A stretch of 64,000 bases of DNA from Nocardioides piscis (lineage in GTDB: Bacteria; Actinomycetota; Actinomycetes; Propionibacteriales; Nocardioidaceae). Positions within the stretch are counted from its first letter, which is position 1, and each line of letters begins with the position of its first letter. Shown here piece after piece: positions 1 through 64,000 of the stretch. Below the pieces are notes generated by a model. It was not told the origin of the DNA and did no database searches. It worked only from the letters and a program-made list of their open reading frames with translations. The position numbers and the translations under genes are program-made. The stretch covers positions 682,001 through 746,000 of the forward strand of contig NZ_CP049866.1 of the NCBI RefSeq assembly GCF_011300215.1, given 5' to 3'.

Positions 1-356
1 ACGCCGACGACGAGCCCGTCCCTGGCCCCCTCGTCGACGTCGGCCAGCAGCGCGCCGAGGTGGTGCTCGGCGGCCGGGAGCTCTGCCACGGTGGCCGCAC
101 CCAGCTCGAGGGCGAGCCGGAAGGTCGACGACTGCGGCGCCCGGCACACGACGACCACCCCACTGCGACGGGGCGGGGCGATCGCCACGAGGTCGCCCAG
201 GAGGTCTTCACCGACCAGGACCAGCGGGGCCGAGCCCCACGACGCCAGCGCGGCCACGGGGTCGACGCGGACGTCGCACTCCACGCCGGCTCCCGCAGCC
301 AGTCGGGCGAGGTCGTCGAGCAGGGCCGGATCGCGAGAGAGGACGAGTGGGTGCAT
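1..356 (-). CDS. ssd: Septum site-determining protein Ssd, CpaE-like (N-terminal part, runs off the window)
   Basis: Only the first ~118 codons are present; the gene continues left of base 1. The protein starts MHPLVLSRDPALLDDLARLA and has an alternating strand/helix pattern like the receiver-like N-terminal half of Ssd/CpaE proteins, whose C-terminal half is a ParA/MinD-type ATPase. An in-frame ATG at 398 would add 14 residues; I chose 356 because the fold-like sequence begins there. The divergent neighbour is a HAD hydrolase, the same pair as Rv3660c/Rv3661 in M. tuberculosis. In many actinobacteria ssd heads a tad/Flp-pilus operon, which would lie outside this window. The identification rests on context plus N-terminal character. 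Confidence 0.7.
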   Translation of the reverse strand, partial: MHPLVLSRDPALLDDLARLAAGAGVECDVRVDPVAALASWGSAPLVLVGEDLLGDLVAIAPPRRSGVVVVCRAPQSSTFRLALELGAATVAELPAAEHHLGALLADVDEGARDGLVVG

Positions 357-488
357 GCCCTCGACCCTGACCGAGCCGGCCGACGGTGGGTGGCCCATCG
401 CCGTACCCGCTGTGGAAGACCGGGGACGACACCGCCTGTGCGCGACTTGCGACCCGGATCCGGCAGGTCCCGCGCCTACGATGGGCGC

Positions 489-1283
489 ATGTCCCGCCCC
501 ACCGCGGCCTTCTTCGACCTCGACAAGACGATCATCGCCAAGTCGAGCACGTTGGCCTTCAGCAAGGAGTTCCAGGCGGGCGGGCTGATCAACAGGCGGG
601 CGATGCTCCGCAGCACCTATGCCCAGTTCGTCTATCTGGTCGGTGGCGCCGACCACGACCAAATGGAGAAGATGCGGCAGTTCATGTCGACGCTGTGCGC
701 CGGCTGGGACGTCGCCACCGTCCGCGAGATCGTGGCCGACACGCTGCACAACATCGTCGACCCGATCGTCTATGACGAGGCCGTCAGCCTGATCGAGGAA
801 CACCAGCTCGCCGGCCGCGACGTCGTCATCGTCTCCACGAGCGGCTCCGAGGTCGTCGAGCCCATCGGGCAGCTGCTCGGCGCCGACCGGGTGGTGGCGA
901 CGCGGATGGAGATCGTCGACGGGAAGTACTCCGGCGAGATCGAGTACTACGCCTATGCCGAGGAGAAGGCGCGCGCCATCGAGGAGCTCGCGCGGGTCGC
1001 CGACTACGACCTCGCCAACAGCTACGCCTACAGCGACTCGGTCACCGACGTCCACATGCTCGAGACCGTCGGCCACCCCTACGCCGTCAACCCCGACAAG
1101 GACCTGCGCCGGATCGCCACCGAGCGGGGCTGGCCGATCCTGCTCTTCGACAAGCCCGTCGAGCTGCGGTCGCGGGTGACGATGCCGCCCGCCAGACCGA
1201 CTCTCGCGGCGCTGGCCGTCGGCGGTGCAGTCGTCGGGAGCGTGCTGTGGTCCAACGCCCGCAAGCGCCGCTTCGACGCCTGA
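489..1283 (+). CDS. HAD-IB family phosphatase (SerB/Rv3661-like) with C-terminal membrane segment
   Basis: This 264-residue protein has all HAD motifs: DLDKTI with nucleophile D10 and D12, VSTSGS around 115-120, K160, and YSDSVTD with acidic D183/D187. Residues 237-254 form a hydrophobic segment followed by an Arg/Lys-rich tail, so it is probably membrane-anchored with the phosphatase domain in the cytoplasm. Family knowledge suggests phosphoserine-like or lipid-phosphate monoester hydrolysis; the substrate is unknown. ATG at 489 is chosen because conserved sequence begins there; the frame stays open upstream without homologous character. It is divergent from ssd, as in mycobacteria, and its 3' flank is the usual site of the Ms1 RNA. 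Confidence 0.85.
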   Translation: MSRPTAAFFDLDKTIIAKSSTLAFSKEFQAGGLINRRAMLRSTYAQFVYLVGGADHDQMEKMRQFMSTLCAGWDVATVREIVADTLHNIVDPIVYDEAVSLIEEHQLAGRDVVIVSTSGSEVVEPIGQLLGADRVVATRMEIVDGKYSGEIEYYAYAEEKARAIEELARVADYDLANSYAYSDSVTDVHMLETVGHPYAVNPDKDLRRIATERGWPILLFDKPVELRSRVTMPPARPTLAALAVGGAVVGSVLWSNARKRRFDA

Positions 1284-1357
1284 TCCCGCCCCTCGAAGGG
1301 CCCAGAAGTCAACCCTTGCAGCCCTTGAAGGTCACGCGCCAAGGGCGTACAAACGAA

Positions 1358-1535
1358 GACAACAACTCCATGGTTTGCACGTGAAGCCGGGTACCCACGC
1401 GGCGATCTACCCTCTCGAAGAGGGCGCGAGTCACCGGAGAGATCTCCGGGACAGCACTTAGAATTTGCACGCTTGGTAACCATCGACGATCACGTGTCAG
1501 CGACGGCACCCGACCCACGCGGACGGGTGCCGTTC
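1358..1535 (+). ncRNA. Candidate Ms1-type 6S-like small RNA
   Basis: The 267-base gap after the Rv3661-like gene has no coding gene. In mycobacteria this exact spot encodes Ms1 (MTS2823), an abundant RNA that binds core RNA polymerase. Here a promoter-like TTGAAG (1325-1330), 17-base spacer and TACAAA (1348-1353) precede a structured stretch: hairpins at 1410-1424 (CCCTCT/AGAGGG) and 1434-1449 (CCGGAGA/TCTCCGG), mutually exclusive long-range pairings (atggtt 1370-1375 with aaccat 1478-1483; cacgtga with tcacgtg 1490-1496), and a 10-bp GC-rich hairpin at 1503-1533. Boundaries are estimated. The assignment rests on synteny and structure, not on sequence match. Confidence 0.5.
1503..1533. terminator. 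GC-rich hairpin, possible bidirectional terminator
   Basis: A 10-bp stem (ACGGCACCCG/CGGGTGCCGT) with an 11-base loop lies 18 bases after the stop of the leftward USP gene and at the end of the rightward candidate RNA. There is no long T-run, as is common for actinobacterial terminators. Confidence 0.55.
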
Positions 1536-1550
1536 GCATGCCCGCACCGC

Positions 1551-1949
1551 TCATCGGCGTGGCAGCTTCACCGCCAGCACCGAGCAGCCCGCCTCGAGCA
1601 GGATCGACTGCGCCGTGGAGCCCATGATCAGCTTGCCCACCGGGGTGCGGTGGCGCAGACCGATCACGATCACCTGGGCGTCGACCTCCTCCGCGACGCC
1701 CAGCAGGTCGTCGGCAGCCAGCTCGCTCGAGGTGAACCGGCGCACGCCGTACGACACCCCGGACGCCTCGAGGGCTGACTCCAGCGACGCCAGCTGCGCG
1801 TCCTGGGCGTAGCGCGGGTCGACCAGCCGGTCGGCCCGGGTGGTGTTCACGACGACCAGGTCGGTGTCCCGCCGCTGCGCCTCCTCGATGGCGGCGGCCA
1901 GCGTGGCCTCCCCCAGCTTGTTGGGGACATAGCCCACGACCACGGTCAT
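1551..1949 (-). CDS. Universal stress protein, UspA family (single domain)
   Basis: This 132-residue single USP domain starts [16 protein letters not shown] and ends with the nucleotide-binding-type glycine region [20 protein letters not shown], seen in ATP-binding USPs. Its ATG overlaps the tctA stop (ATGA), so it is translationally coupled as the last gene of the tctCBA operon. USPs are cytoplasmic ATP- or ligand-binding stress and energy sensors; co-transcription with a tricarboxylate transporter suggests a regulatory role tied to substrate uptake, which is inference. No odd features are seen. Confidence 0.85.
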
Positions 1950-3514
1950 GACCGCTCGCTCCTTGCGTCGGTGGGGACAGACCTCTCGTCGTCCTCCAGG
2001 TGTTCGAGCTCGTCCCCGGTCTGCCGCTCCCTGCCCTTGAGCCACAGCGAGACCACGAAGATCACTGCCAGCGAGAGATAGACGAACACCGCGAACGGAG
2101 ACTGCACCAGCGTCATCGGGTCACCCTGGGAGATCGACAGGGCCCGTCGCAGCTGGGCCTCGAACATCGGTCCCAGGATCATCGCCACGACCATCGGTGC
2201 GACCGGATAGCCGAAGCGGCGCATGAAGAACCCGATCACCCCGATCACCAGCAGGATCATCACGTCAGCGGGGATGAAGTTCACCGCGAACGCGCCCATC
2301 GCCGCGAAGGTCAGGATGCCGGCGTAGAGGTAGTGGCGCGGGATCTGCAGCACACGCACCCACATCCCCACCAGGGGGAGGTTCAGCACCAGCAGCATCA
2401 CGTTGCCGATGTAGAGGCTGGCGATCAGCGCCCACACCAACGGCGCGTTGCCCTCGAAGAGCTGCGAGCCCGGCTGGATGTTGTAGCGCTGGAACGCCGC
2501 CAGCATGATCGCCGCGGTCGCGGTGGTGGGCAGGCCGAGCGTCAGCAGCGGGACGAGCACACCGGCCGCTGCCGCGTTGTTGGCCGACTCCGGACCGGCC
2601 ACGCCCTCGATCGCGCCGTGGCCGAACTGGTCCTTGCGTTCGCCCTTCGCCAGCTTCTTCTCCGCCGCGTAGGACACGAACGTCGCCACGTCTGCGCCAC
2701 CCGCCGGGATCGTGCCGATCGGGAAGCCGATGGCGGTCCCGCGCAACCACGGTTTCCACGAGTGCCGCAGCTCGTCCCGGGTCATCCAGTTGCGCCAGCC
2801 CTTGGTGATGGGGACGACCTCGACCGGTCCCCTCCTCAGCCGCGAGCCGACATAGAGCGCCTCACCGACGGCGAAGAGGCCCACCGCGACGAGGACCACG
2901 TCGATCCCGTCACCGAGCACGGGCAGCCCGAAGGTGAACCGCTGCTGGCCGGAGATCAGGTCGACGCCGACCAACCCGATGAACAGTCCCATCGACAACG
3001 AGGCCAGGCCCCGGGAGATGGAGCTGCCGAGCAGGGCGCCCACCGTCAGGAACGCGAGGATCATCAGCGCGACGTAGTCGACCGGACCCAGCTGCACGGC
3101 CCACTTCGCGGCGAGCGGAGCGATGAAGGTCAGCGCCGCGGTGGCCGCGGTGCCGGCGACGAAGGAGCCGATGGCGGCGGTCGCCAGAGCCGCGGTCCCC
3201 CGCCCAGTCTTGGCCATCCGGTTGCCCTCGAGGGCGGTGATGATGGACGCGGACTCACCCGGCGTGTTCAGGAGGATCGACGTCGTCGACCCGCCATACA
3301 TGCCGCCGTAGTAGATGCCGGCGAACAGGATGAAGGCGCCGGTCGGTTCGAGGCTGTAGGTCAGCGGCAGCAGCAGCGCGACGGTCATCGCCGGGCCGAT
3401 GCCGGGGAGCACCCCGACCGCGGTGCCGACGAAGACCCCCAACAGCGCCATGAGCAGGTATTGCGGCTGCAGTGCCGTGCCGAAGCCCTCCATGAGGGCG
3501 AAGAAGCTATCCAT
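1946..3514 (-). CDS. tctA: Tripartite tricarboxylate transporter, large membrane subunit TctA
   Basis: This is a 522-residue, very hydrophobic protein with the TctA family signatures near the N-terminus ([20 protein letters not shown], then [20 protein letters not shown]) and the duplicated glycine/proline-rich loop later ([20 protein letters not shown]). About 11-12 membrane segments fit the family. It forms the secondary transport channel with TctB, fed by a periplasmic-type TctC. The start at 3514 ([12 protein letters not shown]) overlaps the end of tctB by 8 bases, and its stop overlaps the USP start. Substrates of the family include citrate and other tri- or dicarboxylates and aromatic acids; the exact one is not visible. 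Confidence 0.93.
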
Positions 3515-4043
3515 CGAGGAACCGCACCCCCTCCAGCAGCGGGCCCGCCGGCAGCGAGACGCCCAGGCCACCGGCGAAGACCACCTGCAGCACCAGGGCC
3601 AGCAGCAGGCCGATCGCGACGGCCCGCCACCACGGCTTCGCGCCCAGCACGATCGCGGAGCCGGCGAACAGCACCGTGGCGGCGATCGGCCAGCCGGCAG
3701 GGACGATCAGGAAGACGTGGGCGAGGAGCAGGGCGATGAGCATCCCCACGACGACCCAGTCGGTGTGCTCGTCGGCGGCGACGTCCTCGCCGATCTCTGC
3801 CTCGCCACGGTGACCCCGCAGCACGGCGGCCACGACGGCCAGCCCGGACAGCACCAGCGCACCGCCGACGAGGTAGGGCAGCACCCGAGGGCCCATCGAA
3901 CCGGCGGAGATCGGCTCGTTGATCGAGCCCGCCCGGAGCAGGGCGAACAGGCCCAGGGCCACCACCCCGCCGGCGAACACGAGCTCGCCGACGGGGAAGG
4001 TGCGCTCACCGGAGAGCTCCTGGTGTGTGGTGGACACGGTCAC
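3507..4043 (-). CDS. tctB: Tripartite tricarboxylate transporter, small membrane subunit TctB
   Basis: This 178-residue protein has about four to five hydrophobic segments, the usual size and topology of TctB. The GTG start overlaps the tctC stop as GTGA. A charged cytoplasmic loop ([20 protein letters not shown]) separates the first and second halves. Sequence conservation in TctB is weak, so the call leans on size, topology and its fixed place between tctC and tctA. Confidence 0.88.
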
Positions 4044-5050
4044 TCGACCAGCCCGATGTCACGCAGCACCTGCTGGACGCGGACGATCTCCTCGTCGAGG
4101 AAGGCGTCGAAGTCGTCACCCGTGATGAGGGCGTCGGCCCAGGCGTTCTCCTCGAGGACGGCTGACCAGTCCTCGGTCCCGTGCATGTCGGTGACCAGCT
4201 CGACAAGCTCGTCGGTCTTGGCCTCGTCGATCCCACCGGGGGCCACGACGCCGCGCCAGTTGGTCAGCGTCACGTCGATGCCCTGCTCGGAGAGGGTGGG
4301 CACGTTGGGCAGCAGGTCGGACCGTTCCTCGCCGGAGACTCCGAGTGCCTTGAGCTTGCCGTCCTCGACCTGGGAGGCGTATTCGGCGACACCCGAGATG
4401 CCCGCATCCACCTTGCCGCCGAGCAGCGCGGCGAGCGACTCGCCGCCGCCGGCGTAGGGGATGTAGTTGAGGCTGTCGGGGGCGATCTCGGCCTCCTGCA
4501 GGAGCAAGCCGCCCAGGATGTGGTCGGCCCCGCCCGCCGAGCCGCCCGCGACCGAGACTCCCTGGCCACGCTCGGCCTGGTCCTCGATCAGGTCGTTGAC
4601 GTCCTCGTACGGCGAGTCCGCCGGCGCCACGATGATCAGCGCCTCCTCGGTGAGCCCGGCGATCGGGGTGACGTCCTCCAGGGTGGCCTCGGACTGGTTG
4701 GTCTCGACGGCGCCGACCATGACCAGGCCCATCACCATGAGGGTGTCGTCCTCGGTCTCGTTGGCGAGCTGGGCGAGGCCGATGGTCCCGCCGGCGGCGC
4801 CGACGTTCTCCACCTGGGCGTTGCCGACGAGGTCGTTGTCCTGGAGCACGGCCTGCATCGCGCGGCCGGTCGCGTCCCACCCGCCGCCGGGGTCGGCCGG
4901 GACGATGATCTGCAGGTCGTCGATGCCGGCCTCGCCCGATGCGTCGTCGGCGCTCTCACCGAGGGAGCCGCAGCTGGCGAGCGCGAGCGCTCCGACGAGG
5001 GCGACCGCGGAGGCGGAGAGTCGGCGGCGGTGCTTCGGGGTGCTGATCAT
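4040..5050 (-). CDS. tctC: Tripartite tricarboxylate transporter, substrate-binding lipoprotein TctC
   Basis: This 336-residue solute-binding protein has a lipoprotein signal peptide: basic n-region KHRRR, hydrophobic core and lipobox LASC with the lipidated Cys27. The mature part has TctC family features: [13 protein letters not shown] near the start (ligand loop), [28 protein letters not shown] and a C-terminal [10 protein letters not shown]. It acts on the outer face of the membrane, delivering an anionic substrate to TctAB. It is the first gene of the operon tctC-tctB-tctA-usp. A Crp-like box lies 24 bases upstream, and the divergent CitA/CitB-type system probably controls it. Confidence 0.92.
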
Positions 5051-5074
5051 GGGGTCCACTCCTTCAGGGGACGC

Positions 5075-5090
5075 CGTGACGAGCGTCACA
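5075..5090. promoter_or_regulatory. Crp-like operator upstream of tctCBA
   Basis: CGTGA-N6-TCACA matches 9 of 10 positions of the TGTGA-N6-TCACA Crp consensus. It ends 24 bases before the tctC start, a position more compatible with repression or leader occupancy than with class I activation. A Crp homologue is encoded at 31585. The remainder of the 168-base divergent region has no clear consensus promoter. Confidence 0.55.
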
Positions 5091-5218
5091 GCGGTCCCGG
5101 AAAGGTAGGAGCGGACGCGGCCCCGATGGAACGTTGCGGAGGTATAGGTCGTATTGGAACTTCTGGTCGAGCGCTGCGACCCCTCAGCCGATCCTGTGAC
5201 CTGCGGCACAATGGCGTG

Positions 5219-6847
5219 ATGGTCCGGAAGGTGTCGCTGCGCACCCAGCTGCTGGCGCTGCAGCTGCTGATCGTGCTGACGACCGTGTGCCTGGTCGGCG
5301 TCGTGGCGTCGCTGATGCAGGCCGCACAGATCCGGGAGTCCTACCAGCAGCAGATGGTCGGTGTGGCCCAGAGCGTCGCGACGCTGCCCTCGGTCGTCGA
5401 CGCGTTCTCCACCGAGGACCCGTCGGCGACCATCCAGCCGATCGCCGAGCTGATCCGGCAGGCGTCGGGCGTCACCTATGTCGTGGTGACCGACGAGGAG
5501 GGCATCCGCTTCTCCCACCCCAACCCCGACCGGATCGGCGAGCGGGTCTCCACCGACCCGTCCGTCCCGCTCTCGGGAGAGACGTATGTCGGCACGCAGA
5601 CGGGCACGCTCGGTGAGTCGTGGCGGGTGAAGCTGCCCATCAAGGCCGAGGACGGCACCGTGATCGGCACCGCCTCGGTCGGCATCCTCGAGTCGGAGCT
5701 GCGCGCCGACCTCTACGACAACCTGCCCTGGTTGGCGCTGTGGCTGGTCGGCGCCGTGCTGGTCGGCACGCTCGGCGCCGTGTGGGTCTCCCGGCTGGTG
5801 TGGCGTCGGATCTATCGCCTCGAGCCGGAGGAGATCGCGTCGCTGCTGGAGACGCGGGAGGCGATGCTGCACGGCATCGGCGAAGGTCTCGTGGCCGTCG
5901 ACGACCACGAGCGGATCGTGCTGGTCAACGACCAGGCCATGCGGCTGCTCGACCTCGGGCCGGAGGTCGTCGGGCAGCGGGCCGACGACGTCCTCGAGCC
6001 CAGCCTGCTGGCGTTGCTGGGCGCCGACGGCGAGAGCAGCGAGCGGATGCTGCTGGCCGGCGAGCGGATCCTGCTCGGCCACCGCAGCGACGCAGAGGTC
6101 GACGGCCGGCCGGTGGGCGCGGTGCTGATCCTTCGCGACCGGACCGAGCTCCTCGGCACGCTCCGAGAGCTCGACGGCGCCCGTGACCTCACCGAGTCGC
6201 TGCGTGCGCAGGCCCACGAGTTCTCCAACCGGATGCACGTCGTCTCCGGGCTGATCGAGATGGGGCGCACCCAGGAGGCCGTCGACTTCATCGCCCGGGC
6301 CGGCCAGGGCGGGTCGCTGACCGATGCCCCGGTCGCTCCCGGGATCGCCAACCCCGACGTCGTCGCCCTGCTGCTGGCCAAGACCACGACGAGCGAGGAG
6401 CGCGGGGTGCGCCTCGTGGTCGACCCCGGCTCCGAGGTCGGCGCGGACGAGAGCACCGACCTGGTCACGGTGCTCGGCAACCTGGTCGACAACGCGGTCG
6501 ACGCCTGCGCCCCGGGCGACACGGTGGAGGTGTCGCTCCGTCGCGACGACAGCGCCACGGTCGTCACCGTGCAGGACGACGGCGTCGGCATCCCCGAGGC
6601 CGACCGCGACCGGATCTTCGAGTCCGGCTGGAGCACCAAGGGGTCCTCCGGCACCCGTGGCATCGGTCTTGCGCTGGTGCGGCGCGTCGCCCGTCGCCGC
6701 GGTGGCGACGTGGTCGTCTCCGCTTCCGCCGCGGGTGGTGCGCGCTTCGACGTACGCCTCCCGCATCGAGACGACCTCCCACACTCCCCGCTGGAGGCTT
6801 CGCGACCCCAACCGCGGCAGCCGACACCCGCAGGAGGCAGCGGCTGA
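5219..6847 (+). CDS. Sensor histidine kinase, CitA/DcuS (TctE-like) family
   Basis: This is a 542-residue kinase. TM1 lies at ~12-34, followed by an extracytoplasmic sCache-type domain (~35-175), TM2 (~176-198), a PAS domain (~215-310), then the family-specific H-box AHEFSNRMHVVSGL with phospho-acceptor H333. A HATPase_c domain follows with N-box NLVDNAVDA and G-boxes DDGVGIP and GTRGIGLALVRR. CitA/DcuS kinases sense di- and tricarboxylates outside the cell. The divergent tctCBA operon makes a tricarboxylate the likely ligand (inference). The ATG at 5219 follows an in-frame GTG one codon earlier. The stop overlaps the response regulator start (TGATG). Confidence 0.92.
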   Translation: MVRKVSLRTQLLALQLLIVLTTVCLVGVVASLMQAAQIRESYQQQMVGVAQSVATLPSVVDAFSTEDPSATIQPIAELIRQASGVTYVVVTDEEGIRFSHPNPDRIGERVSTDPSVPLSGETYVGTQTGTLGESWRVKLPIKAEDGTVIGTASVGILESELRADLYDNLPWLALWLVGAVLVGTLGAVWVSRLVWRRIYRLEPEEIASLLETREAMLHGIGEGLVAVDDHERIVLVNDQAMRLLDLGPEVVGQRADDVLEPSLLALLGADGESSERMLLAGERILLGHRSDAEVDGRPVGAVLILRDRTELLGTLRELDGARDLTESLRAQAHEFSNRMHVVSGLIEMGRTQEAVDFIARAGQGGSLTDAPVAPGIANPDVVALLLAKTTTSEERGVRLVVDPGSEVGADESTDLVTVLGNLVDNAVDACAPGDTVEVSLRRDDSATVVTVQDDGVGIPEADRDRIFESGWSTKGSSGTRGIGLALVRRVARRRGGDVVVSASAAGGARFDVRLPHRDDLPHSPLEASRPQPRQPTPAGGSG

Positions 6848-7542
6848 TGGAGAAGCCCCGCGTCCTCGTCGTCGACGACGACTTCGCCGTCGCCGCGCTG
6901 CACCGGGGGTTCGTCGAGCTCCACGGCGGGTTCACCGTGGTCGGCGTGGCCCACGACGGCGTCGAGGCGCTGCGCCTGGCCGACGAGACCGACCCCGACC
7001 TGGTGCTGCTCGACATCCACCTGCCCGACATGTCCGGGCTGGAGGTGCTGCGACAGCTGCGCGCCCGCCCCGGCCGGCCGTTCGACGTCATCGCGATCAC
7101 CGCTGCCCGCGAGCTCGAGACCGTGCGGACCGCCATGGCAGGTGGGGTGCTCCACTACCTCGTCAAGCCGTTCACCGCCCAGGTGCTGCGCGAGCGGCTC
7201 GACGACTATCTCCGCCGCCGGGCCGAGATCCGGCGCACCGAGGCACGCGAGACCGAGCTCGACCAGGACCAGGTCGACCGGCTGCTCGCCACGTCCCGAC
7301 GCGGACAGGCTGCGGCCACGCCGCCCAAGGGCCTCTCCCGCGCCACCATGGAAGCTGTCCGCGCAGCGCTCTCGGCGAGTGCCGGCTCCGCCTCCGCCCA
7401 GGAGATCGGCGACCGCGTGGGCGTCTCGCGGGTCAGCGCCCGCCGCTATCTCGAGCACCTCGTCGCCGAGGGCCACGCCCGGGTCGCTCCGAAGTACGGC
7501 GCCAGCGGCCGCCCCGAGAACCGCTATCTCTGGCTCCCCTGA
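6847..7542 (+). CDS. Response regulator, CitB/DcuR family
   Basis: This 231-residue regulator has a receiver domain with acidic pocket VVDDD, phospho-acceptor D56 (LLDIHLPD) and conserved K107 (LVKPF). A linker leads to a C-terminal winged-helix region with SAQEIGDRVGVSRVSARRYL at ~175-195, as in CitB/DcuR regulators. It is translationally coupled to the upstream kinase. It likely activates the divergent tctCBA-usp operon when the kinase senses the transported acid; this follows from the known behaviour of CitAB/TctDE-like systems next to their transporter genes. Confidence 0.92.
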   Translation: MEKPRVLVVDDDFAVAALHRGFVELHGGFTVVGVAHDGVEALRLADETDPDLVLLDIHLPDMSGLEVLRQLRARPGRPFDVIAITAARELETVRTAMAGGVLHYLVKPFTAQVLRERLDDYLRRRAEIRRTEARETELDQDQVDRLLATSRRGQAAATPPKGLSRATMEAVRAALSASAGSASAQEIGDRVGVSRVSARRYLEHLVAEGHARVAPKYGASGRPENRYLWLP

Positions 7543-7566
7543 GCCCGCCCGACGCGGCGGTCGGGG

Positions 7567-8303
7567 CTATTCCGCGTCGCGCCGCAGCGGCGACGCCTCG
7601 GCCCCGGCGGCGAAGGCCTCGGCGGCATACAGCGCCCAGGCGTGCACCCCGCGGGCCTCGCCGGCGCCATAGGCGCGCAGGTTGGACTCATATTCCGCGC
7701 GCAGCGCCAGGTGGCCGGCCTCCGGCACCATGAGCGACTTGGCGTCGACGCCCCGCGAGACCAGCACCAGCCGCTCGAGCGACCGGGCGACGATCCCGTT
7801 GTGGGAGGCGAAAGGGGCCGCGGTCGCGACGTCGGCGTGCGCGATCGCCGCCACGAGCAGGGCCGGAGCCGTCGTGCCCGAAAGAAGGAGCTCGGCGACG
7901 CCACGCAGCCGGTCGGCCGACGCAGCGTCGCGCGGTCGGCCCAGCTCGTCGTCGGGCACGGCCCCGGCGGCGACCAGCGAGTGCAGCCGCGCGATCGCCT
8001 GCAGCGGAGCGGTCTTGAGCAGCGGCGCGAGACCCAGCTGGGACGCCGAGAGGCGCACCGCGGCCTCCGCGATCGCGTCGCCAGACCCCCGCGGACCTGC
8101 TTCAGCGTCGACGTCGATCCTTCGAGCACGGCCGACGCGTGCGCACCCCGCAGCAGCGACTCCCCGGTCATCTCGGGTGAGGTCCGGCGCAGTCCCCGGT
8201 CTCGCAGCATCACGTCGATGCCGTCGCGCACAGCGGCGTATGCCGACGGCACGCCCTCGAGGTCGACGAGCCAGGCGAGGGGGTCGGTGAGGGGGGCAGC
8301 CAC
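7567..8303 (-). pseudogene. Frameshifted Fic-N-like/'oxidoreductase'-annotated protein (likely sequencing deletion)
   Basis: Two frames together give a continuous ~245-residue protein. The first part runs from a GTG at 8303 (VAAPLTDPLAWLVDLEGV) to about LKQVRGG. The second resumes at SGDAIAEAAVRLSASQLGL and ends at 7567. One missing base in the C5 run at 8086-8090 explains the break. The N-terminal part has SLLRGAHASAVLEGS, resembling the S/T-xxx-E-G inhibitory helix of Fic-type proteins. Proteins of this kind occur near ssd and acs in other actinobacteria and are often labelled oxidoreductase without evidence. I assign no function. Confidence 0.65.
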
Positions 8304-8330
8304 GAGCACGACGCTAGTAGCCTGCTCCGG

Positions 8331-9197
8331 GTGAGTGACGAGCAGCCCGACGCCAAGCGCCTCGCCGACTCCTTCGGCGCCGTGGCGCAGTCCTATGACC
8401 GCGGTCGCCCGGCCTATCCCGCTGAGGCAGCAGCGTGGCTCCTGGCCGGTGAGGCGAGGATCGTGCTCGAGCTCGGCGCCGGGACGGGCAAGCTGACGCG
8501 CGAGCTGGTCGACCAGGGTCACGCAGTCTTCGCCACCGACAAGGACCCGGCGATGCTCGAGGTCCTCAAGCAGCGCGTGCCCGAGGTCAGCGCGAAGGTC
8601 GCGGCCGCCGAGGAGATCCCCGCCAACGACCGCAGTGTCGACGTCGTGGTCGCAGCGCAGTCCTTCCACTGGTTCGACCGCGACCGGGCGCTGCCCGAGA
8701 TCGCGCGCGTGCTGCGGCCCGGCGGCCACGTCGCCCTGGTGTGGAACCTCTTCGACCAGCGCATCCCCTGGGTGCGCAAGCTCGTGCAGGCGATGGGCGA
8801 GGACAACGTCACCACCAGCTCCCACGAGGCCCTCGCCGACAGCGACCTCTTCGGCGAGGTCGAGTCGAAGACGTTCGCCTTCTGGCAGGACATCACCCGA
8901 GACACCCTCGTCGACATCGCCGCCTCCCACTCCCACGTCGCCGCCCTGCCCGAGGACGAGCGCGAGGCCCGGCTGGATGCCGTGCGTGCGCTGTACGACG
9001 ACTACGGCCGCGGCCACGACGGCATGCAGCTGCCCTATGTCGTCGAGTGCTTCCGCGCCCAGGTCGTCGACCAGCGCGACACGGGCGTGGAGGTCGCGAG
9101 CGAGACGACAACCGAAGAGGGCTCTGGCGCGTCACAGGAGCGTCCGATCATCTCGGACGGCACCGACACCGACATGCTGCTCATCGACTTCCGCTAG
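8331..9197 (+). CDS. Class I SAM-dependent methyltransferase
   Basis: This 288-residue protein has motif I VLELGAGTGKLT at ~45-56, an acidic end of strand 2 (FATDKD), and the post-motif region DVVVAAQSFHWFD and LPEIARVLRPGGHVALVWNL typical of UbiE/COQ5-like or YcgJ-like methyltransferases. The family's usual length is ~250; the last ~35 residues are an acidic, Ser/Thr/Glu-rich tail with no obvious fold. The start is GTG at 8331; no stronger start is visible. It is divergent from the frameshifted gene with a 27-base gap. The substrate is unknown. Confidence 0.85.
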   Translation: MSDEQPDAKRLADSFGAVAQSYDRGRPAYPAEAAAWLLAGEARIVLELGAGTGKLTRELVDQGHAVFATDKDPAMLEVLKQRVPEVSAKVAAAEEIPANDRSVDVVVAAQSFHWFDRDRALPEIARVLRPGGHVALVWNLFDQRIPWVRKLVQAMGEDNVTTSSHEALADSDLFGEVESKTFAFWQDITRDTLVDIAASHSHVAALPEDEREARLDAVRALYDDYGRGHDGMQLPYVVECFRAQVVDQRDTGVEVASETTTEEGSGASQERPIISDGTDTDMLLIDFR

Positions 9198-9220
9198 GCA
9201 GCCGATCCACGGGGGATCCC

Positions 9221-10684
9221 ATGCGCCGTACGACCTCAATCATCGCTGCGACGCTCTTGGGCGCCGCACTCCTCACCACGCCACTTGCCGGTGCCGCCGA
9301 GGAGACCTGTCGCGGTGTGGCCGCGACCATCGTCGGGACCGGGCAGCGGCTCGTGGGCACCGAAGGTCGCGACGTCATGGTGACTGACAGGGCCGAGATC
9401 ATCGAGTCGCTCGGTGGTGACGACCTGATCTGCGTACGAGGGCCGGGCTGGAACTCCAATCTTGTCGATGTCGATGCCGGCGCCGGCAACGACGTCGTGG
9501 ACAGCACCGCGATGGCCAGGCACTACTACCTCACCGCGATTCTCGGGGACGGTGCCGACACCTTCGTGGGTGGTGCCGGGGACGAGACTGTCCTGGCAGG
9601 GGCCGCGGCTGGTCCCGACGGCGAGGTGCCCAGCGAGGTCGAGCGCGACGTGATTGAGACCGGCGCCGGTGGGGACGATGTCACGTCCGGAGGACCGGGT
9701 CTGCCCAACGACGACTCGATCCTGACGGGCAGTGGTGATGACTACGTGACGTGGTCCGGCACGATGGGAGCGCAAGGCATGCTCGACGGCGGTGACGGCA
9801 CGGACATGCTGCGGCCGTTGGCCTCGGGACAGACCTTCACCATCGACCTCAGCGCACAAACCATCACCCGGGACGGAGTGCCGACAGCGGCGTTCAGCTC
9901 GTTCCAGGCATTGAGCGTGAAGCCCGAGCCGGGCCTCGGAACGGTGGAGATCATCGGCACCGACGGTGTCGACCCGGTCGATGTCAGCGGGGCCGCGATC
10001 GTGCACGCAGATCTGCGCGGGGGCGACGATCACCTCCGGCTGTTCGAGACCGTGCCAGGCAGCCGCCTCGACCTGGGGGCGGGAACCGACTGGGTGGCCG
10101 TCAGCTCCCGCGACGGCTCCGTCGACCTGGATCTGTCCCTGGGCGATCTCGTCGTGGACGGCGTCTTCGCGGCGCCGCTCGCCGGGATCGAAGAGGCCTA
10201 CGTCTCCGCCCGTGAGGTCACCTTGACCGGCAACGACCAGGCCAACAGCCTCTCCGCGTCCGGCTGCGTGGCGCACGTCGACGGCCGCGGAGGCAAGGAC
10301 TATCTCGATCATGGCAACTACGACTTCAGCACCGACACGGGCTATTCCTGCGACCGGGGTCGGGTCACGCTGCGTGGAGGCTCGGGCAACGACAGGGTCG
10401 ACGGGAGCAAGCACGCCGACCTCATCTCCGGCGGCCCTGGCAACGACCAGGTCGATGCCGGCCCCGCCCTCCAGGGCAAGAACCGGGTCTGGGGCGGGCG
10501 CGGCAACGACCAGCTCGTCGGCGGGGGCGACCGCGACGTGCTCATCGGCGGAGCAGGCAGCGACCGGCTCGACGCCTCCAGGAAGGCCGACGTGCTGCGT
10601 GGCGGCAAGGGCAAGGACGGCGCCAACGGTGGCCCGGGTCGCGACCTGTGCCGCAGTGAGATCCGGAAGTCCTGCGAGCGCTGA
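9221..10684 (+). CDS. Secreted RTX (hemolysin-type Ca2+-binding repeat) protein
   Basis: This is a 487-residue exported protein. The N-terminal signal peptide (MRRTTSIIAATLLGAALLTT, cleavage near AGA-AE) is followed by scattered Gly/Asp-rich nonapeptides (GAGNDVV, GGAGDE, GSGDDYV, GGDGTD). A denser array of GGxGxD-type repeats from about residue 385 to the end includes GGSGNDRV, GGPGNDQV, GGRGNDQL and GGAGSDRL. Each repeat would form a Ca2+-bound parallel beta-roll. Two Cys near the end (DLCRSE...KSC) could form a disulfide. No enzymatic domain is visible and no type I secretion genes are nearby, so Sec export is expected. The role is unknown, perhaps surface or adhesive. Confidence 0.85.
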   Translation: MRRTTSIIAATLLGAALLTTPLAGAAEETCRGVAATIVGTGQRLVGTEGRDVMVTDRAEIIESLGGDDLICVRGPGWNSNLVDVDAGAGNDVVDSTAMARHYYLTAILGDGADTFVGGAGDETVLAGAAAGPDGEVPSEVERDVIETGAGGDDVTSGGPGLPNDDSILTGSGDDYVTWSGTMGAQGMLDGGDGTDMLRPLASGQTFTIDLSAQTITRDGVPTAAFSSFQALSVKPEPGLGTVEIIGTDGVDPVDVSGAAIVHADLRGGDDHLRLFETVPGSRLDLGAGTDWVAVSSRDGSVDLDLSLGDLVVDGVFAAPLAGIEEAYVSAREVTLTGNDQANSLSASGCVAHVDGRGGKDYLDHGNYDFSTDTGYSCDRGRVTLRGGSGNDRVDGSKHADLISGGPGNDQVDAGPALQGKNRVWGGRGNDQLVGGGDRDVLIGGAGSDRLDASRKADVLRGGKGKDGANGGPGRDLCRSEIRKSCER

Positions 10685-10720
10685 CCTGACGGAGCGCGGA
10701 GCGGGGCTAGGTTGGCCGAC

Positions 10721-11851
10721 ATGATCAGTCGGCTGCGCCCCTGGCGGCGCACCCACCTGGGCACCGAGGCCGACCGTGCCACCTTCCGCACCCTCCACAC
10801 GGCGTCCCTGGCCGCCCCCGCCCTCCGCGAGGGCCTGACCGAGGCCAGCGCCGAGCGCAGCCTGCGGCACCTCCGGACGCTGCTCGGGACACCGTCGGCG
10901 GCGCTGACCGACACCGACCGGGTGCTCGCCTGGGCCGGCCTCGGCCACCACCACGCCGCGGAGGTCGAGCGGGCGATCGCCGACCTGACCGACGATGCGT
11001 CGACCCGGATGGTGCGGGCGGACGCCTGCGAGGACGGCGGCTGCCCCGTCGGCGAGCTGGTCATCAGCCCGCTCGTCGTCGAGGAGGTGCTCGTCGGCTC
11101 CCTGGTGGTGGGCGCGCCCACCGCGACCGGCAGCCTGGTCCGCGCCGCCAACGAAGTCGCCGCCTGGGTCTCGGGCCAGCTCGAGCTCGCCAGCCTCGAC
11201 GACTCGAGGACCGCGCTGATGGAGGCCGAGGTGCGGGCGCTCAGGGCCCAGATCAGCCCCCACTTCATCTACAACTCCCTGGGCGCCATCGCCAGCTTCG
11301 TGCGCACCGACCCCGACCGGGCCCGCGAGCTGCTGCTCGAGTTCGCCGACTTCACCCGCTACTCCTTCCGCAGCCACGGCGCCTACACGACGCTGGCCGA
11401 GGAGCTTCGCTCGGTCGAGCGCTATCTCCTGCTCGAGCAGGCGCGCTTCGGCGACCGGCTCAAGGTGGTGCTCAAGATCGCGCCGGAGGTGCTGCCCGTC
11501 GCCATACCGTTCCTGTGCATCCAGCCGCTGGTCGAGAACGCGGTGCGTCATGGCCTGGAGGCCAGCGTCGACAAGGCCGACGGCGTCGGGCAGATCTCGA
11601 TCACGGCGCGCGACCTCGGCCAGGAGTGCGTGATCGAGGTCGAGGACGACGGCGCGGGCGAGGACCCCGAGCGCGTACGCCGAGCGCTGGCCGGCGACGC
11701 GACGATGGACTCCGTCGGCCTCGGCAACGTCGACGCACGCCTGCGCAACGCCTATGGCGACGACCACGGCCTGGTCGTCGAGACGGCCCCGGGCGCCGGC
11801 ACCAAGGTGGTCGTGCGGGTGCCGAAGTTCGCGCCGGGGGTGCACGCATGA
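10721..11851 (+). CDS. Sensor histidine kinase, LytS/YehU-type (His_kinase), soluble
   Basis: This 376-residue kinase has a GAF-like N-terminal region (~35-165, including the Cys-containing DACEDGGCPVGELVISPLVV). The LytS-type H-box is ALRAQISPHFIYNSLGAI with H181, followed by the HATPase domain (IQPLVENAVRHGLE, DDGAGEDPE, GLGNVDARLRNAYG). No membrane segments are seen, unlike LytS itself, so it likely senses an intracellular signal, perhaps through the cysteines (inference). The ATG at 10721 is preferred over an upstream TTG at 10712. The stop overlaps the next gene (ATGA). Confidence 0.9.
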   Translation: MISRLRPWRRTHLGTEADRATFRTLHTASLAAPALREGLTEASAERSLRHLRTLLGTPSAALTDTDRVLAWAGLGHHHAAEVERAIADLTDDASTRMVRADACEDGGCPVGELVISPLVVEEVLVGSLVVGAPTATGSLVRAANEVAAWVSGQLELASLDDSRTALMEAEVRALRAQISPHFIYNSLGAIASFVRTDPDRARELLLEFADFTRYSFRSHGAYTTLAEELRSVERYLLLEQARFGDRLKVVLKIAPEVLPVAIPFLCIQPLVENAVRHGLEASVDKADGVGQISITARDLGQECVIEVEDDGAGEDPERVRRALAGDATMDSVGLGNVDARLRNAYGDDHGLVVETAPGAGTKVVVRVPKFAPGVHA

Positions 11852-12558
11852 GCCTTCGTGTCCTCGTCATCGACGACGAGCTGCCGGCCCTCGACGAGCT
11901 GCGGTTCCTGCTCGAGCGCGACCCCCGGGTGGCCAGCGTGCAGGGCTGCGACTCCGCCGCCGAGGCGCTGCGCATCCTGCAGGGAGCCGAGGTCGACGCG
12001 GTCTTCCTCGACATCCAGATGCCCGGCCTCACCGGCCTCGACCTCGCCCAGGTGTTGTCGCGCTTCAAGGCCCCGCCGGCCATCGTCTTCGTGACCGCCC
12101 ACGAGGAGCACGCGGTGGAGGCGTTCGACCTCCACGCCGTGGACTACGTCCTCAAGCCGGTGCGGGAGGAGCGGCTCGCCGAGGCCGTCCGCCGGGTGGT
12201 CGCGGGTGCCGGCACCACCGAGAGCGGCGACACCCAGATCCCGGTCGAGCGCGGCGGCGTCACCCGCTTCATCGCGCGCAGCGAGGTGACGCACGTGGAG
12301 GCACAGGGTGACTACGCCAGGCTCCACACCGCACAGGGCTCCCACCTCGTTCGTACGCCGCTGTCGACCCTGGCCGAGGACTGGGCCGGCGCCGGGTTCG
12401 TCCGCATCCACCGCTCGCTGCTCGTCGCGCTGGCCCACGTCTCCGAGCTGCGCGTCGACGCCGGCCGGGCGAGCGTGGTGGTGGCCGGCCAGGAGCTCCC
12501 GGTCAGTCGCCGACACACCCGCGAGCTGCGCGAGCTCCTGACCCGACAGCCCCGGTGA
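11848..12558 (+). CDS. LytTR-family response regulator
   Basis: This 236-residue protein has a receiver domain with acidic VIDDE, phospho-acceptor D55 (VFLDIQMPG) and YVLKP. The C-terminal LytTR DNA-binding domain runs ~135-235 (ARSEVTHVEAQGDYARLHT, FVRIHRSLLVAL, LPVSRRHTRELRELL). It overlaps the kinase by 4 bases and is followed 7 bases later by a small membrane protein and a sodium/solute symporter gene. LytS/LytTR pairs controlling adjacent monocarboxylate symporters are a recurrent actinobacterial arrangement, so control of those two genes is likely. Confidence 0.93.
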   Translation: MSLRVLVIDDELPALDELRFLLERDPRVASVQGCDSAAEALRILQGAEVDAVFLDIQMPGLTGLDLAQVLSRFKAPPAIVFVTAHEEHAVEAFDLHAVDYVLKPVREERLAEAVRRVVAGAGTTESGDTQIPVERGGVTRFIARSEVTHVEAQGDYARLHTAQGSHLVRTPLSTLAEDWAGAGFVRIHRSLLVALAHVSELRVDAGRASVVVAGQELPVSRRHTRELRELLTRQPR

Positions 12559-12565
12559 CGCGGTC

Positions 12566-12940
12566 GTGAACGACGTCCCCCGGGTCCGGGTGACCGGCCC
12601 GCCACGCAAGAGGGCGGCCACCACACGGCGGTCGGGGCGGCGCGAGATCGAGGCCGACACCGAGCTCGGCCGGGTCTTCATGCAGTCGCTGCTGCGCGAG
12701 CAGAGACGGCTCGCCCTGGGCATCCTGACCGTCCTCGGCCTCACCGTCGGCGCGCTCCCCCTGGCCTTTCACCTGGTTCCCGGCCTGGCCCAGGTCCGGG
12801 TCGGGCCGGTGCCGCTGTCGTGGCTGCTGCTCGGCTTCCTGGTCTATCCCTGGCTGCTGCTCCTGGGCTGGATCTACGTCCGCCGCTCGGAGGCCAACGA
12901 GCGGGACTTCGCATCCCTCGTCGAGGAGGTCGACCGGTGA
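12566..12940 (+). CDS. Small two-TM membrane protein, DUF485-like symporter partner
   Basis: This 124-residue protein has a basic N-terminal region (PPRKRAATTRRSGRR), then two hydrophobic segments (~52-73 and ~84-104) and a short acidic tail. It overlaps the symporter gene by 4 bases (GTGA). DUF485-type small proteins regularly precede ActP/MctC-type symporters, and a second such pair occurs at 22164 in this window. The sequence is more diverged than the second copy, so the DUF485 assignment is from position and topology. The start codon is GTG. Confidence 0.7.
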   Translation: MNDVPRVRVTGPPRKRAATTRRSGRREIEADTELGRVFMQSLLREQRRLALGILTVLGLTVGALPLAFHLVPGLAQVRVGPVPLSWLLLGFLVYPWLLLLGWIYVRRSEANERDFASLVEEVDR

Positions 12941-14490
12941 CCGTGCCCCTCGTGGTCGACGCCAGCATCGTCCCGGGGGTCGTCGCCGTCGTGACGGTGA
13001 CGGTGGCGACGCTCGCGATCGGCACCTGGGGCCTGCGATTCTCGCGCACCACCAGCGACTTCTTCGTCGCCTCGCGGACGGTCCGGCCGGGTCTCAACGC
13101 CAGCGCGATCGGCGGCGAATATCTTTCGGCCGCCTCCTTCCTCGGCGTCGCCGGCCTCGTGCTGACCTTCGGCGCCGACATGCTCTGGTACCCCGTCGGC
13201 TGGACGGCGGGCTACCTCGTCCTGATGGTGCTCGTCGCTGCCCCCCTCCGCCGCAGCGGCGCCTACACGCTGCCCGACTTCGCGGAGGCCAGGCTCGCGT
13301 CGCGAGGTGTCCGGTCTGTGAGCTCGGTGCTGGTGGTCGGCATCGGCTGGCTCTATCTCCTGCCGCAGTTCCAGGGCGCGGGGCTGACGCTGCAGGCGGC
13401 GATCGACGCGCCGCAGTGGGTGGGGCCGCTGGTCGTGGGCATCGTCGTGCTGGTCAACGTCGGCTCCGGCGGCATGCGGAGCATCACCTTCGTGCAGGCT
13501 TTCCAGTACTGGCTCAAGCTCACCGCGCTGCTCCTCCCTGCCTGCGTGCTGCTCGCCGTCTGGGCGGGTGACGGAGCGCCCAACCCGACCACCGTCGGGC
13601 CCGGCGCGGGTGCCGACTTCTGGTCGCTGCCGCTCGGGGAGGGCGGCGCGCAGGGCCTCTACGTCACCTACTCGCTGATCGTCGCGACCTTCCTCGGCAC
13701 CATGGGCCTGCCCCATGTTGTCGTGCGCTTCTACACCAACCCAGACGGCCGCGCCGCGCGACGGACCACCCTCATCGTCCTGGCGCTGCTCGGTCTCTTC
13801 TACCTGCTCCCCCCGGTGTATGCCGCCCTCGGCCGCATCTACGCCGCCGACCTGGCCGTCAGCGGCTCCGACGTGCTGGTGCTCGAGCTGCCGCGCTTGA
13901 TGGTCGGCGGGCTGCTCGGCGAGCTCCTGACCGCGCTCGTCACCGCCGGCGCCTTCGCCGCCTTCCTGTCGACCTCGTCTGGCCTGTCGATCGCCGTCGC
14001 GGGAGTGCTCTCCCAGGACGTGACCGGACGCCGCTTCGGTCGCCACCGGCTCCCCGGCGTCACCGCCTTCCGCGTCGCGGCAGTCATATCGGTGGTGGTC
14101 CCCGCCCTCGTCTCGGTCGCGGCCGCCGACGTGGGCGTCGCGCGGACGGTCGGGCTCGCCTTCGCCGTCGCCGCCTCCACGTTCTGCCCGCTGCTGCTCC
14201 TCGGCATCTGGTGGCGTGGCCTCACCGCACCCGGTGCGATCGCCGGCCTCGTCGTCGGCGGTTTGGGATCCGGTATGGCGGTGGGCTGGACCCTCGCCAG
14301 CTCGTCGACGACCGGGTGGGTGGCCGTGCTGCTGGGTCAGCCGGCTGCCTGGAGTGTCCCGTCCGCCATGCTCACGATGGTGGTCGTGAGTCGGTTGACG
14401 CGTGATCAGGTTCCGGCGCATGCCGGGCGCTTCATGGTCCGGCTGCACACGCCCGAGTCTGTTGATCTCGACCGTGGGCTGGGGCGGTGA
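12937..14490 (+). CDS. Sodium/solute symporter (SSS family), cation acetate symporter-like
   Basis: This 517-residue protein has ~13 membrane segments. SSS signatures include the GGEYLSAASFLG motif near residue 67 (Na+-site helix TM1/2), FLGTMGLPHVVVRFYTNPD in the middle and the TAGAFAAFLSTSSGLSIAV helix. These are typical of ActP/MctC monocarboxylate transporters that take up acetate, propionate or pyruvate with Na+ or H+. The GTG start overlaps the preceding small gene. It sits behind a LytS/LytTR pair that probably induces it. It is a paralogue of the frameshifted ActP at 22529 but clearly distinct in sequence. Confidence 0.9.
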   Translation: MTVPLVVDASIVPGVVAVVTVTVATLAIGTWGLRFSRTTSDFFVASRTVRPGLNASAIGGEYLSAASFLGVAGLVLTFGADMLWYPVGWTAGYLVLMVLVAAPLRRSGAYTLPDFAEARLASRGVRSVSSVLVVGIGWLYLLPQFQGAGLTLQAAIDAPQWVGPLVVGIVVLVNVGSGGMRSITFVQAFQYWLKLTALLLPACVLLAVWAGDGAPNPTTVGPGAGADFWSLPLGEGGAQGLYVTYSLIVATFLGTMGLPHVVVRFYTNPDGRAARRTTLIVLALLGLFYLLPPVYAALGRIYAADLAVSGSDVLVLELPRLMVGGLLGELLTALVTAGAFAAFLSTSSGLSIAVAGVLSQDVTGRRFGRHRLPGVTAFRVAAVISVVVPALVSVAAADVGVARTVGLAFAVAASTFCPLLLLGIWWRGLTAPGAIAGLVVGGLGSGMAVGWTLASSSTTGWVAVLLGQPAAWSVPSAMLTMVVVSRLTRDQVPAHAGRFMVRLHTPESVDLDRGLGR

Positions 14491-14639
14491 GGGTGCCTCA
14501 GCCGGGCAACATTCGAGACGCCCCTTTCGTCGCCTGTCGGCGACCGAACATCCGGATCTGCCGATGTCCGTAGCTGAATGGAGCGTGCTTGCGACCGGCA
14601 TGTCAGCGGTTCCGCCCCGAAGGACCCAACCAATAGCCC

Positions 14640-14849
14640 TCAGGCGCGGTCGACCCATTCGGAGGAGGGCTCGCGGGGGCGCAGGTCGTTCTTCATCGTG
14701 GCGATGCGCCGGTCGGCCCGGTCGATTCGGTACGCGTCCAGGTTGCCGTGCCGTACGCCCAAGCGGATGATCCAGTACGCGGCGAATCCAGCGACACCCC
14801 ACATCGGCAGCACTAAGAACAGCAGCCCCGCCAACCCCACGTCCATCAT
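14640..14849 (-). CDS. Small hypothetical membrane protein
   Basis: This 69-residue protein starts MMDVGLAGLLFLVLPMWGVA and has one or two hydrophobic segments in residues 4-33, then a basic/acidic soluble tail (RIDRADRRIATMKNDLRPRE). I do not recognise it. Composition is coherent for a membrane-anchored peptide, and it lies alone between the symporter gene and the IS element. The gap 14491-14639 holds no recognisable gene. Confidence 0.5.
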   Translation of the reverse strand: MMDVGLAGLLFLVLPMWGVAGFAAYWIIRLGVRHGNLDAYRIDRADRRIATMKNDLRPREPSSEWVDRA

Positions 14850-15000
14850 CGTCGGAGGCTATCGCACCTCACCGGAGTGGCTCGACGCTATTCCGGGCCC
14901 CGACATGTCTCCTTGGCGATCTGCCGTCTGACGCTCTGCACAACCGCCGGAATCTGCCCGCTTGACGGGGCTATGCCCGCCCGGATCTGGCTCCCCTCTG

Positions 15001-15006
15001 TGTCAA
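15001..15006 (-). promoter_or_regulatory. Outward TTGACA (-35-like) at IS110 right end
   Basis: A perfect TTGACA overlaps the transposase stop and points out of the right end. In circularised IS110 elements a right-end -35 can join a left-end -10 to drive the bridge RNA and transposase. The best left-end candidate (TACTTG, 16417-16422) would be 24 bases away with my boundaries, longer than ideal, so the promoter is unproven. Confidence 0.35.
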
Positions 15007-16196
15007 GAAGCTGTCGGTAGTGGGGTCCTAGGATCTGTGGTGGCGGGTCCGGGAAGTGGCTTGTCCGAAGAGTTGGTCTGGGGCTGTGAGCCGGCCGCGC
15101 TGGAGTCAGAGTCGTTGCCCCGTTGCCCTCCCGGGCCCGTCCTCGAACCAGTAGCGGTGTGGGCGACCGTGTCGTCGAGCATGGTCTTGTAGACGATGTT
15201 CGACAGTCGCCGTTTCAGCGCACGCATCGCTTCCATCGACGTCTTGCCCTCGGCTTTGCGGCGGTCGTAGTAGGCCCGGCCCTCGGTTGCGTTGCGTAGT
15301 TGGACAGTCGCCATGATGTGCACGACCCGGTTGATCTGCCGGTTCCCGGCACGCGACAGCCGATGGCGGACCTGGTCGCCCGAGGACGCGTCGATCGGTG
15401 CGGTGCCGTTCCATGAGGCGAAGTGGTCACGGTCAGGGAAGCGGGTGATGTCGCCGACCTCGACCAGCAACTGGGCTGCCCCAGAGGGTCCGATGCCGTG
15501 CAGGTCCAGCAAGGTGGTGCCGGTGGCCTTGACCAACTCAGTCAGTTCTTTGTTCGCCGCCTTCTTCCGCGCGTAGATCCGTTCCAGGTCTGCGACCAGC
15601 TCGGCGGCGACCCGGCGACGGGTCTTGCCCACGACGTCTCGTGGGCGAGCCTTGGCCAGCAGCGCCTTGGCCTGGGCGGCGGACAAGTCTTTCTTCGCAC
15701 CTCCCGGGACCAGCTCGAGCAGCAGCTGGTGCAGCTGGGAAGTCTTACGGGTGTGCTCGTCGCCCAGCGAGCGGCGGCGATCTACCAGGAGTCGTAGGAC
15801 CGCGAGCTGCTCGTCGTCCACCACGGGTCGTAGCCCGGCCATTCGGGTCCCGACCAGCGCAACCGAGTGGGCGTCAGTGGCGTCGGTCTTGCGTCCTTGG
15901 CCGGTGGCGAAGACTCGCGTGCGTGCTGCCAGCTTCGGTGGGACGTCGACGACTTCCTCGCCCGCGGCGAGGAGTCGGACCGCCACGTGGTGACCGATCC
16001 CATTGCAGCCCTCGATCGCCCAGATGTGGTCCGGGAACTGGCTGACATAGCGCCTCATCTCGGCGAAACCGCCCTGATCGGTGGCGTACCGGCCGCCGCC
16101 GAGGACGGTCTCGTCGGCAGCCATCACCTCGATCGTGACCGACCTCTTGTGCGGGTCCATCCCGATCACCACGCGGGTAGTAGATGTGTTCTTCAC
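15003..16196 (-). CDS. IS110-family transposase (DEDD recombinase)
   Basis: This 397-residue transposase has a RuvC-like N-terminal DEDD domain: D14 (VVIGMDPHK), E62 (IWAIEGCNG), D105 and D108 (KTDATDAHS). The C-terminal Transposase_20 region has LDLHGIGPSGAAQLL and FASWNGTAPIDASSGD, containing the conserved serine, then SRAGNRQINRVVH. It appears intact. The GTG at 16196 is chosen because GGAGGA lies 4 bases upstream; an ATG at 16220 is in frame. The stop codon overlaps an outward TTGACA hexamer (15001-15006). The Ser/Pro-rich last ~50 residues are not conserved in the family as far as I know. Confidence 0.93.
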   Translation of the reverse strand: MKNTSTTRVVIGMDPHKRSVTIEVMAADETVLGGGRYATDQGGFAEMRRYVSQFPDHIWAIEGCNGIGHHVAVRLLAAGEEVVDVPPKLAARTRVFATGQGRKTDATDAHSVALVGTRMAGLRPVVDDEQLAVLRLLVDRRRSLGDEHTRKTSQLHQLLLELVPGGAKKDLSAAQAKALLAKARPRDVVGKTRRRVAAELVADLERIYARKKAANKELTELVKATGTTLLDLHGIGPSGAAQLLVEVGDITRFPDRDHFASWNGTAPIDASSGDQVRHRLSRAGNRQINRVVHIMATVQLRNATEGRAYYDRRKAEGKTSMEAMRALKRRLSNIVYKTMLDDTVAHTATGSRTGPGGQRGNDSDSSAAGSQPQTNSSDKPLPGPATTDPRTPLPTAS

Positions 16197-16227
16197 TTGC
16201 TCCTCCGATGCTCGTCCCATCACTGGA

Positions 16228-16408
16228 TGTCGAGTCGGGAGGGCAACGCTACTTCGAGCCGAGCAAACCCCTCTTGAGCCTCTCCGGACCCTGGCGACGC
16301 CCGGTCCGCGCAGGCCAAATGAGAGCCACACGACTCAGCGTGGGCAGCCGCAATGAGAGCGACGGACCGGGCGCCTGGACCGAGCCTTGCCAGACGTCGG
16401 TCCTGCGT
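16228..16408 (-). ncRNA. Predicted IS110 bridge RNA
   Basis: In the non-coding left end, read in the transposase direction, three structures follow in order. The first is a 5' hairpin 16377-16403 (7 bp GGACCGA/TCGGTCC). The second is a large stem-loop with a perfect 11-bp stem (16363-16373 with 16298-16308) and 54-base loop. The third is a weaker stem-loop (GGGTC 16287-16291 with GACTC 16232-16236). This is the 5' hairpin / target-binding loop / donor-binding loop order of described IS110-group bridge RNAs. The middle loop holds CGCTGAG (16334-16340) and TGGCTCTCA (16320-16328), which fit the two flanks; the last loop holds AGAGGGG (16268-16274), which fits the element's right end. Boundaries are estimated. 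Confidence 0.6.
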
Positions 16409-16541
16409 CAATGAAACAAGTAGCCGCGATGAGTGCCTCTCAGCGCCGCGTTCACACCTATGGACGAGGAGTGGCCCTGACGGGCCTGTCACCGCCTGCC
16501 GTGACCGACACCCGCCTTCGTGACGTTGTCATGATGTGCCG

Positions 16542-18143
16542 ATGAAGGACGCTGATCCCGGATCCGGTGCTCCGGCCCCCGTCGCCCTGCTCGGACCCCG
16601 GGCAGCGTCGGCCCTGGTCTTCGGCTCCTCCGCTGCCGTCCTCGTGGTCGAGCTGGTGGCGCTGCGGTTGCTGGCGCCATACCTCGGCCTGACCCTCGAG
16701 ACCAGCACGCTGGTGATCGGGCTGGCCCTGACGGCGATCGCGATGGGTTCCTGGTGGGGTGGCTGGCTCGCGGACGTGCGGCCGGCGCAACGCCTCATCG
16801 GACCGCTATTGATGGTGTCGGGCGTGGCCGTGGCGCTCACCCCGTTCGTGGTGCGGGCTTCGGCCGAGGCCGCGGACGGCTCGTTGCTGGTGCTGGCCCT
16901 CGGCCTGTCGCTCTTCGTCCCCGGCGCGCTGCTCGCCGCTGTCACGCCGGCGGTGACCAAGTTGCGCCTCTCCAGCCTTGCCGAGACCGGTACGGTCGTC
17001 GGTCGCCTGTCGGGGATCGGCACGGCGGGCGCGGTGTTCGGCACCGTCGTCACGGGGTTCGTGCTGATCTCGCGGGTGCCGGTCACCGCGATCATGGTCG
17101 GACTCGGGTTGGGTCTCGTGCTGGCTGCGCTGGCGGTCGAGGCTCGGCTGCGGGTGGTGCGCGTTGCCACCGGTCTCGCGCTGGCGCTCGTCGCAGCCGG
17201 AGCGGTCGGCGGCACGGTTGGACCAGGTGGCTGCGACGCCGAGACGACCTATCACTGCGTCGAGGTCGAGACGGACCCGGACCGGTCGTCCGGACGCACG
17301 CTGGTGCTGGACGGTCTACGGCACTCCTACGTCGACCTCGACGACCCGACCTACCTCGACTTCGTCTACGTCCAGGCGATTGCGTCAGCACTCGACACGG
17401 CCTTCGCGCCGAGCGAGGTCCTGGAGGCCTACCACCTCGGTGCCGGTGCCCTCACCGTGCCGCGCTATCTGGAGGCCGTCCGACCAGGCACCCGCAGCCT
17501 CGTCTCGGAGATCGACGGCGGGGTCGTGCGGGCTGGTGCTGAGTGGCTCGGCGCCACGGGCGGCGACAGGATCGACGTCCGGGTCGAGGACGGACGCGTC
17601 GGTCTGTCACGACTGCCCGGAGCCAGTCGCGACCTCGTGGTGGGCGACGCGTTCGGCGGCGTGAGCGCGCCGTGGCACCTGGCGACGCATGAAGCCGTGA
17701 GCGAGGTCGACCGCGTGCTGCGCGATGACGGGGTGTACGCCGCCAACCTCATCGACCACGGTGCGCTGGCGTTCGCGCGCGCCGAGGTCGCGACCTTGGG
17801 AGCGGTCTTCGACCATGTGGCGCTCGCGGCCGATGTCGGCACGATTGAGCGAACCGCAGACGCGGGCGGCAACCTGGTGGCGCTTGCCTCCGACCAGGCG
17901 CTCGACACCGCGGCCTGGCAGGCGAGCCTGGACGAGCGAGGGACCGGCTGGCGCGTCATCACGGGGGCTGACCTGGTCGAGTGGGTCGACGGTGCGCGTG
18001 TGCTCACCGACGACTACGCGCCAGTCGACCAGCTGTTGACGCCCTATCCGACCCAGTCTCAGGCCGCTCCCCTGGAGGACGAGGGAGACGATGGTGGCAG
18101 CCTGCTTGCGCAGCTCGCCCGGCACGATCGTGGTCGGCCTTGA
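16542..18143 (+). CDS. Fused membrane domain/spermidine synthase-like protein
   Basis: This protein of ~533 residues has about seven hydrophobic segments in residues 15-225, then a spermidine-synthase-like Rossmann domain (~250-480). Visible features are RTLVLDGLRHSYVDLDD, the YVQAIAS helix, an SAM/dcSAM-type loop HLGAGALTVPRYL, acidic SEIDGG, VEDGRVGL and DLVVGDAFGG. This is the widespread 'fused MFS/spermidine synthase' family. The substrate is not known and polyamine synthesis should not be assumed. The ATG at 16542 is used; a GTG two codons earlier is possible. No Shine-Dalgarno is obvious. The IS110 left end is only ~100 bases upstream, so the native promoter may have been displaced. Confidence 0.82.
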   Translation: MKDADPGSGAPAPVALLGPRAASALVFGSSAAVLVVELVALRLLAPYLGLTLETSTLVIGLALTAIAMGSWWGGWLADVRPAQRLIGPLLMVSGVAVALTPFVVRASAEAADGSLLVLALGLSLFVPGALLAAVTPAVTKLRLSSLAETGTVVGRLSGIGTAGAVFGTVVTGFVLISRVPVTAIMVGLGLGLVLAALAVEARLRVVRVATGLALALVAAGAVGGTVGPGGCDAETTYHCVEVETDPDRSSGRTLVLDGLRHSYVDLDDPTYLDFVYVQAIASALDTAFAPSEVLEAYHLGAGALTVPRYLEAVRPGTRSLVSEIDGGVVRAGAEWLGATGGDRIDVRVEDGRVGLSRLPGASRDLVVGDAFGGVSAPWHLATHEAVSEVDRVLRDDGVYAANLIDHGALAFARAEVATLGAVFDHVALAADVGTIERTADAGGNLVALASDQALDTAAWQASLDERGTGWRVITGADLVEWVDGARVLTDDYAPVDQLLTPYPTQSQAAPLEDEGDDGGSLLAQLARHDRGRP

Positions 18144-18273
18144 TCAGCGGCCGTGATGAAATCGAACGTCGCACAATGCCGATCACCGGTTCTCGCTCAT
18201 CTGATGGGCGCGAGCCACGTGCCGCGACCCAGGGTGTCCCGCCTGGCGTCATCCGAGCCAAGGAGCCGACCAC

Positions 18274-18885
18274 GTGACTTCTGACGACTCCGTCGGGCGC
18301 CAGCAGGGGGTCCTGGCGGATTGGAACGACGACCGGGGCTTCGGCTTCATCTCGCCCGCTTCTGGAGGCCCGCGTGTGTTCGTGCACGTGAGCGCGTTCC
18401 CTCGTTCTCGGCGACCCGTCACCGGGTGCGAGGTCTCCTACGCCGAGCTTCGAGACGAGCGCAACCGAGCGCGTGCCTCGGATGTGAAGTACCTGGGCGC
18501 TGTCTCCAGCAGGCATGCAGGCGCAAGCGGGCTGCCCCTCGCGCTCTTGGCCTCGACGCTGTTCTTCGCCATCCTGGTGGGTCTCCTCGTCCTGGACGAG
18601 CTGCCGCTCACGCTGTTGGCTGCATACGGCCTGTTCAGCGCAGTCGCGTTCCTGGTCTACGGGGCCGACAAGGCCGCAGCGGAACAGGGCAGGTGGCGAA
18701 CCTCGGAGTCCACCCTCCACACGATCGCCCTCATGGGGGGTTGGCCAGGTGCGCTGGTCGCGCGCAGGGTCTTCCGGCACAAGACGACCAAGCAACCCTT
18801 CCGCACCATCTTCTGGCTCACGGTCATCGCGAACTGCGTGGCGCTCGCATGGTTTGTGCACGACGCGCCTTTGGCGCTGCCCTGA
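18274..18885 (+). CDS. Cold-shock domain fused to DUF1294 membrane protein
   Basis: This is a 203-residue protein. Residues ~8-70 form a cold-shock (OB) domain with RNP1-like DRGFGFISP and RNP2-like VFVHVSAF. Residues ~88-198 form the DUF1294 membrane region with three hydrophobic segments and the typical YGADKAAAEQGRWRTSE, MGGWPGALVARRVFRHKT and QPFRTIFW motifs. CSD-DUF1294 fusions are a known architecture of unknown function; an RNA- or DNA-binding head on the membrane is implied. GTG at 18274 follows AAGGAG at ~7 bases. Confidence 0.88.
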   Translation: MTSDDSVGRQQGVLADWNDDRGFGFISPASGGPRVFVHVSAFPRSRRPVTGCEVSYAELRDERNRARASDVKYLGAVSSRHAGASGLPLALLASTLFFAILVGLLVLDELPLTLLAAYGLFSAVAFLVYGADKAAAEQGRWRTSESTLHTIALMGGWPGALVARRVFRHKTTKQPFRTIFWLTVIANCVALAWFVHDAPLALP

Positions 18886-19182
18886 CAAGGTGCAGTCCTG
18901 CCGCCTGAAGGCGTCGTCCTAGTCGTTGCTCATGCACGAGCCGATCTTCGTCCCGCCAGTGGCGGATCCGCACGTCGGCTGCATGGGGGCAGGTCGGGGT
19001 GGCGCAAGAGGGGGCCCGACCGAAGCTTGCGATCTAGCAGGCGGATCGCGGCGCTCCAGGGGTAGAACGGGTTTCTCCCTTGTTCGGGCGATGTGCGCTG
19101 CAACTGCCAGCCGTAACTTGGCCAACGGAGGGAATCCCGCGCGTCGCGGGAAACGGGGGCTACCCGAACACGAGGAGTTCCC
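18886..19182. other. Non-coding gap with two GC-rich inverted repeats
   Basis: No gene is supported here. GGTCGGG/CCCGACC (18992-18998 and 19015-19021) could end the DUF1294 transcript. CCCGCG-CGT-CGCGGG (19137-19151) lies in the leader of the cupin gene, ~30 bases before its ATG. I could not match the leader to a known riboswitch class. Confidence 0.4.
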
Positions 19183-19659
19183 ATGCGACACCATCGAATC
19201 CTGACGCCCGCGGCAGTCCTCACGCTCGCCCTCGTCGTCGCCCTCCCGACCGTCTGGGCGACGCCCGGCAGCGGCGTGCTGGCGGAGCCACTCGTCACCT
19301 CCAACGTCCCCGACGGTCTCGACGCCAAGTCGAGGACCGACGGCTGGAAGGCCCGCCTCGACATCAAGGGCAGCACCGACGTGCGGACCGTGAAGTACAC
19401 GGTCGCTCCGGGCGGCACGTTCGGCTGGCACTCCCACCCCGGCCCGACGATCGTCGTCATCAAGCAGGGCACCCTGACATACCTGGACAGCGAGACGTGC
19501 GAGTCGACGCACTACCCGCCCGGCACGGCCTTTGTCGACGATGGCAACCACACGCACAACGCGTTCAACCACGGCGCCGTCGAGCTGGTCTTCTACGCCA
19601 CCCACCTGATGCCGGCGGGCATGCCGACCCGCATCGACGAGCCAGCCGCCGACTGTTGA
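19183..19659 (+). CDS. Secreted cupin-domain protein
   Basis: This 158-residue protein has a signal peptide (MRHHRILTPAAVLTLALVVA, cleavage near VWA). A single conserved-barrel cupin domain follows, with motif 1 GGTFGWHSHPGPTIVVIKQG (metal-ligand histidines) and motif 2 PPGTAFVDDGNHTHNAFN. It likely binds a metal outside the membrane. The enzymatic role is unknown; secreted cupins of this type are common in Actinobacteria. The ATG at 19183 has GAGGAG at 6-11 bases upstream. A 200-base gap without features follows. Confidence 0.85.
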   Translation: MRHHRILTPAAVLTLALVVALPTVWATPGSGVLAEPLVTSNVPDGLDAKSRTDGWKARLDIKGSTDVRTVKYTVAPGGTFGWHSHPGPTIVVIKQGTLTYLDSETCESTHYPPGTAFVDDGNHTHNAFNHGAVELVFYATHLMPAGMPTRIDEPAADC

Positions 19660-19859
19660 CGGGTCAGGGCCGTACGAGGCGGCTCCAGAGTTCCTTGGTC
19701 GGCACGGGGAATGGGAAGCGTTCCGACGAGGCGTGAGCTCGGCGGGTCGGTCCGTTGGCAGGCACTTCCGCCTGATGGGGCGCACGACTCCTGGGCCTCG
19801 GTCGATGTCGAGAACGAGCACGTGGTTGGCGGTTCCTGGTCCGGCTGGCGGAGCCGCCC

Positions 19860-21110
19860 TCAGGTCCGCCGACTGAAGAGCACCTTCCCGTGCTTGTCGA
19901 GGGAGTGCTGGAAGGCGGGGTCGTGGATCAGCGTGTGGTGCCTGGAGCAGAGCAACCTCCCCTGCTCGACACTCGTCCCACCGCCCTTCGACCAGGCGAC
20001 GTCGTGGTGGGCGTGACACAGACCCGGCGGGGCATCACAGCCAAACGCGGTGCAGCCGCCGTCGCGCACACCCATCGCGACACGCTGGGCCTCGGAGTGG
20101 AAGCGTCGCTTGCGCCCGACGTCGAGGACCACGCTCCGCCCACCCAGCACGACCGGGATGACCCCGGCCTTGCAGGCGAGCCGGCGGGCCTCACCGGCGC
20201 TGATCCGCGCACCGGTGTCCAACGACGCGGCCTTGAGGCCGCCCAGCAGCGTCTCCAGCTCCATCGTCACCACGACCGTGGCGGGCACCCCGCCGGCCGA
20301 GGGCACCGTGTCGGCCTGCCGGGACTCGATGTAGTCCATGAACGCGCGACCCATCCGGTGACGCGACAACGCGCGCTCCCCCGGCTGCGTCGGCGCAGTT
20401 ATCCCTGCCCGGGCCGGTGAGGCCAACGCCATCAGGTGCTTGCGCAACATCTCCGCGTGCAAGGTCGGCAGCGTGAACCGGCCATGGCACCTGCCCGCCC
20501 CGTCGTCGCTCATCGTGAACGACGCCGCAGCCCGCGCCTCGCGCTCCTCCGCCTCCAGCCGACGCGCCTCCTCCGCATCAGCGGCCTCGGGATCGATGAC
20601 CTCGAGGAGCCGCCTGCCCAGGATCCGCAACGCCTTCGCGTCATGGTCACGCGCCTTGTCCAACAAGAAGTCCGTCGCTGCCGGAGGCACCCACTCGGCG
20701 ACGTCGTCGGGCAGCGCATCGACCGCCTCCACGATGACCCGCGCCTGATCAGTCAGCAGCCCACCCGCAGCCAACGCCTCACGCACCGAGCCGTGTCGCT
20801 CGAGAGACTCCGCCAACCGACGCGTCCGGTGCGCCTCCGCCCTCGTCGTCCGGGTCTCGTGGGACCACCAGCTCGTCGTCGACACCGCGCCAGTCTCCAG
20901 GCCCGTCTCGACCGTCTCACCATGACGCAGGACCCGCATCAACAGCTCGTCGAGCTGGGCCCGCGCCCGGGTCAGAACCACCAGCGTCTCCCCCGCCTCA
21001 CCCGACGACATCGACCACAACGGCGTCGCGGCAACCGACTCGACCGCGTCGACACACCGCCGCGCGGCAGCTGCGACCTGGTGGTCGAAGGAGTGAGGGA
21101 GCGCCGTCAT
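19860..21110 (-). CDS. DUF222 / HNH endonuclease domain protein (13E12-repeat-like)
   Basis: This 416-residue protein has an N-terminal helical DUF222 region (~10-300) rich in Ala/Glu/Arg and a C-terminal HNH motif CHAHHDVAWSKGGGT...LLCSRHHTLIHD with zinc-type CxxxxH/CxxH ligands. It resembles the actinobacterial multicopy '13E12 repeat' family, thought to be selfish or nuclease genes. ATG at 21110 is used because conserved sequence (MTALPHSFDHQVAAAARRC) starts there; the frame extends upstream without family character. It is a solitary gene facing away from its right-hand neighbour. Confidence 0.9.
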   Translation of the reverse strand: MTALPHSFDHQVAAAARRCVDAVESVAATPLWSMSSGEAGETLVVLTRARAQLDELLMRVLRHGETVETGLETGAVSTTSWWSHETRTTRAEAHRTRRLAESLERHGSVREALAAGGLLTDQARVIVEAVDALPDDVAEWVPPAATDFLLDKARDHDAKALRILGRRLLEVIDPEAADAEEARRLEAEEREARAAASFTMSDDGAGRCHGRFTLPTLHAEMLRKHLMALASPARAGITAPTQPGERALSRHRMGRAFMDYIESRQADTVPSAGGVPATVVVTMELETLLGGLKAASLDTGARISAGEARRLACKAGVIPVVLGGRSVVLDVGRKRRFHSEAQRVAMGVRDGGCTAFGCDAPPGLCHAHHDVAWSKGGGTSVEQGRLLCSRHHTLIHDPAFQHSLDKHGKVLFSRRT

Positions 21111-21216
21111 GAGTGCACTCTTCCAGAGCCCACCGACAACGGATCGGGTCGAGAAACACCTGTCCACAGGCGGCTTTCGACCCCGGACGACTTCGCGAAG
21201 ATGAGCACCGGGGCCG

Positions 21217-22002
21217 ATGTCCCACGACCGTTCAGCCACGCAGTGTGCAGAGGTGAAACCTCAGAGATCGACCGTGACGACCTGGCTCAAGCGCCTGCTG
21301 CTGGGCCTTCTCGGGATCTACCTCGCAGTCGGCCTCGCCGGCACCGCGGGCGTGCTGATCGCAGCCGCGTCCGCCAGGCATGACGCGTCAGACGGGCTGC
21401 CGGCCGCCGAGCGTGAAGCAGACCAGGCACGAGCACAGACCCGAGGCGCCATGCAGTCGCCAACGAAAGGTGGGCCGGCGGCGCCATACGATCCGCGACC
21501 TGCGGATGCACCGTCCTACTCGTGGCGCGAGCTGCGCTGTGAGATCCGTTCGATCGACTCGGGCTGGATCGCCGTCGACTTCGAGCAGGCGTGCGACCTG
21601 GTCGACGTGGACCTCTATCCCACGTCACTGGAGCACACCGAAAGGTCGCAGGGTCACTGCCAGAGCATCCCCACCGGACCCCTCTTCGCCGACGTCGATC
21701 GATGGCCGAACGACCCGGGCACCACCCTGCAACAGCCTCCCGCCAGCATCAGCGTCGACCTGGCGACCGGTCAGCAGCTGCAAGCAGGCCCCCGCAGCGT
21801 CCGGGCCTGCACGACAGGGATCAGGACGTCACCGAGCAGCGTGCAGCTCGAAGGACACCGCCCCCAGAGCCTGCCCCGCGGCTCCTCCTGGGTCGTCGTC
21901 CGCCGTAAGGACGAGGTGTCGCGCAGCCGCCTGGGCTGCAACCCGTGGCTCGTCGTCTTCTGCGCCAGCCCGCTCCACGCACCCTGGCTCCCCGACCCGT
22001 GA
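21217..22002 (+). CDS. Hypothetical membrane-anchored protein
   Basis: This protein of up to 261 residues has one N-terminal hydrophobic helix (KRLLLGLLGIYLAVGLAGTA) followed by a soluble, Cys-containing extracytoplasmic part (ELRCEIRS, EQACDLVDV, GHCQSI, RACTTGI, LGCNPWLVVFCASP). Six regularly spaced cysteines suggest disulfides. I do not recognise a family. A GTG at 21253, twelve codons into the frame, is an equally good start and would place the helix nearer the N-terminus. The following 161 bases carry the actP promoter region. Confidence 0.55.
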   Translation: MSHDRSATQCAEVKPQRSTVTTWLKRLLLGLLGIYLAVGLAGTAGVLIAAASARHDASDGLPAAEREADQARAQTRGAMQSPTKGGPAAPYDPRPADAPSYSWRELRCEIRSIDSGWIAVDFEQACDLVDVDLYPTSLEHTERSQGHCQSIPTGPLFADVDRWPNDPGTTLQQPPASISVDLATGQQLQAGPRSVRACTTGIRTSPSSVQLEGHRPQSLPRGSSWVVVRRKDEVSRSRLGCNPWLVVFCASPLHAPWLPDP

Positions 22003-22126
22003 CCGACCCGTGACCGCCCGGCACGCGACCGTTCGTCGCGCCGGACCGACCGTTCACCGACGCGGCGTCGCCACCCGGCGACGTACTCACCCGTCCATCT
22101 CCCGCGACGACGCACCAGCGTGCCAG

Positions 22127-22142
22127 CGTGACGGCGATCACA
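22127..22142. promoter_or_regulatory. Crp-like operator upstream of DUF485-actP
   Basis: CGTGA-N6-TCACA is again 9/10 to the Crp consensus, ending 21 bases before the GTG of the operon's first gene. The arm sequence and placement are the same as upstream of tctC, suggesting shared Crp control of organic-acid uptake. Confidence 0.55.
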
Positions 22143-22163
22143 TCCTGTGCAAAGGAGACAGCC

Positions 22164-22532
22164 GTGCCCGACACACCGCATGACCAGGCTGCGCGCCACG
22201 ATCCGGTCTATGACCGGCTCGCCGCGACGCCCGAGTTCGAACAGCTGCGCAGTCGCTACCGCGGCTTCGTCATCCCTGCGACCGCCGCCTTCCTCGCCTG
22301 GTATCTCCTCTACGTCATCTTGTCGAACTGGGCGCCGGGGTTCATGAACACCAAGGTGATCGGCAACATCAACGTCGCGCTCATCTTCGGCCTGCTCCAG
22401 TTCGTGACCACCTTCGGTCTCGCCTGGGTCTACAGCCGCTTCTCCAACGCCAAGCTCGACCCGCTCGCGCGTGAGCTCGAGCAGTCCTACATCGACCAGG
22501 CCGGCCACGGCGGACAGCGAGGCCAGCGATGA
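22164..22532 (+). CDS. DUF485 family membrane protein
   Basis: This 122-residue protein has the DUF485 layout: a short soluble N-terminus (DPVYDRLAATPEFEQLRSRY), TM1 FVIPATAAFLAWYLLYVILS, a loop GFMNTKVIGNINVALIFGLLQ, and TM2 extending to FGLAWVYSRFSNAKLDPLA. It is nearly always encoded just before ActP acetate permeases, as here (ATGA overlap). GTG at 22164 has AAAGGAGA upstream. The presumed role is as an accessory subunit of the symporter. Confidence 0.93.
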   Translation: MPDTPHDQAARHDPVYDRLAATPEFEQLRSRYRGFVIPATAAFLAWYLLYVILSNWAPGFMNTKVIGNINVALIFGLLQFVTTFGLAWVYSRFSNAKLDPLARELEQSYIDQAGHGGQRGQR

Positions 22533-24135
22533 GCGACCAGGTCCTGACCACAGTCCTCTTCCTCAGCGTCGTCGCGCTGACGGTCGGCATCACCTTCTGG
22601 GCGAGCCGGCAGACCAAGACCGCCACGGACTTCTATTCCGGCGGCCGGTCCTTCTCCGGCTTCCAGAACGGTCTCGCCATCGGTGGCGACTACATGTCGG
22701 CCGCGTCGTTCCTCGGCATCTCGGGCGCGATCGCGCTCTATGGCTACGACGGCTTCCTCTACTCCATCGGCTTCCTCGTCGCCTGGCTGGTGGCGCTGCT
22801 GCTCGTCGCCGAGATGCTGCGCAACGCCGGCCGCTACACGATGGCCGACCAGCTCGCCTTCCGGATGAGGCAGCGCCCCGTGCGTACGGCGGCATCCATC
22901 TCCACGGTCGTCGTGTCGATCTTCTACCTGCTGGCCCAGATGGTCGGAGCCGGCACGCTGGTCGCGCTTCTCCTCGGTGTCGACAGCGAGGCGATCAAGA
23001 ACATCACCATCGTCGGCGTCGGCGTGCTGATGATCTTCTACGTCGTCGTCGGCGGCATGAAGGGCACGACCTACGTCCAGATCGTCAAGGCCGTCCTGCT
23101 GATGGTCGGCTCGGCGCTGATCGTGCTGCTGGTGCTGGCGGAGTTCAACTTCAACCTCTCCGAGCTCCTCGGAGCGGCGGCTGACAACTCCGGCAAGGGC
23201 GAGGCGTTCCTCCAGCCCGGTCTGCAGTACGGCAGCACCCTCACCTCGCAGATCGACTTCCTGTCCCTCGGCCTCGCACTGGTCCTGGGCACCGCCGGCC
23301 TGCCGCACATCCTGATCCGCTTCTACACCGTCCCGACGGCCCGCGACGCGCGGAAGTCGGTGCTGTGGGCGATCGGCCTGATCGGCGCCTTCTACCTGAT
23401 GACGCTGGTCCTCGGCTTCGGTGCCGCGGCCATGCTCGACCGTGACCAGGTCGACCCGGTGGAGGGCGGCAACCAGAACCTCGCCTCCCCCTGCTCGCCG
23501 AGGCCGTCGGTGGCGGCGAAGGGTCGACCGGTGGCGCCATCCTGCTCGCGCTGATCGCGGCGGTCGCCTTCGCGACCATCCTCGCCGTGGTGGCCGGGCT
23601 GACACTGGCCAGCTCCTCGTCGGTGGCGCACGACCTCTACAAGGGCGTCATCAAGAAGGACCAGCCGGTCTCCGAGAAGGACGAGGTCCGGGTCGCCCGG
23701 ATCGCGGCCTTCGCGATCGGTGCCGTGGCGATCGCGCTGTCGATCCCCGCACAGCGGCTCAACATCGCCTTCCTGGTGGCCCTGGCCTTCGCCGTCGCGG
23801 CATCGGCCAACCTGCCCGCGATCCTCTACAACATGTTCTGGCGGCGCTTCAACACCCGCGGCGCCACGTGGAGCATCTATGGCGGCCTGATCTCGGCCGT
23901 CGGGCTGGTGCTGCTGTCCCCGGTGATGTCGGGAGCTCCGACGTCGATGTTCCCCGACTCGGACTGGGCGATCTTCCCGCTCAACAACCCGGGCATCGTG
24001 TCCATCCCACTGGGCTTCCTGCTCGGCTTCATCGGGACGATCTCCAGCCGCGAGCCGGAGGCCGAGGACCGCTTCACCGAGCTCGAGGTGCGTGCCCTGA
24101 CCGGGGCCGGTGCGGAGAGCGCCGTACACCACTGA
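22529..24135 (+). pseudogene. actP: Cation/acetate symporter ActP, frameshifted (probable sequencing deletion)
   Basis: The first frame (MSDQVLTTVLFLSVVALTVG...) has the SSS motif GGDYMSAASFLGISG and GTAGLPHILIRFYTVPTA. It breaks after GGNQNLASP. The second frame continues LLAEAVGGGEGSTGGAILL to the end at 24135 (SSVAHDLYKGVIKKDQ). One extra C in the C5 run at 23487-23491 joins them into a normal ~535-residue ActP. The ~12-13 TM protein would import acetate, feeding the following acsA. Sequence on both sides is undegraded, arguing for an assembly error rather than a true pseudogene. Confidence 0.85.
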
Positions 24136-24143
24136 AAACCCTC

Positions 24144-24200
24144 GCCGAGTCGAGTGATGAGTCCTGTGGCGATTGCAGCCACCTCATCACTCGACTCGGC
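24144..24200. terminator. Long perfect inverted repeat between actP and acsA
   Basis: An 18-bp perfect stem (GCCGAGTCGAGTGATGAG with its complement at 24183-24200) is capped by a further 5-bp GTGGC/GCCAC stem. It starts 8 bases after the actP stop and ends 26 bases before the acsA ATG. It may act as a partial terminator or RNA-stability element that uncouples uptake from acetate activation. Confidence 0.7.
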
Positions 24201-24226
24201 ACCTTGTCGTTGAGAGAGTGAGAGAC

Positions 24227-26206
<1,980 letters not shown>

Positions 26207-26240
26207 ACGCCTGTTCCGCGGTGGTTGCTGCTCCCTCCGG

Positions 26241-26307
26241 GCGATATCCATGGGCGATTGCGGGGTCCTCCGCCTGATTTCGCCCCGTTTCCTCCCATGG
26301 ATATCGC
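26241..26307. terminator. Bidirectional terminator between convergent acsA and nhaA
   Basis: A perfect 14-bp inverted repeat (GCGATATCCATGGG / CCCATGGATATCGC) with a 39-base spacer that itself contains CGGGG/CCCCG. It lies between the two convergent stop codons. Confidence 0.7.
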
Positions 26308-26318
26308 GGAGGGGTCGG

Positions 26319-27689
26319 TCAGTCGTCCGCGTCGGCCTCCGCCGTACGGCGAGAGGTTGCCGCGAGGAGTGTCACCACCCCGACGACGGCGGCGAGCAGC
26401 GACGCGACCAGGATCCCGACCTTCGCCTCGCTCGTCAGGACCTCGGAGTCGAACGAGAGCCCGGCGATGAACAGGGAGACGGTGAAGCCGATGCCGGCGA
26501 CCGCGCCGAGCCCACCCACCATCGACCAGGTGGTGTCGGTGGGCAGCCGCCCCAGGCCCACCTTGACCGCAAGGAACGACGCCAGCAGGATGCCGACCGG
26601 CTTGCCGAGCACGAGCCCGGCCATGATCCCCAGGCTCACCGGTGACGTCAGGGCCTCGCCGAAGCCGTCGAGCGACACACCCGCGTTGGCCAGGGCGAAG
26701 ACGGGCAGCACGACGTAGGCCGAGAACGGGTGGAGGGCGCTCTGCAGGCGCTCGACCCGCCCCACGGACTCCCCGAGCAGGAACCGCATGCGGCTGAGCT
26801 CGTCTGGATCAAGACGGCGGTCCCGCAGCGCCTGGCGAGCGAAGTCGCGCGCGACGTCCTGCTTGAGCAGGGGCGTGGCGGGGGCGATGAGCCCGATCGC
26901 GACACCGGCCAGCGTCGCGTGGACGCCCGACTCGAGCAGGGTGAACCACACAGCCACGCCGACCACCGCATAGACCCAGGTGGTCCAGACCCGCAGGAGC
27001 CGCAGGCCGACCATCAGGGCGAGCAGGCCCAGCGCGCCGGCGAGCCACCACAGGTGCAGGTCGGAGGTGTAGAAGACGGCGATGACCAGGATGGCGCCGA
27101 TGTCGTCGACGATCGCCAGCGTCAGCAGGAAAAGCCGCGCCGCCGACGGGATCCGCCGACCGAGCAGGCCGAGGACACCCACCGCGAAGGCGATGTCGGT
27201 GGCCATCGGGATCCCCCACCCCTTGCCGGCCTCACCGCCGCCGGTGACCAGCACATAGAGGGCAGCCGGCACCAGCATCCCGCCCACCGCGGCGACGATC
27301 GGGAGCGCCGCCGTCCTGGGGTCTCGCAGGTCGCCGTGGACGATCTCGTACTTGATCTCCAGGCCCACCACGAAGAAGAAGATCACCATCAGCGCGTCGT
27401 TGACCCAGTGCTGCAGCGTCTCCTCGATCCGCCAACCGCCGATCTCGACGCCGATGGAGGTGTGCCAGAAGGTGTCGTAGGACGACGCCCACGGGCTGTT
27501 GGCCCACAGCAGCGCCACCACGGCAGCGGCGAGGAGCAGGATCGACCCCGACGTCTCGACCCGGAGGAACTCGCGGAGCGGACGGGCGACCCGTCGCGCC
27601 AGCGGCTTGTCGCTGGCCAGGTAGGACGGTCCGCTGACCCAGAGGTCGTCCTCGGACAGGTCGTTGTGGCCGTGCGGGTTGATGGGCAA
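26319..27689 (-). CDS. nhaA: Na+/H+ antiporter NhaA
   Basis: This protein of ~456 residues has 11-12 membrane segments. NhaA hallmarks are VNDALMVIFFFVVGLEIKYE, GWGIPMATDIAFAVGVLGLLG, the paired aspartates in LTLAIVDDIGAILVIAVFY (Na+ and H+ binding in E. coli NhaA), and a late FALANAGVSLDG. It exchanges cytoplasmic Na+ for external H+. The start is uncertain: TTG at 27689 gives MPINPHGHNDLSEDDLW and is preceded by AAAGG; earlier in-frame codons would run toward the divergent gene. It occupies the place held by ephE in the mycobacterial block. Confidence 0.9.
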   Translation of the reverse strand: MPINPHGHNDLSEDDLWVSGPSYLASDKPLARRVARPLREFLRVETSGSILLLAAAVVALLWANSPWASSYDTFWHTSIGVEIGGWRIEETLQHWVNDALMVIFFFVVGLEIKYEIVHGDLRDPRTAALPIVAAVGGMLVPAALYVLVTGGGEAGKGWGIPMATDIAFAVGVLGLLGRRIPSAARLFLLTLAIVDDIGAILVIAVFYTSDLHLWWLAGALGLLALMVGLRLLRVWTTWVYAVVGVAVWFTLLESGVHATLAGVAIGLIAPATPLLKQDVARDFARQALRDRRLDPDELSRMRFLLGESVGRVERLQSALHPFSAYVVLPVFALANAGVSLDGFGEALTSPVSLGIMAGLVLGKPVGILLASFLAVKVGLGRLPTDTTWSMVGGLGAVAGIGFTVSLFIAGLSFDSEVLTSEAKVGILVASLLAAVVGVVTLLAATSRRTAEADADD

Positions 27690-27858
27690 GGCAATTGCCT
27701 TTCGGGTCGCGAGCGTCGTCTCCGCGACAGCTCCTGTCGCGAGCCGACCAGACTTCCCGGCACACCAGACGTCCACCCTATCGGGCGGAGGGAGGCAGCC
27801 CTGCCTTGTGTAGGGTCGCTGCCGGAAGCAAGCGTCGATCACCTGCGAAGGACAACTC

Positions 27859-28257
27859 ATGGCCCACATCCCGGTGAAGGACACGGAGCCGACCATCGGT
27901 GGGCTCGTCATGGACGCCAGTCGTGACATCTCGACGCTGATCTCCAAGGAGATCGAGCTGGCCAAGTCCGAGCTCAAGGTCAGCATCAAGCACGGCGGGA
28001 CCGGCATCGGCCTCTTCGCCGGGGCTGCCTTCCTCGGCGTGCTGGCGATCATCATGCTGTCGGTCGCCATCGCCTACTTCCTCTCGATGACCGGCCTCCA
28101 CCTCGCATGGTGCTTCCTGATCGTCTTCGCCCTCTATCTCCTGATCGCTGCGGGGCTCGCGTTCGTCGGGCTCAAGCAGGTCAAGCAGGTCAAGGCCCCC
28201 GAGCGGGCCATCAACCAGGGCAAGGAGATCCCGGCCGCGTTCAAGGGACGCGCCTGA
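27859..28257 (+). CDS. Phage holin-like superfamily III protein (DUF1469)
   Basis: This 132-residue protein has a polar N-terminus (TIGGLVMDASRDISTLISKE) with the Lys/Glu helix EIELAKSELKVSIKHGG. Two long hydrophobic segments (~51-77 and ~84-107) follow, then a basic tail. This is the Phage_holin_3_6/DUF1469 family; despite the name it is chromosomal and conserved in Actinobacteria near marP (Rv3669-like). The function is unknown and it is likely an inner-membrane accessory protein. The start is ATG with GAAGGA ~8 bases upstream. Confidence 0.85.
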   Translation: MAHIPVKDTEPTIGGLVMDASRDISTLISKEIELAKSELKVSIKHGGTGIGLFAGAAFLGVLAIIMLSVAIAYFLSMTGLHLAWCFLIVFALYLLIAAGLAFVGLKQVKQVKAPERAINQGKEIPAAFKGRA

Positions 28258-28282
28258 TCGCTGGGCCCCCGCCGGCCGGGCT

Positions 28283-29458
28283 TCAGCCCGTGCAGGTCTG
28301 GGTGTCGACCTGGTCCGACGACGTCACGCCGATCGCTGCGCTCTGCGCAACCTGGCTGGCGGTGAGGGCATAGCCGGTGTCGGGGTCGGTGACCGACGCG
28401 GCGAAGACCACTCCGACGACGTCGCCGGCGGAGTTGACGATCGGCCCGCCGGAGTTGCCCTGCCGGATCAGCGAGCGCAGCGAATAGACGTCGCGCAGCA
28501 CCGTCCCGTTGCCATAGATGTCGGGCGACCGGAGCCGCTGCTCCGAGCGGATCCGCCCGGTCTGGACGTCATAGGGACCATCCTGCGGATAGCCGAGGGT
28601 CGCGATCGCGTCGCGCGGTTGCGCCTGCTTGTCGAACACCAGGTGGGGCAGGTCTCCGCTGTCGAGCGCGAGCACGGCGATGTCGATCTCGGGGTCGTAG
28701 ACGACCACGGTGGCCGACACGCTCGACCCGTTGATCTCGACCTCGGGCTCGTCCACGCCGGAGACGACGTGGGCGTTGGTCATCAACCGGTCGGGCGAAT
28801 AGAGGAAGCCGGTCCCCTCCACCCCGCTGCCGCAGTTGTTGCTGCCGCGCACCTTGAGGACGCTCGGCGCAGCGGCGAGCACGTCGGGATCCTTCAGCAT
28901 CCGGGCCGGCCCGGGCCCGACCCGCACGATCCGCTCGGGGGCGAACGGCTCGAGATAGCGCGGGAAGAAGGAGGTGCCGACGACGTCGTTGAACGCGCCC
29001 AGGACCTGGTCGGAGCGATCCGGGAGGGTGGCGTCGACCTTCGCCAGGATCGTTGACTCGCGGACGATGGTGGTGATCGTGCCGATCCGGGTGCCCGAGA
29101 CGGCGACGCCGAGCGCCCACGAGACCAGCAGCACGGCCACGGCGCTCAGGGCGGCCCCGCCCACCGCGTCCACCGCCCTGACCGGCTGCCACTTGATCCG
29201 CGCCCGCAGCCGGGCCCCGACGAACTGCAGCAGCGCCTGGCCGAGCGACGCGGACACGATGACGACGAAGAGCGCGCCCAGCGAGACCCACAGCGAGGGC
29301 GCCGCGTCACCCAGCGCGACGGGCGCGACCCAGACGCCGAACAGGCCCCCCAGCAACAACCCCGCGGTCGCAAAGGCGCCGGTGACGAAGCCCTGCCAAT
29401 ATCCCGACAGCGAATAGACGCCGACCAGGGCGACCAGGCACCAGTCGAGGATGTTCAT
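28283..29458 (-). CDS. marP: Membrane-anchored serine protease, MarP-like (CvpA + trypsin-like)
   Basis: This 391-residue protein has four TM segments in a CvpA-like domain (1-125), then an extracytoplasmic chymotrypsin-fold protease with catalytic H230 (TNAHVV), D259 (DPEIDIAVLAL) and S336 (RQGNSGGPI). Cys209 and Cys389 match the disulfide described for M. tuberculosis MarP. MarP protects against acid and oxidative stress by activating a peptidoglycan hydrolase. Length and residue positions are almost the same as in Rv3671c. It lies in a leftward run nth-tlpA-nudix-marP, with a 6-base gap from the NUDIX gene. Confidence 0.93.
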   Translation of the reverse strand: MNILDWCLVALVGVYSLSGYWQGFVTGAFATAGLLLGGLFGVWVAPVALGDAAPSLWVSLGALFVVIVSASLGQALLQFVGARLRARIKWQPVRAVDAVGGAALSAVAVLLVSWALGVAVSGTRIGTITTIVRESTILAKVDATLPDRSDQVLGAFNDVVGTSFFPRYLEPFAPERIVRVGPGPARMLKDPDVLAAAPSVLKVRGSNNCGSGVEGTGFLYSPDRLMTNAHVVSGVDEPEVEINGSSVSATVVVYDPEIDIAVLALDSGDLPHLVFDKQAQPRDAIATLGYPQDGPYDVQTGRIRSEQRLRSPDIYGNGTVLRDVYSLRSLIRQGNSGGPIVNSAGDVVGVVFAASVTDPDTGYALTASQVAQSAAIGVTSSDQVDTQTCTG

Positions 29459-29464
29459 GCGCGG

Positions 29465-30166
29465 CTACTCCTCGAAGCGGGTGTTGGGCTTGAAGTCAGC
29501 CGTGGTGGTGGCATCACCCTGCAGCATGTATGGCGGCAGGTCACGCACCCGGTCCGTGTCCCACTCGTGAGACCAGCCGACGAAGTCGAAGAGCCTCGCG
29601 ATGATGCCGGCCGTGAAGCCCCACAGGATGACGTCGCGGTCGGGGCCGATCAGGAACCCCGGTCCGAGCCAGCCCGAGGGGTGGCGGACGTTGATCCGGT
29701 TCTCGGCCGCCAGCAGGTCGTCGATCTCGACGTGGTGGATCTCGTGGACCTCGTCGGGGCTGACCACGCTCACCTCGCCCCGGTGTCGCCAGTAGCCCAG
29801 GATCGGCGTCACCGCGAAGTTGGACGGCGGCAGCCACAGCTCGGGGAGCTCGGCGAAGACCTCGATCTCGGCGGGGTCGAGCCCGATCTCCTCCTCGGCC
29901 TCGCGCACCGCTGCCTCGACCGGCGACTCGCCCTCGTCGATCATGCCGCCGGGGAACGACACCTGGCCGGGGTGAGAGCGCATGTGGTGCGCCCGCTCGG
30001 TCAACAACAGCTCACCGCGCCCGTCACCGTCGGTGTCGGCGAACAGCATCAGCACCGCTCCCCGCCGCGCGGTGTTGCCCTCCGGCGGCATGAAGCGCGT
30101 GAGCTCGTGGACGGTGATGTCGTTGGCGCCGCGTGCCACCGGCGCCAGCCAGTCGGGCAGGCTCAC
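29465..30166 (-). CDS. NUDIX hydrolase, CoA pyrophosphatase-like (Rv3672c/NudL type)
   Basis: This 233-residue protein has a Nudix box at GGMIDEGESPVEAAVREAEEEIGL (ends with the metal-binding REAEEE). Directly upstream is the NudL/CoAse-type motif RAHHMRSHPGQVSFPGG, so hydrolysis of CoA or related dinucleotides is likely. The GTG start overlaps the tlpA stop (GTGA). Its place between tlpA and marP is conserved with Rv3672c. Confidence 0.9.
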   Translation of the reverse strand: MSLPDWLAPVARGANDITVHELTRFMPPEGNTARRGAVLMLFADTDGDGRGELLLTERAHHMRSHPGQVSFPGGMIDEGESPVEAAVREAEEEIGLDPAEIEVFAELPELWLPPSNFAVTPILGYWRHRGEVSVVSPDEVHEIHHVEIDDLLAAENRINVRHPSGWLGPGFLIGPDRDVILWGFTAGIIARLFDFVGWSHEWDTDRVRDLPPYMLQGDATTTADFKPNTRFEE

Positions 30167-30672
30167 AGCCGCACCTCGAGGTGCTTCTCGACCATGTCGA
30201 CCAGCTCGTCGACCGACTCGATCACCACCGCCTCGACGTGGGTCACTGTCTTGTCCTCGTCCACGAACGCGAGATAGGGCAGGCCGCGCAGCGACGGGAT
30301 CGCGGCCTGTCCGTTGATGTCGCCGCCCGGGTCCTGGACCAACCGATAGGTGACGCCCGTGTCGCGGACGAGCTGGCGCGCCTCGTCGGTGTTGGCGTCC
30401 TGGTAGTCGATGCCGAGGAGGGGCACGCGATCGCCGTACGACTCGTGGAAGTCCTGCAGGACCGGCATCTCCCCGCGGCAGGGACCGCACCACGACGCCC
30501 AGATCGAGATGACCGTCGGGCCGGACAGCTCGCCGAGGTCGACCTCGTCGCCGCCGTCGAAGCCGGCCAGGGTGACGTCGGGCAGCCGGGCAACCCCGGG
30601 CTCGTCAGCCGGAGCACTGCAACCGGTCGCCAGGAGGGCACCCAGCACGACGATCGCGGCCAGCCGGATCAT
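30163..30672 (-). CDS. TlpA/ResA-like thioredoxin lipoprotein
   Basis: This 169-residue protein has a lipoprotein signal (lipobox LATGC, lipid Cys18). A thioredoxin fold follows with active site WASWCGPCRGEM, the TlpA/ResA-like insertion region, and cis-Pro at SLRGLPYLAF. It should act outside the membrane as a disulfide reductase, for example in cytochrome c maturation, as known for TlpA/ResA relatives. Overlaps of 4 bases with both nth and the NUDIX gene show tight coupling. Confidence 0.92.
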   Translation of the reverse strand: MIRLAAIVVLGALLATGCSAPADEPGVARLPDVTLAGFDGGDEVDLGELSGPTVISIWASWCGPCRGEMPVLQDFHESYGDRVPLLGIDYQDANTDEARQLVRDTGVTYRLVQDPGGDINGQAAIPSLRGLPYLAFVDEDKTVTHVEAVVIESVDELVDMVEKHLEVRL

Positions 30673-31394
30673 GCCGGACCCTGGGTGCGGACGAGCTTCT
30701 CGGCCTCGACCGGGTCGGTGGGGCCAGCGCCGAAGGACGGGCACAGGCGCGCCACGGGGCAGGCACCACAGGCCGGCTTCTTGGCGTGGCAGCGTCGCCG
30801 GCCGTGCCAGATCAGGTGGTGGCTGAGCATCGTCCAGTCGCGCTTGGGGAACAGCGCCGCGATCGCGTGCTCGACCTTGACCGGGTCGGTCTCCTCGGTC
30901 CAGCCGAGGCGGCGCACGAGCCGGCCGAAGTGGGTGTCGACGGTGATGCCGGGGACGTCGAAGGCGTTGCCGAGCACGACGTTGGCGGTCTTGCGGCCCA
31001 CGCCCGGCAGCGTGACGAGGTCCTCGAGCCGGCCCGGCACGCGGGCGTCGTAACGCTCCACCAGCGCCTGGCTGAGCTTGAGCAGGGCGTCGGTCTTGGC
31101 CCGGAAGAAGCCGAGCGGTCCGACGATCTGCTCGAGGTGCTCGCGAGGGGCGCCGGCCATGCTCGTGGGGTCGGGATAGGCCGCGAACAGGGTCGGGCGC
31201 ACGGCGTTGACCCGGCGATCGGTCGTCTGGGCGCTGAGGACCGTCACGACCAGGAGCTGGAACGGGTCGTCGAAGTCGAGCTCGCAGCGTGCGTCGGGAT
31301 AGGTCTGCGCAAGCACCCTGTTCACCTTGCGGGCACGGCGAACCAGCGAGGTGTCGGGGGGCGGAACAGCCACCGTGGCAGGGCGAGCGGGCAC
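30669..31394 (-). CDS. nth: Endonuclease III (DNA glycosylase/AP lyase)
   Basis: This 241-residue enzyme has the helix-hairpin-helix LPGVGRKTANVVLG containing the catalytic lysine, the catalytic aspartate in TVDTHFGRLVRRLGW, and a C-terminal [4Fe-4S] loop C-x6-C-x2-C-x5-C (CHAKKPACGACPVARLC). It excises oxidised pyrimidines and cleaves abasic sites. The GTG at 31394 is the first start; the N-terminus before VRRARKVNRVL is poorly conserved, so a later start is possible. Divergent crp follows, as in mycobacteria. Confidence 0.95.
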   Translation of the reverse strand: MPARPATVAVPPPDTSLVRRARKVNRVLAQTYPDARCELDFDDPFQLLVVTVLSAQTTDRRVNAVRPTLFAAYPDPTSMAGAPREHLEQIVGPLGFFRAKTDALLKLSQALVERYDARVPGRLEDLVTLPGVGRKTANVVLGNAFDVPGITVDTHFGRLVRRLGWTEETDPVKVEHAIAALFPKRDWTMLSHHLIWHGRRRCHAKKPACGACPVARLCPSFGAGPTDPVEAEKLVRTQGPA

Positions 31395-31478
31395 GCGCGA
31401 AGCCTACGACCCGGCACCCACACACCCCTCGCGGTGGGCCCAGGGGCCCCCGCGGGGTGAGACATGGCACCAATTGGC

Positions 31479-31506
31479 GGTGTGTGACCCACACCACGGC
31501 TAGGAT
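31479..31506 (+). promoter_or_regulatory. Probable crp promoter with overlapping palindrome
   Basis: A -10-like TAGGAT (31501-31506) is preceded by the palindrome GGTGTG-N5-CACACC (31479-31495), which occupies the -35 region. The palindrome resembles but does not match a Crp box. It may be an autoregulatory site. Confidence 0.4.
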
Positions 31507-31584
31507 GCACAAACCTGTGCCGAAAGTGACTCGGGACGTTTGTGAATCAGGCCCAGAGGGCCGCCAAGAAGGTTGGAGGACCCG

Positions 31585-32262
31585 GTGGACAACGACGTTT
31601 TGCGTCAGGCGCCGCTGTTCAGCGCGCTCGACGACGAGGCAGCCACCGCGCTGCGCAACTCCATGACCGAGTCCACGCTGCGCCGCGGTGACGTGCTCTT
31701 CCACGAGGGAGACTCCGGCGACAAGCTCTACGTCGTCCTCGAGGGCAAGGTGAAGCTCGGACGCTCGTCCTCCGACGGTCGCGAGAACCTGCTGGCGATC
31801 ATGGGCCCCGGCCAGATGTTCGGCGAGCTGTCCCTCTTCGACCCGGGTCCGCGCTCGGCCACGGTCACGGCCGTCACCGACGCCGCCTTCGCCTCGCTCT
31901 CCCACGAAGACCTGCTGAAGTGGCTCGACGGCCGCCCGATCGTCGCCCGTGGCCTGCTCTCCCAGCTCGCTGCCCGCCTGCGCAAGTCCAACGACGTCGT
32001 GGCCGACCTGGTCTTCTCCGACGTGCCCGGCCGCGTCGCCAAGGCGCTGCTCGACCTTGCCGACCGCTTCGGACGCACCGCCGACGACGGCGTCCACGTC
32101 CACCACGACCTGACCCAGGAAGAGCTGGCCCAGCTGGTCGGCGCCTCCCGCGAGACGGTCAACAAGGCGCTCGCCGACTTCGCCTCCCGCGGCTGGCTCC
32201 GCCTCGAGCCCCGCTCGGTCGTGATCTTGGACGTCGAGCGGCTCTCCAAGCGCGCGCGCTGA
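31585..32262 (+). CDS. crp: Crp/Fnr-family cAMP receptor transcription factor
   Basis: This 225-residue regulator closely resembles M. tuberculosis CRP (Rv3676): a cyclic-nucleotide domain with GDKLYVVLEGKVKLGR, GRENLLAIMGPGQMFGELSLFDPGPRS (cAMP pocket), a dimer helix, then the winged-helix DLTQEELAQLVGASRETVNKALADF. It is predicted to bind TGTGA-N6-TCACA-type sites; two 9/10 sites lie upstream of tctC and DUF485-actP. GTG at 31585 is chosen because GGAGGA lies 4-9 bases upstream and the mycobacterial proteins align from there. Confidence 0.96.
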   Translation: MDNDVLRQAPLFSALDDEAATALRNSMTESTLRRGDVLFHEGDSGDKLYVVLEGKVKLGRSSSDGRENLLAIMGPGQMFGELSLFDPGPRSATVTAVTDAAFASLSHEDLLKWLDGRPIVARGLLSQLAARLRKSNDVVADLVFSDVPGRVAKALLDLADRFGRTADDGVHVHHDLTQEELAQLVGASRETVNKALADFASRGWLRLEPRSVVILDVERLSKRAR

Positions 32263-32330
32263 GATCACTTCCGCCTGACTGACCCCCGAACGGACGCCCA
32301 GCTGCGTCTGTGTCCTTGAAGGGGGTGCCC

Positions 32331-32822
32331 ATGACCGACCGGTCCGCGTTCGACGAGTTCGTCCACGCGCGCAGCGGCGCCCTCGCGCGCACGGCCTATC
32401 TCCTCACCGGCAACCACCACACCGCCGAGGACCTCGTCCAGCACGCCCTGCTCCAGACAGCGCGGCACTGGGAACGGATCGCCACCTCGCCCGAGGCCTA
32501 CGCCCGCCGGATCATGTATCACCAGAACATCTCCTGGTGGCGCAAGCGTCGCTTCACCGAGACCACCCTGGGTGCGTATGACGACGCCATCCCGGCCGCC
32601 GACAACGACCTCCGGCTCTCCCTGGAGGCCGCGCTCGCCCGGCTGACGACCAAGCAGCGCACCATCCTCGTGCTGCGCTTCTTCGAGGACCTCACCGAGG
32701 TCCAGACCGCCCACGCCGTCGGCGTCTCCGTCGGCACCGTGAAGTCCACGACGCGCCACGCCCTCGCCCGGCTCCGCACCCTCGCCCCCGACCTCGCCGA
32801 CCTCGTAGGGGTTGACTCATGA
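32331..32822 (+). CDS. RNA polymerase sigma factor, ECF (SigE-like) family
   Basis: This 163-residue protein has sigma region 2 (FDEFVHARSGALARTAYLLTG, HTAEDLVQHALLQTARHW) and region 4 (RLTTKQRTILVLRFFEDLT, AHAVGVSVGTVKSTTRHALARLR). This is the SigE-family ECF type abundant in Streptomyces and Nocardioides. The next gene overlaps by 4 bases and encodes a single-pass membrane protein, the normal place of an anti-sigma factor. ATG at 32331 follows AAGGGGG. Confidence 0.92.
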   Translation: MTDRSAFDEFVHARSGALARTAYLLTGNHHTAEDLVQHALLQTARHWERIATSPEAYARRIMYHQNISWWRKRRFTETTLGAYDDAIPAADNDLRLSLEAALARLTTKQRTILVLRFFEDLTEVQTAHAVGVSVGTVKSTTRHALARLRTLAPDLADLVGVDS

Positions 32823-34209
32823 GCCTGCACGACGAGCTCCAGCGGATCGCCGACGACGCGCCCCGACCCGACATCGACCACTCCCTGTGGGACCGCGGCC
32901 GCTCGCTGCGGCGCCGCGACCGGCTCATGACGTCCGCCGTCGTGCTGGTGATGGTGCTGACCATCGGTGGACTGGTTGCGCTGGTCACCGGACCGCAGCC
33001 CTCTGTCGGGCCGGCCGACGACACCGTGCCCGGGGGAGCGATCCCGAGCCGGATCGAGGACTTCCCGGCGCGCTTCGTCAGTGGCCCGGAGGCCGAGCAC
33101 GGCACGGTGTCGTGGTCTGCAGACGTGGTGGAGCGCAACTTGGCTGTCGGACGCGTTGCCGCGGCGTTCTCGACCGGGGAGATCGGGTCGCTCCCCGTTG
33201 CGATCACGGCCGACGACGGCGCCTACCACCCACTGTCGCTGCCCGGCTGGATGGGAGCGGGGACCATCAACGACTCGAGCGGCCCGTCCGGCCTGGCTGT
33301 CTCTCCCGACGGCGGCCACCTCGCGTATGCGTGGTGGGACCCAGCCGCTCCCCTCGACGAACCCATGCCCTCCGGCATCCGGGTCGTGGATCTTGCCACT
33401 GGCGCTGTCCAGACCATCGCCCTCACGGGCGGGAACGGGGTGCGCGTCCGCACGATCACCTGGTCGCCTGACTCCAGGTGGCTGGCGTGGTCGGGGGACC
33501 AGCTGGCGTCGTGGACGCCACACAGCAGCGGAGGTGGGATCACCGTCGCCGGGCGCGTGGAGCCCTGGGGGAACACCCAGGAGAACGTGCCTGTCTCCAG
33601 CTCGCGCCGATCGGTCGGCACCGTCGCGGTCGCCAACGACGGCAGCCTGGCGCTCGGTCTGCAGTCCGGAGCGCTCCTCCTCGGCGCCGAGACGCGCGCT
33701 CCTCGCAGGCTGCCCCGCGCTGACGGAACACCCGGCGCTTTCTCCCCGACGGCGAGGTGCTCGCGCTCGAGACCCGGATCCCTGGCCCGCTCTCGTCGTC
33801 GGTGCAGGTCGACCCGGTCAAGTCGCTGCGTCATCTCTTCCCGGACGACACGATCGGGCCAGCCACCGTCAGACCCATGGGCTGGCTCGACGACCGGCTG
33901 CAGCTGCTCCTCGTCCAGGAGTCCTTCGACGACGACGCAGAGTTCGTCGTCACCACGCCCACCGAGACCCAGACCAGCACCTGGCGCCGCAGCGTCGGCA
34001 CAGTGGCTCCCGGCGCCGCCCAGTCGCTGAGCGTCGCCGTCGACCTCATCCCCGACCTCGACGGAAGGTCGGCGCAGCGGCTCACGCACGACTTCGGCGA
34101 GCCGAAGTGGGCGGGGCGCGACATCTCGTGGCTGATCGGCCTCGGCGTGGCCGGCGCCCTGAGCGTGCTCTACGGCCTGCGGTGGGTGTGGCGTCGCCGG
34201 ACGGGGTGA
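32819..34209 (+). pseudogene. Membrane protein with beta-propeller-like ectodomain, possible anti-sigma partner; frameshifted
   Basis: The first frame has a cytoplasmic N-terminus (MSLHDELQRIADDAPRPDID), one TM (~37-60) and WD40/PD40-like repeats (LAVSPDGGHLAYAWWD, ITWSPDSRWLAWSG). It breaks after GAFSP in the C4 run at 33744-33747. One extra C gives the expected DGEVLALETRIPG, continuing to a C-terminal TM (WLIGLGVAGALSVLYGLRWV) at 34209. The joined protein is ~463 residues. Coupling to the ECF sigma gene suggests it holds the sigma factor and senses something outside. The anti-sigma role is inference; no ZAS motif is visible. Confidence 0.7.
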
Positions 34210-34213
34210 GCCC

Positions 34214-35014
34214 TCAGTGGGAGGCCAGATAGGCCAGCTGCGCGCGCACCGACAGCTCGGCGGCGCCCCACAGGACCGGGTCGACGTCGGAATAGACCAT
34301 CTCGACCACCCGTCGCGGGAGCTCGTCGGTCGCGATGCCCTCGGGGTGCGGCTGGGCGGCGAGCGTCGACATGGCGTCGCGGACCTGGTCGAGGCGCGAC
34401 TGCCGGTGGGCGATGTAGTAGTCGAGCGCACCCAGCGCGTCGTCGATCACCGGCCCGTGCCCCGGCCAGACCGAGGTGATCCCGCGGGACGAGCACAGCG
34501 CGTGGAGGCGGTCCAACGACGAGAGATAGGCCCCCAGCTCACCGTCGGGGTGGGCGACGACGGTGGTGCCGCGGCCGAGCACCGTGTCGCCGGTCAGCAC
34601 CGCCGACTCCGACGGCACCACGAAGCACAACGAGTCGGCCGTGTGGCCGGGGGTGGCGACGACGTGGACCTCGAGGTCTCCGACGGGAACGACGTCGCCG
34701 CCGGCAAGTCCTTCCGAGCCCAGGCGATAGGCAGGGTCGAGCGCGCGGACCCCGCAGCCGTGCCGCTCGGCGAAGTCGCGCGCCGCCTCGGCGTGGTCGG
34801 CGTGGTGGTGGGTCAGCAGGACCCCGACGACGTCCTGCCCGACGGCGGAGACGGCGTCGAGGTGGGAATCGATCGTCGGTCCCGGGTCGATCACGAGCGA
34901 CTTCTCACCCGACGAGAGCACCCACGTGTTGGTGCCGTCGAGGGTCATGACGTCGGCGTTGGGGGCCAGCACGCAGGTCGCCGAGGCGCCGAACGTCCCG
35001 CCGGCCCAGCTCAC
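34214..35014 (-). CDS. Metallo-beta-lactamase-fold hydrolase (Rv3677c-like)
   Basis: This 266-residue protein has the zinc-binding signature LTHHHADHAEAARDF, then ATPGHTADSLCFV, LTGDTVLGRG and WPGHGPVIDD. The C-terminal helical region (RQSRLDQVRDAMSTL, YSDVDPVLWGAAE) is typical of the LACTB2-like RNase/hydrolase group. The substrate is unknown. The GTG start overlaps the upstream NUDIX gene (GTGA). The pair and the following ridA match the mycobacterial Rv3677c-Rv3678c order. Confidence 0.92.
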   Translation of the reverse strand: MSWAGGTFGASATCVLAPNADVMTLDGTNTWVLSSGEKSLVIDPGPTIDSHLDAVSAVGQDVVGVLLTHHHADHAEAARDFAERHGCGVRALDPAYRLGSEGLAGGDVVPVGDLEVHVVATPGHTADSLCFVVPSESAVLTGDTVLGRGTTVVAHPDGELGAYLSSLDRLHALCSSRGITSVWPGHGPVIDDALGALDYYIAHRQSRLDQVRDAMSTLAAQPHPEGIATDELPRRVVEMVYSDVDPVLWGAAELSVRAQLAYLASH

Positions 35015-35877
35015 CGAGACTCCAGCAGCGCTTCATAGAGCGGGGGCGTGGAGAGGGTGAAGTCCTCGCCGGTGGAGACCACCTCGGGGGTGAACATCTC
35101 GACCGTCCGCTGCCCGGCCTCGACCAGCACCTCGGCGACGCTGGCGTGCTGGCCGACGTCGAGGCAGGTGAGGTATGTCGGCGGCAGCATCAGCATCTCG
35201 CCGTCCTCGACGGCAGCGACCGCGTCCATGGCCGGCAGCCAGGTCACCGACGACGACTCGCTGGACACGTCGCGCGCGTGCTGGCCCTCGGGCAGCAGCG
35301 CCGCGAAGAACCAGGTGCGATAGCGCCTCGGCTCGAAGACGGGCGTGAGCCAGCCCGACCAGGCACCGAGCAGGTCGGTGCGCAGCACCAGCCCGCGACG
35401 GTCCAGGAAGTCGGACATCGACAGCTCGCGCGACTCGAGCGCCACCCGGTCGGCCTCCCAGTCGTCGCCCGTCGTGTCGCTGACGACCGTGTCGGCCGTG
35501 GGACCGGCCAGCAGCACCCCCGACTCCTCGAAGGTCTCGCGGACCGCCGCGCACACCAGCGCCCGGGCGAGGTGCGGCTCGCAGCCCAGGGTCGTCGCCC
35601 AGTCCGCGACCGACGGCCCCGACCACGTGGGGTCGTCGTCGAGGTCCTCGGAGAAGTCGCGCGGGTCGACTCCGCCGCCGGGAAAGACACACATGCCGCC
35701 GGCGAAGGCCATCGACGTCTGGCGCCTGAGGAGATAGACCTCGGGCCCGCTGTCGCCGTCGCGCAGCAGCACGACGGTGGCGGCGTTGCGCGGCTCGGCC
35801 GGCGTCGCCATACCGGAATCGAAGGCGCGCGCCTGGTCGATCAGCGCCTGTGGGAGCGGCGCACGTCGAAGCCGCAC
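35011..35877 (-). CDS. NUDIX hydrolase with split Nudix box (NUDT19-like)
   Basis: This 288-residue protein starts VRLRRAPLPQALIDQARAFD. The Nudix box is interrupted: GGMCVFPGGGVDPRD is separated by ~37 residues from AAVRETFEESGVLL, as in the NUDT19/RP2p-like group. The C-terminal half has YRTWFFAALLPEGQ and ending PPTYLTCLD. Likely substrates are acyl-CoA- or nucleoside-diphosphate-linked compounds (family knowledge). GTG at 35877 begins 1 base after the ridA stop. It is co-transcribed with ridA and the MBL hydrolase. Confidence 0.85.
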   Translation of the reverse strand: MRLRRAPLPQALIDQARAFDSGMATPAEPRNAATVVLLRDGDSGPEVYLLRRQTSMAFAGGMCVFPGGGVDPRDFSEDLDDDPTWSGPSVADWATTLGCEPHLARALVCAAVRETFEESGVLLAGPTADTVVSDTTGDDWEADRVALESRELSMSDFLDRRGLVLRTDLLGAWSGWLTPVFEPRRYRTWFFAALLPEGQHARDVSSESSSVTWLPAMDAVAAVEDGEMLMLPPTYLTCLDVGQHASVAEVLVEAGQRTVEMFTPEVVSTGEDFTLSTPPLYEALLESR

Positions 35878-35878
35878 G

Positions 35879-36340
35879 TCAGCCTGCGACCTCGACGACG
35901 AGCTCGACCTCGACGGGTACGTCGAGGGGCAGCACGGCGACGCCGACGGCCGAGCGGGCGTGGACCCCGCGGTCGCCGAACACCTCACCGAGCAGCTCCG
36001 AGGCCCCGTTGGCGACCTTGGCCTGGTTGGTGAAGTCGGTCGTGGACGCCACGAAGACGACTGCCTTGACGATCCGGGTGATGTCGTCGAGCGAGCCGAT
36101 CTCGGCCTTGATCGCGGCGAGTGCGTTGAGGGCGCTCTGCCGGGCACAGTCGTAGGCCTGCTCCTCCGTCACCGCACCCCCGACCTTGCCGACGGCGATC
36201 ATCTCGCCGTCACGCGCCGGCAGCTGGCCGGCGGTGAAGACGAGGTTGCCGCTGCGAGCGGTCGGCTGGTAGGCCGCGAGCGGGGGGACGACCTCCGGTA
36301 CGGTGATCCCGAGCTCCGCGAGCCGCGCCTCCGCACCCAT
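35879..36340 (-). CDS. ridA: RidA family protein (YjgF/YER057c/UK114)
   Basis: This 153-residue protein starts MGAEARLAELGITVPEVVPP, with the RidA core GNLVFTAGQLPARDGEM, CARQSALNALAAIKAEIGSLDDITRIVKAVVFV and the end AVGVAVLPLDVPVEVELVVE. The catalytic Arg of true RidA is replaced by a residue within LPLDVPVE, so it belongs to the Rid subgroup with uncertain imine deaminase activity. It overlaps the small DUF4177-like gene by 1 base (TGATG). The order matches Rv3678c. Confidence 0.9.
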   Translation of the reverse strand: MGAEARLAELGITVPEVVPPLAAYQPTARSGNLVFTAGQLPARDGEMIAVGKVGGAVTEEQAYDCARQSALNALAAIKAEIGSLDDITRIVKAVVFVASTTDFTNQAKVANGASELLGEVFGDRGVHARSAVGVAVLPLDVPVEVELVVEVAG

Positions 36341-36495
36341 CAGGCGGCCTTCGGCCGCTTGAGGAACGCGACGAGGCCACCCTGGGCGTTGGTGTGGATC
36401 GCCACCAGCTCCCAGCCGTCCTCGCCGAAGTTGTTGAGCATCAGTGCTTCGTTGTGGAGCGGAATCGGCGCCACCTGGTAGTCCCACTTGGTCAT
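36340..36495 (-). CDS. Small conserved protein, DUF4177-like (Rv3678A-like)
   Basis: This 51-residue protein reads MTKWDYQVAPIPLHNEALML then NNFGEDGWELVAIHTNAQGG and a basic end. The W-D-Y-...-N-x-x-G-x-x-G-W-E-L pattern is that of DUF4177 proteins. It ends in TGATG, sharing a base with the ridA start, so it is the operon's first gene. A homologue of this length precedes the RidA gene in mycobacteria. The function is unknown. Confidence 0.8.
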   Translation of the reverse strand: MTKWDYQVAPIPLHNEALMLNNFGEDGWELVAIHTNAQGGLVAFLKRPKAA

Positions 36496-36532
36496 GTTCC
36501 GCACCCTACTCGGACGTGGTCGGGAGCCTCCG

Positions 36533-37570
36533 TCAGGCCACCAGCAGGCGCAGCGTCTCCTCGCGGGCGGGCCCGGAGCCGGCAGGCGTGCCGGTGAAGG
36601 CGCCGGCGACGGGGTGCACCATCACCTCGTCGACCTCGAACTCGGACGCGAGCTCCTCGATCCGGCGCCGGGCCGCGACGGGCTCGTCCACGATCCAGCG
36701 GCGCAGCATGGCCGCCGCCAGTCCCTCGTGGGCCGGCGCCACCGGCGCCGCCTCCGCCTCCTCGACGAGGCGCTGCGACGCGAGCCGACCGCCCGTTCGC
36801 AGCGCGACCATCGCCTGGACCTGCGGCAGCGCCAGGCGCCTTGCCGACTCGGCGGTCTCGGCGACGGCTGCGTTGACGGTGAGGAACGTCCGGGGTTCGG
36901 GGTGAGCCTCGGAGGGCTGGTAGGAGGACCTGTAGAGCGCGAGCGCCTCCGCCGTGCCCTGGCCGGCGAAGTGGTGGGCGAAGACGTAGGGCAGGCCGCG
37001 CGCCGCCGCGAGCCGGGCGGAGTAGTCGGACGAGCCGAGCAGCCAGATCGTCGGCACGCTCGCTGCCTGCGGGGTCGCCCGCAGCGGCTCGCGGCGCCCG
37101 CCGACCGACATCTCGACGCCGTCGGGGTGCATCAGGGTGGCCACGTCCTCGACGTATTGCGGGAACTTCGCGACCGCGTCGTCGGCGGCCGCCGTCGCTC
37201 CGCCCCGGAGCACGTAGCGGGTGAGCATGTCGGTGCCGGGGGCGCGGCCGATGCCTAGGTCGATCCTGCCCGGGAAGGCCGCCTCCAGCAGCGCGAACTG
37301 CTCGGCGATGACGAGCGGCTCGTGGTTGGGCAGCATCACCCCGCCCGACCCGACGCGGATCTGGGTGGTCGCAGCAGCCAGCAGCGCGATCAGCACCGGC
37401 GGGTTCGTCGCTGCCACGGCCGGCATGTTGTGGTGCTCGGCGACCCAGTAGCGGCGATAGCCGAGCTCGTCGGCCGTCACCGCCAGGGACCGCGAGGCTG
37501 CCACCGCGTCGGCGGTCGTCTGGTCGGTGCGCACGGGCACGAGGTCGAGGACGGAGAGGGCAAGAGTCAC
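36533..37570 (-). CDS. LLM-class (luciferase-like) flavin-dependent oxidoreductase
   Basis: This 345-residue TIM-barrel protein is of the MsnO8/bacterial-luciferase-like type: ELGYRRYWVAEHHNMPAVA, TTQIRVGSGGVMLPNHEPLV, RIDLGIGRAPGTD, IWLLGSSDYSARLAAARGLP. It should use FMN or F420 with a reduced cofactor; the substrate is unknown. GTG at 37570 (VTLALSVLDLVPVRTDQT) fits the family N-terminus; another GTG at 37585 is possible. The gene ends ~37 bases before the DUF4177-like gene but is a separate function. Confidence 0.9.
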   Translation of the reverse strand: MTLALSVLDLVPVRTDQTTADAVAASRSLAVTADELGYRRYWVAEHHNMPAVAATNPPVLIALLAAATTQIRVGSGGVMLPNHEPLVIAEQFALLEAAFPGRIDLGIGRAPGTDMLTRYVLRGGATAAADDAVAKFPQYVEDVATLMHPDGVEMSVGGRREPLRATPQAASVPTIWLLGSSDYSARLAAARGLPYVFAHHFAGQGTAEALALYRSSYQPSEAHPEPRTFLTVNAAVAETAESARRLALPQVQAMVALRTGGRLASQRLVEEAEAAPVAPAHEGLAAAMLRRWIVDEPVAARRRIEELASEFEVDEVMVHPVAGAFTGTPAGSGPAREETLRLLVA

Positions 37571-37643
37571 ACTGAGGCCAACCACGTGGAGCGGCCACTA
37601 TTCCGATTGCTCTCGGTGCCGCGCCCGGGCTTAGCGTCAGCAC

Positions 37644-39053
37644 GTGAGCACGATGTCCGAGACCACCCCACCGGCGCGCTTGCTGAGCCCGACGTATGCC
37701 GCCATCACGATCGGCATGTGCTCGCTGATCGGCTTCGTGGCGTTCGAGGCGCTGGCAGTCACCACCGTGATGCCGACCGTCGCCCGCGAGCTCGACGGGA
37801 CAGACCTCTATGCGCTGAGCTTCGCCGCACCGCTCGCCAGCGGCGTGATCGGCATGGTCGCGGCCGGGATGTGGAGCGACCGGCGCGGGCCGGTGGCCCC
37901 GCTGCTCTGGTCCATGGCGCTGTTCTCCCTCGGGCTGGTCGTCTGCGGCCTCTCGCCGTCGATGGAGGTCCTCGTGGCCGGCCGGCTGGTCCAGGGGCTG
38001 GGCGGTGGTGCGCTCGTGGTCGGCCTCTACGTCCTGGTCGGGCAGGTGGTCCCGACAACTCTGCAGCCGGCGATGTTCGCCGGCTTCGCCGCGGCCTGGG
38101 TGCTGCCGTCGCTCTTCGGACCTGCCCTGGCAGCCTTCGTGGCCGACGCCATCGGGTGGCGGTGGGTCTTCCTCGGCGCGGTCGCCCTGGTCGCCGCAGC
38201 CGCCGTCCTGGTCGCGCCCGCGCTGCGTGGGCGTTCCTCGGGCTCTGACGAACCGGCCGACTCCGGGGCCGGCGCAGGTCGGCTGTCCTGGGCGATCGTC
38301 GGCGCCGGCGCCGTACTCGTCCTGGAGCTGTTCGGCTCGGCCCGCGGCATCGCCGGTCTCGGCGGGGTGGTCGCCCTGCTCGTCGTCGTGCTCGTCCTCG
38401 TCCGGCTGCTGCCGGCCGGCTCGCTCGTGGGTCGCCGGGGACTGCCCGCCGTGATCGCCACGCGCGGCCTGTTGAGCTCCGGCTTCTTCTGCGTCGAGGC
38501 CTACATCGTCTATGTCCTCCAGGAGGACTGGCAGCTCTCGCCGGCTCGCGCGGGGATCGTGCTCAGCGTGGTCGGCGTGACCTGGGCGGTCGCCAGCCAG
38601 GTGCAGGCACGGCTCGGGGTCCGCATCTCCCACCGTCGGGCGATGATGATCGGCGCCGGCCTCGTCCTGGCCGGCACCCTCGCGCTGGTCGTGTCGGTGT
38701 GGCTGCACGCACCGGCCGTGGTGGTGGGCGCGTCCTACGTCATCGCCGGTGCCGGGATGGGGCTGGGCTATCCGCGCACCAGCGTGGCGATGCTCGACGT
38801 CTCCACCGACCGCGACCGCGGCTCCAACTCCGCAGCCCTGACCATCGCCGACTCCCTGGGCGCAGCGCTGGCGCTCTCGATCTCCGGGGTCGTGTTCGCG
38901 GTGGCCAAGCGCAGCGACGCCGACCCGTTCCTCGCGGTCTTCGTCCTGGCCGCCACGATCGGCGTGCTCGGGGTGCTGACTGCTCGGCGTACGGCGCCGG
39001 CAACCCTCACTGCAGCGGCGGCTGCGTCTTCTCCCGCACCTCGTCCTCGGTGA
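37644..39053 (+). CDS. MFS transporter (multidrug-efflux-like)
   Basis: This 469-residue protein has ~13-14 membrane segments. MFS signatures are the cytoplasmic loop 2-3 motif [19 protein letters not shown], loop [21 protein letters not shown] (motif B/C region) and the central loop with [15 protein letters not shown]. It resembles the EmrB/QacA-type export proteins. Its last 47 bases overlap the convergent scoB. The divergent LLM oxidoreductase shares a 73-base intergenic region with it. Substrate unknown. Confidence 0.88.
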
Positions 39054-39675
39054 CTCCGGGCGCGAGCTCGACCAGGCGCAGCGCCCGCTCACCCAGCGTC
39101 CCGGACGCGGCGACCTCGCCCGTGGTCGGGTCGATCACGTCGATCACGCACAGGTCGGTGATGATCCGCTGCACGACCCGCTTGCCGGTGTAGGGCAGGT
39201 CGCACTCGTCGAGGATCTTCAGCGAGCCGTCCTTGGCGGTGTGCTCCATCAGCACGATCACCCGCTTGGCGCCGTGGACGAGGTCCATCGCCCCGCCCAT
39301 GCCCTTGACCATCTTGCCGGGGATCATCCAGTTGGCGATGTCACCGACCGCCGAGACCTGCATCGCGCCGAGGATCGCGGCGTCGATCTTGCCGCCGCGG
39401 ATCATCCCGAAGGACGTCGCGGAGTCGAAGAACGACGCGCCTCGACGGACCGTGACGGTCTCCTTGCCGGCGTTGATCAGGTCGGGGTCGACCGCGTCCT
39501 CGGTCGGATAGGCGCCCACGCCGAGGATGCCGTTCTCCGACTGGAGCACCAGCTCGACGTCGTCGGCGACATAGTTGGGGACCAGCGTCGGCAGGCCGAT
39601 CCCGAGGTTGACGTAGGAGCCGTCCTTCAGCTCGGAGGCCGCGCGGGCCGCCATCTCTTCACGCGTCCAGCTCAT
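39007..39675 (-). CDS. scoB: CoA-transferase subunit B (succinyl-CoA:3-ketoacid type)
   Basis: This 222-residue subunit has the catalytic glutamate in [11 protein letters not shown], plus the family motifs [40 protein letters not shown] and the end [22 protein letters not shown]. It pairs with ScoA (4-base overlap) to move CoA between succinate and a 3-oxoacid, feeding ketone or aromatic acid degradation products into acetyl-CoA. The 3' end overlaps the MFS gene. Confidence 0.94.
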
Positions 39676-40436
39676 CGAACGGTCCTCTTCTCGATCCGCT
39701 TGTCGGCCGCCTGCTCGGGGGTCAGCGCCACCACGCGCTGCACGTAGACACCTGGGGTGTGGACGTCGTTGGGGTCGAGCTCACCCGGCTCGACCAGCTC
39801 CTCGACCTCGGCGATGCTCACCCGGGCGCACATCGCGGCCAGCGGGTTGAAGTTGCGTGCGGAGTCGCGGAAGACGAGGTTGCCGTGGCGATCTCCCTTC
39901 CAGGCCCGCACCAGCCCGAAGTCGGAGACGATCGCCCGCTCCAGGACGAACTCGCGCTCCCCCTCGGGGGTCTCGAAGGTCTGGGTCTGCTTGGGCGGTG
40001 ACGCGACCTCGATGTTGCCGGCGTCGTCGTACTTCCACGGCAGGCCGCCCTCGGCGACCTGGGTGCCGACGCCGGTGGCGGTGAAGAACGCGGGGATGCC
40101 CGAACCGCCGGCGCGCATGCGCTCGGCCAAGGTGCCCTGCGGGGTCAGCTCGACCTCCAGCTCGCCGGAGAGATATTGCCGGGCGAACTCCTTGTTCTCA
40201 CCGACGTAGGACGACACCATGCGCCGCAGCCGCTTGGCCATCAGGAGGCGGCCAAGGCCCCAGTCGTCGACCCCACAGTTGTTGGACACGACCTCGAGGT
40301 CGGCGGTCCCGGCCTCCAGCACGGCCTCGATCAGCACCGACGGGATGCCACACAACCCGAACCCGCCGACCGACAGCGTCGCCCCGTCGGGGATGTCCGC
40401 GACCGCAGCAGCGGCGCTCTCGACGACCTTGTCCAC
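39672..40436 (-). CDS. scoA: CoA-transferase subunit A (succinyl-CoA:3-ketoacid type)
   Basis: This 254-residue subunit starts [20 protein letters not shown] with the glycine-rich [19 protein letters not shown] and the segments [34 protein letters not shown] and [19 protein letters not shown], typical of ScoA/PcaI/AtoD. GTG at 40436. First gene of a two-gene operon; the upstream 107-base gap is shared with the divergent ArsA-like operon. Confidence 0.94.
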
Positions 40437-40543
40437 GCGCGTCCTCCTCGATGACCGACGGGCCCCTCGACCCGGCTCCGCCACCCTAGTCAGCACACGC
40501 CGCGGACCGCCATGGCGCCCGGCCACACACTAGGCTCCACGAC

Positions 40544-41569
40544 GTGTCCGCCGACTCCATCAAGAGCCGTCCTGCCGACTGGTCGAAGGTGCAGCTGCAC
40601 GTCATCACCGGCAAGGGCGGCACGGGCAAGTCCACGGTCGCCGCCGCGCTGGCGCTGGCCCTGGCCTCCACGGGCAAGGAGGTCCTGCTGTGCGAGGTCG
40701 AGGGCCGTCAGGGCATCGCCCGGATGTTCGACGTGGAGCCGCTGCCCTATGAGGAACGGCGGATCGCCCGGGGGCTCCCGACCCACGGTGTCTCACCCGG
40801 CGCCGTACACGCCCTGCACATCGACGCGGAGTCGGCGCTGCTCGAATATCTCGCGATGTACTACAAGCTCGGGCGGGCCGGGAAGGCGCTGGACCGCTTC
40901 GGGGTGATCGACTTCGCCACCACGATCGCCCCGGGCGTGCGTGACGTCCTGCTGACCGGCAAGGTCTATGAGGCAGCGCATCGCAACGCGCGCAACAAGA
41001 ACGCCCGCAAGTACGACGCGATCGTGCTCGACGCTCCGCCGACGGGCCGCATCACCCAGTTCCTCAACGTCAACGGCGAGCTCGCCGGGCTGGCCAAGGT
41101 GGGCCCGATCAAGGGTCAGGCCGACACCGTGATGACGTTGTTCCGCTCCCCGCGGACGGCCGTGCACCTGGTCACCGTGCTCGAGGAGATGCCGGTCCAG
41201 GAGACCGTGGACGGCATCTCCGAGCTGCGCGGAGCCGATCTCCCGGTCGGCGCGGTGATCGTCAACCTGGTCAGGCCGCGTGACCTGGGCGTGGCCGACC
41301 TGGAGGCGGTGCGGTCCGGCGACCTCGACCGCGAGCTGGTCACCGCCGACCTGCAGGCCGCCAAGATCGACGTCACGCACGAGCTGGTCGACTCACTGCT
41401 GGCCGAGGCGTCCGACCACGCCGAGCGCAGGGCCCTCGAGGACGCACAACGCCGGATCGTCCAGAGCCTCGACGTGCCGTCCTACGAGCTCCCTCGGCTT
41501 GCCAGCGGGATCGACCTCGGCGGCCTCTACGAGCTGGCCGCCTCGCTGAAGGAGCAGGGCCTGTCATGA
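40544..41569 (+). CDS. ArsA-like anion-transporting ATPase, first subunit (Rv3679-like)
   Basis: This 341-residue protein has P-loop ITGKGGTGKSTVAAAL (~20-35) and the switch region VLDAPPTGRITQFLNV. This is the ArsA/Get3-type deviant Walker ATPase. In mycobacteria this gene and the next form the paired Rv3679/Rv3680 'Bag' ATPase, proposed to act in glycerol or anion tolerance. No arsenic genes are nearby, so arsenite transport should not be assumed. GTG start. Its stop overlaps the next start (ATGA). Confidence 0.92.
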   Translation: MSADSIKSRPADWSKVQLHVITGKGGTGKSTVAAALALALASTGKEVLLCEVEGRQGIARMFDVEPLPYEERRIARGLPTHGVSPGAVHALHIDAESALLEYLAMYYKLGRAGKALDRFGVIDFATTIAPGVRDVLLTGKVYEAAHRNARNKNARKYDAIVLDAPPTGRITQFLNVNGELAGLAKVGPIKGQADTVMTLFRSPRTAVHLVTVLEEMPVQETVDGISELRGADLPVGAVIVNLVRPRDLGVADLEAVRSGDLDRELVTADLQAAKIDVTHELVDSLLAEASDHAERRALEDAQRRIVQSLDVPSYELPRLASGIDLGGLYELAASLKEQGLS

Positions 41570-42750
41570 CCTCGTCGAAGCGCACCCGTCCCCGTGTCGG
41601 CCCCCTGACGGCGACCGCCGACCGCGCGCCACGGCTCGACGTCGACGCGCTGCTCGCGGACCGGAGCACGGGGATCATCGTCTGCTGCGGCTCGGGTGGG
41701 GTCGGCAAGACGACGACGGCGGCCGCCCTGGCACTGCGCGCCGCGGAGATGGGGCGCTGTGTCGTGGTGCTCACCATCGACCCGGCACGACGCCTCGCCC
41801 AGTCCATGGGGATCGAGGCCCTGGACAACACCCCCCGGCCGGTCGCGTCCGTCGACCCCGCCAACGGCGGGTCCCTCGACGCGATGATGCTCGACATGAA
41901 GCGCACCTTCGACGAGGTGGTGCTCAGCCAGGCGAGCGAGGAGAAGGCGCGCGCGATCCTGGAGAACCCTTTCTACATCGCCCTGTCCAGCTCGTTCTCG
42001 GGCACGCAGGAATACATGGCGATGGAGAAGCTGGGCCAGATCCACGCCCAGGCGCAGCGCGACGGAGGCTACGACCTGATCGTCGTCGACACCCCGCCGA
42101 GCCGTTCGGCCCTCGACTTCCTCGACGCTCCGGAGCGGCTGAGCAGCTTCCTCGACGGCAGGTTCATCAAGCTGCTGCTCGCGCCCGCCAAGGGTCCGGC
42201 GCGACTGATGAGCGCAGGGCTGGGACTGATCACCAACGCGTTGACCAAGATCCTCGGCGCCCAGGTGCTGCGGGACATGCAGACGTTCGTGGCGGCCTTC
42301 GACACCCTCTTCGGCGGCTTCCGGCAGCGAGCGCAGAAGACGTTCTCGCTGCTGCAGGCCGACGGCACGGCCTTCCTCGTGATCGCCGCCCCCGAGCCGG
42401 ACGCCATGCGCGAGGCGTCCTACTTCGTGGAGCGGCTGACCGAGGACGCCATGCCGCTGGCCGGGTTGGTGATCAACCGGGCCAGCCCGGCGCCGAGCGC
42501 CCACCTCTCCGCGGAGGAGGCGACAGCGGCAGCCGACCGGCTCGAGGCGCTCGCGCCCGGCTCGACGACGGCCGGGCTGCTGCGGCTGCATGCCGACCGG
42601 GCCAGGATCGTCGCCCGCGAGGCGCACCTGCGACGACGGTGGGCCACCGAGCACCCCGAGGTCCCGAGCGTGGTCGTGCCGGCGCTGGCCAGCGACGTGC
42701 ACGACCTCGACGGCCTGCGACGGATCGGTGAGCTGCTCGCCGAGGGGTGA
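41566..42750 (+). CDS. ArsA-like anion-transporting ATPase, second subunit (Rv3680-like)
   Basis: This 394-residue protein has P-loop VCCGSGGVGKTTTAAALALR, TIDPARRLAQSMG, and the switch VVDTPPSRSALDFLDAP. A helical insertion rich in Ser/Gly/Met (ALSSSFSGTQEYMAMEKLGQ) is typical of the pair. It forms a two-protein complex with the upstream subunit by analogy. It directly precedes the convergent whiB gene, as in M. tuberculosis. Confidence 0.92.
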   Translation: MTSSKRTRPRVGPLTATADRAPRLDVDALLADRSTGIIVCCGSGGVGKTTTAAALALRAAEMGRCVVVLTIDPARRLAQSMGIEALDNTPRPVASVDPANGGSLDAMMLDMKRTFDEVVLSQASEEKARAILENPFYIALSSSFSGTQEYMAMEKLGQIHAQAQRDGGYDLIVVDTPPSRSALDFLDAPERLSSFLDGRFIKLLLAPAKGPARLMSAGLGLITNALTKILGAQVLRDMQTFVAAFDTLFGGFRQRAQKTFSLLQADGTAFLVIAAPEPDAMREASYFVERLTEDAMPLAGLVINRASPAPSAHLSAEEATAAADRLEALAPGSTTAGLLRLHADRARIVAREAHLRRRWATEHPEVPSVVVPALASDVHDLDGLRRIGELLAEG

Positions 42751-42786
42751 ACCCCGTCGGCGGTGACTCTCAGGGAGCCGGACGGC

Positions 42787-43125
42787 TCAGACGGTCACGT
42801 TGTTCTCGTTGTGCTGCACGCGGGCGTTCTCGAGCACGGAGCGCCAGGAGGCGGCCGGCTTGCGACGGATCAGCGCGCGGCGCTCACGCTCGGTCATGCC
42901 ACCCCAGACACCCCACTCGATCTGGTTGTCGAGGGCCTCGGCCAGGCATTCGGTGCGCACGGGGCAGGAGGAACAGACCTGCTTGGCCTTGTTCTGCTCG
43001 GCGCCGCGCACGAAGAGCGCGTCCGGAGTGTCCTGTCGGCACGCTGCTCGCGGTGCCCAGTCCTCAACCCACATGATGTCCGCCATTTCGCCGGTGAGAT
43101 CGATGGTCGCCCCCATAGCGCCCAT
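42787..43125 (-). CDS. whiB4: WhiB-family Fe-S transcription regulator (WhiB4-like)
   Basis: This 112-residue protein has four Fe-S cysteines C29, C51, C54 and C60 (C-x21-C-x2-C-x5-C), the WhiB turn GVWGGMTERERR and a basic C-terminal tail (RKPAASWRSVLE). The name whiB4 follows position between the ArsA-like pair and ponA2, matching Rv3681c. WhiB proteins bind sigma A and DNA and respond to redox or NO. Start ATG 43125; an ATG at 43116 is also possible. Confidence 0.9.
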   Translation of the reverse strand: MGAMGATIDLTGEMADIMWVEDWAPRAACRQDTPDALFVRGAEQNKAKQVCSSCPVRTECLAEALDNQIEWGVWGGMTERERRALIRRKPAASWRSVLENARVQHNENNVTV

Positions 43126-43289
43126 TCTTTTTCCGACACCTGAACCGTAGATCTCGCAAAGTGATTGATGAAGGCACTAACCGACTAACTTCGATGGTCC
43201 ATTGTGACTAGACCACCTCTGGTTATCACCCCTGAGGGTGCGCTGTCTGGGAAATCGGCCACTCTGGTGCGCTCCCGTAGTCTGGGCCC

Positions 43290-45611
<2,322 letters not shown>

Positions 45612-46079
45612 TCAGCCGAGCTGGCGGCGCACCTCTGCCGACACTGCACCACCGTCGGCACGACCCCTGACCTGCGGGGTCAGGACGCCCATCACCTTGC
45701 CCATCGCGCGCATGCCCTCGCCGGCTGCCCCGGTCTGCGCGATCGCGGCGGTGACGAGCTCGGCGATCTCCGACTCGTCGAGCGGAGCCGGGAGGTAGCC
45801 CGCGATGACCTCGCCCTCCGCCGCCTCCTTGGCTGCCATCTCGGCGCGGCCGCCGTCGGCGAACGCGGTGGCCGCCTCGCGGCGCCGCTTGGCCTCGGAG
45901 GAGAGCACCCCGATGATGTCGTCGTCGCTCAGCTCGCGCTGCTCCTTGCCGGCCACCTCGGCGTTGGTGATCGCGGTCAGCACCATCCTCAGCGTCGACG
46001 AGGTGATCTCGTCGCGCGACTTGATGGCGGCGGTGAGGTCGGCGCGCAGACGGTCCTTGAGAGCACTCATGGGAGCCAT
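45612..46079 (-). CDS. GatB/YqeY domain-containing protein
   Basis: This protein of ~155 residues is a YqeY-type helical domain: LKDRLRADLTAAIKSRDEIT, STLRMVLTAITNAEVAGK, EEKRR-like AKRRREAATAFADGGR, EVIAGYLPAPLDESEIAELV and GAAGEGMRAMGKVMGVLTPQVRGRADG at the end. YqeY resembles the tRNA-binding tail of GatB. Starts at 46079 (MAPMSALKD), 46070 (MSALKD) or 46106 are possible; I prefer 46079 for the GGGG stretch upstream. It begins 1 base after the convergent ponA2 stop. Confidence 0.88.
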   Translation of the reverse strand: MAPMSALKDRLRADLTAAIKSRDEITSSTLRMVLTAITNAEVAGKEQRELSDDDIIGVLSSEAKRRREAATAFADGGRAEMAAKEAAEGEVIAGYLPAPLDESEIAELVTAAIAQTGAAGEGMRAMGKVMGVLTPQVRGRADGGAVSAEVRRQLG

Positions 46080-46107
46080 TGTGGCAGCCCCGGGACTCCC
46101 CGACATC

Positions 46108-46443
46108 TCAGTTCCCGGTGGCCCCCACCACGATGAGCCCCGCGGTCGGCAGCAGCGTGGTCAGGACCGCGACGGTCCAGGTCCGTGCTCGTCGCGCACG
46201 GCGGGCCTGCACGTTCAACGTCCACCACAGCACCACATAGACCGAGAGCACCGGGACGATCACCAGCACCAGCGGCAACCACCCGTCGTTCTCGGTCGGG
46301 TTGTGCTCGACCCACTCCATGTCGGCGAGCAGGCTGTGCCGGACGAGGTAGTGGAGCAACCAGATGGGTACGACGCCCAGGACTCCCAGGGCGAGGTTGG
46401 TCAGGACGAGCAGAGACCACTGCCTGGCGACCCGAGCCTTCAC
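46108..46443 (-). CDS. Hypothetical small membrane protein
   Basis: This 111-residue protein starts VKARVARQWSLLVLTNLALG. It has about three hydrophobic segments (~10-32, ~48-68, ~85-108) with the loop MEWVEHNPTENDGWLPLV and a basic loop VQARRARRARTW. Family unknown. It lies between YqeY and the divergent metallophosphatase gene. GTG at 46443 is chosen for the short positive N-terminus before the first TM. Confidence 0.65.
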   Translation of the reverse strand: MKARVARQWSLLVLTNLALGVLGVVPIWLLHYLVRHSLLADMEWVEHNPTENDGWLPLVLVIVPVLSVYVVLWWTLNVQARRARRARTWTVAVLTTLLPTAGLIVVGATGN

Positions 46444-46507
46444 GGTCGCCACCCTAGGAGGTCCCGGCGTCAGCGCTCCAGGATCTCTGCTGTGGCAGCC
46501 TTGAGGG

Positions 46508-47454
46508 GTGTCCCCGCCTCCGCTGCTCAGCCGCCCCGTCACGATCGGCCTCGGGGCGTGCGCCGGCGCCGGCGGGCTGCTGGCGACGTACGCCGCGTGG
46601 GAGGCCCGGCAATACACCCTGCGCGAGGTCACCGTCCCGCTCCTGCCGTCGGGCCACCGGCCGCTGCGGGTGCTCCACCTCAGCGACATCCACCTGACGC
46701 CCGACCAGAAGGCCAAGCAGGCGTGGCTGCGCAGGCTGGCGGACCTCGAGCCCGACCTGGTGATCGACACCGGCGACAACCTGGCCCATCGGCACTCGGT
46801 GCCGGTCCTGCTCGACTCGCTCGGTCCGCTGCTCGACCGGCCGGGGATCTCGGTCTTCGGCTCCAACGACTACTTCTCGCCCGGGTTCCGCAACCCGCTG
46901 CGCTACCTCTTCCCGACAGCGGCAAGCGCCACGTCGACACCCCCGAGCTGCCGTGGCGCGAGCTCAAGCAGCGCTTCGCCGACCGGGGTTGGCTCCACCT
47001 CGGCAACGAGCGCGGCACGCTCACCGTGGGCGCGACCACATTCGCGCTGGCCGGCGTCGACGACCCACATCTCGGCCATGACGACCTCGCCGCCGTGGCA
47101 GGGCCGGCCGACCCCAGCGCCGACGTCCGGCTGGGGCTCACGCACGCGCCATACCTGCGGGTGCTCGACCAGTACGCCGCTGACGGCTACGACGCCGTCA
47201 TCGCGGGTCACACGCACGGCGGCCAGGTCTGCCTTCCCGGTGGCCGGGCACTGACCACCAACTGCGACCTCGAGCCGGCTCGGGCCCGTGGCCTGCACCG
47301 ACACCCCGCCGACTCCTCTCCCGGCGATCCCGGCTCCGCCTGGCTCCACGTGTCCGCCGGCTTGGGCACCAACCCCTACGTCCGCTTCCGCGTGGCCTGC
47401 CGCCCGGAGGCGACCCTGTTGACGCTGACACCCCCTGCCGGAGTCACCGTCTGA
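46508..47454 (+). pseudogene. Metallophosphoesterase (Rv3683-like), frameshifted (probable sequencing deletion)
   Basis: The first frame has an N-terminal TM (LGACAGAGGLLATYAAWEAR) and calcineurin-type metal motifs LSDIHLTPDQ, DTGDNL, GSNDYFSPGFRNPLR. It breaks at the C3 run 46912-46914. One extra C gives DSGKRHVDTPELPWR, continuing with AGVDDPHLGHDD, GLTHAPY and the last metal motif AGHTHGGQVCLPGG to 47454. The joined ~315-residue protein is the right length for this membrane-anchored phosphatase. It follows ponA2 in conserved order. Confidence 0.87.
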
Positions 47455-47571
47455 GCGGACACGCTCACCCAGCTGGCTCCTGCGCCCAGCAGGGCGAGGC
47501 GATTTCAAGGGCCCGTCAGCGCTCGGGTATGCTCGCCGTGCTTCGCGGCCGCTCGTCGGCTGCGGGTGGAT

Positions 47572-47648
47572 CGGGCTGTGGCGCAGCTTGGTAGCGCGCC
47601 TCGTTCGGGACGAGGAGGCCGCAGGTTCAAATCCTGTCAGCCCGACCA
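47572..47648 (+). tRNA. tRNA-Pro (anticodon CGG)
   Basis: A cloverleaf is visible: acceptor CGGGCTG/CAGCCCG, anticodon stem CCTCG/CGAGG with loop TTCGGGA (anticodon CGG), T-arm GCAGGTTCAAATCCTGT, discriminator A and an encoded CCA at 47646-47648. Confidence 0.97.
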
Positions 47649-47671
47649 TGTGATGTCGTGATGGCATCGGC

Positions 47672-47705
47672 AAGATCCGGACCCACGAGTGTGGGTCCGG
47701 ATCTT
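47672..47705 (+). terminator. Intrinsic terminator after tRNA-Pro
   Basis: A 15-bp near-perfect stem (AAGATCCGGACCCAC with its complement) with GAGT loop, followed by a short T-rich stretch (TTTGTCATTT), 23 bases after the tRNA. Confidence 0.85.
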
Positions 47706-47774
47706 TGTCATTTCGGAGTCGGCCGTCGCGGGTGGCTCCGATGGCGGCCTGGCGGAGAGTGCGCCGCGATGAAG

Positions 47775-47846
47775 TTCCACGCGTGTGAGTGGATCTGCGC
47801 GTGCCCGCGTCCACCATCGGCGGCATTTCCACGCGTGTGCGTGGAA
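47775..47846. repeat. Two tandem palindromic elements upstream of the membrane-protein gene
   Basis: TTCCACGCGTGTGAGTGGA (47775-47793) and TTCCACGC-GTGT-GCGTGGAA (47827-47846) share TTCCACGCGTGTG-GTGGA, with starts 52 bases apart (about five helical turns). The second is a perfect 8-bp inverted repeat. They end 33 bases before the ATG at 47880 and look like paired operator sites. Confidence 0.5.
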
Positions 47847-47879
47847 GTGCAGGCCCTGCCGATCTGGCACACTCGCCGC

Positions 47880-51088
<3,209 letters not shown>

Positions 51089-51230
51089 GGGAGACGCCTC
51101 CAGATCGGATGGGGCCGGCTGGCCGGCGGATGTATGGCGGGTGCGACCCGGGCGCGAACGCTGGGCCAGACGTCATTCTACGCAAGGCCGGGGGCCGCCC
51201 CTGCCGTCATCTCATGCCCGGGAGGACCGG

Positions 51231-51824
51231 TCAGGTCGACGGCTCACCGAGGATCTCGCTGGTGACCGCAGCCGCCTCGACCGTCTCCTCGATGTCGGTG
51301 TCGAAGCGGTCGTGCGCCACGACGGTGAGCAGCGCGTTGAGCGCCGCGCCGGCCAGGTTGCCCCAGTTGTTGACGTAGGAGAACTGCCACCACCACAGCG
51401 CCTCGGCGACGTCACCGCGCTTGTAGTGGCGCAGCCCGTTGTCGAGGTCGGTGGCGATCGAGGTCAGGTCGTCGGAGAGCTGGCTCTGCACGACCTCGGG
51501 GAGATAGGGGTCGAAGACGAAGCTGTAGGTGTCGACGCTGTCGAGCATCCGGGCGAGCCGGAGCCGCATCTCGTCGATGTCCGCCTCGGGGCCGACGTCG
51601 GGCTGGAAGACCTCGCGCGGCACGAAGTCGAGCTGGGCGCCCATCCGGGCACCGGCGAGCAGCACCTGGCTGATCTCGAGCAGCAACAAGGAGACGGCTT
51701 GCGCCCCGTTGCCCTCGCGGGCGATGGCCCGCAACGACAGCAGGAAGCTCTCGATCTGGTCGGCGATGTGGGCCGCGAACTCCTCCTGCTCCGGCCCGTC
51801 GCGTCCCTGCGTGTGTTCAGTCAT
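51231..51824 (-). CDS. DUF5063 domain-containing protein
   Basis: This 197-residue all-helical, acidic cytoplasmic protein includes [40 protein letters not shown] and [22 protein letters not shown]. The last motif is characteristic of the actinobacterial DUF5063 proteins encoded next to recR. Function unknown. It overlaps recR by 8 bases. A promoterless position suggests operon membership. Confidence 0.85.
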
Positions 51825-52416
51825 CTGCTGATCGCCTTCCTAGGAACGCCCGGCCGAGGGTGACTTCGTCGGCATATTCCAGGTCGCCACCCACCGGCAG
51901 TCCACTCGCCAGGCGGGTCACGCGCAAGCCCATCGGGCGAAGCATCCGCGTGAGATAGGTCGCCGTCGCCTCGCCCTCGAGGTTGGGATCGGTCGCCAGG
52001 ATGACCTCGGTGACCACGCCGTCGGCCAGGCGCACCATCAGCTCACGGATCCGAAGCTGCTCGGGGCCGATGCCGTCGATGGGCGAGATCGCCCCGCCCA
52101 GCACGTGGTAGCGGCCGCGGAACTCACGGGTCCGCTCGATCGCCACGACGTCCTTGTATTCCTCGACGACGCACAGGACGGCGTCCTCGCGCCGGGGGTC
52201 GCGACAGATCCGGCACTGCTCGTCCTGGGAGACGTTGAAGCAGATCGAGCAGAACTTGACCTTCTCCTTGACCTCGATCAGGACGTCCGCGAGGCGGCGT
52301 ACGTCGACGGGCTCGGCCTGCAGCAGGTGAAACGCGATCCGCTGGGCGCTCTTGGGACCGACCCCGGGCAGCCGACCGAGCTCGTCGATCAGGTCCTGGA
52401 CTATGCCTTCGTACAA
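51817..52416 (-). CDS. recR: Recombination mediator RecR
   Basis: This 199-residue protein is the standard RecR length. Helix-hairpin-helix [20 protein letters not shown], a C4-type zinc finger [18 protein letters not shown], and a Toprim domain ([17 protein letters not shown] to [20 protein letters not shown]). It works with RecF/RecO to load RecA at gaps. It is encoded 9 bases after ybaB, the usual dnaX-ybaB-recR order. Confidence 0.97.
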
Positions 52417-52425
52417 CGAGGGCGC

Positions 52426-52839
52426 CTAGAACCCGAGCTGGCCGCTGGGCGGGCCGCCGGGGGCACCAGAGCCGCCCGGTCCGCCAAGGCCACCCAGGCC
52501 CTCGAGCCCACCTGCGAGCGGACCCATCGCCTCGCTCGCCATCGCCTCGGACTGGCTCTTGGCGTCGCGATAGGCCGCCACGATCAGGTCGCCGAGGTCG
52601 CTGAGGTCGTCGGAGTCGGTGCCGTCGAACTGACCGGCCGTGATCGCGACCGCCTGCAGCTCACCGACGCCGTTGACGGTGACGGTGACCGCTCCACCGG
52701 CGACGGTGCCGGTCACGGTCCGCTGGGTGAGCTCGTGCTGGGCGGCTGCGAGCTGCTCCTGCATCTGTTGGGCCTGCTGGAGCAACGCGTTCATGTCGAA
52801 GCCGCCGCCACCGAGGGCGTCGAAGGGGTTCTGGCTCAT
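52426..52839 (-). CDS. YbaB/EbfC family nucleoid-associated protein
   Basis: This 137-residue protein has the EbfC core DMNALLQQAQQMQEQLAAAQ, GTVAGGAVTVTVNGVGELQA and LIVAAYRDAKSQSEAMASEA. A long Gly/Pro-rich tail (LGGLGGPGGSGAPGGPPSGQ) follows. YbaB dimers bind DNA and may assist DnaX/RecR functions. ATG start at 52839. The 38-base gap to dnaX is short enough for one operon. Confidence 0.93.
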   Translation of the reverse strand: MSQNPFDALGGGGFDMNALLQQAQQMQEQLAAAQHELTQRTVTGTVAGGAVTVTVNGVGELQAVAITAGQFDGTDSDDLSDLGDLIVAAYRDAKSQSEAMASEAMGPLAGGLEGLGGLGGPGGSGAPGGPPSGQLGF

Positions 52840-52877
52840 GGGTTCTCCTGGCTCAGGTGTGGCGTTGGGTGGGGCGT

Positions 52878-55040
52878 TCAGGTGTGCTTGATCTCGTCGA
52901 CGACCTTGGCGCCGAGTGCCTGCTGGAGGAGCTGGGTGCTGTCGAGCCCCTGGGTGTCGGGCGCAGGGTCGTCGGGGTCGGCCGCCTCATCAGCCAACGC
53001 CCGGTGGTCGACGCGGGTTCCCGGATCCGATCCCTCGGTGCGCGAGCGGACGAGCGCCTCACGGGCGGCACTGAGCCCGGACGAGCCTGTCTGTTCTGAC
53101 GCCCAGTCCGGGGGCGGCGACTCCGCGGGCGGCTCGGCGGGAGGCTCCGGCGCAGCAGACCCGCCGGCAGTGGCTGGCTTGCGGACGACCGGTCGGTCAC
53201 CCTCGGGCTGCGCGCCGGGGTCGAGGATCGCGTTGATCCGCCAGTCCACGCCGGCGACATTGATCGCAGCCTGGCGCAGGATCTCCTCCGACCCGCCTGC
53301 GGTGAAGGAGCTGAAGGCGCCCGGGTTGTTGATCCCCACCGTGAGGCTGCCGGCCTCCACGCCGACGACCTGGGCGTGGTCGCGCAGCGTCATCCAGGTC
53401 ACCCGGCGCAGGTTCATCGTCGCCGCGACGATGTCGGGCCACAGGCGGCGTACGTCGACGAGGGTCAACGTGCTGCCGGCCGGCGTCTCCCCGGCCGGGG
53501 CCGGGGCCGGGGCGGTCGGGGCCTCGACGGGCACCGCACTCCCTGTCGAGGCTGCTGGTGCGGGCTGCGCCGCCGGGCCACCTGCATCGTCGTCGTCGTC
53601 GTCGAACCTGGCGGGGGCGAACATCGGCTCGTGCTCGTCGCGACGGGGCTGCGGACCCCCATCGGGCTCCGGCTGGCCCGAGGGCGCACCCTGGGCCGGG
53701 GGTGGTGAGTCTGCCCGGGCGGCGGGCTGGGCGGCGGGCTGGGCGGGGGGCTGCACCGGGGGCTCGGCCGGTGCTGCCGGCTCGGCAGGAGCCGGGGCCG
53801 GGGCCTGGACCGGTGCCGGGCGCTCGGCCGCTCGCGGCGGACGACCGGTGGTGACCTCACCCGCGACGTCGAGGCGGCGCTCGATCCGGTCGAGCCGCGC
53901 CATGACGCCCTGACTCGTGTCGTCGGCGCCCGGCAGCAGCACGCGGGCGCAGATCAGCTCGAGGAGGAGCCTGGGAGCGGTCGCACCTCGCATCTCGGTG
54001 AGGCCTGCGGCCACGATGTCGGCGGCCCTGCTCAGCTCGACCGCACCGAACCGACCCGCCTGCGCGACGAGCCGCTCCGCCGCGTCCTGCGGCAGGTCGA
54101 GCAGTCCCGTCGCCGGGGCGTCGGGAACGGCACTGACGATCACCAGGTCCCGCAGGCGCCGCAGCAGGTCCTCGGTGAAGCGCCGGGGGTCGCGTCCGGT
54201 CTCGACCACCTTGTCCACGACACCGAAGACGGCGGCACCGTCGACGGCGGCGAAGGCGTCGACGACCTCGTCGAGCAGTGTCTCTGGGGTGAAGCCCAGC
54301 AGCGCGGCGGCCAGGTCATAGGTGACGCCGTCGGGCCCGGCCCCGCCCATCAGCTGGTCGAGGACCGACAGCGAGTCGCGGGCCGAGCCGCCCCCGGCGC
54401 GCACCACCAGCGGCAGCGCGGCCGGCTCGATCGTGACGCCCTCGGCGTCGCAGAGCTGGCTGAGGTAGGTCGAGAGCTGGCGCGGCGGGATCAGCCGGAA
54501 CGGGTAGTGGTGGGTGCGCGAACGGATCGTCGGCAGCACCTTCTCCGGCTCGGTGGTGGCGAAGATGAACCGCAGGTGGGGCGGAGGCTCCTCGACCAGC
54601 TTGAGCAGCGCGTTGAAGCCCTGGGTCGAGACCATGTGGGCCTCGTCGATGATGTAGATCTTGAACCGGTCGCGCACGGGGGCGAAGAACGCCTTCTCGC
54701 GCAGGTCTCGCGCGTCGTCGACGCCACCGTGGGAGGCGGCGTCGATCTCGATCACGTCGATCGACCCCCCACCGCCACGCGCGAGGTCGCGACACGAGTC
54801 GCACGAGCCGCACGGGTCGGCGGCCGGGGCCTGCTGGCAGTTGAGCGCTCGCGCGAGGATGCGGGCACTCGTGGTCTTGCCGCAGCCGCGGGGGCCGGAG
54901 AAGAGGTAGGCGTGGTTGACCCGATCACCTGCGAGCGCGTTGCGCAGCGGCTCGGTGACGTGGTCCTGGCCGATGACCTCGGCGAACGTCTCGGGCCGGT
55001 AGCGGCGATACAACGCCAACGGTGACTGGGGTGACTCCAC
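52878..55040 (-). CDS. dnaX: DNA polymerase III subunits gamma/tau
   Basis: This 720-residue clamp-loader ATPase has Walker A SGPRGCGKTTSARIL (~43-57), a C4 zinc finger (CQQAPAADPCGSCDSC), Walker B YIIDEAHM, the sensor FATTEPEKV and sensor-2 GGGSARDSLSVLDQL. Domain III is followed by a long Pro/Ala-rich linker (~405-530) with a run of six Asp (FDDDDDDAGG) and a C-terminal tau region (LWPDIVAATMNLRRVTWMTL). GTG at 55040 (VESPQSPLALYRRYRPETF) fits the family start. It has no obvious programmed frameshift, so only tau may be made. Confidence 0.96.
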   Translation of the reverse strand: MESPQSPLALYRRYRPETFAEVIGQDHVTEPLRNALAGDRVNHAYLFSGPRGCGKTTSARILARALNCQQAPAADPCGSCDSCRDLARGGGGSIDVIEIDAASHGGVDDARDLREKAFFAPVRDRFKIYIIDEAHMVSTQGFNALLKLVEEPPPHLRFIFATTEPEKVLPTIRSRTHHYPFRLIPPRQLSTYLSQLCDAEGVTIEPAALPLVVRAGGGSARDSLSVLDQLMGGAGPDGVTYDLAAALLGFTPETLLDEVVDAFAAVDGAAVFGVVDKVVETGRDPRRFTEDLLRRLRDLVIVSAVPDAPATGLLDLPQDAAERLVAQAGRFGAVELSRAADIVAAGLTEMRGATAPRLLLELICARVLLPGADDTSQGVMARLDRIERRLDVAGEVTTGRPPRAAERPAPVQAPAPAPAEPAAPAEPPVQPPAQPAAQPAARADSPPPAQGAPSGQPEPDGGPQPRRDEHEPMFAPARFDDDDDDAGGPAAQPAPAASTGSAVPVEAPTAPAPAPAGETPAGSTLTLVDVRRLWPDIVAATMNLRRVTWMTLRDHAQVVGVEAGSLTVGINNPGAFSSFTAGGSEEILRQAAINVAGVDWRINAILDPGAQPEGDRPVVRKPATAGGSAAPEPPAEPPAESPPPDWASEQTGSSGLSAAREALVRSRTEGSDPGTRVDHRALADEAADPDDPAPDTQGLDSTQLLQQALGAKVVDEIKHT

Positions 55041-55123
55041 GTCCCGAACAGTACGCACCGGGACCGACACCGACCACAGCCCGGCCACGCCCTGTCCACA
55101 GCGACCGGGTCGGGAGCGCAAAA

Positions 55124-55212
55124 GGCCCCCCACGTACCCGACAGAGCTCGCCTACCCTTGCTGCCTTCCGGCCCTGGGGGAGTTCGGTGAGATGCCGCCA
55201 CGTGGGGGTTGC
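55124..55212 (-). ncRNA. ffs: 4.5S signal recognition particle RNA, small bacterial type
   Basis: On the minus strand, the conserved SRP core GGGCCGGAAGGCAGCAAGGG (GGAA tetraloop with the asymmetric internal loop) sits in a long hairpin. The outer stem is ACGTGGGGG/CCCCCACGT (55200-55208 with 55127-55135). Location upstream of dnaX matches mycobacterial ffs. Ends are estimated to within a few bases. Confidence 0.93.
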
Positions 55213-55335
55213 GCAGAGTCTAGGGGAGGCACGCGGACCGACCCAACACGGCACCCGACGCAGCCGCCCCTCGCCGTACGTCGCCTGCTCCGACTCGATT
55301 TCACCGGCCGGACGGCGACCGGTACGCTCCTGCGC

Positions 55336-55423
55336 GGAGGTATCGCCTAGTGGCCTATGGCGCTCGCTTGGAAAGCGGGTTGGGTTAACGCCCTCGGGGG
55401 TTCGAATCCCCCTACCTCCGCCA
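55336..55423 (+). tRNA. tRNA-Ser (anticodon GGA)
   Basis: Acceptor GGAGGTA/TACCTCC, anticodon stem CTCGC/GCGGG with loop TTGGAAA (anticodon GGA), a long variable arm typical of class II tRNAs, T-arm GGGGGTTCGAATCCCCC, discriminator G and encoded CCA at 55421-55423. Confidence 0.97.
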
Positions 55424-55466
55424 GTCACGTCGAGGACGGCGGTGCCTGGAGGTCACACGGTGGCCC

Positions 55467-56750
55467 TCAGACACCGCCGTCCTTCGCGTTCGGGCGCCTG
55501 GCTGCGTTCAGGGGCCGCAGCAGCAGCGCGAGCGCCAGGAGCGCGCCGCCGCCGAGCCCGGCCCACAGCAGCAAGGTCCTCGACGGCCCCAGCAGGTCAG
55601 GCCGCTGCTGCGGCAGCGGCGGTGTCGCGTCCACCCGATCCTGCGCGACCGAGGGCACGATCTCTCCGCTCCGGCCCGGCGCCAGGGACCGCGTGAGCGC
55701 GTCATGGGCCTGGACGACGCCAGCGCCCGTCCAGGGGCTGCGGACCCGTTCCGACCCCTCCGCGGAGGCCACCAGGCGCGCGACCACCTGCTCGGCCGAC
55801 TCTCCCCGGAAGTGCGAGCGCAACAGGGCGACGACGCCGCTGACCTCCGCGGCCGCCCACGACGCCGCGACCTGCTCGATGTCGCAGCGCTGCCCGTTGG
55901 CGTTGACCGAGATCGCCCCCACGGTCGGAGCGGCGACGTCGGTGTCGCGGTTGGGCACCACCGAACCGATCACCGAACCCCCCGGCGGCGCGACAGCGCT
56001 CACCGCGAGCACTCCCGGATAGTCGGCCGGATAGACCGGCGCGTCGCTGTCGGGTGTCCCCTCGAAGGATGCGCCCTCGTCGGCGGAGGGGCCCTCGGCC
56101 GATGCGTCGTCGTCCGACGCGTCGCCGGCCGAGGCCACGACGACCACGTCGTGGACCAGGAGGTCCCTGATCGCGCGACGCAGCACCGGGTCGTCCGTGC
56201 TGACGGACAGGGCGATGGTGACGACGTGGACCGGGTGGGCCCGGTGCAGCGCGATCGCCTGCCGGATCCCGTCGGCGATGCCCCGGGCTGTGACGTCGCG
56301 GTGCCCCTGCACGACGTCTGCCTCGGCGGTGTCGAAGACCCGCACGTCGAGGATCTCGGCGCCCGGAGCGACTCCCTCCTCGCCGGCGATGAGACCGGAG
56401 ACCAGGGTGCCGTGTCCCGACAGGCGAACCGGGTCGAGGCCCGGGAGACTCGTCGCGCTGGCAGGTGCCACGCCGGGCGCGGGCTGTGGTTCGATCCCGC
56501 TGTCGATGACGACGACCCGCACGCCGGTGCCGTCGGCGATCTCCCGCGCAGCCGGCACGTGCATCCGCTCGAGGGGTGGGTTGTCGACCGCCCGGCTGGG
56601 AGCGAGATCCCCGGTGTCACGCAGGACGGTCTCCGAGCACGGTGCCTCGCTCTCCGCATGCGCCGCAGGACCCATCACCCAACCGGGCGCGAGCGCCAGC
56701 CCGAGCAGCGGGACGGCGCCGTACAGCAGCCAACCGGCCCGCCGGATCAT
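55467..56750 (-). CDS. mycP: Mycosin-type subtilisin-like protease of the type VII secretion locus (altered motifs)
   Basis: This 427-residue protein has a signal peptide (1-~32), catalytic D83 (VVVIDSGIE), H113 (LSGHGTLVSGL) and S297 (QVAASWAAAEVSGVVAL), and a C-terminal TM (~393-414) before a short basic tail, the normal mycosin layout. The usual GTSxAAP is AASWAAA, and the oxyanion asparagine (normally in AxAGN) is Asp210 (VVASAGD), so activity may be reduced. An acidic insertion (~211-238) replaces the MycP loop. Mycosins stabilise the ESX membrane complex. Its ATG overlaps the eccB stop. Confidence 0.87.
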   Translation of the reverse strand: MIRRAGWLLYGAVPLLGLALAPGWVMGPAAHAESEAPCSETVLRDTGDLAPSRAVDNPPLERMHVPAAREIADGTGVRVVVIDSGIEPQPAPGVAPASATSLPGLDPVRLSGHGTLVSGLIAGEEGVAPGAEILDVRVFDTAEADVVQGHRDVTARGIADGIRQAIALHRAHPVHVVTIALSVSTDDPVLRRAIRDLLVHDVVVVASAGDASDDDASAEGPSADEGASFEGTPDSDAPVYPADYPGVLAVSAVAPPGGSVIGSVVPNRDTDVAAPTVGAISVNANGQRCDIEQVAASWAAAEVSGVVALLRSHFRGESAEQVVARLVASAEGSERVRSPWTGAGVVQAHDALTRSLAPGRSGEIVPSVAQDRVDATPPLPQQRPDLLGPSRTLLLWAGLGGGALLALALLLRPLNAARRPNAKDGGV

Positions 56751-58162
56751 GACTCCCCGGCCGAGGTCCCCGCCGCGGCGTCCTCCGGCACCCGTCGCGC
56801 GGAGTTGACCGAGAGAGCGACCTTGTCGTCGAAGAAGTCCATCCATGCGTTCGGCACGACCGGGGCGGCGACGTCGGCATAGCCGATGTAGTCGGGCACG
56901 TCGGGGCCGACGAGCTCGTACTTGTAGCCCGCCGAGTCGATCACGTAGGGCGTTCCCTCGCTCGCCTGTGCGTCTGCCCCGGACTGGACGTAGGCGCCAC
57001 CGGACGGTTGCACCTCCACGGCGTGACGCCCCACTCCCAGGCCCTCCGGCGAGGCCTCACCCGTCGCCGCAGTGGCAAGGGTGACCCTGGCGGCCTCACT
57101 GCTGCGCGGGTGGAGCACCGCACACATGTCGGCGCCGAGGTGGGCGGCCGGGACAGTGGTGGGCCATGCCTCGGGGAAGTCCGGGGACTGCGGGCTGGAG
57201 CGCAGGTCGCCCTCCATCAGCCGCTCTCCCGGCCCGACGGCGTCATAGACCGTCGCCGCGAAGTCCGTGAGCTGCTGGGGTCCGTCGTCGGCGAGCAGGT
57301 AGCTGCCGTCGTCGGTCGTCACCATGTCGCCGATGCGATAGCCCGAGAGGTCGGTGTCCACGACGTCGGTTGCGTAGTCCACCGGCTGGCCCGACTGCTG
57401 CACCTCGAAGGCCTGCTCGGTCAGCGGCTCCCCGCGGCTGAAGAGGTTGAGCCAGTCCCGGCCGACCGCGGGCGCCTGCTCCACGGCACCGAACCCCAGC
57501 AGGTCGGCCAGGAACCCGGCCTCGGTCGGGTTGCTCGGCAGCTCGAAGCGCTGGACCCGGCCCTCGTCGCCGCCCGTGTCAGGTGCGATCAGGTGCAGGC
57601 CACCGGCACTGCGGACGAGGAAGGCAGTGTCCGTGAGCTCGTCCACGGACGGTCGACGCTCGAGCGCCAGCTGGATCCCGGTGTAGGCCGAGGTGCACGC
57701 CGTCCAACCGTCCTGGATCAGGCCTCGAGGATCGGGCAGCCCGGCCGGCGCATCGTCGATGCCGAGGTCCTCGCCGAGCGTGACCTCGCGGATGTATCGG
57801 TCGCGCACCTGGTAGGGGGTCAGCTCGGACTCGCCGAGGAGGAGCTGCGCCGAGATGTAGTTGGGCACGCGCCGGATCACCGGGTCCGCGCCGCCCCCCA
57901 GGACGACGTACTGCTCGCCCGTGTCCTTGCTGGTCACGAAGCTTCCCGCCTCGAGCCACTGCGAGTTGGGGCGGCCGACCAGGAACCCCGCGATCGCTGC
58001 GCCGGCGAGGAGCAGGACGGAGAGCAGGACCCCCCCGGCCAGCACACGCCCCGGACGCACCGGTTCGACCTCACGCCCGCCGGGCGCACCACTGACGAAG
58101 GCTGTGACAAGGCGTCGTCTGCTGAACGAGTAGGCCTCGACGAGATCCTTCTTGGTCGCCAC
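56747..58162 (-). CDS. eccB: Type VII secretion membrane protein EccB
   Basis: This 471-residue protein has the EccB pattern: a short cytoplasmic start (MATKKDLVEAYSFSRRRLVT), one TM (~42-62) followed by FLVGRPNSQWLEAGSFVTSK, and the large extracytoplasmic domain with two conserved Cys (WTACTSAYTG and GADMCAVLHP) likely disulfide-bonded, repeats R1-R4 and the central EPGxG-like region. It forms the outer-facing core of the ESX complex. GTG at 58162, 3 bases after the eccD stop. Confidence 0.93.
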   Translation of the reverse strand: MATKKDLVEAYSFSRRRLVTAFVSGAPGGREVEPVRPGRVLAGGVLLSVLLLAGAAIAGFLVGRPNSQWLEAGSFVTSKDTGEQYVVLGGGADPVIRRVPNYISAQLLLGESELTPYQVRDRYIREVTLGEDLGIDDAPAGLPDPRGLIQDGWTACTSAYTGIQLALERRPSVDELTDTAFLVRSAGGLHLIAPDTGGDEGRVQRFELPSNPTEAGFLADLLGFGAVEQAPAVGRDWLNLFSRGEPLTEQAFEVQQSGQPVDYATDVVDTDLSGYRIGDMVTTDDGSYLLADDGPQQLTDFAATVYDAVGPGERLMEGDLRSSPQSPDFPEAWPTTVPAAHLGADMCAVLHPRSSEAARVTLATAATGEASPEGLGVGRHAVEVQPSGGAYVQSGADAQASEGTPYVIDSAGYKYELVGPDVPDYIGYADVAAPVVPNAWMDFFDDKVALSVNSARRVPEDAAAGTSAGES

Positions 58163-58165
58163 CTC

Positions 58166-59548
58166 TCAGCCCTTGACCATGTCGAAGAAGCCCGCTGCGA
58201 CCACGGTCAGCGGCAGCAGGGACAACAGGGTCGCCGTCTCGACGACGTCGCCCAGGCGACCTCTCCGCACCGAGGTGGGGGCCGGGACGAGCGTGGCCAG
58301 GAGGAGTACGGCGCCGACGACCGCCAGCACGACGGCCGCACCGGCACGCCACTCGTCGTGGATCAGCAACATGGACACCGCGACCGAGACGAGCCCGAGA
58401 ATCCCCGAGACCAGGCCCGCCAGGACCTCGGTGCCGGCGCGATATTGGCGGGTGCGGAACATGACGGCCAGGCAGCAGAGCGTGGCCAGCACCGTGCCGA
58501 AGGCCCCGCGGCTCACCGCGAGCGGCGCCACCAGGACCAGCAGGACGCCGACCGTGGCAGACACCGCCAGCAGGATCTCGTGGGCGACCCGTGCGTCCGC
58601 GCCCACCTGGTCGAGGTCGATGTCGTCGGGGTCGGCCGTGATGTCGCCCAACGAATAGATCTGGTCGACCTGCGTCCCCGTCACTCCCAGGGCCAACCAG
58701 GGAAAGACACTGCCGGCGAGGACCACCAGGGTCAGCAGGACGGTCAGGACCACCGCCGGATCGACATCGACGGCCTGGAGCAACGAGCCGGTGGCGGCCA
58801 GCAGGGCGCCCACCACGATCGCCGGGATCACCAGTGCTCGACCCTCGCGCAGCCCGACCACCGAGACGATCCCGACGGCCAGCATCGCCGCCCCGGCAGC
58901 CGCCACCGGCGCCCCGAAGAACTCGTCGCGCAGCGGCCAGGTCCACTCGCCGATGTCGCCCGGTGCCAGCAGGAGCCCGGCGACGCCGCCGTAGAGGACA
59001 GCGAGCAGACAGATGGCCACCCCTGCGTCGGCTTCGTCCTGGCTGCGTGCGACCACGATCCCGCCGACCACGAGCAGGCCGGCGATGGTCGCGGCGACGG
59101 CAGCGCCCAGCGTGCTCTCGCCCCGCAGGAGCAGGGCGAAGGCCCCCAGGCCCAGCAGCAGACCGCCGGCGCCCAGCGCTGTGCGGCGCCCGACGGCCGG
59201 TTGCCATGGCTCGAGCTCCTGCTCGACGACGTCGGCCATCGCCTCGACGACGTCGTCATAGACGCGCGGGACCGGCTCGTGGATGCCGGCGGTCACGGTG
59301 ATCAGCCCACCGTCCTCGACCCCCTGGATCAACAGCCCCGCGTCGTGCGCGAGCCGTCGACCATCCTGGGTCAGCAGGTGGTAGCCGCCGTAGACCGTGC
59401 TGGCGTCGAGGATGCCGACACTGCGGGCAAGCTCCGGGATGAGCTCGGCCACCGAGATCGCACCCGGCAGCACGAGATCGACGCGACGGGTGCCGGACGC
59501 GACGGTCACGCGGACCAGTCCCGAGCCGATCGGCGTCGTCTGACTCAT
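58166..59548 (-). CDS. eccD: Type VII secretion membrane protein EccD
   Basis: This 460-residue protein has an N-terminal ubiquitin-like (YukD/EccD-type) domain 1-~90 (LVRVTVASGTRRVDLVLPGA, then LLTQDGRRL...LLIQGVEDGGLITVTAG). About eleven TM segments follow from residue ~125 with Ala/Leu/Val-rich helices. EccD forms a dimer lining the membrane channel of ESX systems. A second, diverged EccD-like protein is encoded at 60506. The 156-base gap to the upstream WXG100 gene contains CATATAGGCT, a weak promoter candidate. Confidence 0.92.
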   Translation of the reverse strand: MSQTTPIGSGLVRVTVASGTRRVDLVLPGAISVAELIPELARSVGILDASTVYGGYHLLTQDGRRLAHDAGLLIQGVEDGGLITVTAGIHEPVPRVYDDVVEAMADVVEQELEPWQPAVGRRTALGAGGLLLGLGAFALLLRGESTLGAAVAATIAGLLVVGGIVVARSQDEADAGVAICLLAVLYGGVAGLLLAPGDIGEWTWPLRDEFFGAPVAAAGAAMLAVGIVSVVGLREGRALVIPAIVVGALLAATGSLLQAVDVDPAVVLTVLLTLVVLAGSVFPWLALGVTGTQVDQIYSLGDITADPDDIDLDQVGADARVAHEILLAVSATVGVLLVLVAPLAVSRGAFGTVLATLCCLAVMFRTRQYRAGTEVLAGLVSGILGLVSVAVSMLLIHDEWRAGAAVVLAVVGAVLLLATLVPAPTSVRRGRLGDVVETATLLSLLPLTVVAAGFFDMVKG

Positions 59549-59704
59549 CCTGGTCTCCCCCCGTGTCCGGTGCGCCTCGACGGGCCTGCCCGTCCGGTCC
59601 CCCGATCGGGCTGCAGCCTATATGTGCTCGGACTGGTCGCCCCGGGACGCGACCGAGGTCGGCCGCCCTTGGGCAACCGGCCTCGAGTCGCGCCCGCGGA
59701 GACG

Positions 59705-59995
59705 TCAGAACCGATCGGCGCCGCGCGCGTCCGCAGCCCTGTACTCGTCATTGGACGTGGCGACGTTGCTGCTGGCCGCCCGCAAGAGCTGGACCATGTC
59801 GTCGATCGCCCTGTCCCAGGTGGTCTTGGCCTGCTCGTAGGACTGCTTCGCGGCACCGGTCCAGTCGCAGGCCAGTGGCTTGAGCTCGTCCTCGAGGACG
59901 TCGAGCCGAGCCCTGATGTCGTTGGCGGCGGTCAGGACGTCGGCCGAGCCGGCCTCGAGCTTGCCGTGCTGGACGTTGATTCCGTCGATCGTCAT
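59705..59995 (-). CDS. WXG100 family protein (ESAT-6/EsxA-like)
   Basis: This 96-residue helical hairpin starts MTIDGINVQHGKLEAGSADV. The WXG turn is W45-T46-G47 (CDWTGAAKQSYEQ) and the C-terminal secretion signal YxxxD/E is EYRAAD. It should form a heterodimer with the WXG100 protein encoded 35 bases upstream and be exported by the ESX apparatus. The end DARGADRF is short and polar. Confidence 0.93.
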   Translation of the reverse strand: MTIDGINVQHGKLEAGSADVLTAANDIRARLDVLEDELKPLACDWTGAAKQSYEQAKTTWDRAIDDMVQLLRAASSNVATSNDEYRAADARGADRF

Positions 59996-60030
59996 GTGTG
60001 AGTTCTCCTGTGTCGTGGGGTCGGTCGGCG

Positions 60031-60339
60031 TCAGCCGAGGCGGTTCTGGAGGGTGAGGTGCAGGTCGGACTGCGACTCGTCGGTCGCGACGTTGTCGGCC
60101 TCGGTCTGCTCCATCGAGAGCGCCAGCTGGTCGAGGGCCTGGAGGATGGAGTCCTGCTTCTGCTGCCAGGCGACCATCAGGTTGCCGAAGGCAGAGGCGC
60201 CCTGGCCGCCCCAGCCGCTCATCATGTCGGTGACCCGATCACTGAGGGTGTTGCACTTGTGCTTGACGTCGCCACGCGCGGTCCTGACCGCTGAGGCGCC
60301 CGTGGTGAGCGCCTTCTCTGTCTGGCTGAGGTTGGTCAT
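60031..60339 (-). CDS. WXG100 family protein (CFP-10/EsxB-like)
   Basis: This 102-residue protein starts MTNLSQTEKALTTGASAVRT. The turn W43-G44-G45 (SGWGGQGASAFGNLMVAW) and helix 2 QKQDSILQALDQLALSMEQT give the WXG100 hairpin. No YxxxE motif is clear at the end (LHLTLQNRLG), so its partner likely carries the signal. A strong Shine-Dalgarno GAGGGAGAAGGA lies upstream of ATG 60339. A CTGACGG-N5-CCGTCAG palindrome lies 17-35 bases upstream. Confidence 0.92.
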   Translation of the reverse strand: MTNLSQTEKALTTGASAVRTARGDVKHKCNTLSDRVTDMMSGWGGQGASAFGNLMVAWQQKQDSILQALDQLALSMEQTEADNVATDESQSDLHLTLQNRLG

Positions 60340-60355
60340 CTCGATCCTTCTCCCT

Positions 60356-60374
60356 CTGACGGGTGCACCGTCAG
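60356..60374. promoter_or_regulatory. Palindrome ahead of the WXG100 pair
   Basis: CTGACGG-N5-CCGTCAG, 17 bases before the first WXG100 start and next to its Shine-Dalgarno. It could be an operator or an mRNA hairpin gating translation. The rest of the 166-base gap to the next gene has no clear promoter. Confidence 0.35.
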
Positions 60375-60505
60375 GGCTCATGAGTGTGTCGGCTCGGTGC
60401 GGTGCTGCGACCGGTCGAACCCGGTCCCCGGAGGAGACCTGAGCGGGGAGACGTCCCGACACCCCGCGCTGGATTCGGCCTACCCGGGGGGTTTGCCGCT
60501 AAACG

Positions 60506-61903
60506 TCAGGACGTGGTTTCCCACAGGGCCCGGAAGAGACCCGACGCAACCACCGTCGAGGCGAGGGCGAACGCACCCGCCAGGCCCTCCGCCAGGTCCG
60601 CCTTGCGGGCCCACCAGACGGATCGCCAACCGCGGCCCGACGCCACCGCGACAGCGACGGCGACGAGTCCCAGGCCCAGGACTCCGACCAGGCCGGCGAG
60701 CAGCCAGGTGGAGGGCAGGGCGCCGATCCCGAACGCGACCAGCCAGGCCCAGCAGGCCAGCCCAGCGCCTCGCAGCATCCGGCGGGCGGCCGGGTGGCGG
60801 TATTGGCGCGCGACCAACAAGATGACACTGCCGGAGAGGAAGGCCAAGCAGGACGCTCCGATCCGGTCCAGGTCGATCGTCGCGCTCGCCAGCAGCAGCG
60901 GAGTCGAGATCACAGCCGTCAGGAGGATCGCTGCGCAGGCAGCCGTCACCGTGCGGGAGGAGTCGTCGACCAACCGATGCATGGCCGCTTCCGGAGTCAC
61001 GATCCGGCTCCGCCCACCTGGTGAGGGGTCGCGTGCCGACCACGCCGAGACGGCGAGGCGGTCGAGGTCGAGCAGCGCGTCGTCCGGCACCTCGACGGCC
61101 AGCTGCGGCACGAGCCTGGCGCCGAACGTCGCGACCAGGAGCAGCAGCCCCCAGGAGACGCGGTCGTCCCAGCCCAGCAACGGACTCACCGCGCCGAGGA
61201 CGAAGACCAGCACACCAGCGACGATCCACACCGTGAGGACCTGGTCGCGCTGGACGCTCCAGATCCGCGAGACAGCCGCGGTGACGGCCGCCGCGAGGCC
61301 GCTGACGGCCACGACCGCGGCGGTGAGGTGCACGTCGGGCGCGAAGGCGGCGGCGAAGGCAGCGGCCGCAGCGAAGACGGGGGCGGTCGCGACGCGCTGG
61401 GCAGCGTGTCGCCCCTTGGGTATGGCGCAGGCGACCGCGCACCCGAGAAGGAGTCCGACGACCAAGGCGCGCATCCAGTCCGTGGCCGACAGCGCGGCAT
61501 ACCACCCCGACAAGCACGCAGCGAGCGACGCGAGCCCCAGGAGCAGGGCAGCCACCCCCGGTGAGTCGTCGACGCGCGCGGTCGTCGCGTCTGCGGCACC
61601 GGCCGCCCTGGCCCGGCGGACACCCGTGGTCGCGACCAGGACGTCACCCGACTCGATGCCGACGTCGCGCAACGCCTGGTCGGCGCGGAGGTGCTGGCCG
61701 ACGAGGGTCTGCAGCAGCGGGAGCGCCGGCAGGCCCGCCTGGTCGGCATAGGCCCGCGCGACGTCGAGTGGTGTGGCACCCCTCGGCACCACGAGGTCGA
61801 GGACACCACCAGGGCCGTGGACACTGAGGGACAAGGTGTCGGCGAGGCCCGAGGAGGCTCTCACCCCCACCTCCGCACCTGCCACGACTCCCCCTGTCGA
61901 CAT
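60506..61903 (-). CDS. Second EccD-like type VII secretion membrane protein
   Basis: This 465-residue protein has an N-terminal ubiquitin-like domain (~25-110: LSLSVHGPGGVLDLVVPRGA, ...LRADQALRDVGIESGDVLVA) and about ten to eleven TM segments from residue ~125. Architecture is that of EccD, but sequence differs strongly from the EccD at 58166. Two different EccD-like proteins could form a heterodimeric channel, where mycobacterial ESX uses a homodimer (inference). ATG 61903 is chosen over ATG codons farther upstream. The divergent eccC starts 112 bases away. Confidence 0.85.
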   Translation of the reverse strand: MSTGGVVAGAEVGVRASSGLADTLSLSVHGPGGVLDLVVPRGATPLDVARAYADQAGLPALPLLQTLVGQHLRADQALRDVGIESGDVLVATTGVRRARAAGAADATTARVDDSPGVAALLLGLASLAACLSGWYAALSATDWMRALVVGLLLGCAVACAIPKGRHAAQRVATAPVFAAAAAFAAAFAPDVHLTAAVVAVSGLAAAVTAAVSRIWSVQRDQVLTVWIVAGVLVFVLGAVSPLLGWDDRVSWGLLLLVATFGARLVPQLAVEVPDDALLDLDRLAVSAWSARDPSPGGRSRIVTPEAAMHRLVDDSSRTVTAACAAILLTAVISTPLLLASATIDLDRIGASCLAFLSGSVILLVARQYRHPAARRMLRGAGLACWAWLVAFGIGALPSTWLLAGLVGVLGLGLVAVAVAVASGRGWRSVWWARKADLAEGLAGAFALASTVVASGLFRALWETTS

Positions 61904-62015
61904 TCCCGCCCGGCCCCCTGACCCGTGCCGCCCGCGCCCGGATGTGCAGGCTAGTCGCTCGCTCCGCGAGCCACCTATCATCATCGCGACTCAGCGTCGA
62001 TGGCCAGGGGGAACG

Positions 62016-64000
62016 GTGAGCACTGCACTGCGAGGCGGGCACAGGCTGGACGAGCCTGAGATGCCCAGCGGGCAGATCGTCCTCCAGGCCCCGCCGAAGA
62101 TCCAGGCGAGCGAGGCCGCCAGCGGTGTCTTGATGAACGCGTTCCCGATGCTCGGCAGCATGGGATCGATCGTGCTCGTGGCGACCATGGGCGGCGACGG
62201 CAACCGGACGCGAAGCCTCCTGGCTGCGGGCATGGTCCTGTTCACGACGCTCGGCTTCATCATCGTCCAGGTCGACCGGCAGCGAAAGCAGCGGGCGCAG
62301 CAGGTCACTGGTTCACGGACCGAATACCTCCGCTATCTCGCCAACGTCCGCGAGGTCGCGAGGGGCGCGGCCGCCAGGCAGCGCAGGGCCCTGACCTGGC
62401 ACCACCCCGAACCGTCCGCGCTGCCGGCCCTGGCCGAGGAGCGGACGCGGTTGTGGGAGCACGGGCCCGCCGACGACAACTACCTCCACGTCCGCTACGG
62501 GTTGAGCGCACAACCCCTGTCACTGGAGCTGGTCCCGCCCGAGGGCCCGCCGGTGGACCAGGTGGATCCGGCCGCCGCCTCGGCGCTGCACCGACTGCTC
62601 GTCGTGCACCGGTCGCAACCCGACCTCCCCGCCTCCATCGACCTGCGGGCCTTCGACCGGGTCGAGCTGTGTGGTCGCGACGCAGACGCCCGGGCGGCGG
62701 CGCGCTCGATGATCTGCTCGGCCACCGCCTTCCACAACCCGGACCAGCTGGTCGTCGCGGTGCTGAGCTCCGAGGCCAACCTGACCCACTGGGACTGGGT
62801 GAAGTGGCTCCCCCATGCGCACAGCAACCGCGAGACGGACGCCGTCGGCCCGCGTCGGCTCGTGGCGACCTCGATCGACGACCTCGGCGCCCTGCTCCCG
62901 CCAGACCTGGGCGATCGTCCGCGCTTCGGTGTCGACGAGCGACCGCCGACGCCCCACATCCTGCTGGTGATCGACGGCGGCCACCTTCCTCCCGACAACC
63001 ACGTCGTGCCACCCGACGGCCTCCACGGCGTGACGCTCCTCGACCTGCCGTCACGGTGGGACCAGCTCGAGGACCCGACCCGTCTCCGCTTCCAGTTCAC
63101 CCAAGGTCGCCCCGAGCTCGACAAGCTGCCCGTGCTGGCGCTGCGGGTCCGCGAGGAGCCGGTCGAGGCGCTCATCGACCAGTGCGACCTGGCGACCGCC
63201 GAAGCGTTCGCCCGTCGGATCGCGCCCCTGAAGACCATCAGTGCCGACGCCTCGTCGGGCGCAGCGGTCGACATCACCTCCGCCAGTCCCGACCACATGG
63301 AGCTGCTCGGTCTCGGAGACATCCACACCTTCGACCCGGCCGCGTCCTGGCGACCCCGTCCGGCCCGCGACCGGCTCCGAGTGCCGATCGGGATCGGCGA
63401 CTCCGGTGGCCTCGTCCACCTCGACCTCAAGGAGTCGGCCCAGCAGGGCATGGGGCCGCACGGCCTGTGCATCGGCGCCACCGGGTCGGGCAAGTCGGAG
63501 TTCCTGCGGACCCTCGTCCTGGGCCTGACCATGACCCACTCGCCCGAGCAGCTCAACCTCGTCCTGGTGGACTTCAAGGGTGGCGCCACCTTCGCCGGTA
63601 TGGCGGACATGCCCCACGTCTCGGCCGTCATCACCAACCTGGCCGACGAGCTGACCCTGGTCGACCGCATGCAGGACGCCCTGTCGGGCGAGATGGTGCG
63701 ACGACAGGAGCTGCTCCGCGACGCCGGCAACTACGCCTCCGTCCGCGACTACGAGAAGGCGCGGGCCAACGGTGAGGACCTCATCCCCATGCCGTCGCTT
63801 CTCATCGTCGTCGACGAGTTCTCCGAGATGCTCTCGGCCAAGCCGGAGTTCATCGACCTCTTCGTCGCCATCGGCCGCCTCGGGCGTTCCCTGGGGCTCC
63901 ACCTGCTCCTCGCCTCCCAGCGCCTGGAGGAGGGTCGGCTGCGGGGCCTGGAGTCACACCTGTCCTACCGCGTCGGGCTGCGCACCTTCTCGGCCCCGAG
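62016..64000 (+). CDS. eccC: Type VII secretion ATPase EccC (N-terminal part, runs off the window)
   Basis: The first ~661 codons are present with no stop. Two TM segments lie at ~34-56 and ~65-86, followed by the DUF domain (HVRYGLSAQPLSLELV). The first FtsK/SpoIIIE ATPase domain has Walker A GATGSGKSEF (K493), DFKGGATFAGM, and Walker B LIVVDEFSEM near residue 600, all typical of EccC. The full protein should have three ATPase domains and ~1300 residues. EccC binds WXG100 substrates and powers secretion. GTG at 62016 (VSTALRGGHRLDEPEMPSG) follows AGGGGGAAC. Divergent from the eccD2-esx-eccD-eccB-mycP set. Confidence 0.93.
   Translation, partial: MSTALRGGHRLDEPEMPSGQIVLQAPPKIQASEAASGVLMNAFPMLGSMGSIVLVATMGGDGNRTRSLLAAGMVLFTTLGFIIVQVDRQRKQRAQQVTGSRTEYLRYLANVREVARGAAARQRRALTWHHPEPSALPALAEERTRLWEHGPADDNYLHVRYGLSAQPLSLELVPPEGPPVDQVDPAAASALHRLLVVHRSQPDLPASIDLRAFDRVELCGRDADARAAARSMICSATAFHNPDQLVVAVLSSEANLTHWDWVKWLPHAHSNRETDAVGPRRLVATSIDDLGALLPPDLGDRPRFGVDERPPTPHILLVIDGGHLPPDNHVVPPDGLHGVTLLDLPSRWDQLEDPTRLRFQFTQGRPELDKLPVLALRVREEPVEALIDQCDLATAEAFARRIAPLKTISADASSGAAVDITSASPDHMELLGLGDIHTFDPAASWRPRPARDRLRVPIGIGDSGGLVHLDLKESAQQGMGPHGLCIGATGSGKSEFLRTLVLGLTMTHSPEQLNLVLVDFKGGATFAGMADMPHVSAVITNLADELTLVDRMQDALSGEMVRRQELLRDAGNYASVRDYEKARANGEDLIPMPSLLIVVDEFSEMLSAKPEFIDLFVAIGRLGRSLGLHLLLASQRLEEGRLRGLESHLSYRVGLRTFSAP

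Follow-up and report, generated by a model that had tools for sequence, protein, structure and literature searches.

An IS110-group insertion sequence of Nocardioides piscis with a putative bridge RNA and apparently differing target and donor cores

The window analyzed here, a 64,000-nt stretch of the Nocardioides piscis genome, contains a complete IS110-group insertion sequence on the minus strand, with a long left end, the putative source of a bridge RNA, and a short right end (Table 1). This is very probably a bridge-RNA element which joins palindromic REP-like sites with a CGGC-A centre, its target and donor cores being different from each other and its guides fitting the exchanged strands. 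The class of system is known, and the differing core, together with guides that fit the exchanged strands, appears to be what makes the variant. Neither such a core nor this element was met with in the bridge RNA and IS110 literature searched, which comprised the accessible parts of main texts, mostly outside subscription journals (the sources given below by PMC number are likewise cited from the accessible parts of their texts).

Table 1. Positions of the features of the element and its target site in the window.
Feature	Positions	Strand	Sequence or extent and basis
Complete element, bounded by its top-strand junctions	14989..16422	-	1434 nt, first base T (of TACTT), final base C (of AGCC); ends common to related copies; un-inserted relatives without the extra C
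Left half of target site (host DNA)	16423..16431	-	CATCGCGGC; joined flanks and junction comparison
Right half of target site (host DNA)	14982..14988	-	AGATCCG; joined flanks and junction comparison
IS110-family recombinase gene	15003..16196	-	GTG start, 397 aa; Pfam, motif positions, alignment with IS621 and ISCro4 chains
TTGACA, possible -35 box of a circle-junction promoter	15001..15006	-	Sequence; spaced 18 bp from TTTCAT in the putative circle
Putative bridge RNA region, approximate extent	16228..16408	-	Window fold and consensus fold of 103 distinct rows
5' hairpin	16377..16403	-	Window fold and consensus fold; two-sided changes in 8/8 consensus pairs
Target-binding loop and its stem	16296..16375	-	Window fold and consensus fold
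Donor-binding loop	16232..16291	-	Stem predicted in window fold only; absent from consensus fold
Left target guide (LTG)	16347..16358	-	TCTCATTGCGGC; LT/LTG test, n = 104
Right target guide (RTG)	16314..16323	-	CTCATTTGGC; RT/RTG test, n = 93
Left donor guide (LDG)	16268..16274	-	AGAGGGG; LD/LDG test, n = 95
Right donor guide (RDG)	16248..16254	-	AAGTAGC; RD/RDG test, n = 106

The element, its recombinase and its copies

The assignment to the IS110 family, already made in a first-pass annotation of the window, was confirmed by matches of the gene product to PF01548 (DEDD_Tnp_IS110) and PF02371 (Transposase_20) with 71.2 and 76.6 bits, respectively, against curated cut-offs of 29 and 21.3. Its DEDD and serine motifs (D14, E62, D105, D108 and S272) align with D11, E60, D102, D105 and S241, which are the DEDD residues and the serine of IS621 (PMC11208158), the N-terminal alignment being weak (8.9 bits with IS621 and 18.5 with ISCro4). 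Among solved structures the best match was the ISCro4 transposase (9t56, 58.4 bits), a likeness by protein sequence alone; IS621 matched with 51.8 bits. The distance from the core to the start codon is 229 nt in the window copy (median 226 across 106 left ends), and the right end extends about 14 nt past the stop codon; such a long left end with a short right end is the arrangement of the IS110 group and not of IS1111.

The boundaries were derived from comparison of related copies, which put the left junction at 16423/16422 (CGGC/TACTT) and the right one at 14989/14988 (AGCC/AGAT). In related loci TACTTG or TGCTTG directly follows CGGC, the right ends read TTGACACAGAGGGG or nearly so and then [A/T]GCC, and the flanks outside these shared ends differ. 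The right flank of a locus in a same-genus genome (L009) is the same as that of a locus in Nocardioides astragali (L035). At another locus (L085) the right flank begins GCC-TACTTAGG, resembling a left end for about 8 bases only, and it was excluded from use.

The host genome (3.78 Mb, one contig) carries a second copy (L002), which is identical across the whole element and has different flanks. DNA matches, many of them weak or partial, were found in 207 of 341 genomes of the family, and a scan of contigs gave 141 relatives, the best 80 of which were retained, from Nocardioides, Micromonospora, Terrabacter, Kribbella, Nocardia and other actinobacteria. The suggestion that the window presents such a system in a new host thus carries little weight, close relatives being present in Nocardioides and many other actinobacteria. 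Altogether 132 loci, own copies included, yielded 106 distinct left ends after omission of duplicates and of loci without a left-end profile hit near the first position of the profile. Elsewhere in the host genome, a left-end-like stretch (L003:1501-1689; G000:C1:2039691-2039879, minus strand) is 68% identical over 189 nt and has no transposase beside it; it has guide-like loops of its own (LE GCTACTA, loop TAGTAGC) and is probably a remnant, though it may be an orphan bridge RNA.

Structure and guides of the putative left-end RNA

Upstream of the gene and in its direction, the left end folds into a 5' hairpin, a large loop on a perfect 11-bp stem (CGCCCGGTCCG/CGGACCGGGCG) and a third loop. 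This arrangement, given in the first-pass annotation, held. The single fold is not unusually stable, as 33 of 200 shuffles of the window RNA folded equally well or better (z = -0.96) and 41 of 200 shuffles of a longer stretch folded at least as stably (z = -0.84), so that the structure rests on comparison of the copies. The consensus fold of 103 distinct left-end rows comprised 39 pairs with 95.9% of cells paired, versus 37-44% when slid, and 27 of these pairs showed two-sided changes, versus 10-16 when slid. Seven pairs, four of them with two-sided changes, join the head of the left end to the RDG and are probably to be read as guide covariation, because the RDG is complementary to the donor; leaving these out, 23 of 32 pairs changed on both sides. 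Such changes support well the stems of the 5' hairpin and the target loop; the stem of the donor loop was not formed among these rows. A search of the window against Rfam at the curated threshold gave three matches, none of them at the bridge RNA locus. Presumably, the RNA is expressed, bound by the recombinase and directs recombination.

Guides were taken from the alignment columns and compared with the own DNA of each copy against 10,000 re-dealings. With full rows, the match was 0.780 versus 0.702 re-dealt for RD/RDG (n = 106), 0.694 versus 0.656 for LD/LDG (n = 95), 0.627 versus 0.571 for LT/LTG (n = 104) and 0.632 versus 0.560 for RT/RTG (n = 93), each reached by 0 of 10,000 re-dealings, a figure that overstates significance since the copies are related and not independent and re-dealing ignores their kinship. 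With distinct pairs only, LD/LDG alone was reached, by 12 of 10,000. The RD/RDG test is conditioned, since an RDG match was the requirement under which 103 of the loci were first collected; the group L123-L134, mostly missed by this filter, was recovered by a profile, and most of its members have GCTACTA in both RD and RDG. L019 and L065 were left out of the LT test, rows in which the right end was missing out of the right-side tests, and L022 and L097 additionally out of the RT test. The strongest signals lay at positions 4, 6 and 7 for RD and at positions 4 to 7 for RT; the LD bases switch between AGAGGGG, AGAAGGG and AAAGGGG together with the LDG, and at the base preceding CGGC (T or G) LT equals LTG at 0.89 versus 0.48. 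The LDG has two extra bases ahead of its core part, which are unplaced in the guide model.

The covariation of all four guides with LT, RT, LD and RD, the kind of check that the first-pass annotation had proposed, argues for a bridge RNA of the LE type. The element might instead be an ordinary IS110 element, its left end being a leader or a decayed region and the loop matches by-products of sequence conservation. Single-sequence folds within the shuffle range agree with that reading, as does the kinship of the copies, through which the shuffles overstate significance. It is nevertheless very improbable: LT and RT change along with LTG and RTG across copies whose targets are CCAGAT, CCATGA, CCGAAA and CCGGTA (the RTGs fit in those with CCGAAA and CCGGTA), which counts against it because the flanks are host DNA and are not inherited with the element, and the stems change on both sides.

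Given a bridge RNA, its guides lie a few bases away from most of those first proposed, in the same loops. The first-pass annotation had set CT cores at 16437-16438, together with the left boundary, and at 14991-14992, with CGCTGAG and TGGCTCTCA as target guides and AGAGGGG and CCTCCC as donor guides. AGAGGGG of the last loop, which equals the right end, stands as the left donor guide; the other three matches were abandoned. The motifs are indeed present where they were placed, but they do not track the flanks across the 106 left ends. CGCTGAG occurs in the RNA of only two of these, both copies of the window's own genome, and in the left flanks of the window copy and L119, being absent from the flank of the identical second copy, which thus has the same RNA beside another left flank. 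TGGCTCTCA is found in 63 of the 106 left ends, and TGAGAG in no left flank other than that of the window copy, so both target matches are attributed to chance. CCTCCC is present in 64 of 106, and the covarying right donor match is AAGTAGC. Related copies have another left end in common, CGGC/TACTT, 14 bp further in, which makes 16437-16438 host DNA. With these facts the CT-core version is scarcely credible.

Target sites and core sequences

The joined flanks of 88 sites form an imperfect palindrome of modest dyad symmetry (0.475 versus 0.425, a value that 3 of 10,000 re-dealings attained; for the outer seven pairs, 0.502 versus 0.453, attained by 26 of 10,000; n = 87 for both). The joined site of the window copy, compared with 215 genomes of the genus, gave matches in 18 of them, among these matches to repeat units, some of which stand in tandem arrays of 34-bp period (L149, for example). 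The targets of the element thus come from a family of palindromic, REP-like repeats, and REP sequences have been described as IS110 targets (PMC11208160). For the empty site of the window copy no orthologue was seen in the 215 genomes, where its own flanks and repeat units were matched. With mismatches allowed, target-like patterns occurred in the host genome, depending on the pattern, at 8 places (control 1), at none and at 12 places (control 1).

Several observations concern the repeats themselves. The 34-bp-period arrays, with the unit GCCCTCAACGCGGCAGATCCGGGCGAGCGTAGCC, are present in several genomes of the genus (L149, G253:C1:1226000-1227300; L145, L146 and L147). An un-inserted palindrome unit, CATCGGCAGATCCGG, lies at 14552-14566 (minus strand) of the window, about 420 bp from the element. 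At L176:1523-2554 (minus strand) a tyrosine-recombinase-like ORF, read from the sequence, ends beside a CGGC palindrome; matches to such a gene end with its palindrome were seen in many genomes of the genus, and L020 is inserted in one.

To compare inserted and un-inserted sites, 95-bp flanks of 27 inserted sites (16 + 11) were searched in the genus, and the fetched loci were aligned, plus four fetched separately. Outside arrays, six inserted sites had 11 un-inserted relatives over 100 columns or more: L175 for L007 (190 columns, 96%), L205 for L119, L239 for L021, L265 for L022, L255 and L256 for L117, and L176, L183, L190, L201 and L204, which are one conserved locus, for L020. Matches of at least 20 bases on both sides were provided only by L175, L205, L265 and L256 (sites L007, L119, L022 and L117), the comparisons of L020, L021 and L117/L255 resting on one flank plus the palindrome. 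Nine of the 11 relatives read CGGC-A, L256 reads CGCC-A at the same length, L201 is degenerate, and the joined form CGGCC-A appeared in none of the 11. Shorter or array matches mostly agree with CGGC-A (L262 has an added T), and CGGC-A is likewise the reading of the repeat units, which lack one C of the joined flanks.

The junctions follow the top strands, with CGGC on the left in 102 of 106 copies and AGCC or TGCC on the right in 87 of 96. Among the deviating copies, four have at core position 8 the base of the other strand (left CGCC in L063 and L113, right TGGC in L012 and CGGC in L086) and, with the right CGCC of L019 and L070, look like repair towards the other strand; L013, L087, L045, L107 and L129 do not fit such repair, and in L022 and L097 the register is shifted. 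Because the un-inserted relatives are one base shorter than the joined flanks, we conclude from these alignments that the target core is GC and the extra C element-derived. The donor core would then be CC, as judged from the relatives and the junctions, so that the two DNAs have no common core dinucleotide and share only the last C, the second C at the right junction coming from the element; the assignment assumes recombination without base loss or gain.

An identical GC core in target and donor, with an element that uses only rare CGGCC-A palindromes and four guides that pair conventionally, was our first model; it seemed to fit the guides and failed against the un-inserted relatives. Core identity is the rule in IS621 (PMC11208160), and GC does stand at the expected place in LTG, RTG and RDG. 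Un-inserted sites with the added C also exist, and an un-inserted relative alone is compatible with the inserted lineage having carried a CGGCC-A variant. Yet the added C is missing from all the un-inserted relatives of the six sites, and it is no commoner than an added G: in the 215 genomes the un-inserted CATCGGC-AGATCCGG (CATCGGC-AGATCCG G) was counted 82 times, and forms with an added C, G, T and A 12, 13, 3 and 2 times, respectively (112 rows counted by eye, control columns zero). Another search gave 62 short palindromes and 3, 2 and 1 with an added C, G and T (3 of 68 with the added C), of which only the ratio of the forms is usable, as the reversed control gave roughly 70 by eye. With the added C as rare as the added G, an identical-core element must fill a large share of the rare sites while leaving all the common ones empty. 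The four off-pattern junctions described above (L063, L113, L012 and L086) likewise speak against identity, which we consider improbable, and differing cores are retained below.

Five of the 12 added-C loci were inspected: three lie in a common sequence context, a fourth is unrelated and the fifth (L222, G149:C10:734) is palindromic. This unit and L144 (G249:C1:736966, at the end of a repeat) may be rare variants or traces of past recombination.

Strand exchange and relation to known systems

In the proposed mechanism, the left-end RNA would present a target loop (LTG and RTG) and a donor loop (LDG and RDG), and the recombinase with this RNA would join a circular element to a palindromic REP-like site with a CGGC-A centre. 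Top-strand joining would follow the last C, leaving CGGC of the target at the left junction and [A/T]GCC of the donor at the right one; the cleavage chemistry is presumed, and the window copy may be active. In IS621-style numbering, positions 6-9 are CGGC in the target and [A/T]GCC in the donor. At core position 8 the complement of the RTG is C and that of the RDG is G, each in 106 of 106 RNAs, and thus each guide mismatches its own substrate and fits the incoming strand. With RTG fitting the donor strand and RDG the target strand at the core-facing base, full pairing would be attained only once the incoming strand is in place, as if the IS621-style handshake pairing were shifted into the core. 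Top-strand cleavage in IS621 follows core position 9; after exchange, RTG pairs with the donor core and RDG with the target core, the guide bases opposite positions 6-7 being paired with the non-cognate strand, and their pairing with the cognate strand blocks exchange (PMC11208158). The mismatch might favour exchange here; that in this natural bridge RNA with differing cores the pairing itself drives exchange to integration and opposes re-sealing of the substrates we give an even chance.

The circle junction would be expected to read GGGG[A/T]GCC-TACTT, here GGGGAGCC-TACTT, and an identical core would give GGGGAGC-TACTT. A circle or tandem junction pattern occurred at 19 places in 17 of the 341 family genomes, the one closest to expectation (G236) lying in unrelated sequence, and two scans of viral contigs gave no circle junction. 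The TTGACA box and TTTCAT form a possible promoter across the junction of the putative circle, its second box being poor in divergent copies; promoters spanning circle junctions have been described for family members (PMC11208160, PMC11187229).

The element resembles IS621 in recombinase family, in having a left-end RNA with the order 5' hairpin, target loop, donor loop, in the guide order LTG-RTG-LDG-RDG, in handshake pairing and in junctions consistent with top-strand cleavage behind core position 9. It differs in its low protein similarity, in its target sequence and in the core, which is CT in both DNAs of IS621 and here GC in the target and, as inferred, CC in the donor, so that the handshake reaches position 8. 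Conservation of the CT core is reported among IS621 relatives, without being made a defining trait of the family (PMC11208160). IS110-type seekRNA elements, such as ISEc21, also have a long non-coding region upstream of the gene, and their targets vary between elements, while no differing core is described in the accessible part of the source (PMC11187229). Palindromic extragenic repeats serve as targets of REP-inserting IS elements too (PMC1525189; ISPpu9, PMC8450116), whereas the repeat family here, with its 34-bp arrays, would be a different sequence.

As the IS621 core is identical in both DNAs, natural sequence cannot reveal there whether core-facing guide bases are tuned to one strand. 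Differing cores with a fit to the exchanged strand in 106 of 106 RNAs would provide independent comparative support for the handshake model; they suggest that core identity need not hold and point to a route for less reversible bridge-RNA insertion. The 88 joined natural target sites together with their guides constitute a resource. The other RNA genes seen in the window, two tRNA genes at 47572-47645 and 55336-55420 (plus strand) and a small SRP RNA gene at 55121-55211 (minus strand), are ordinary.
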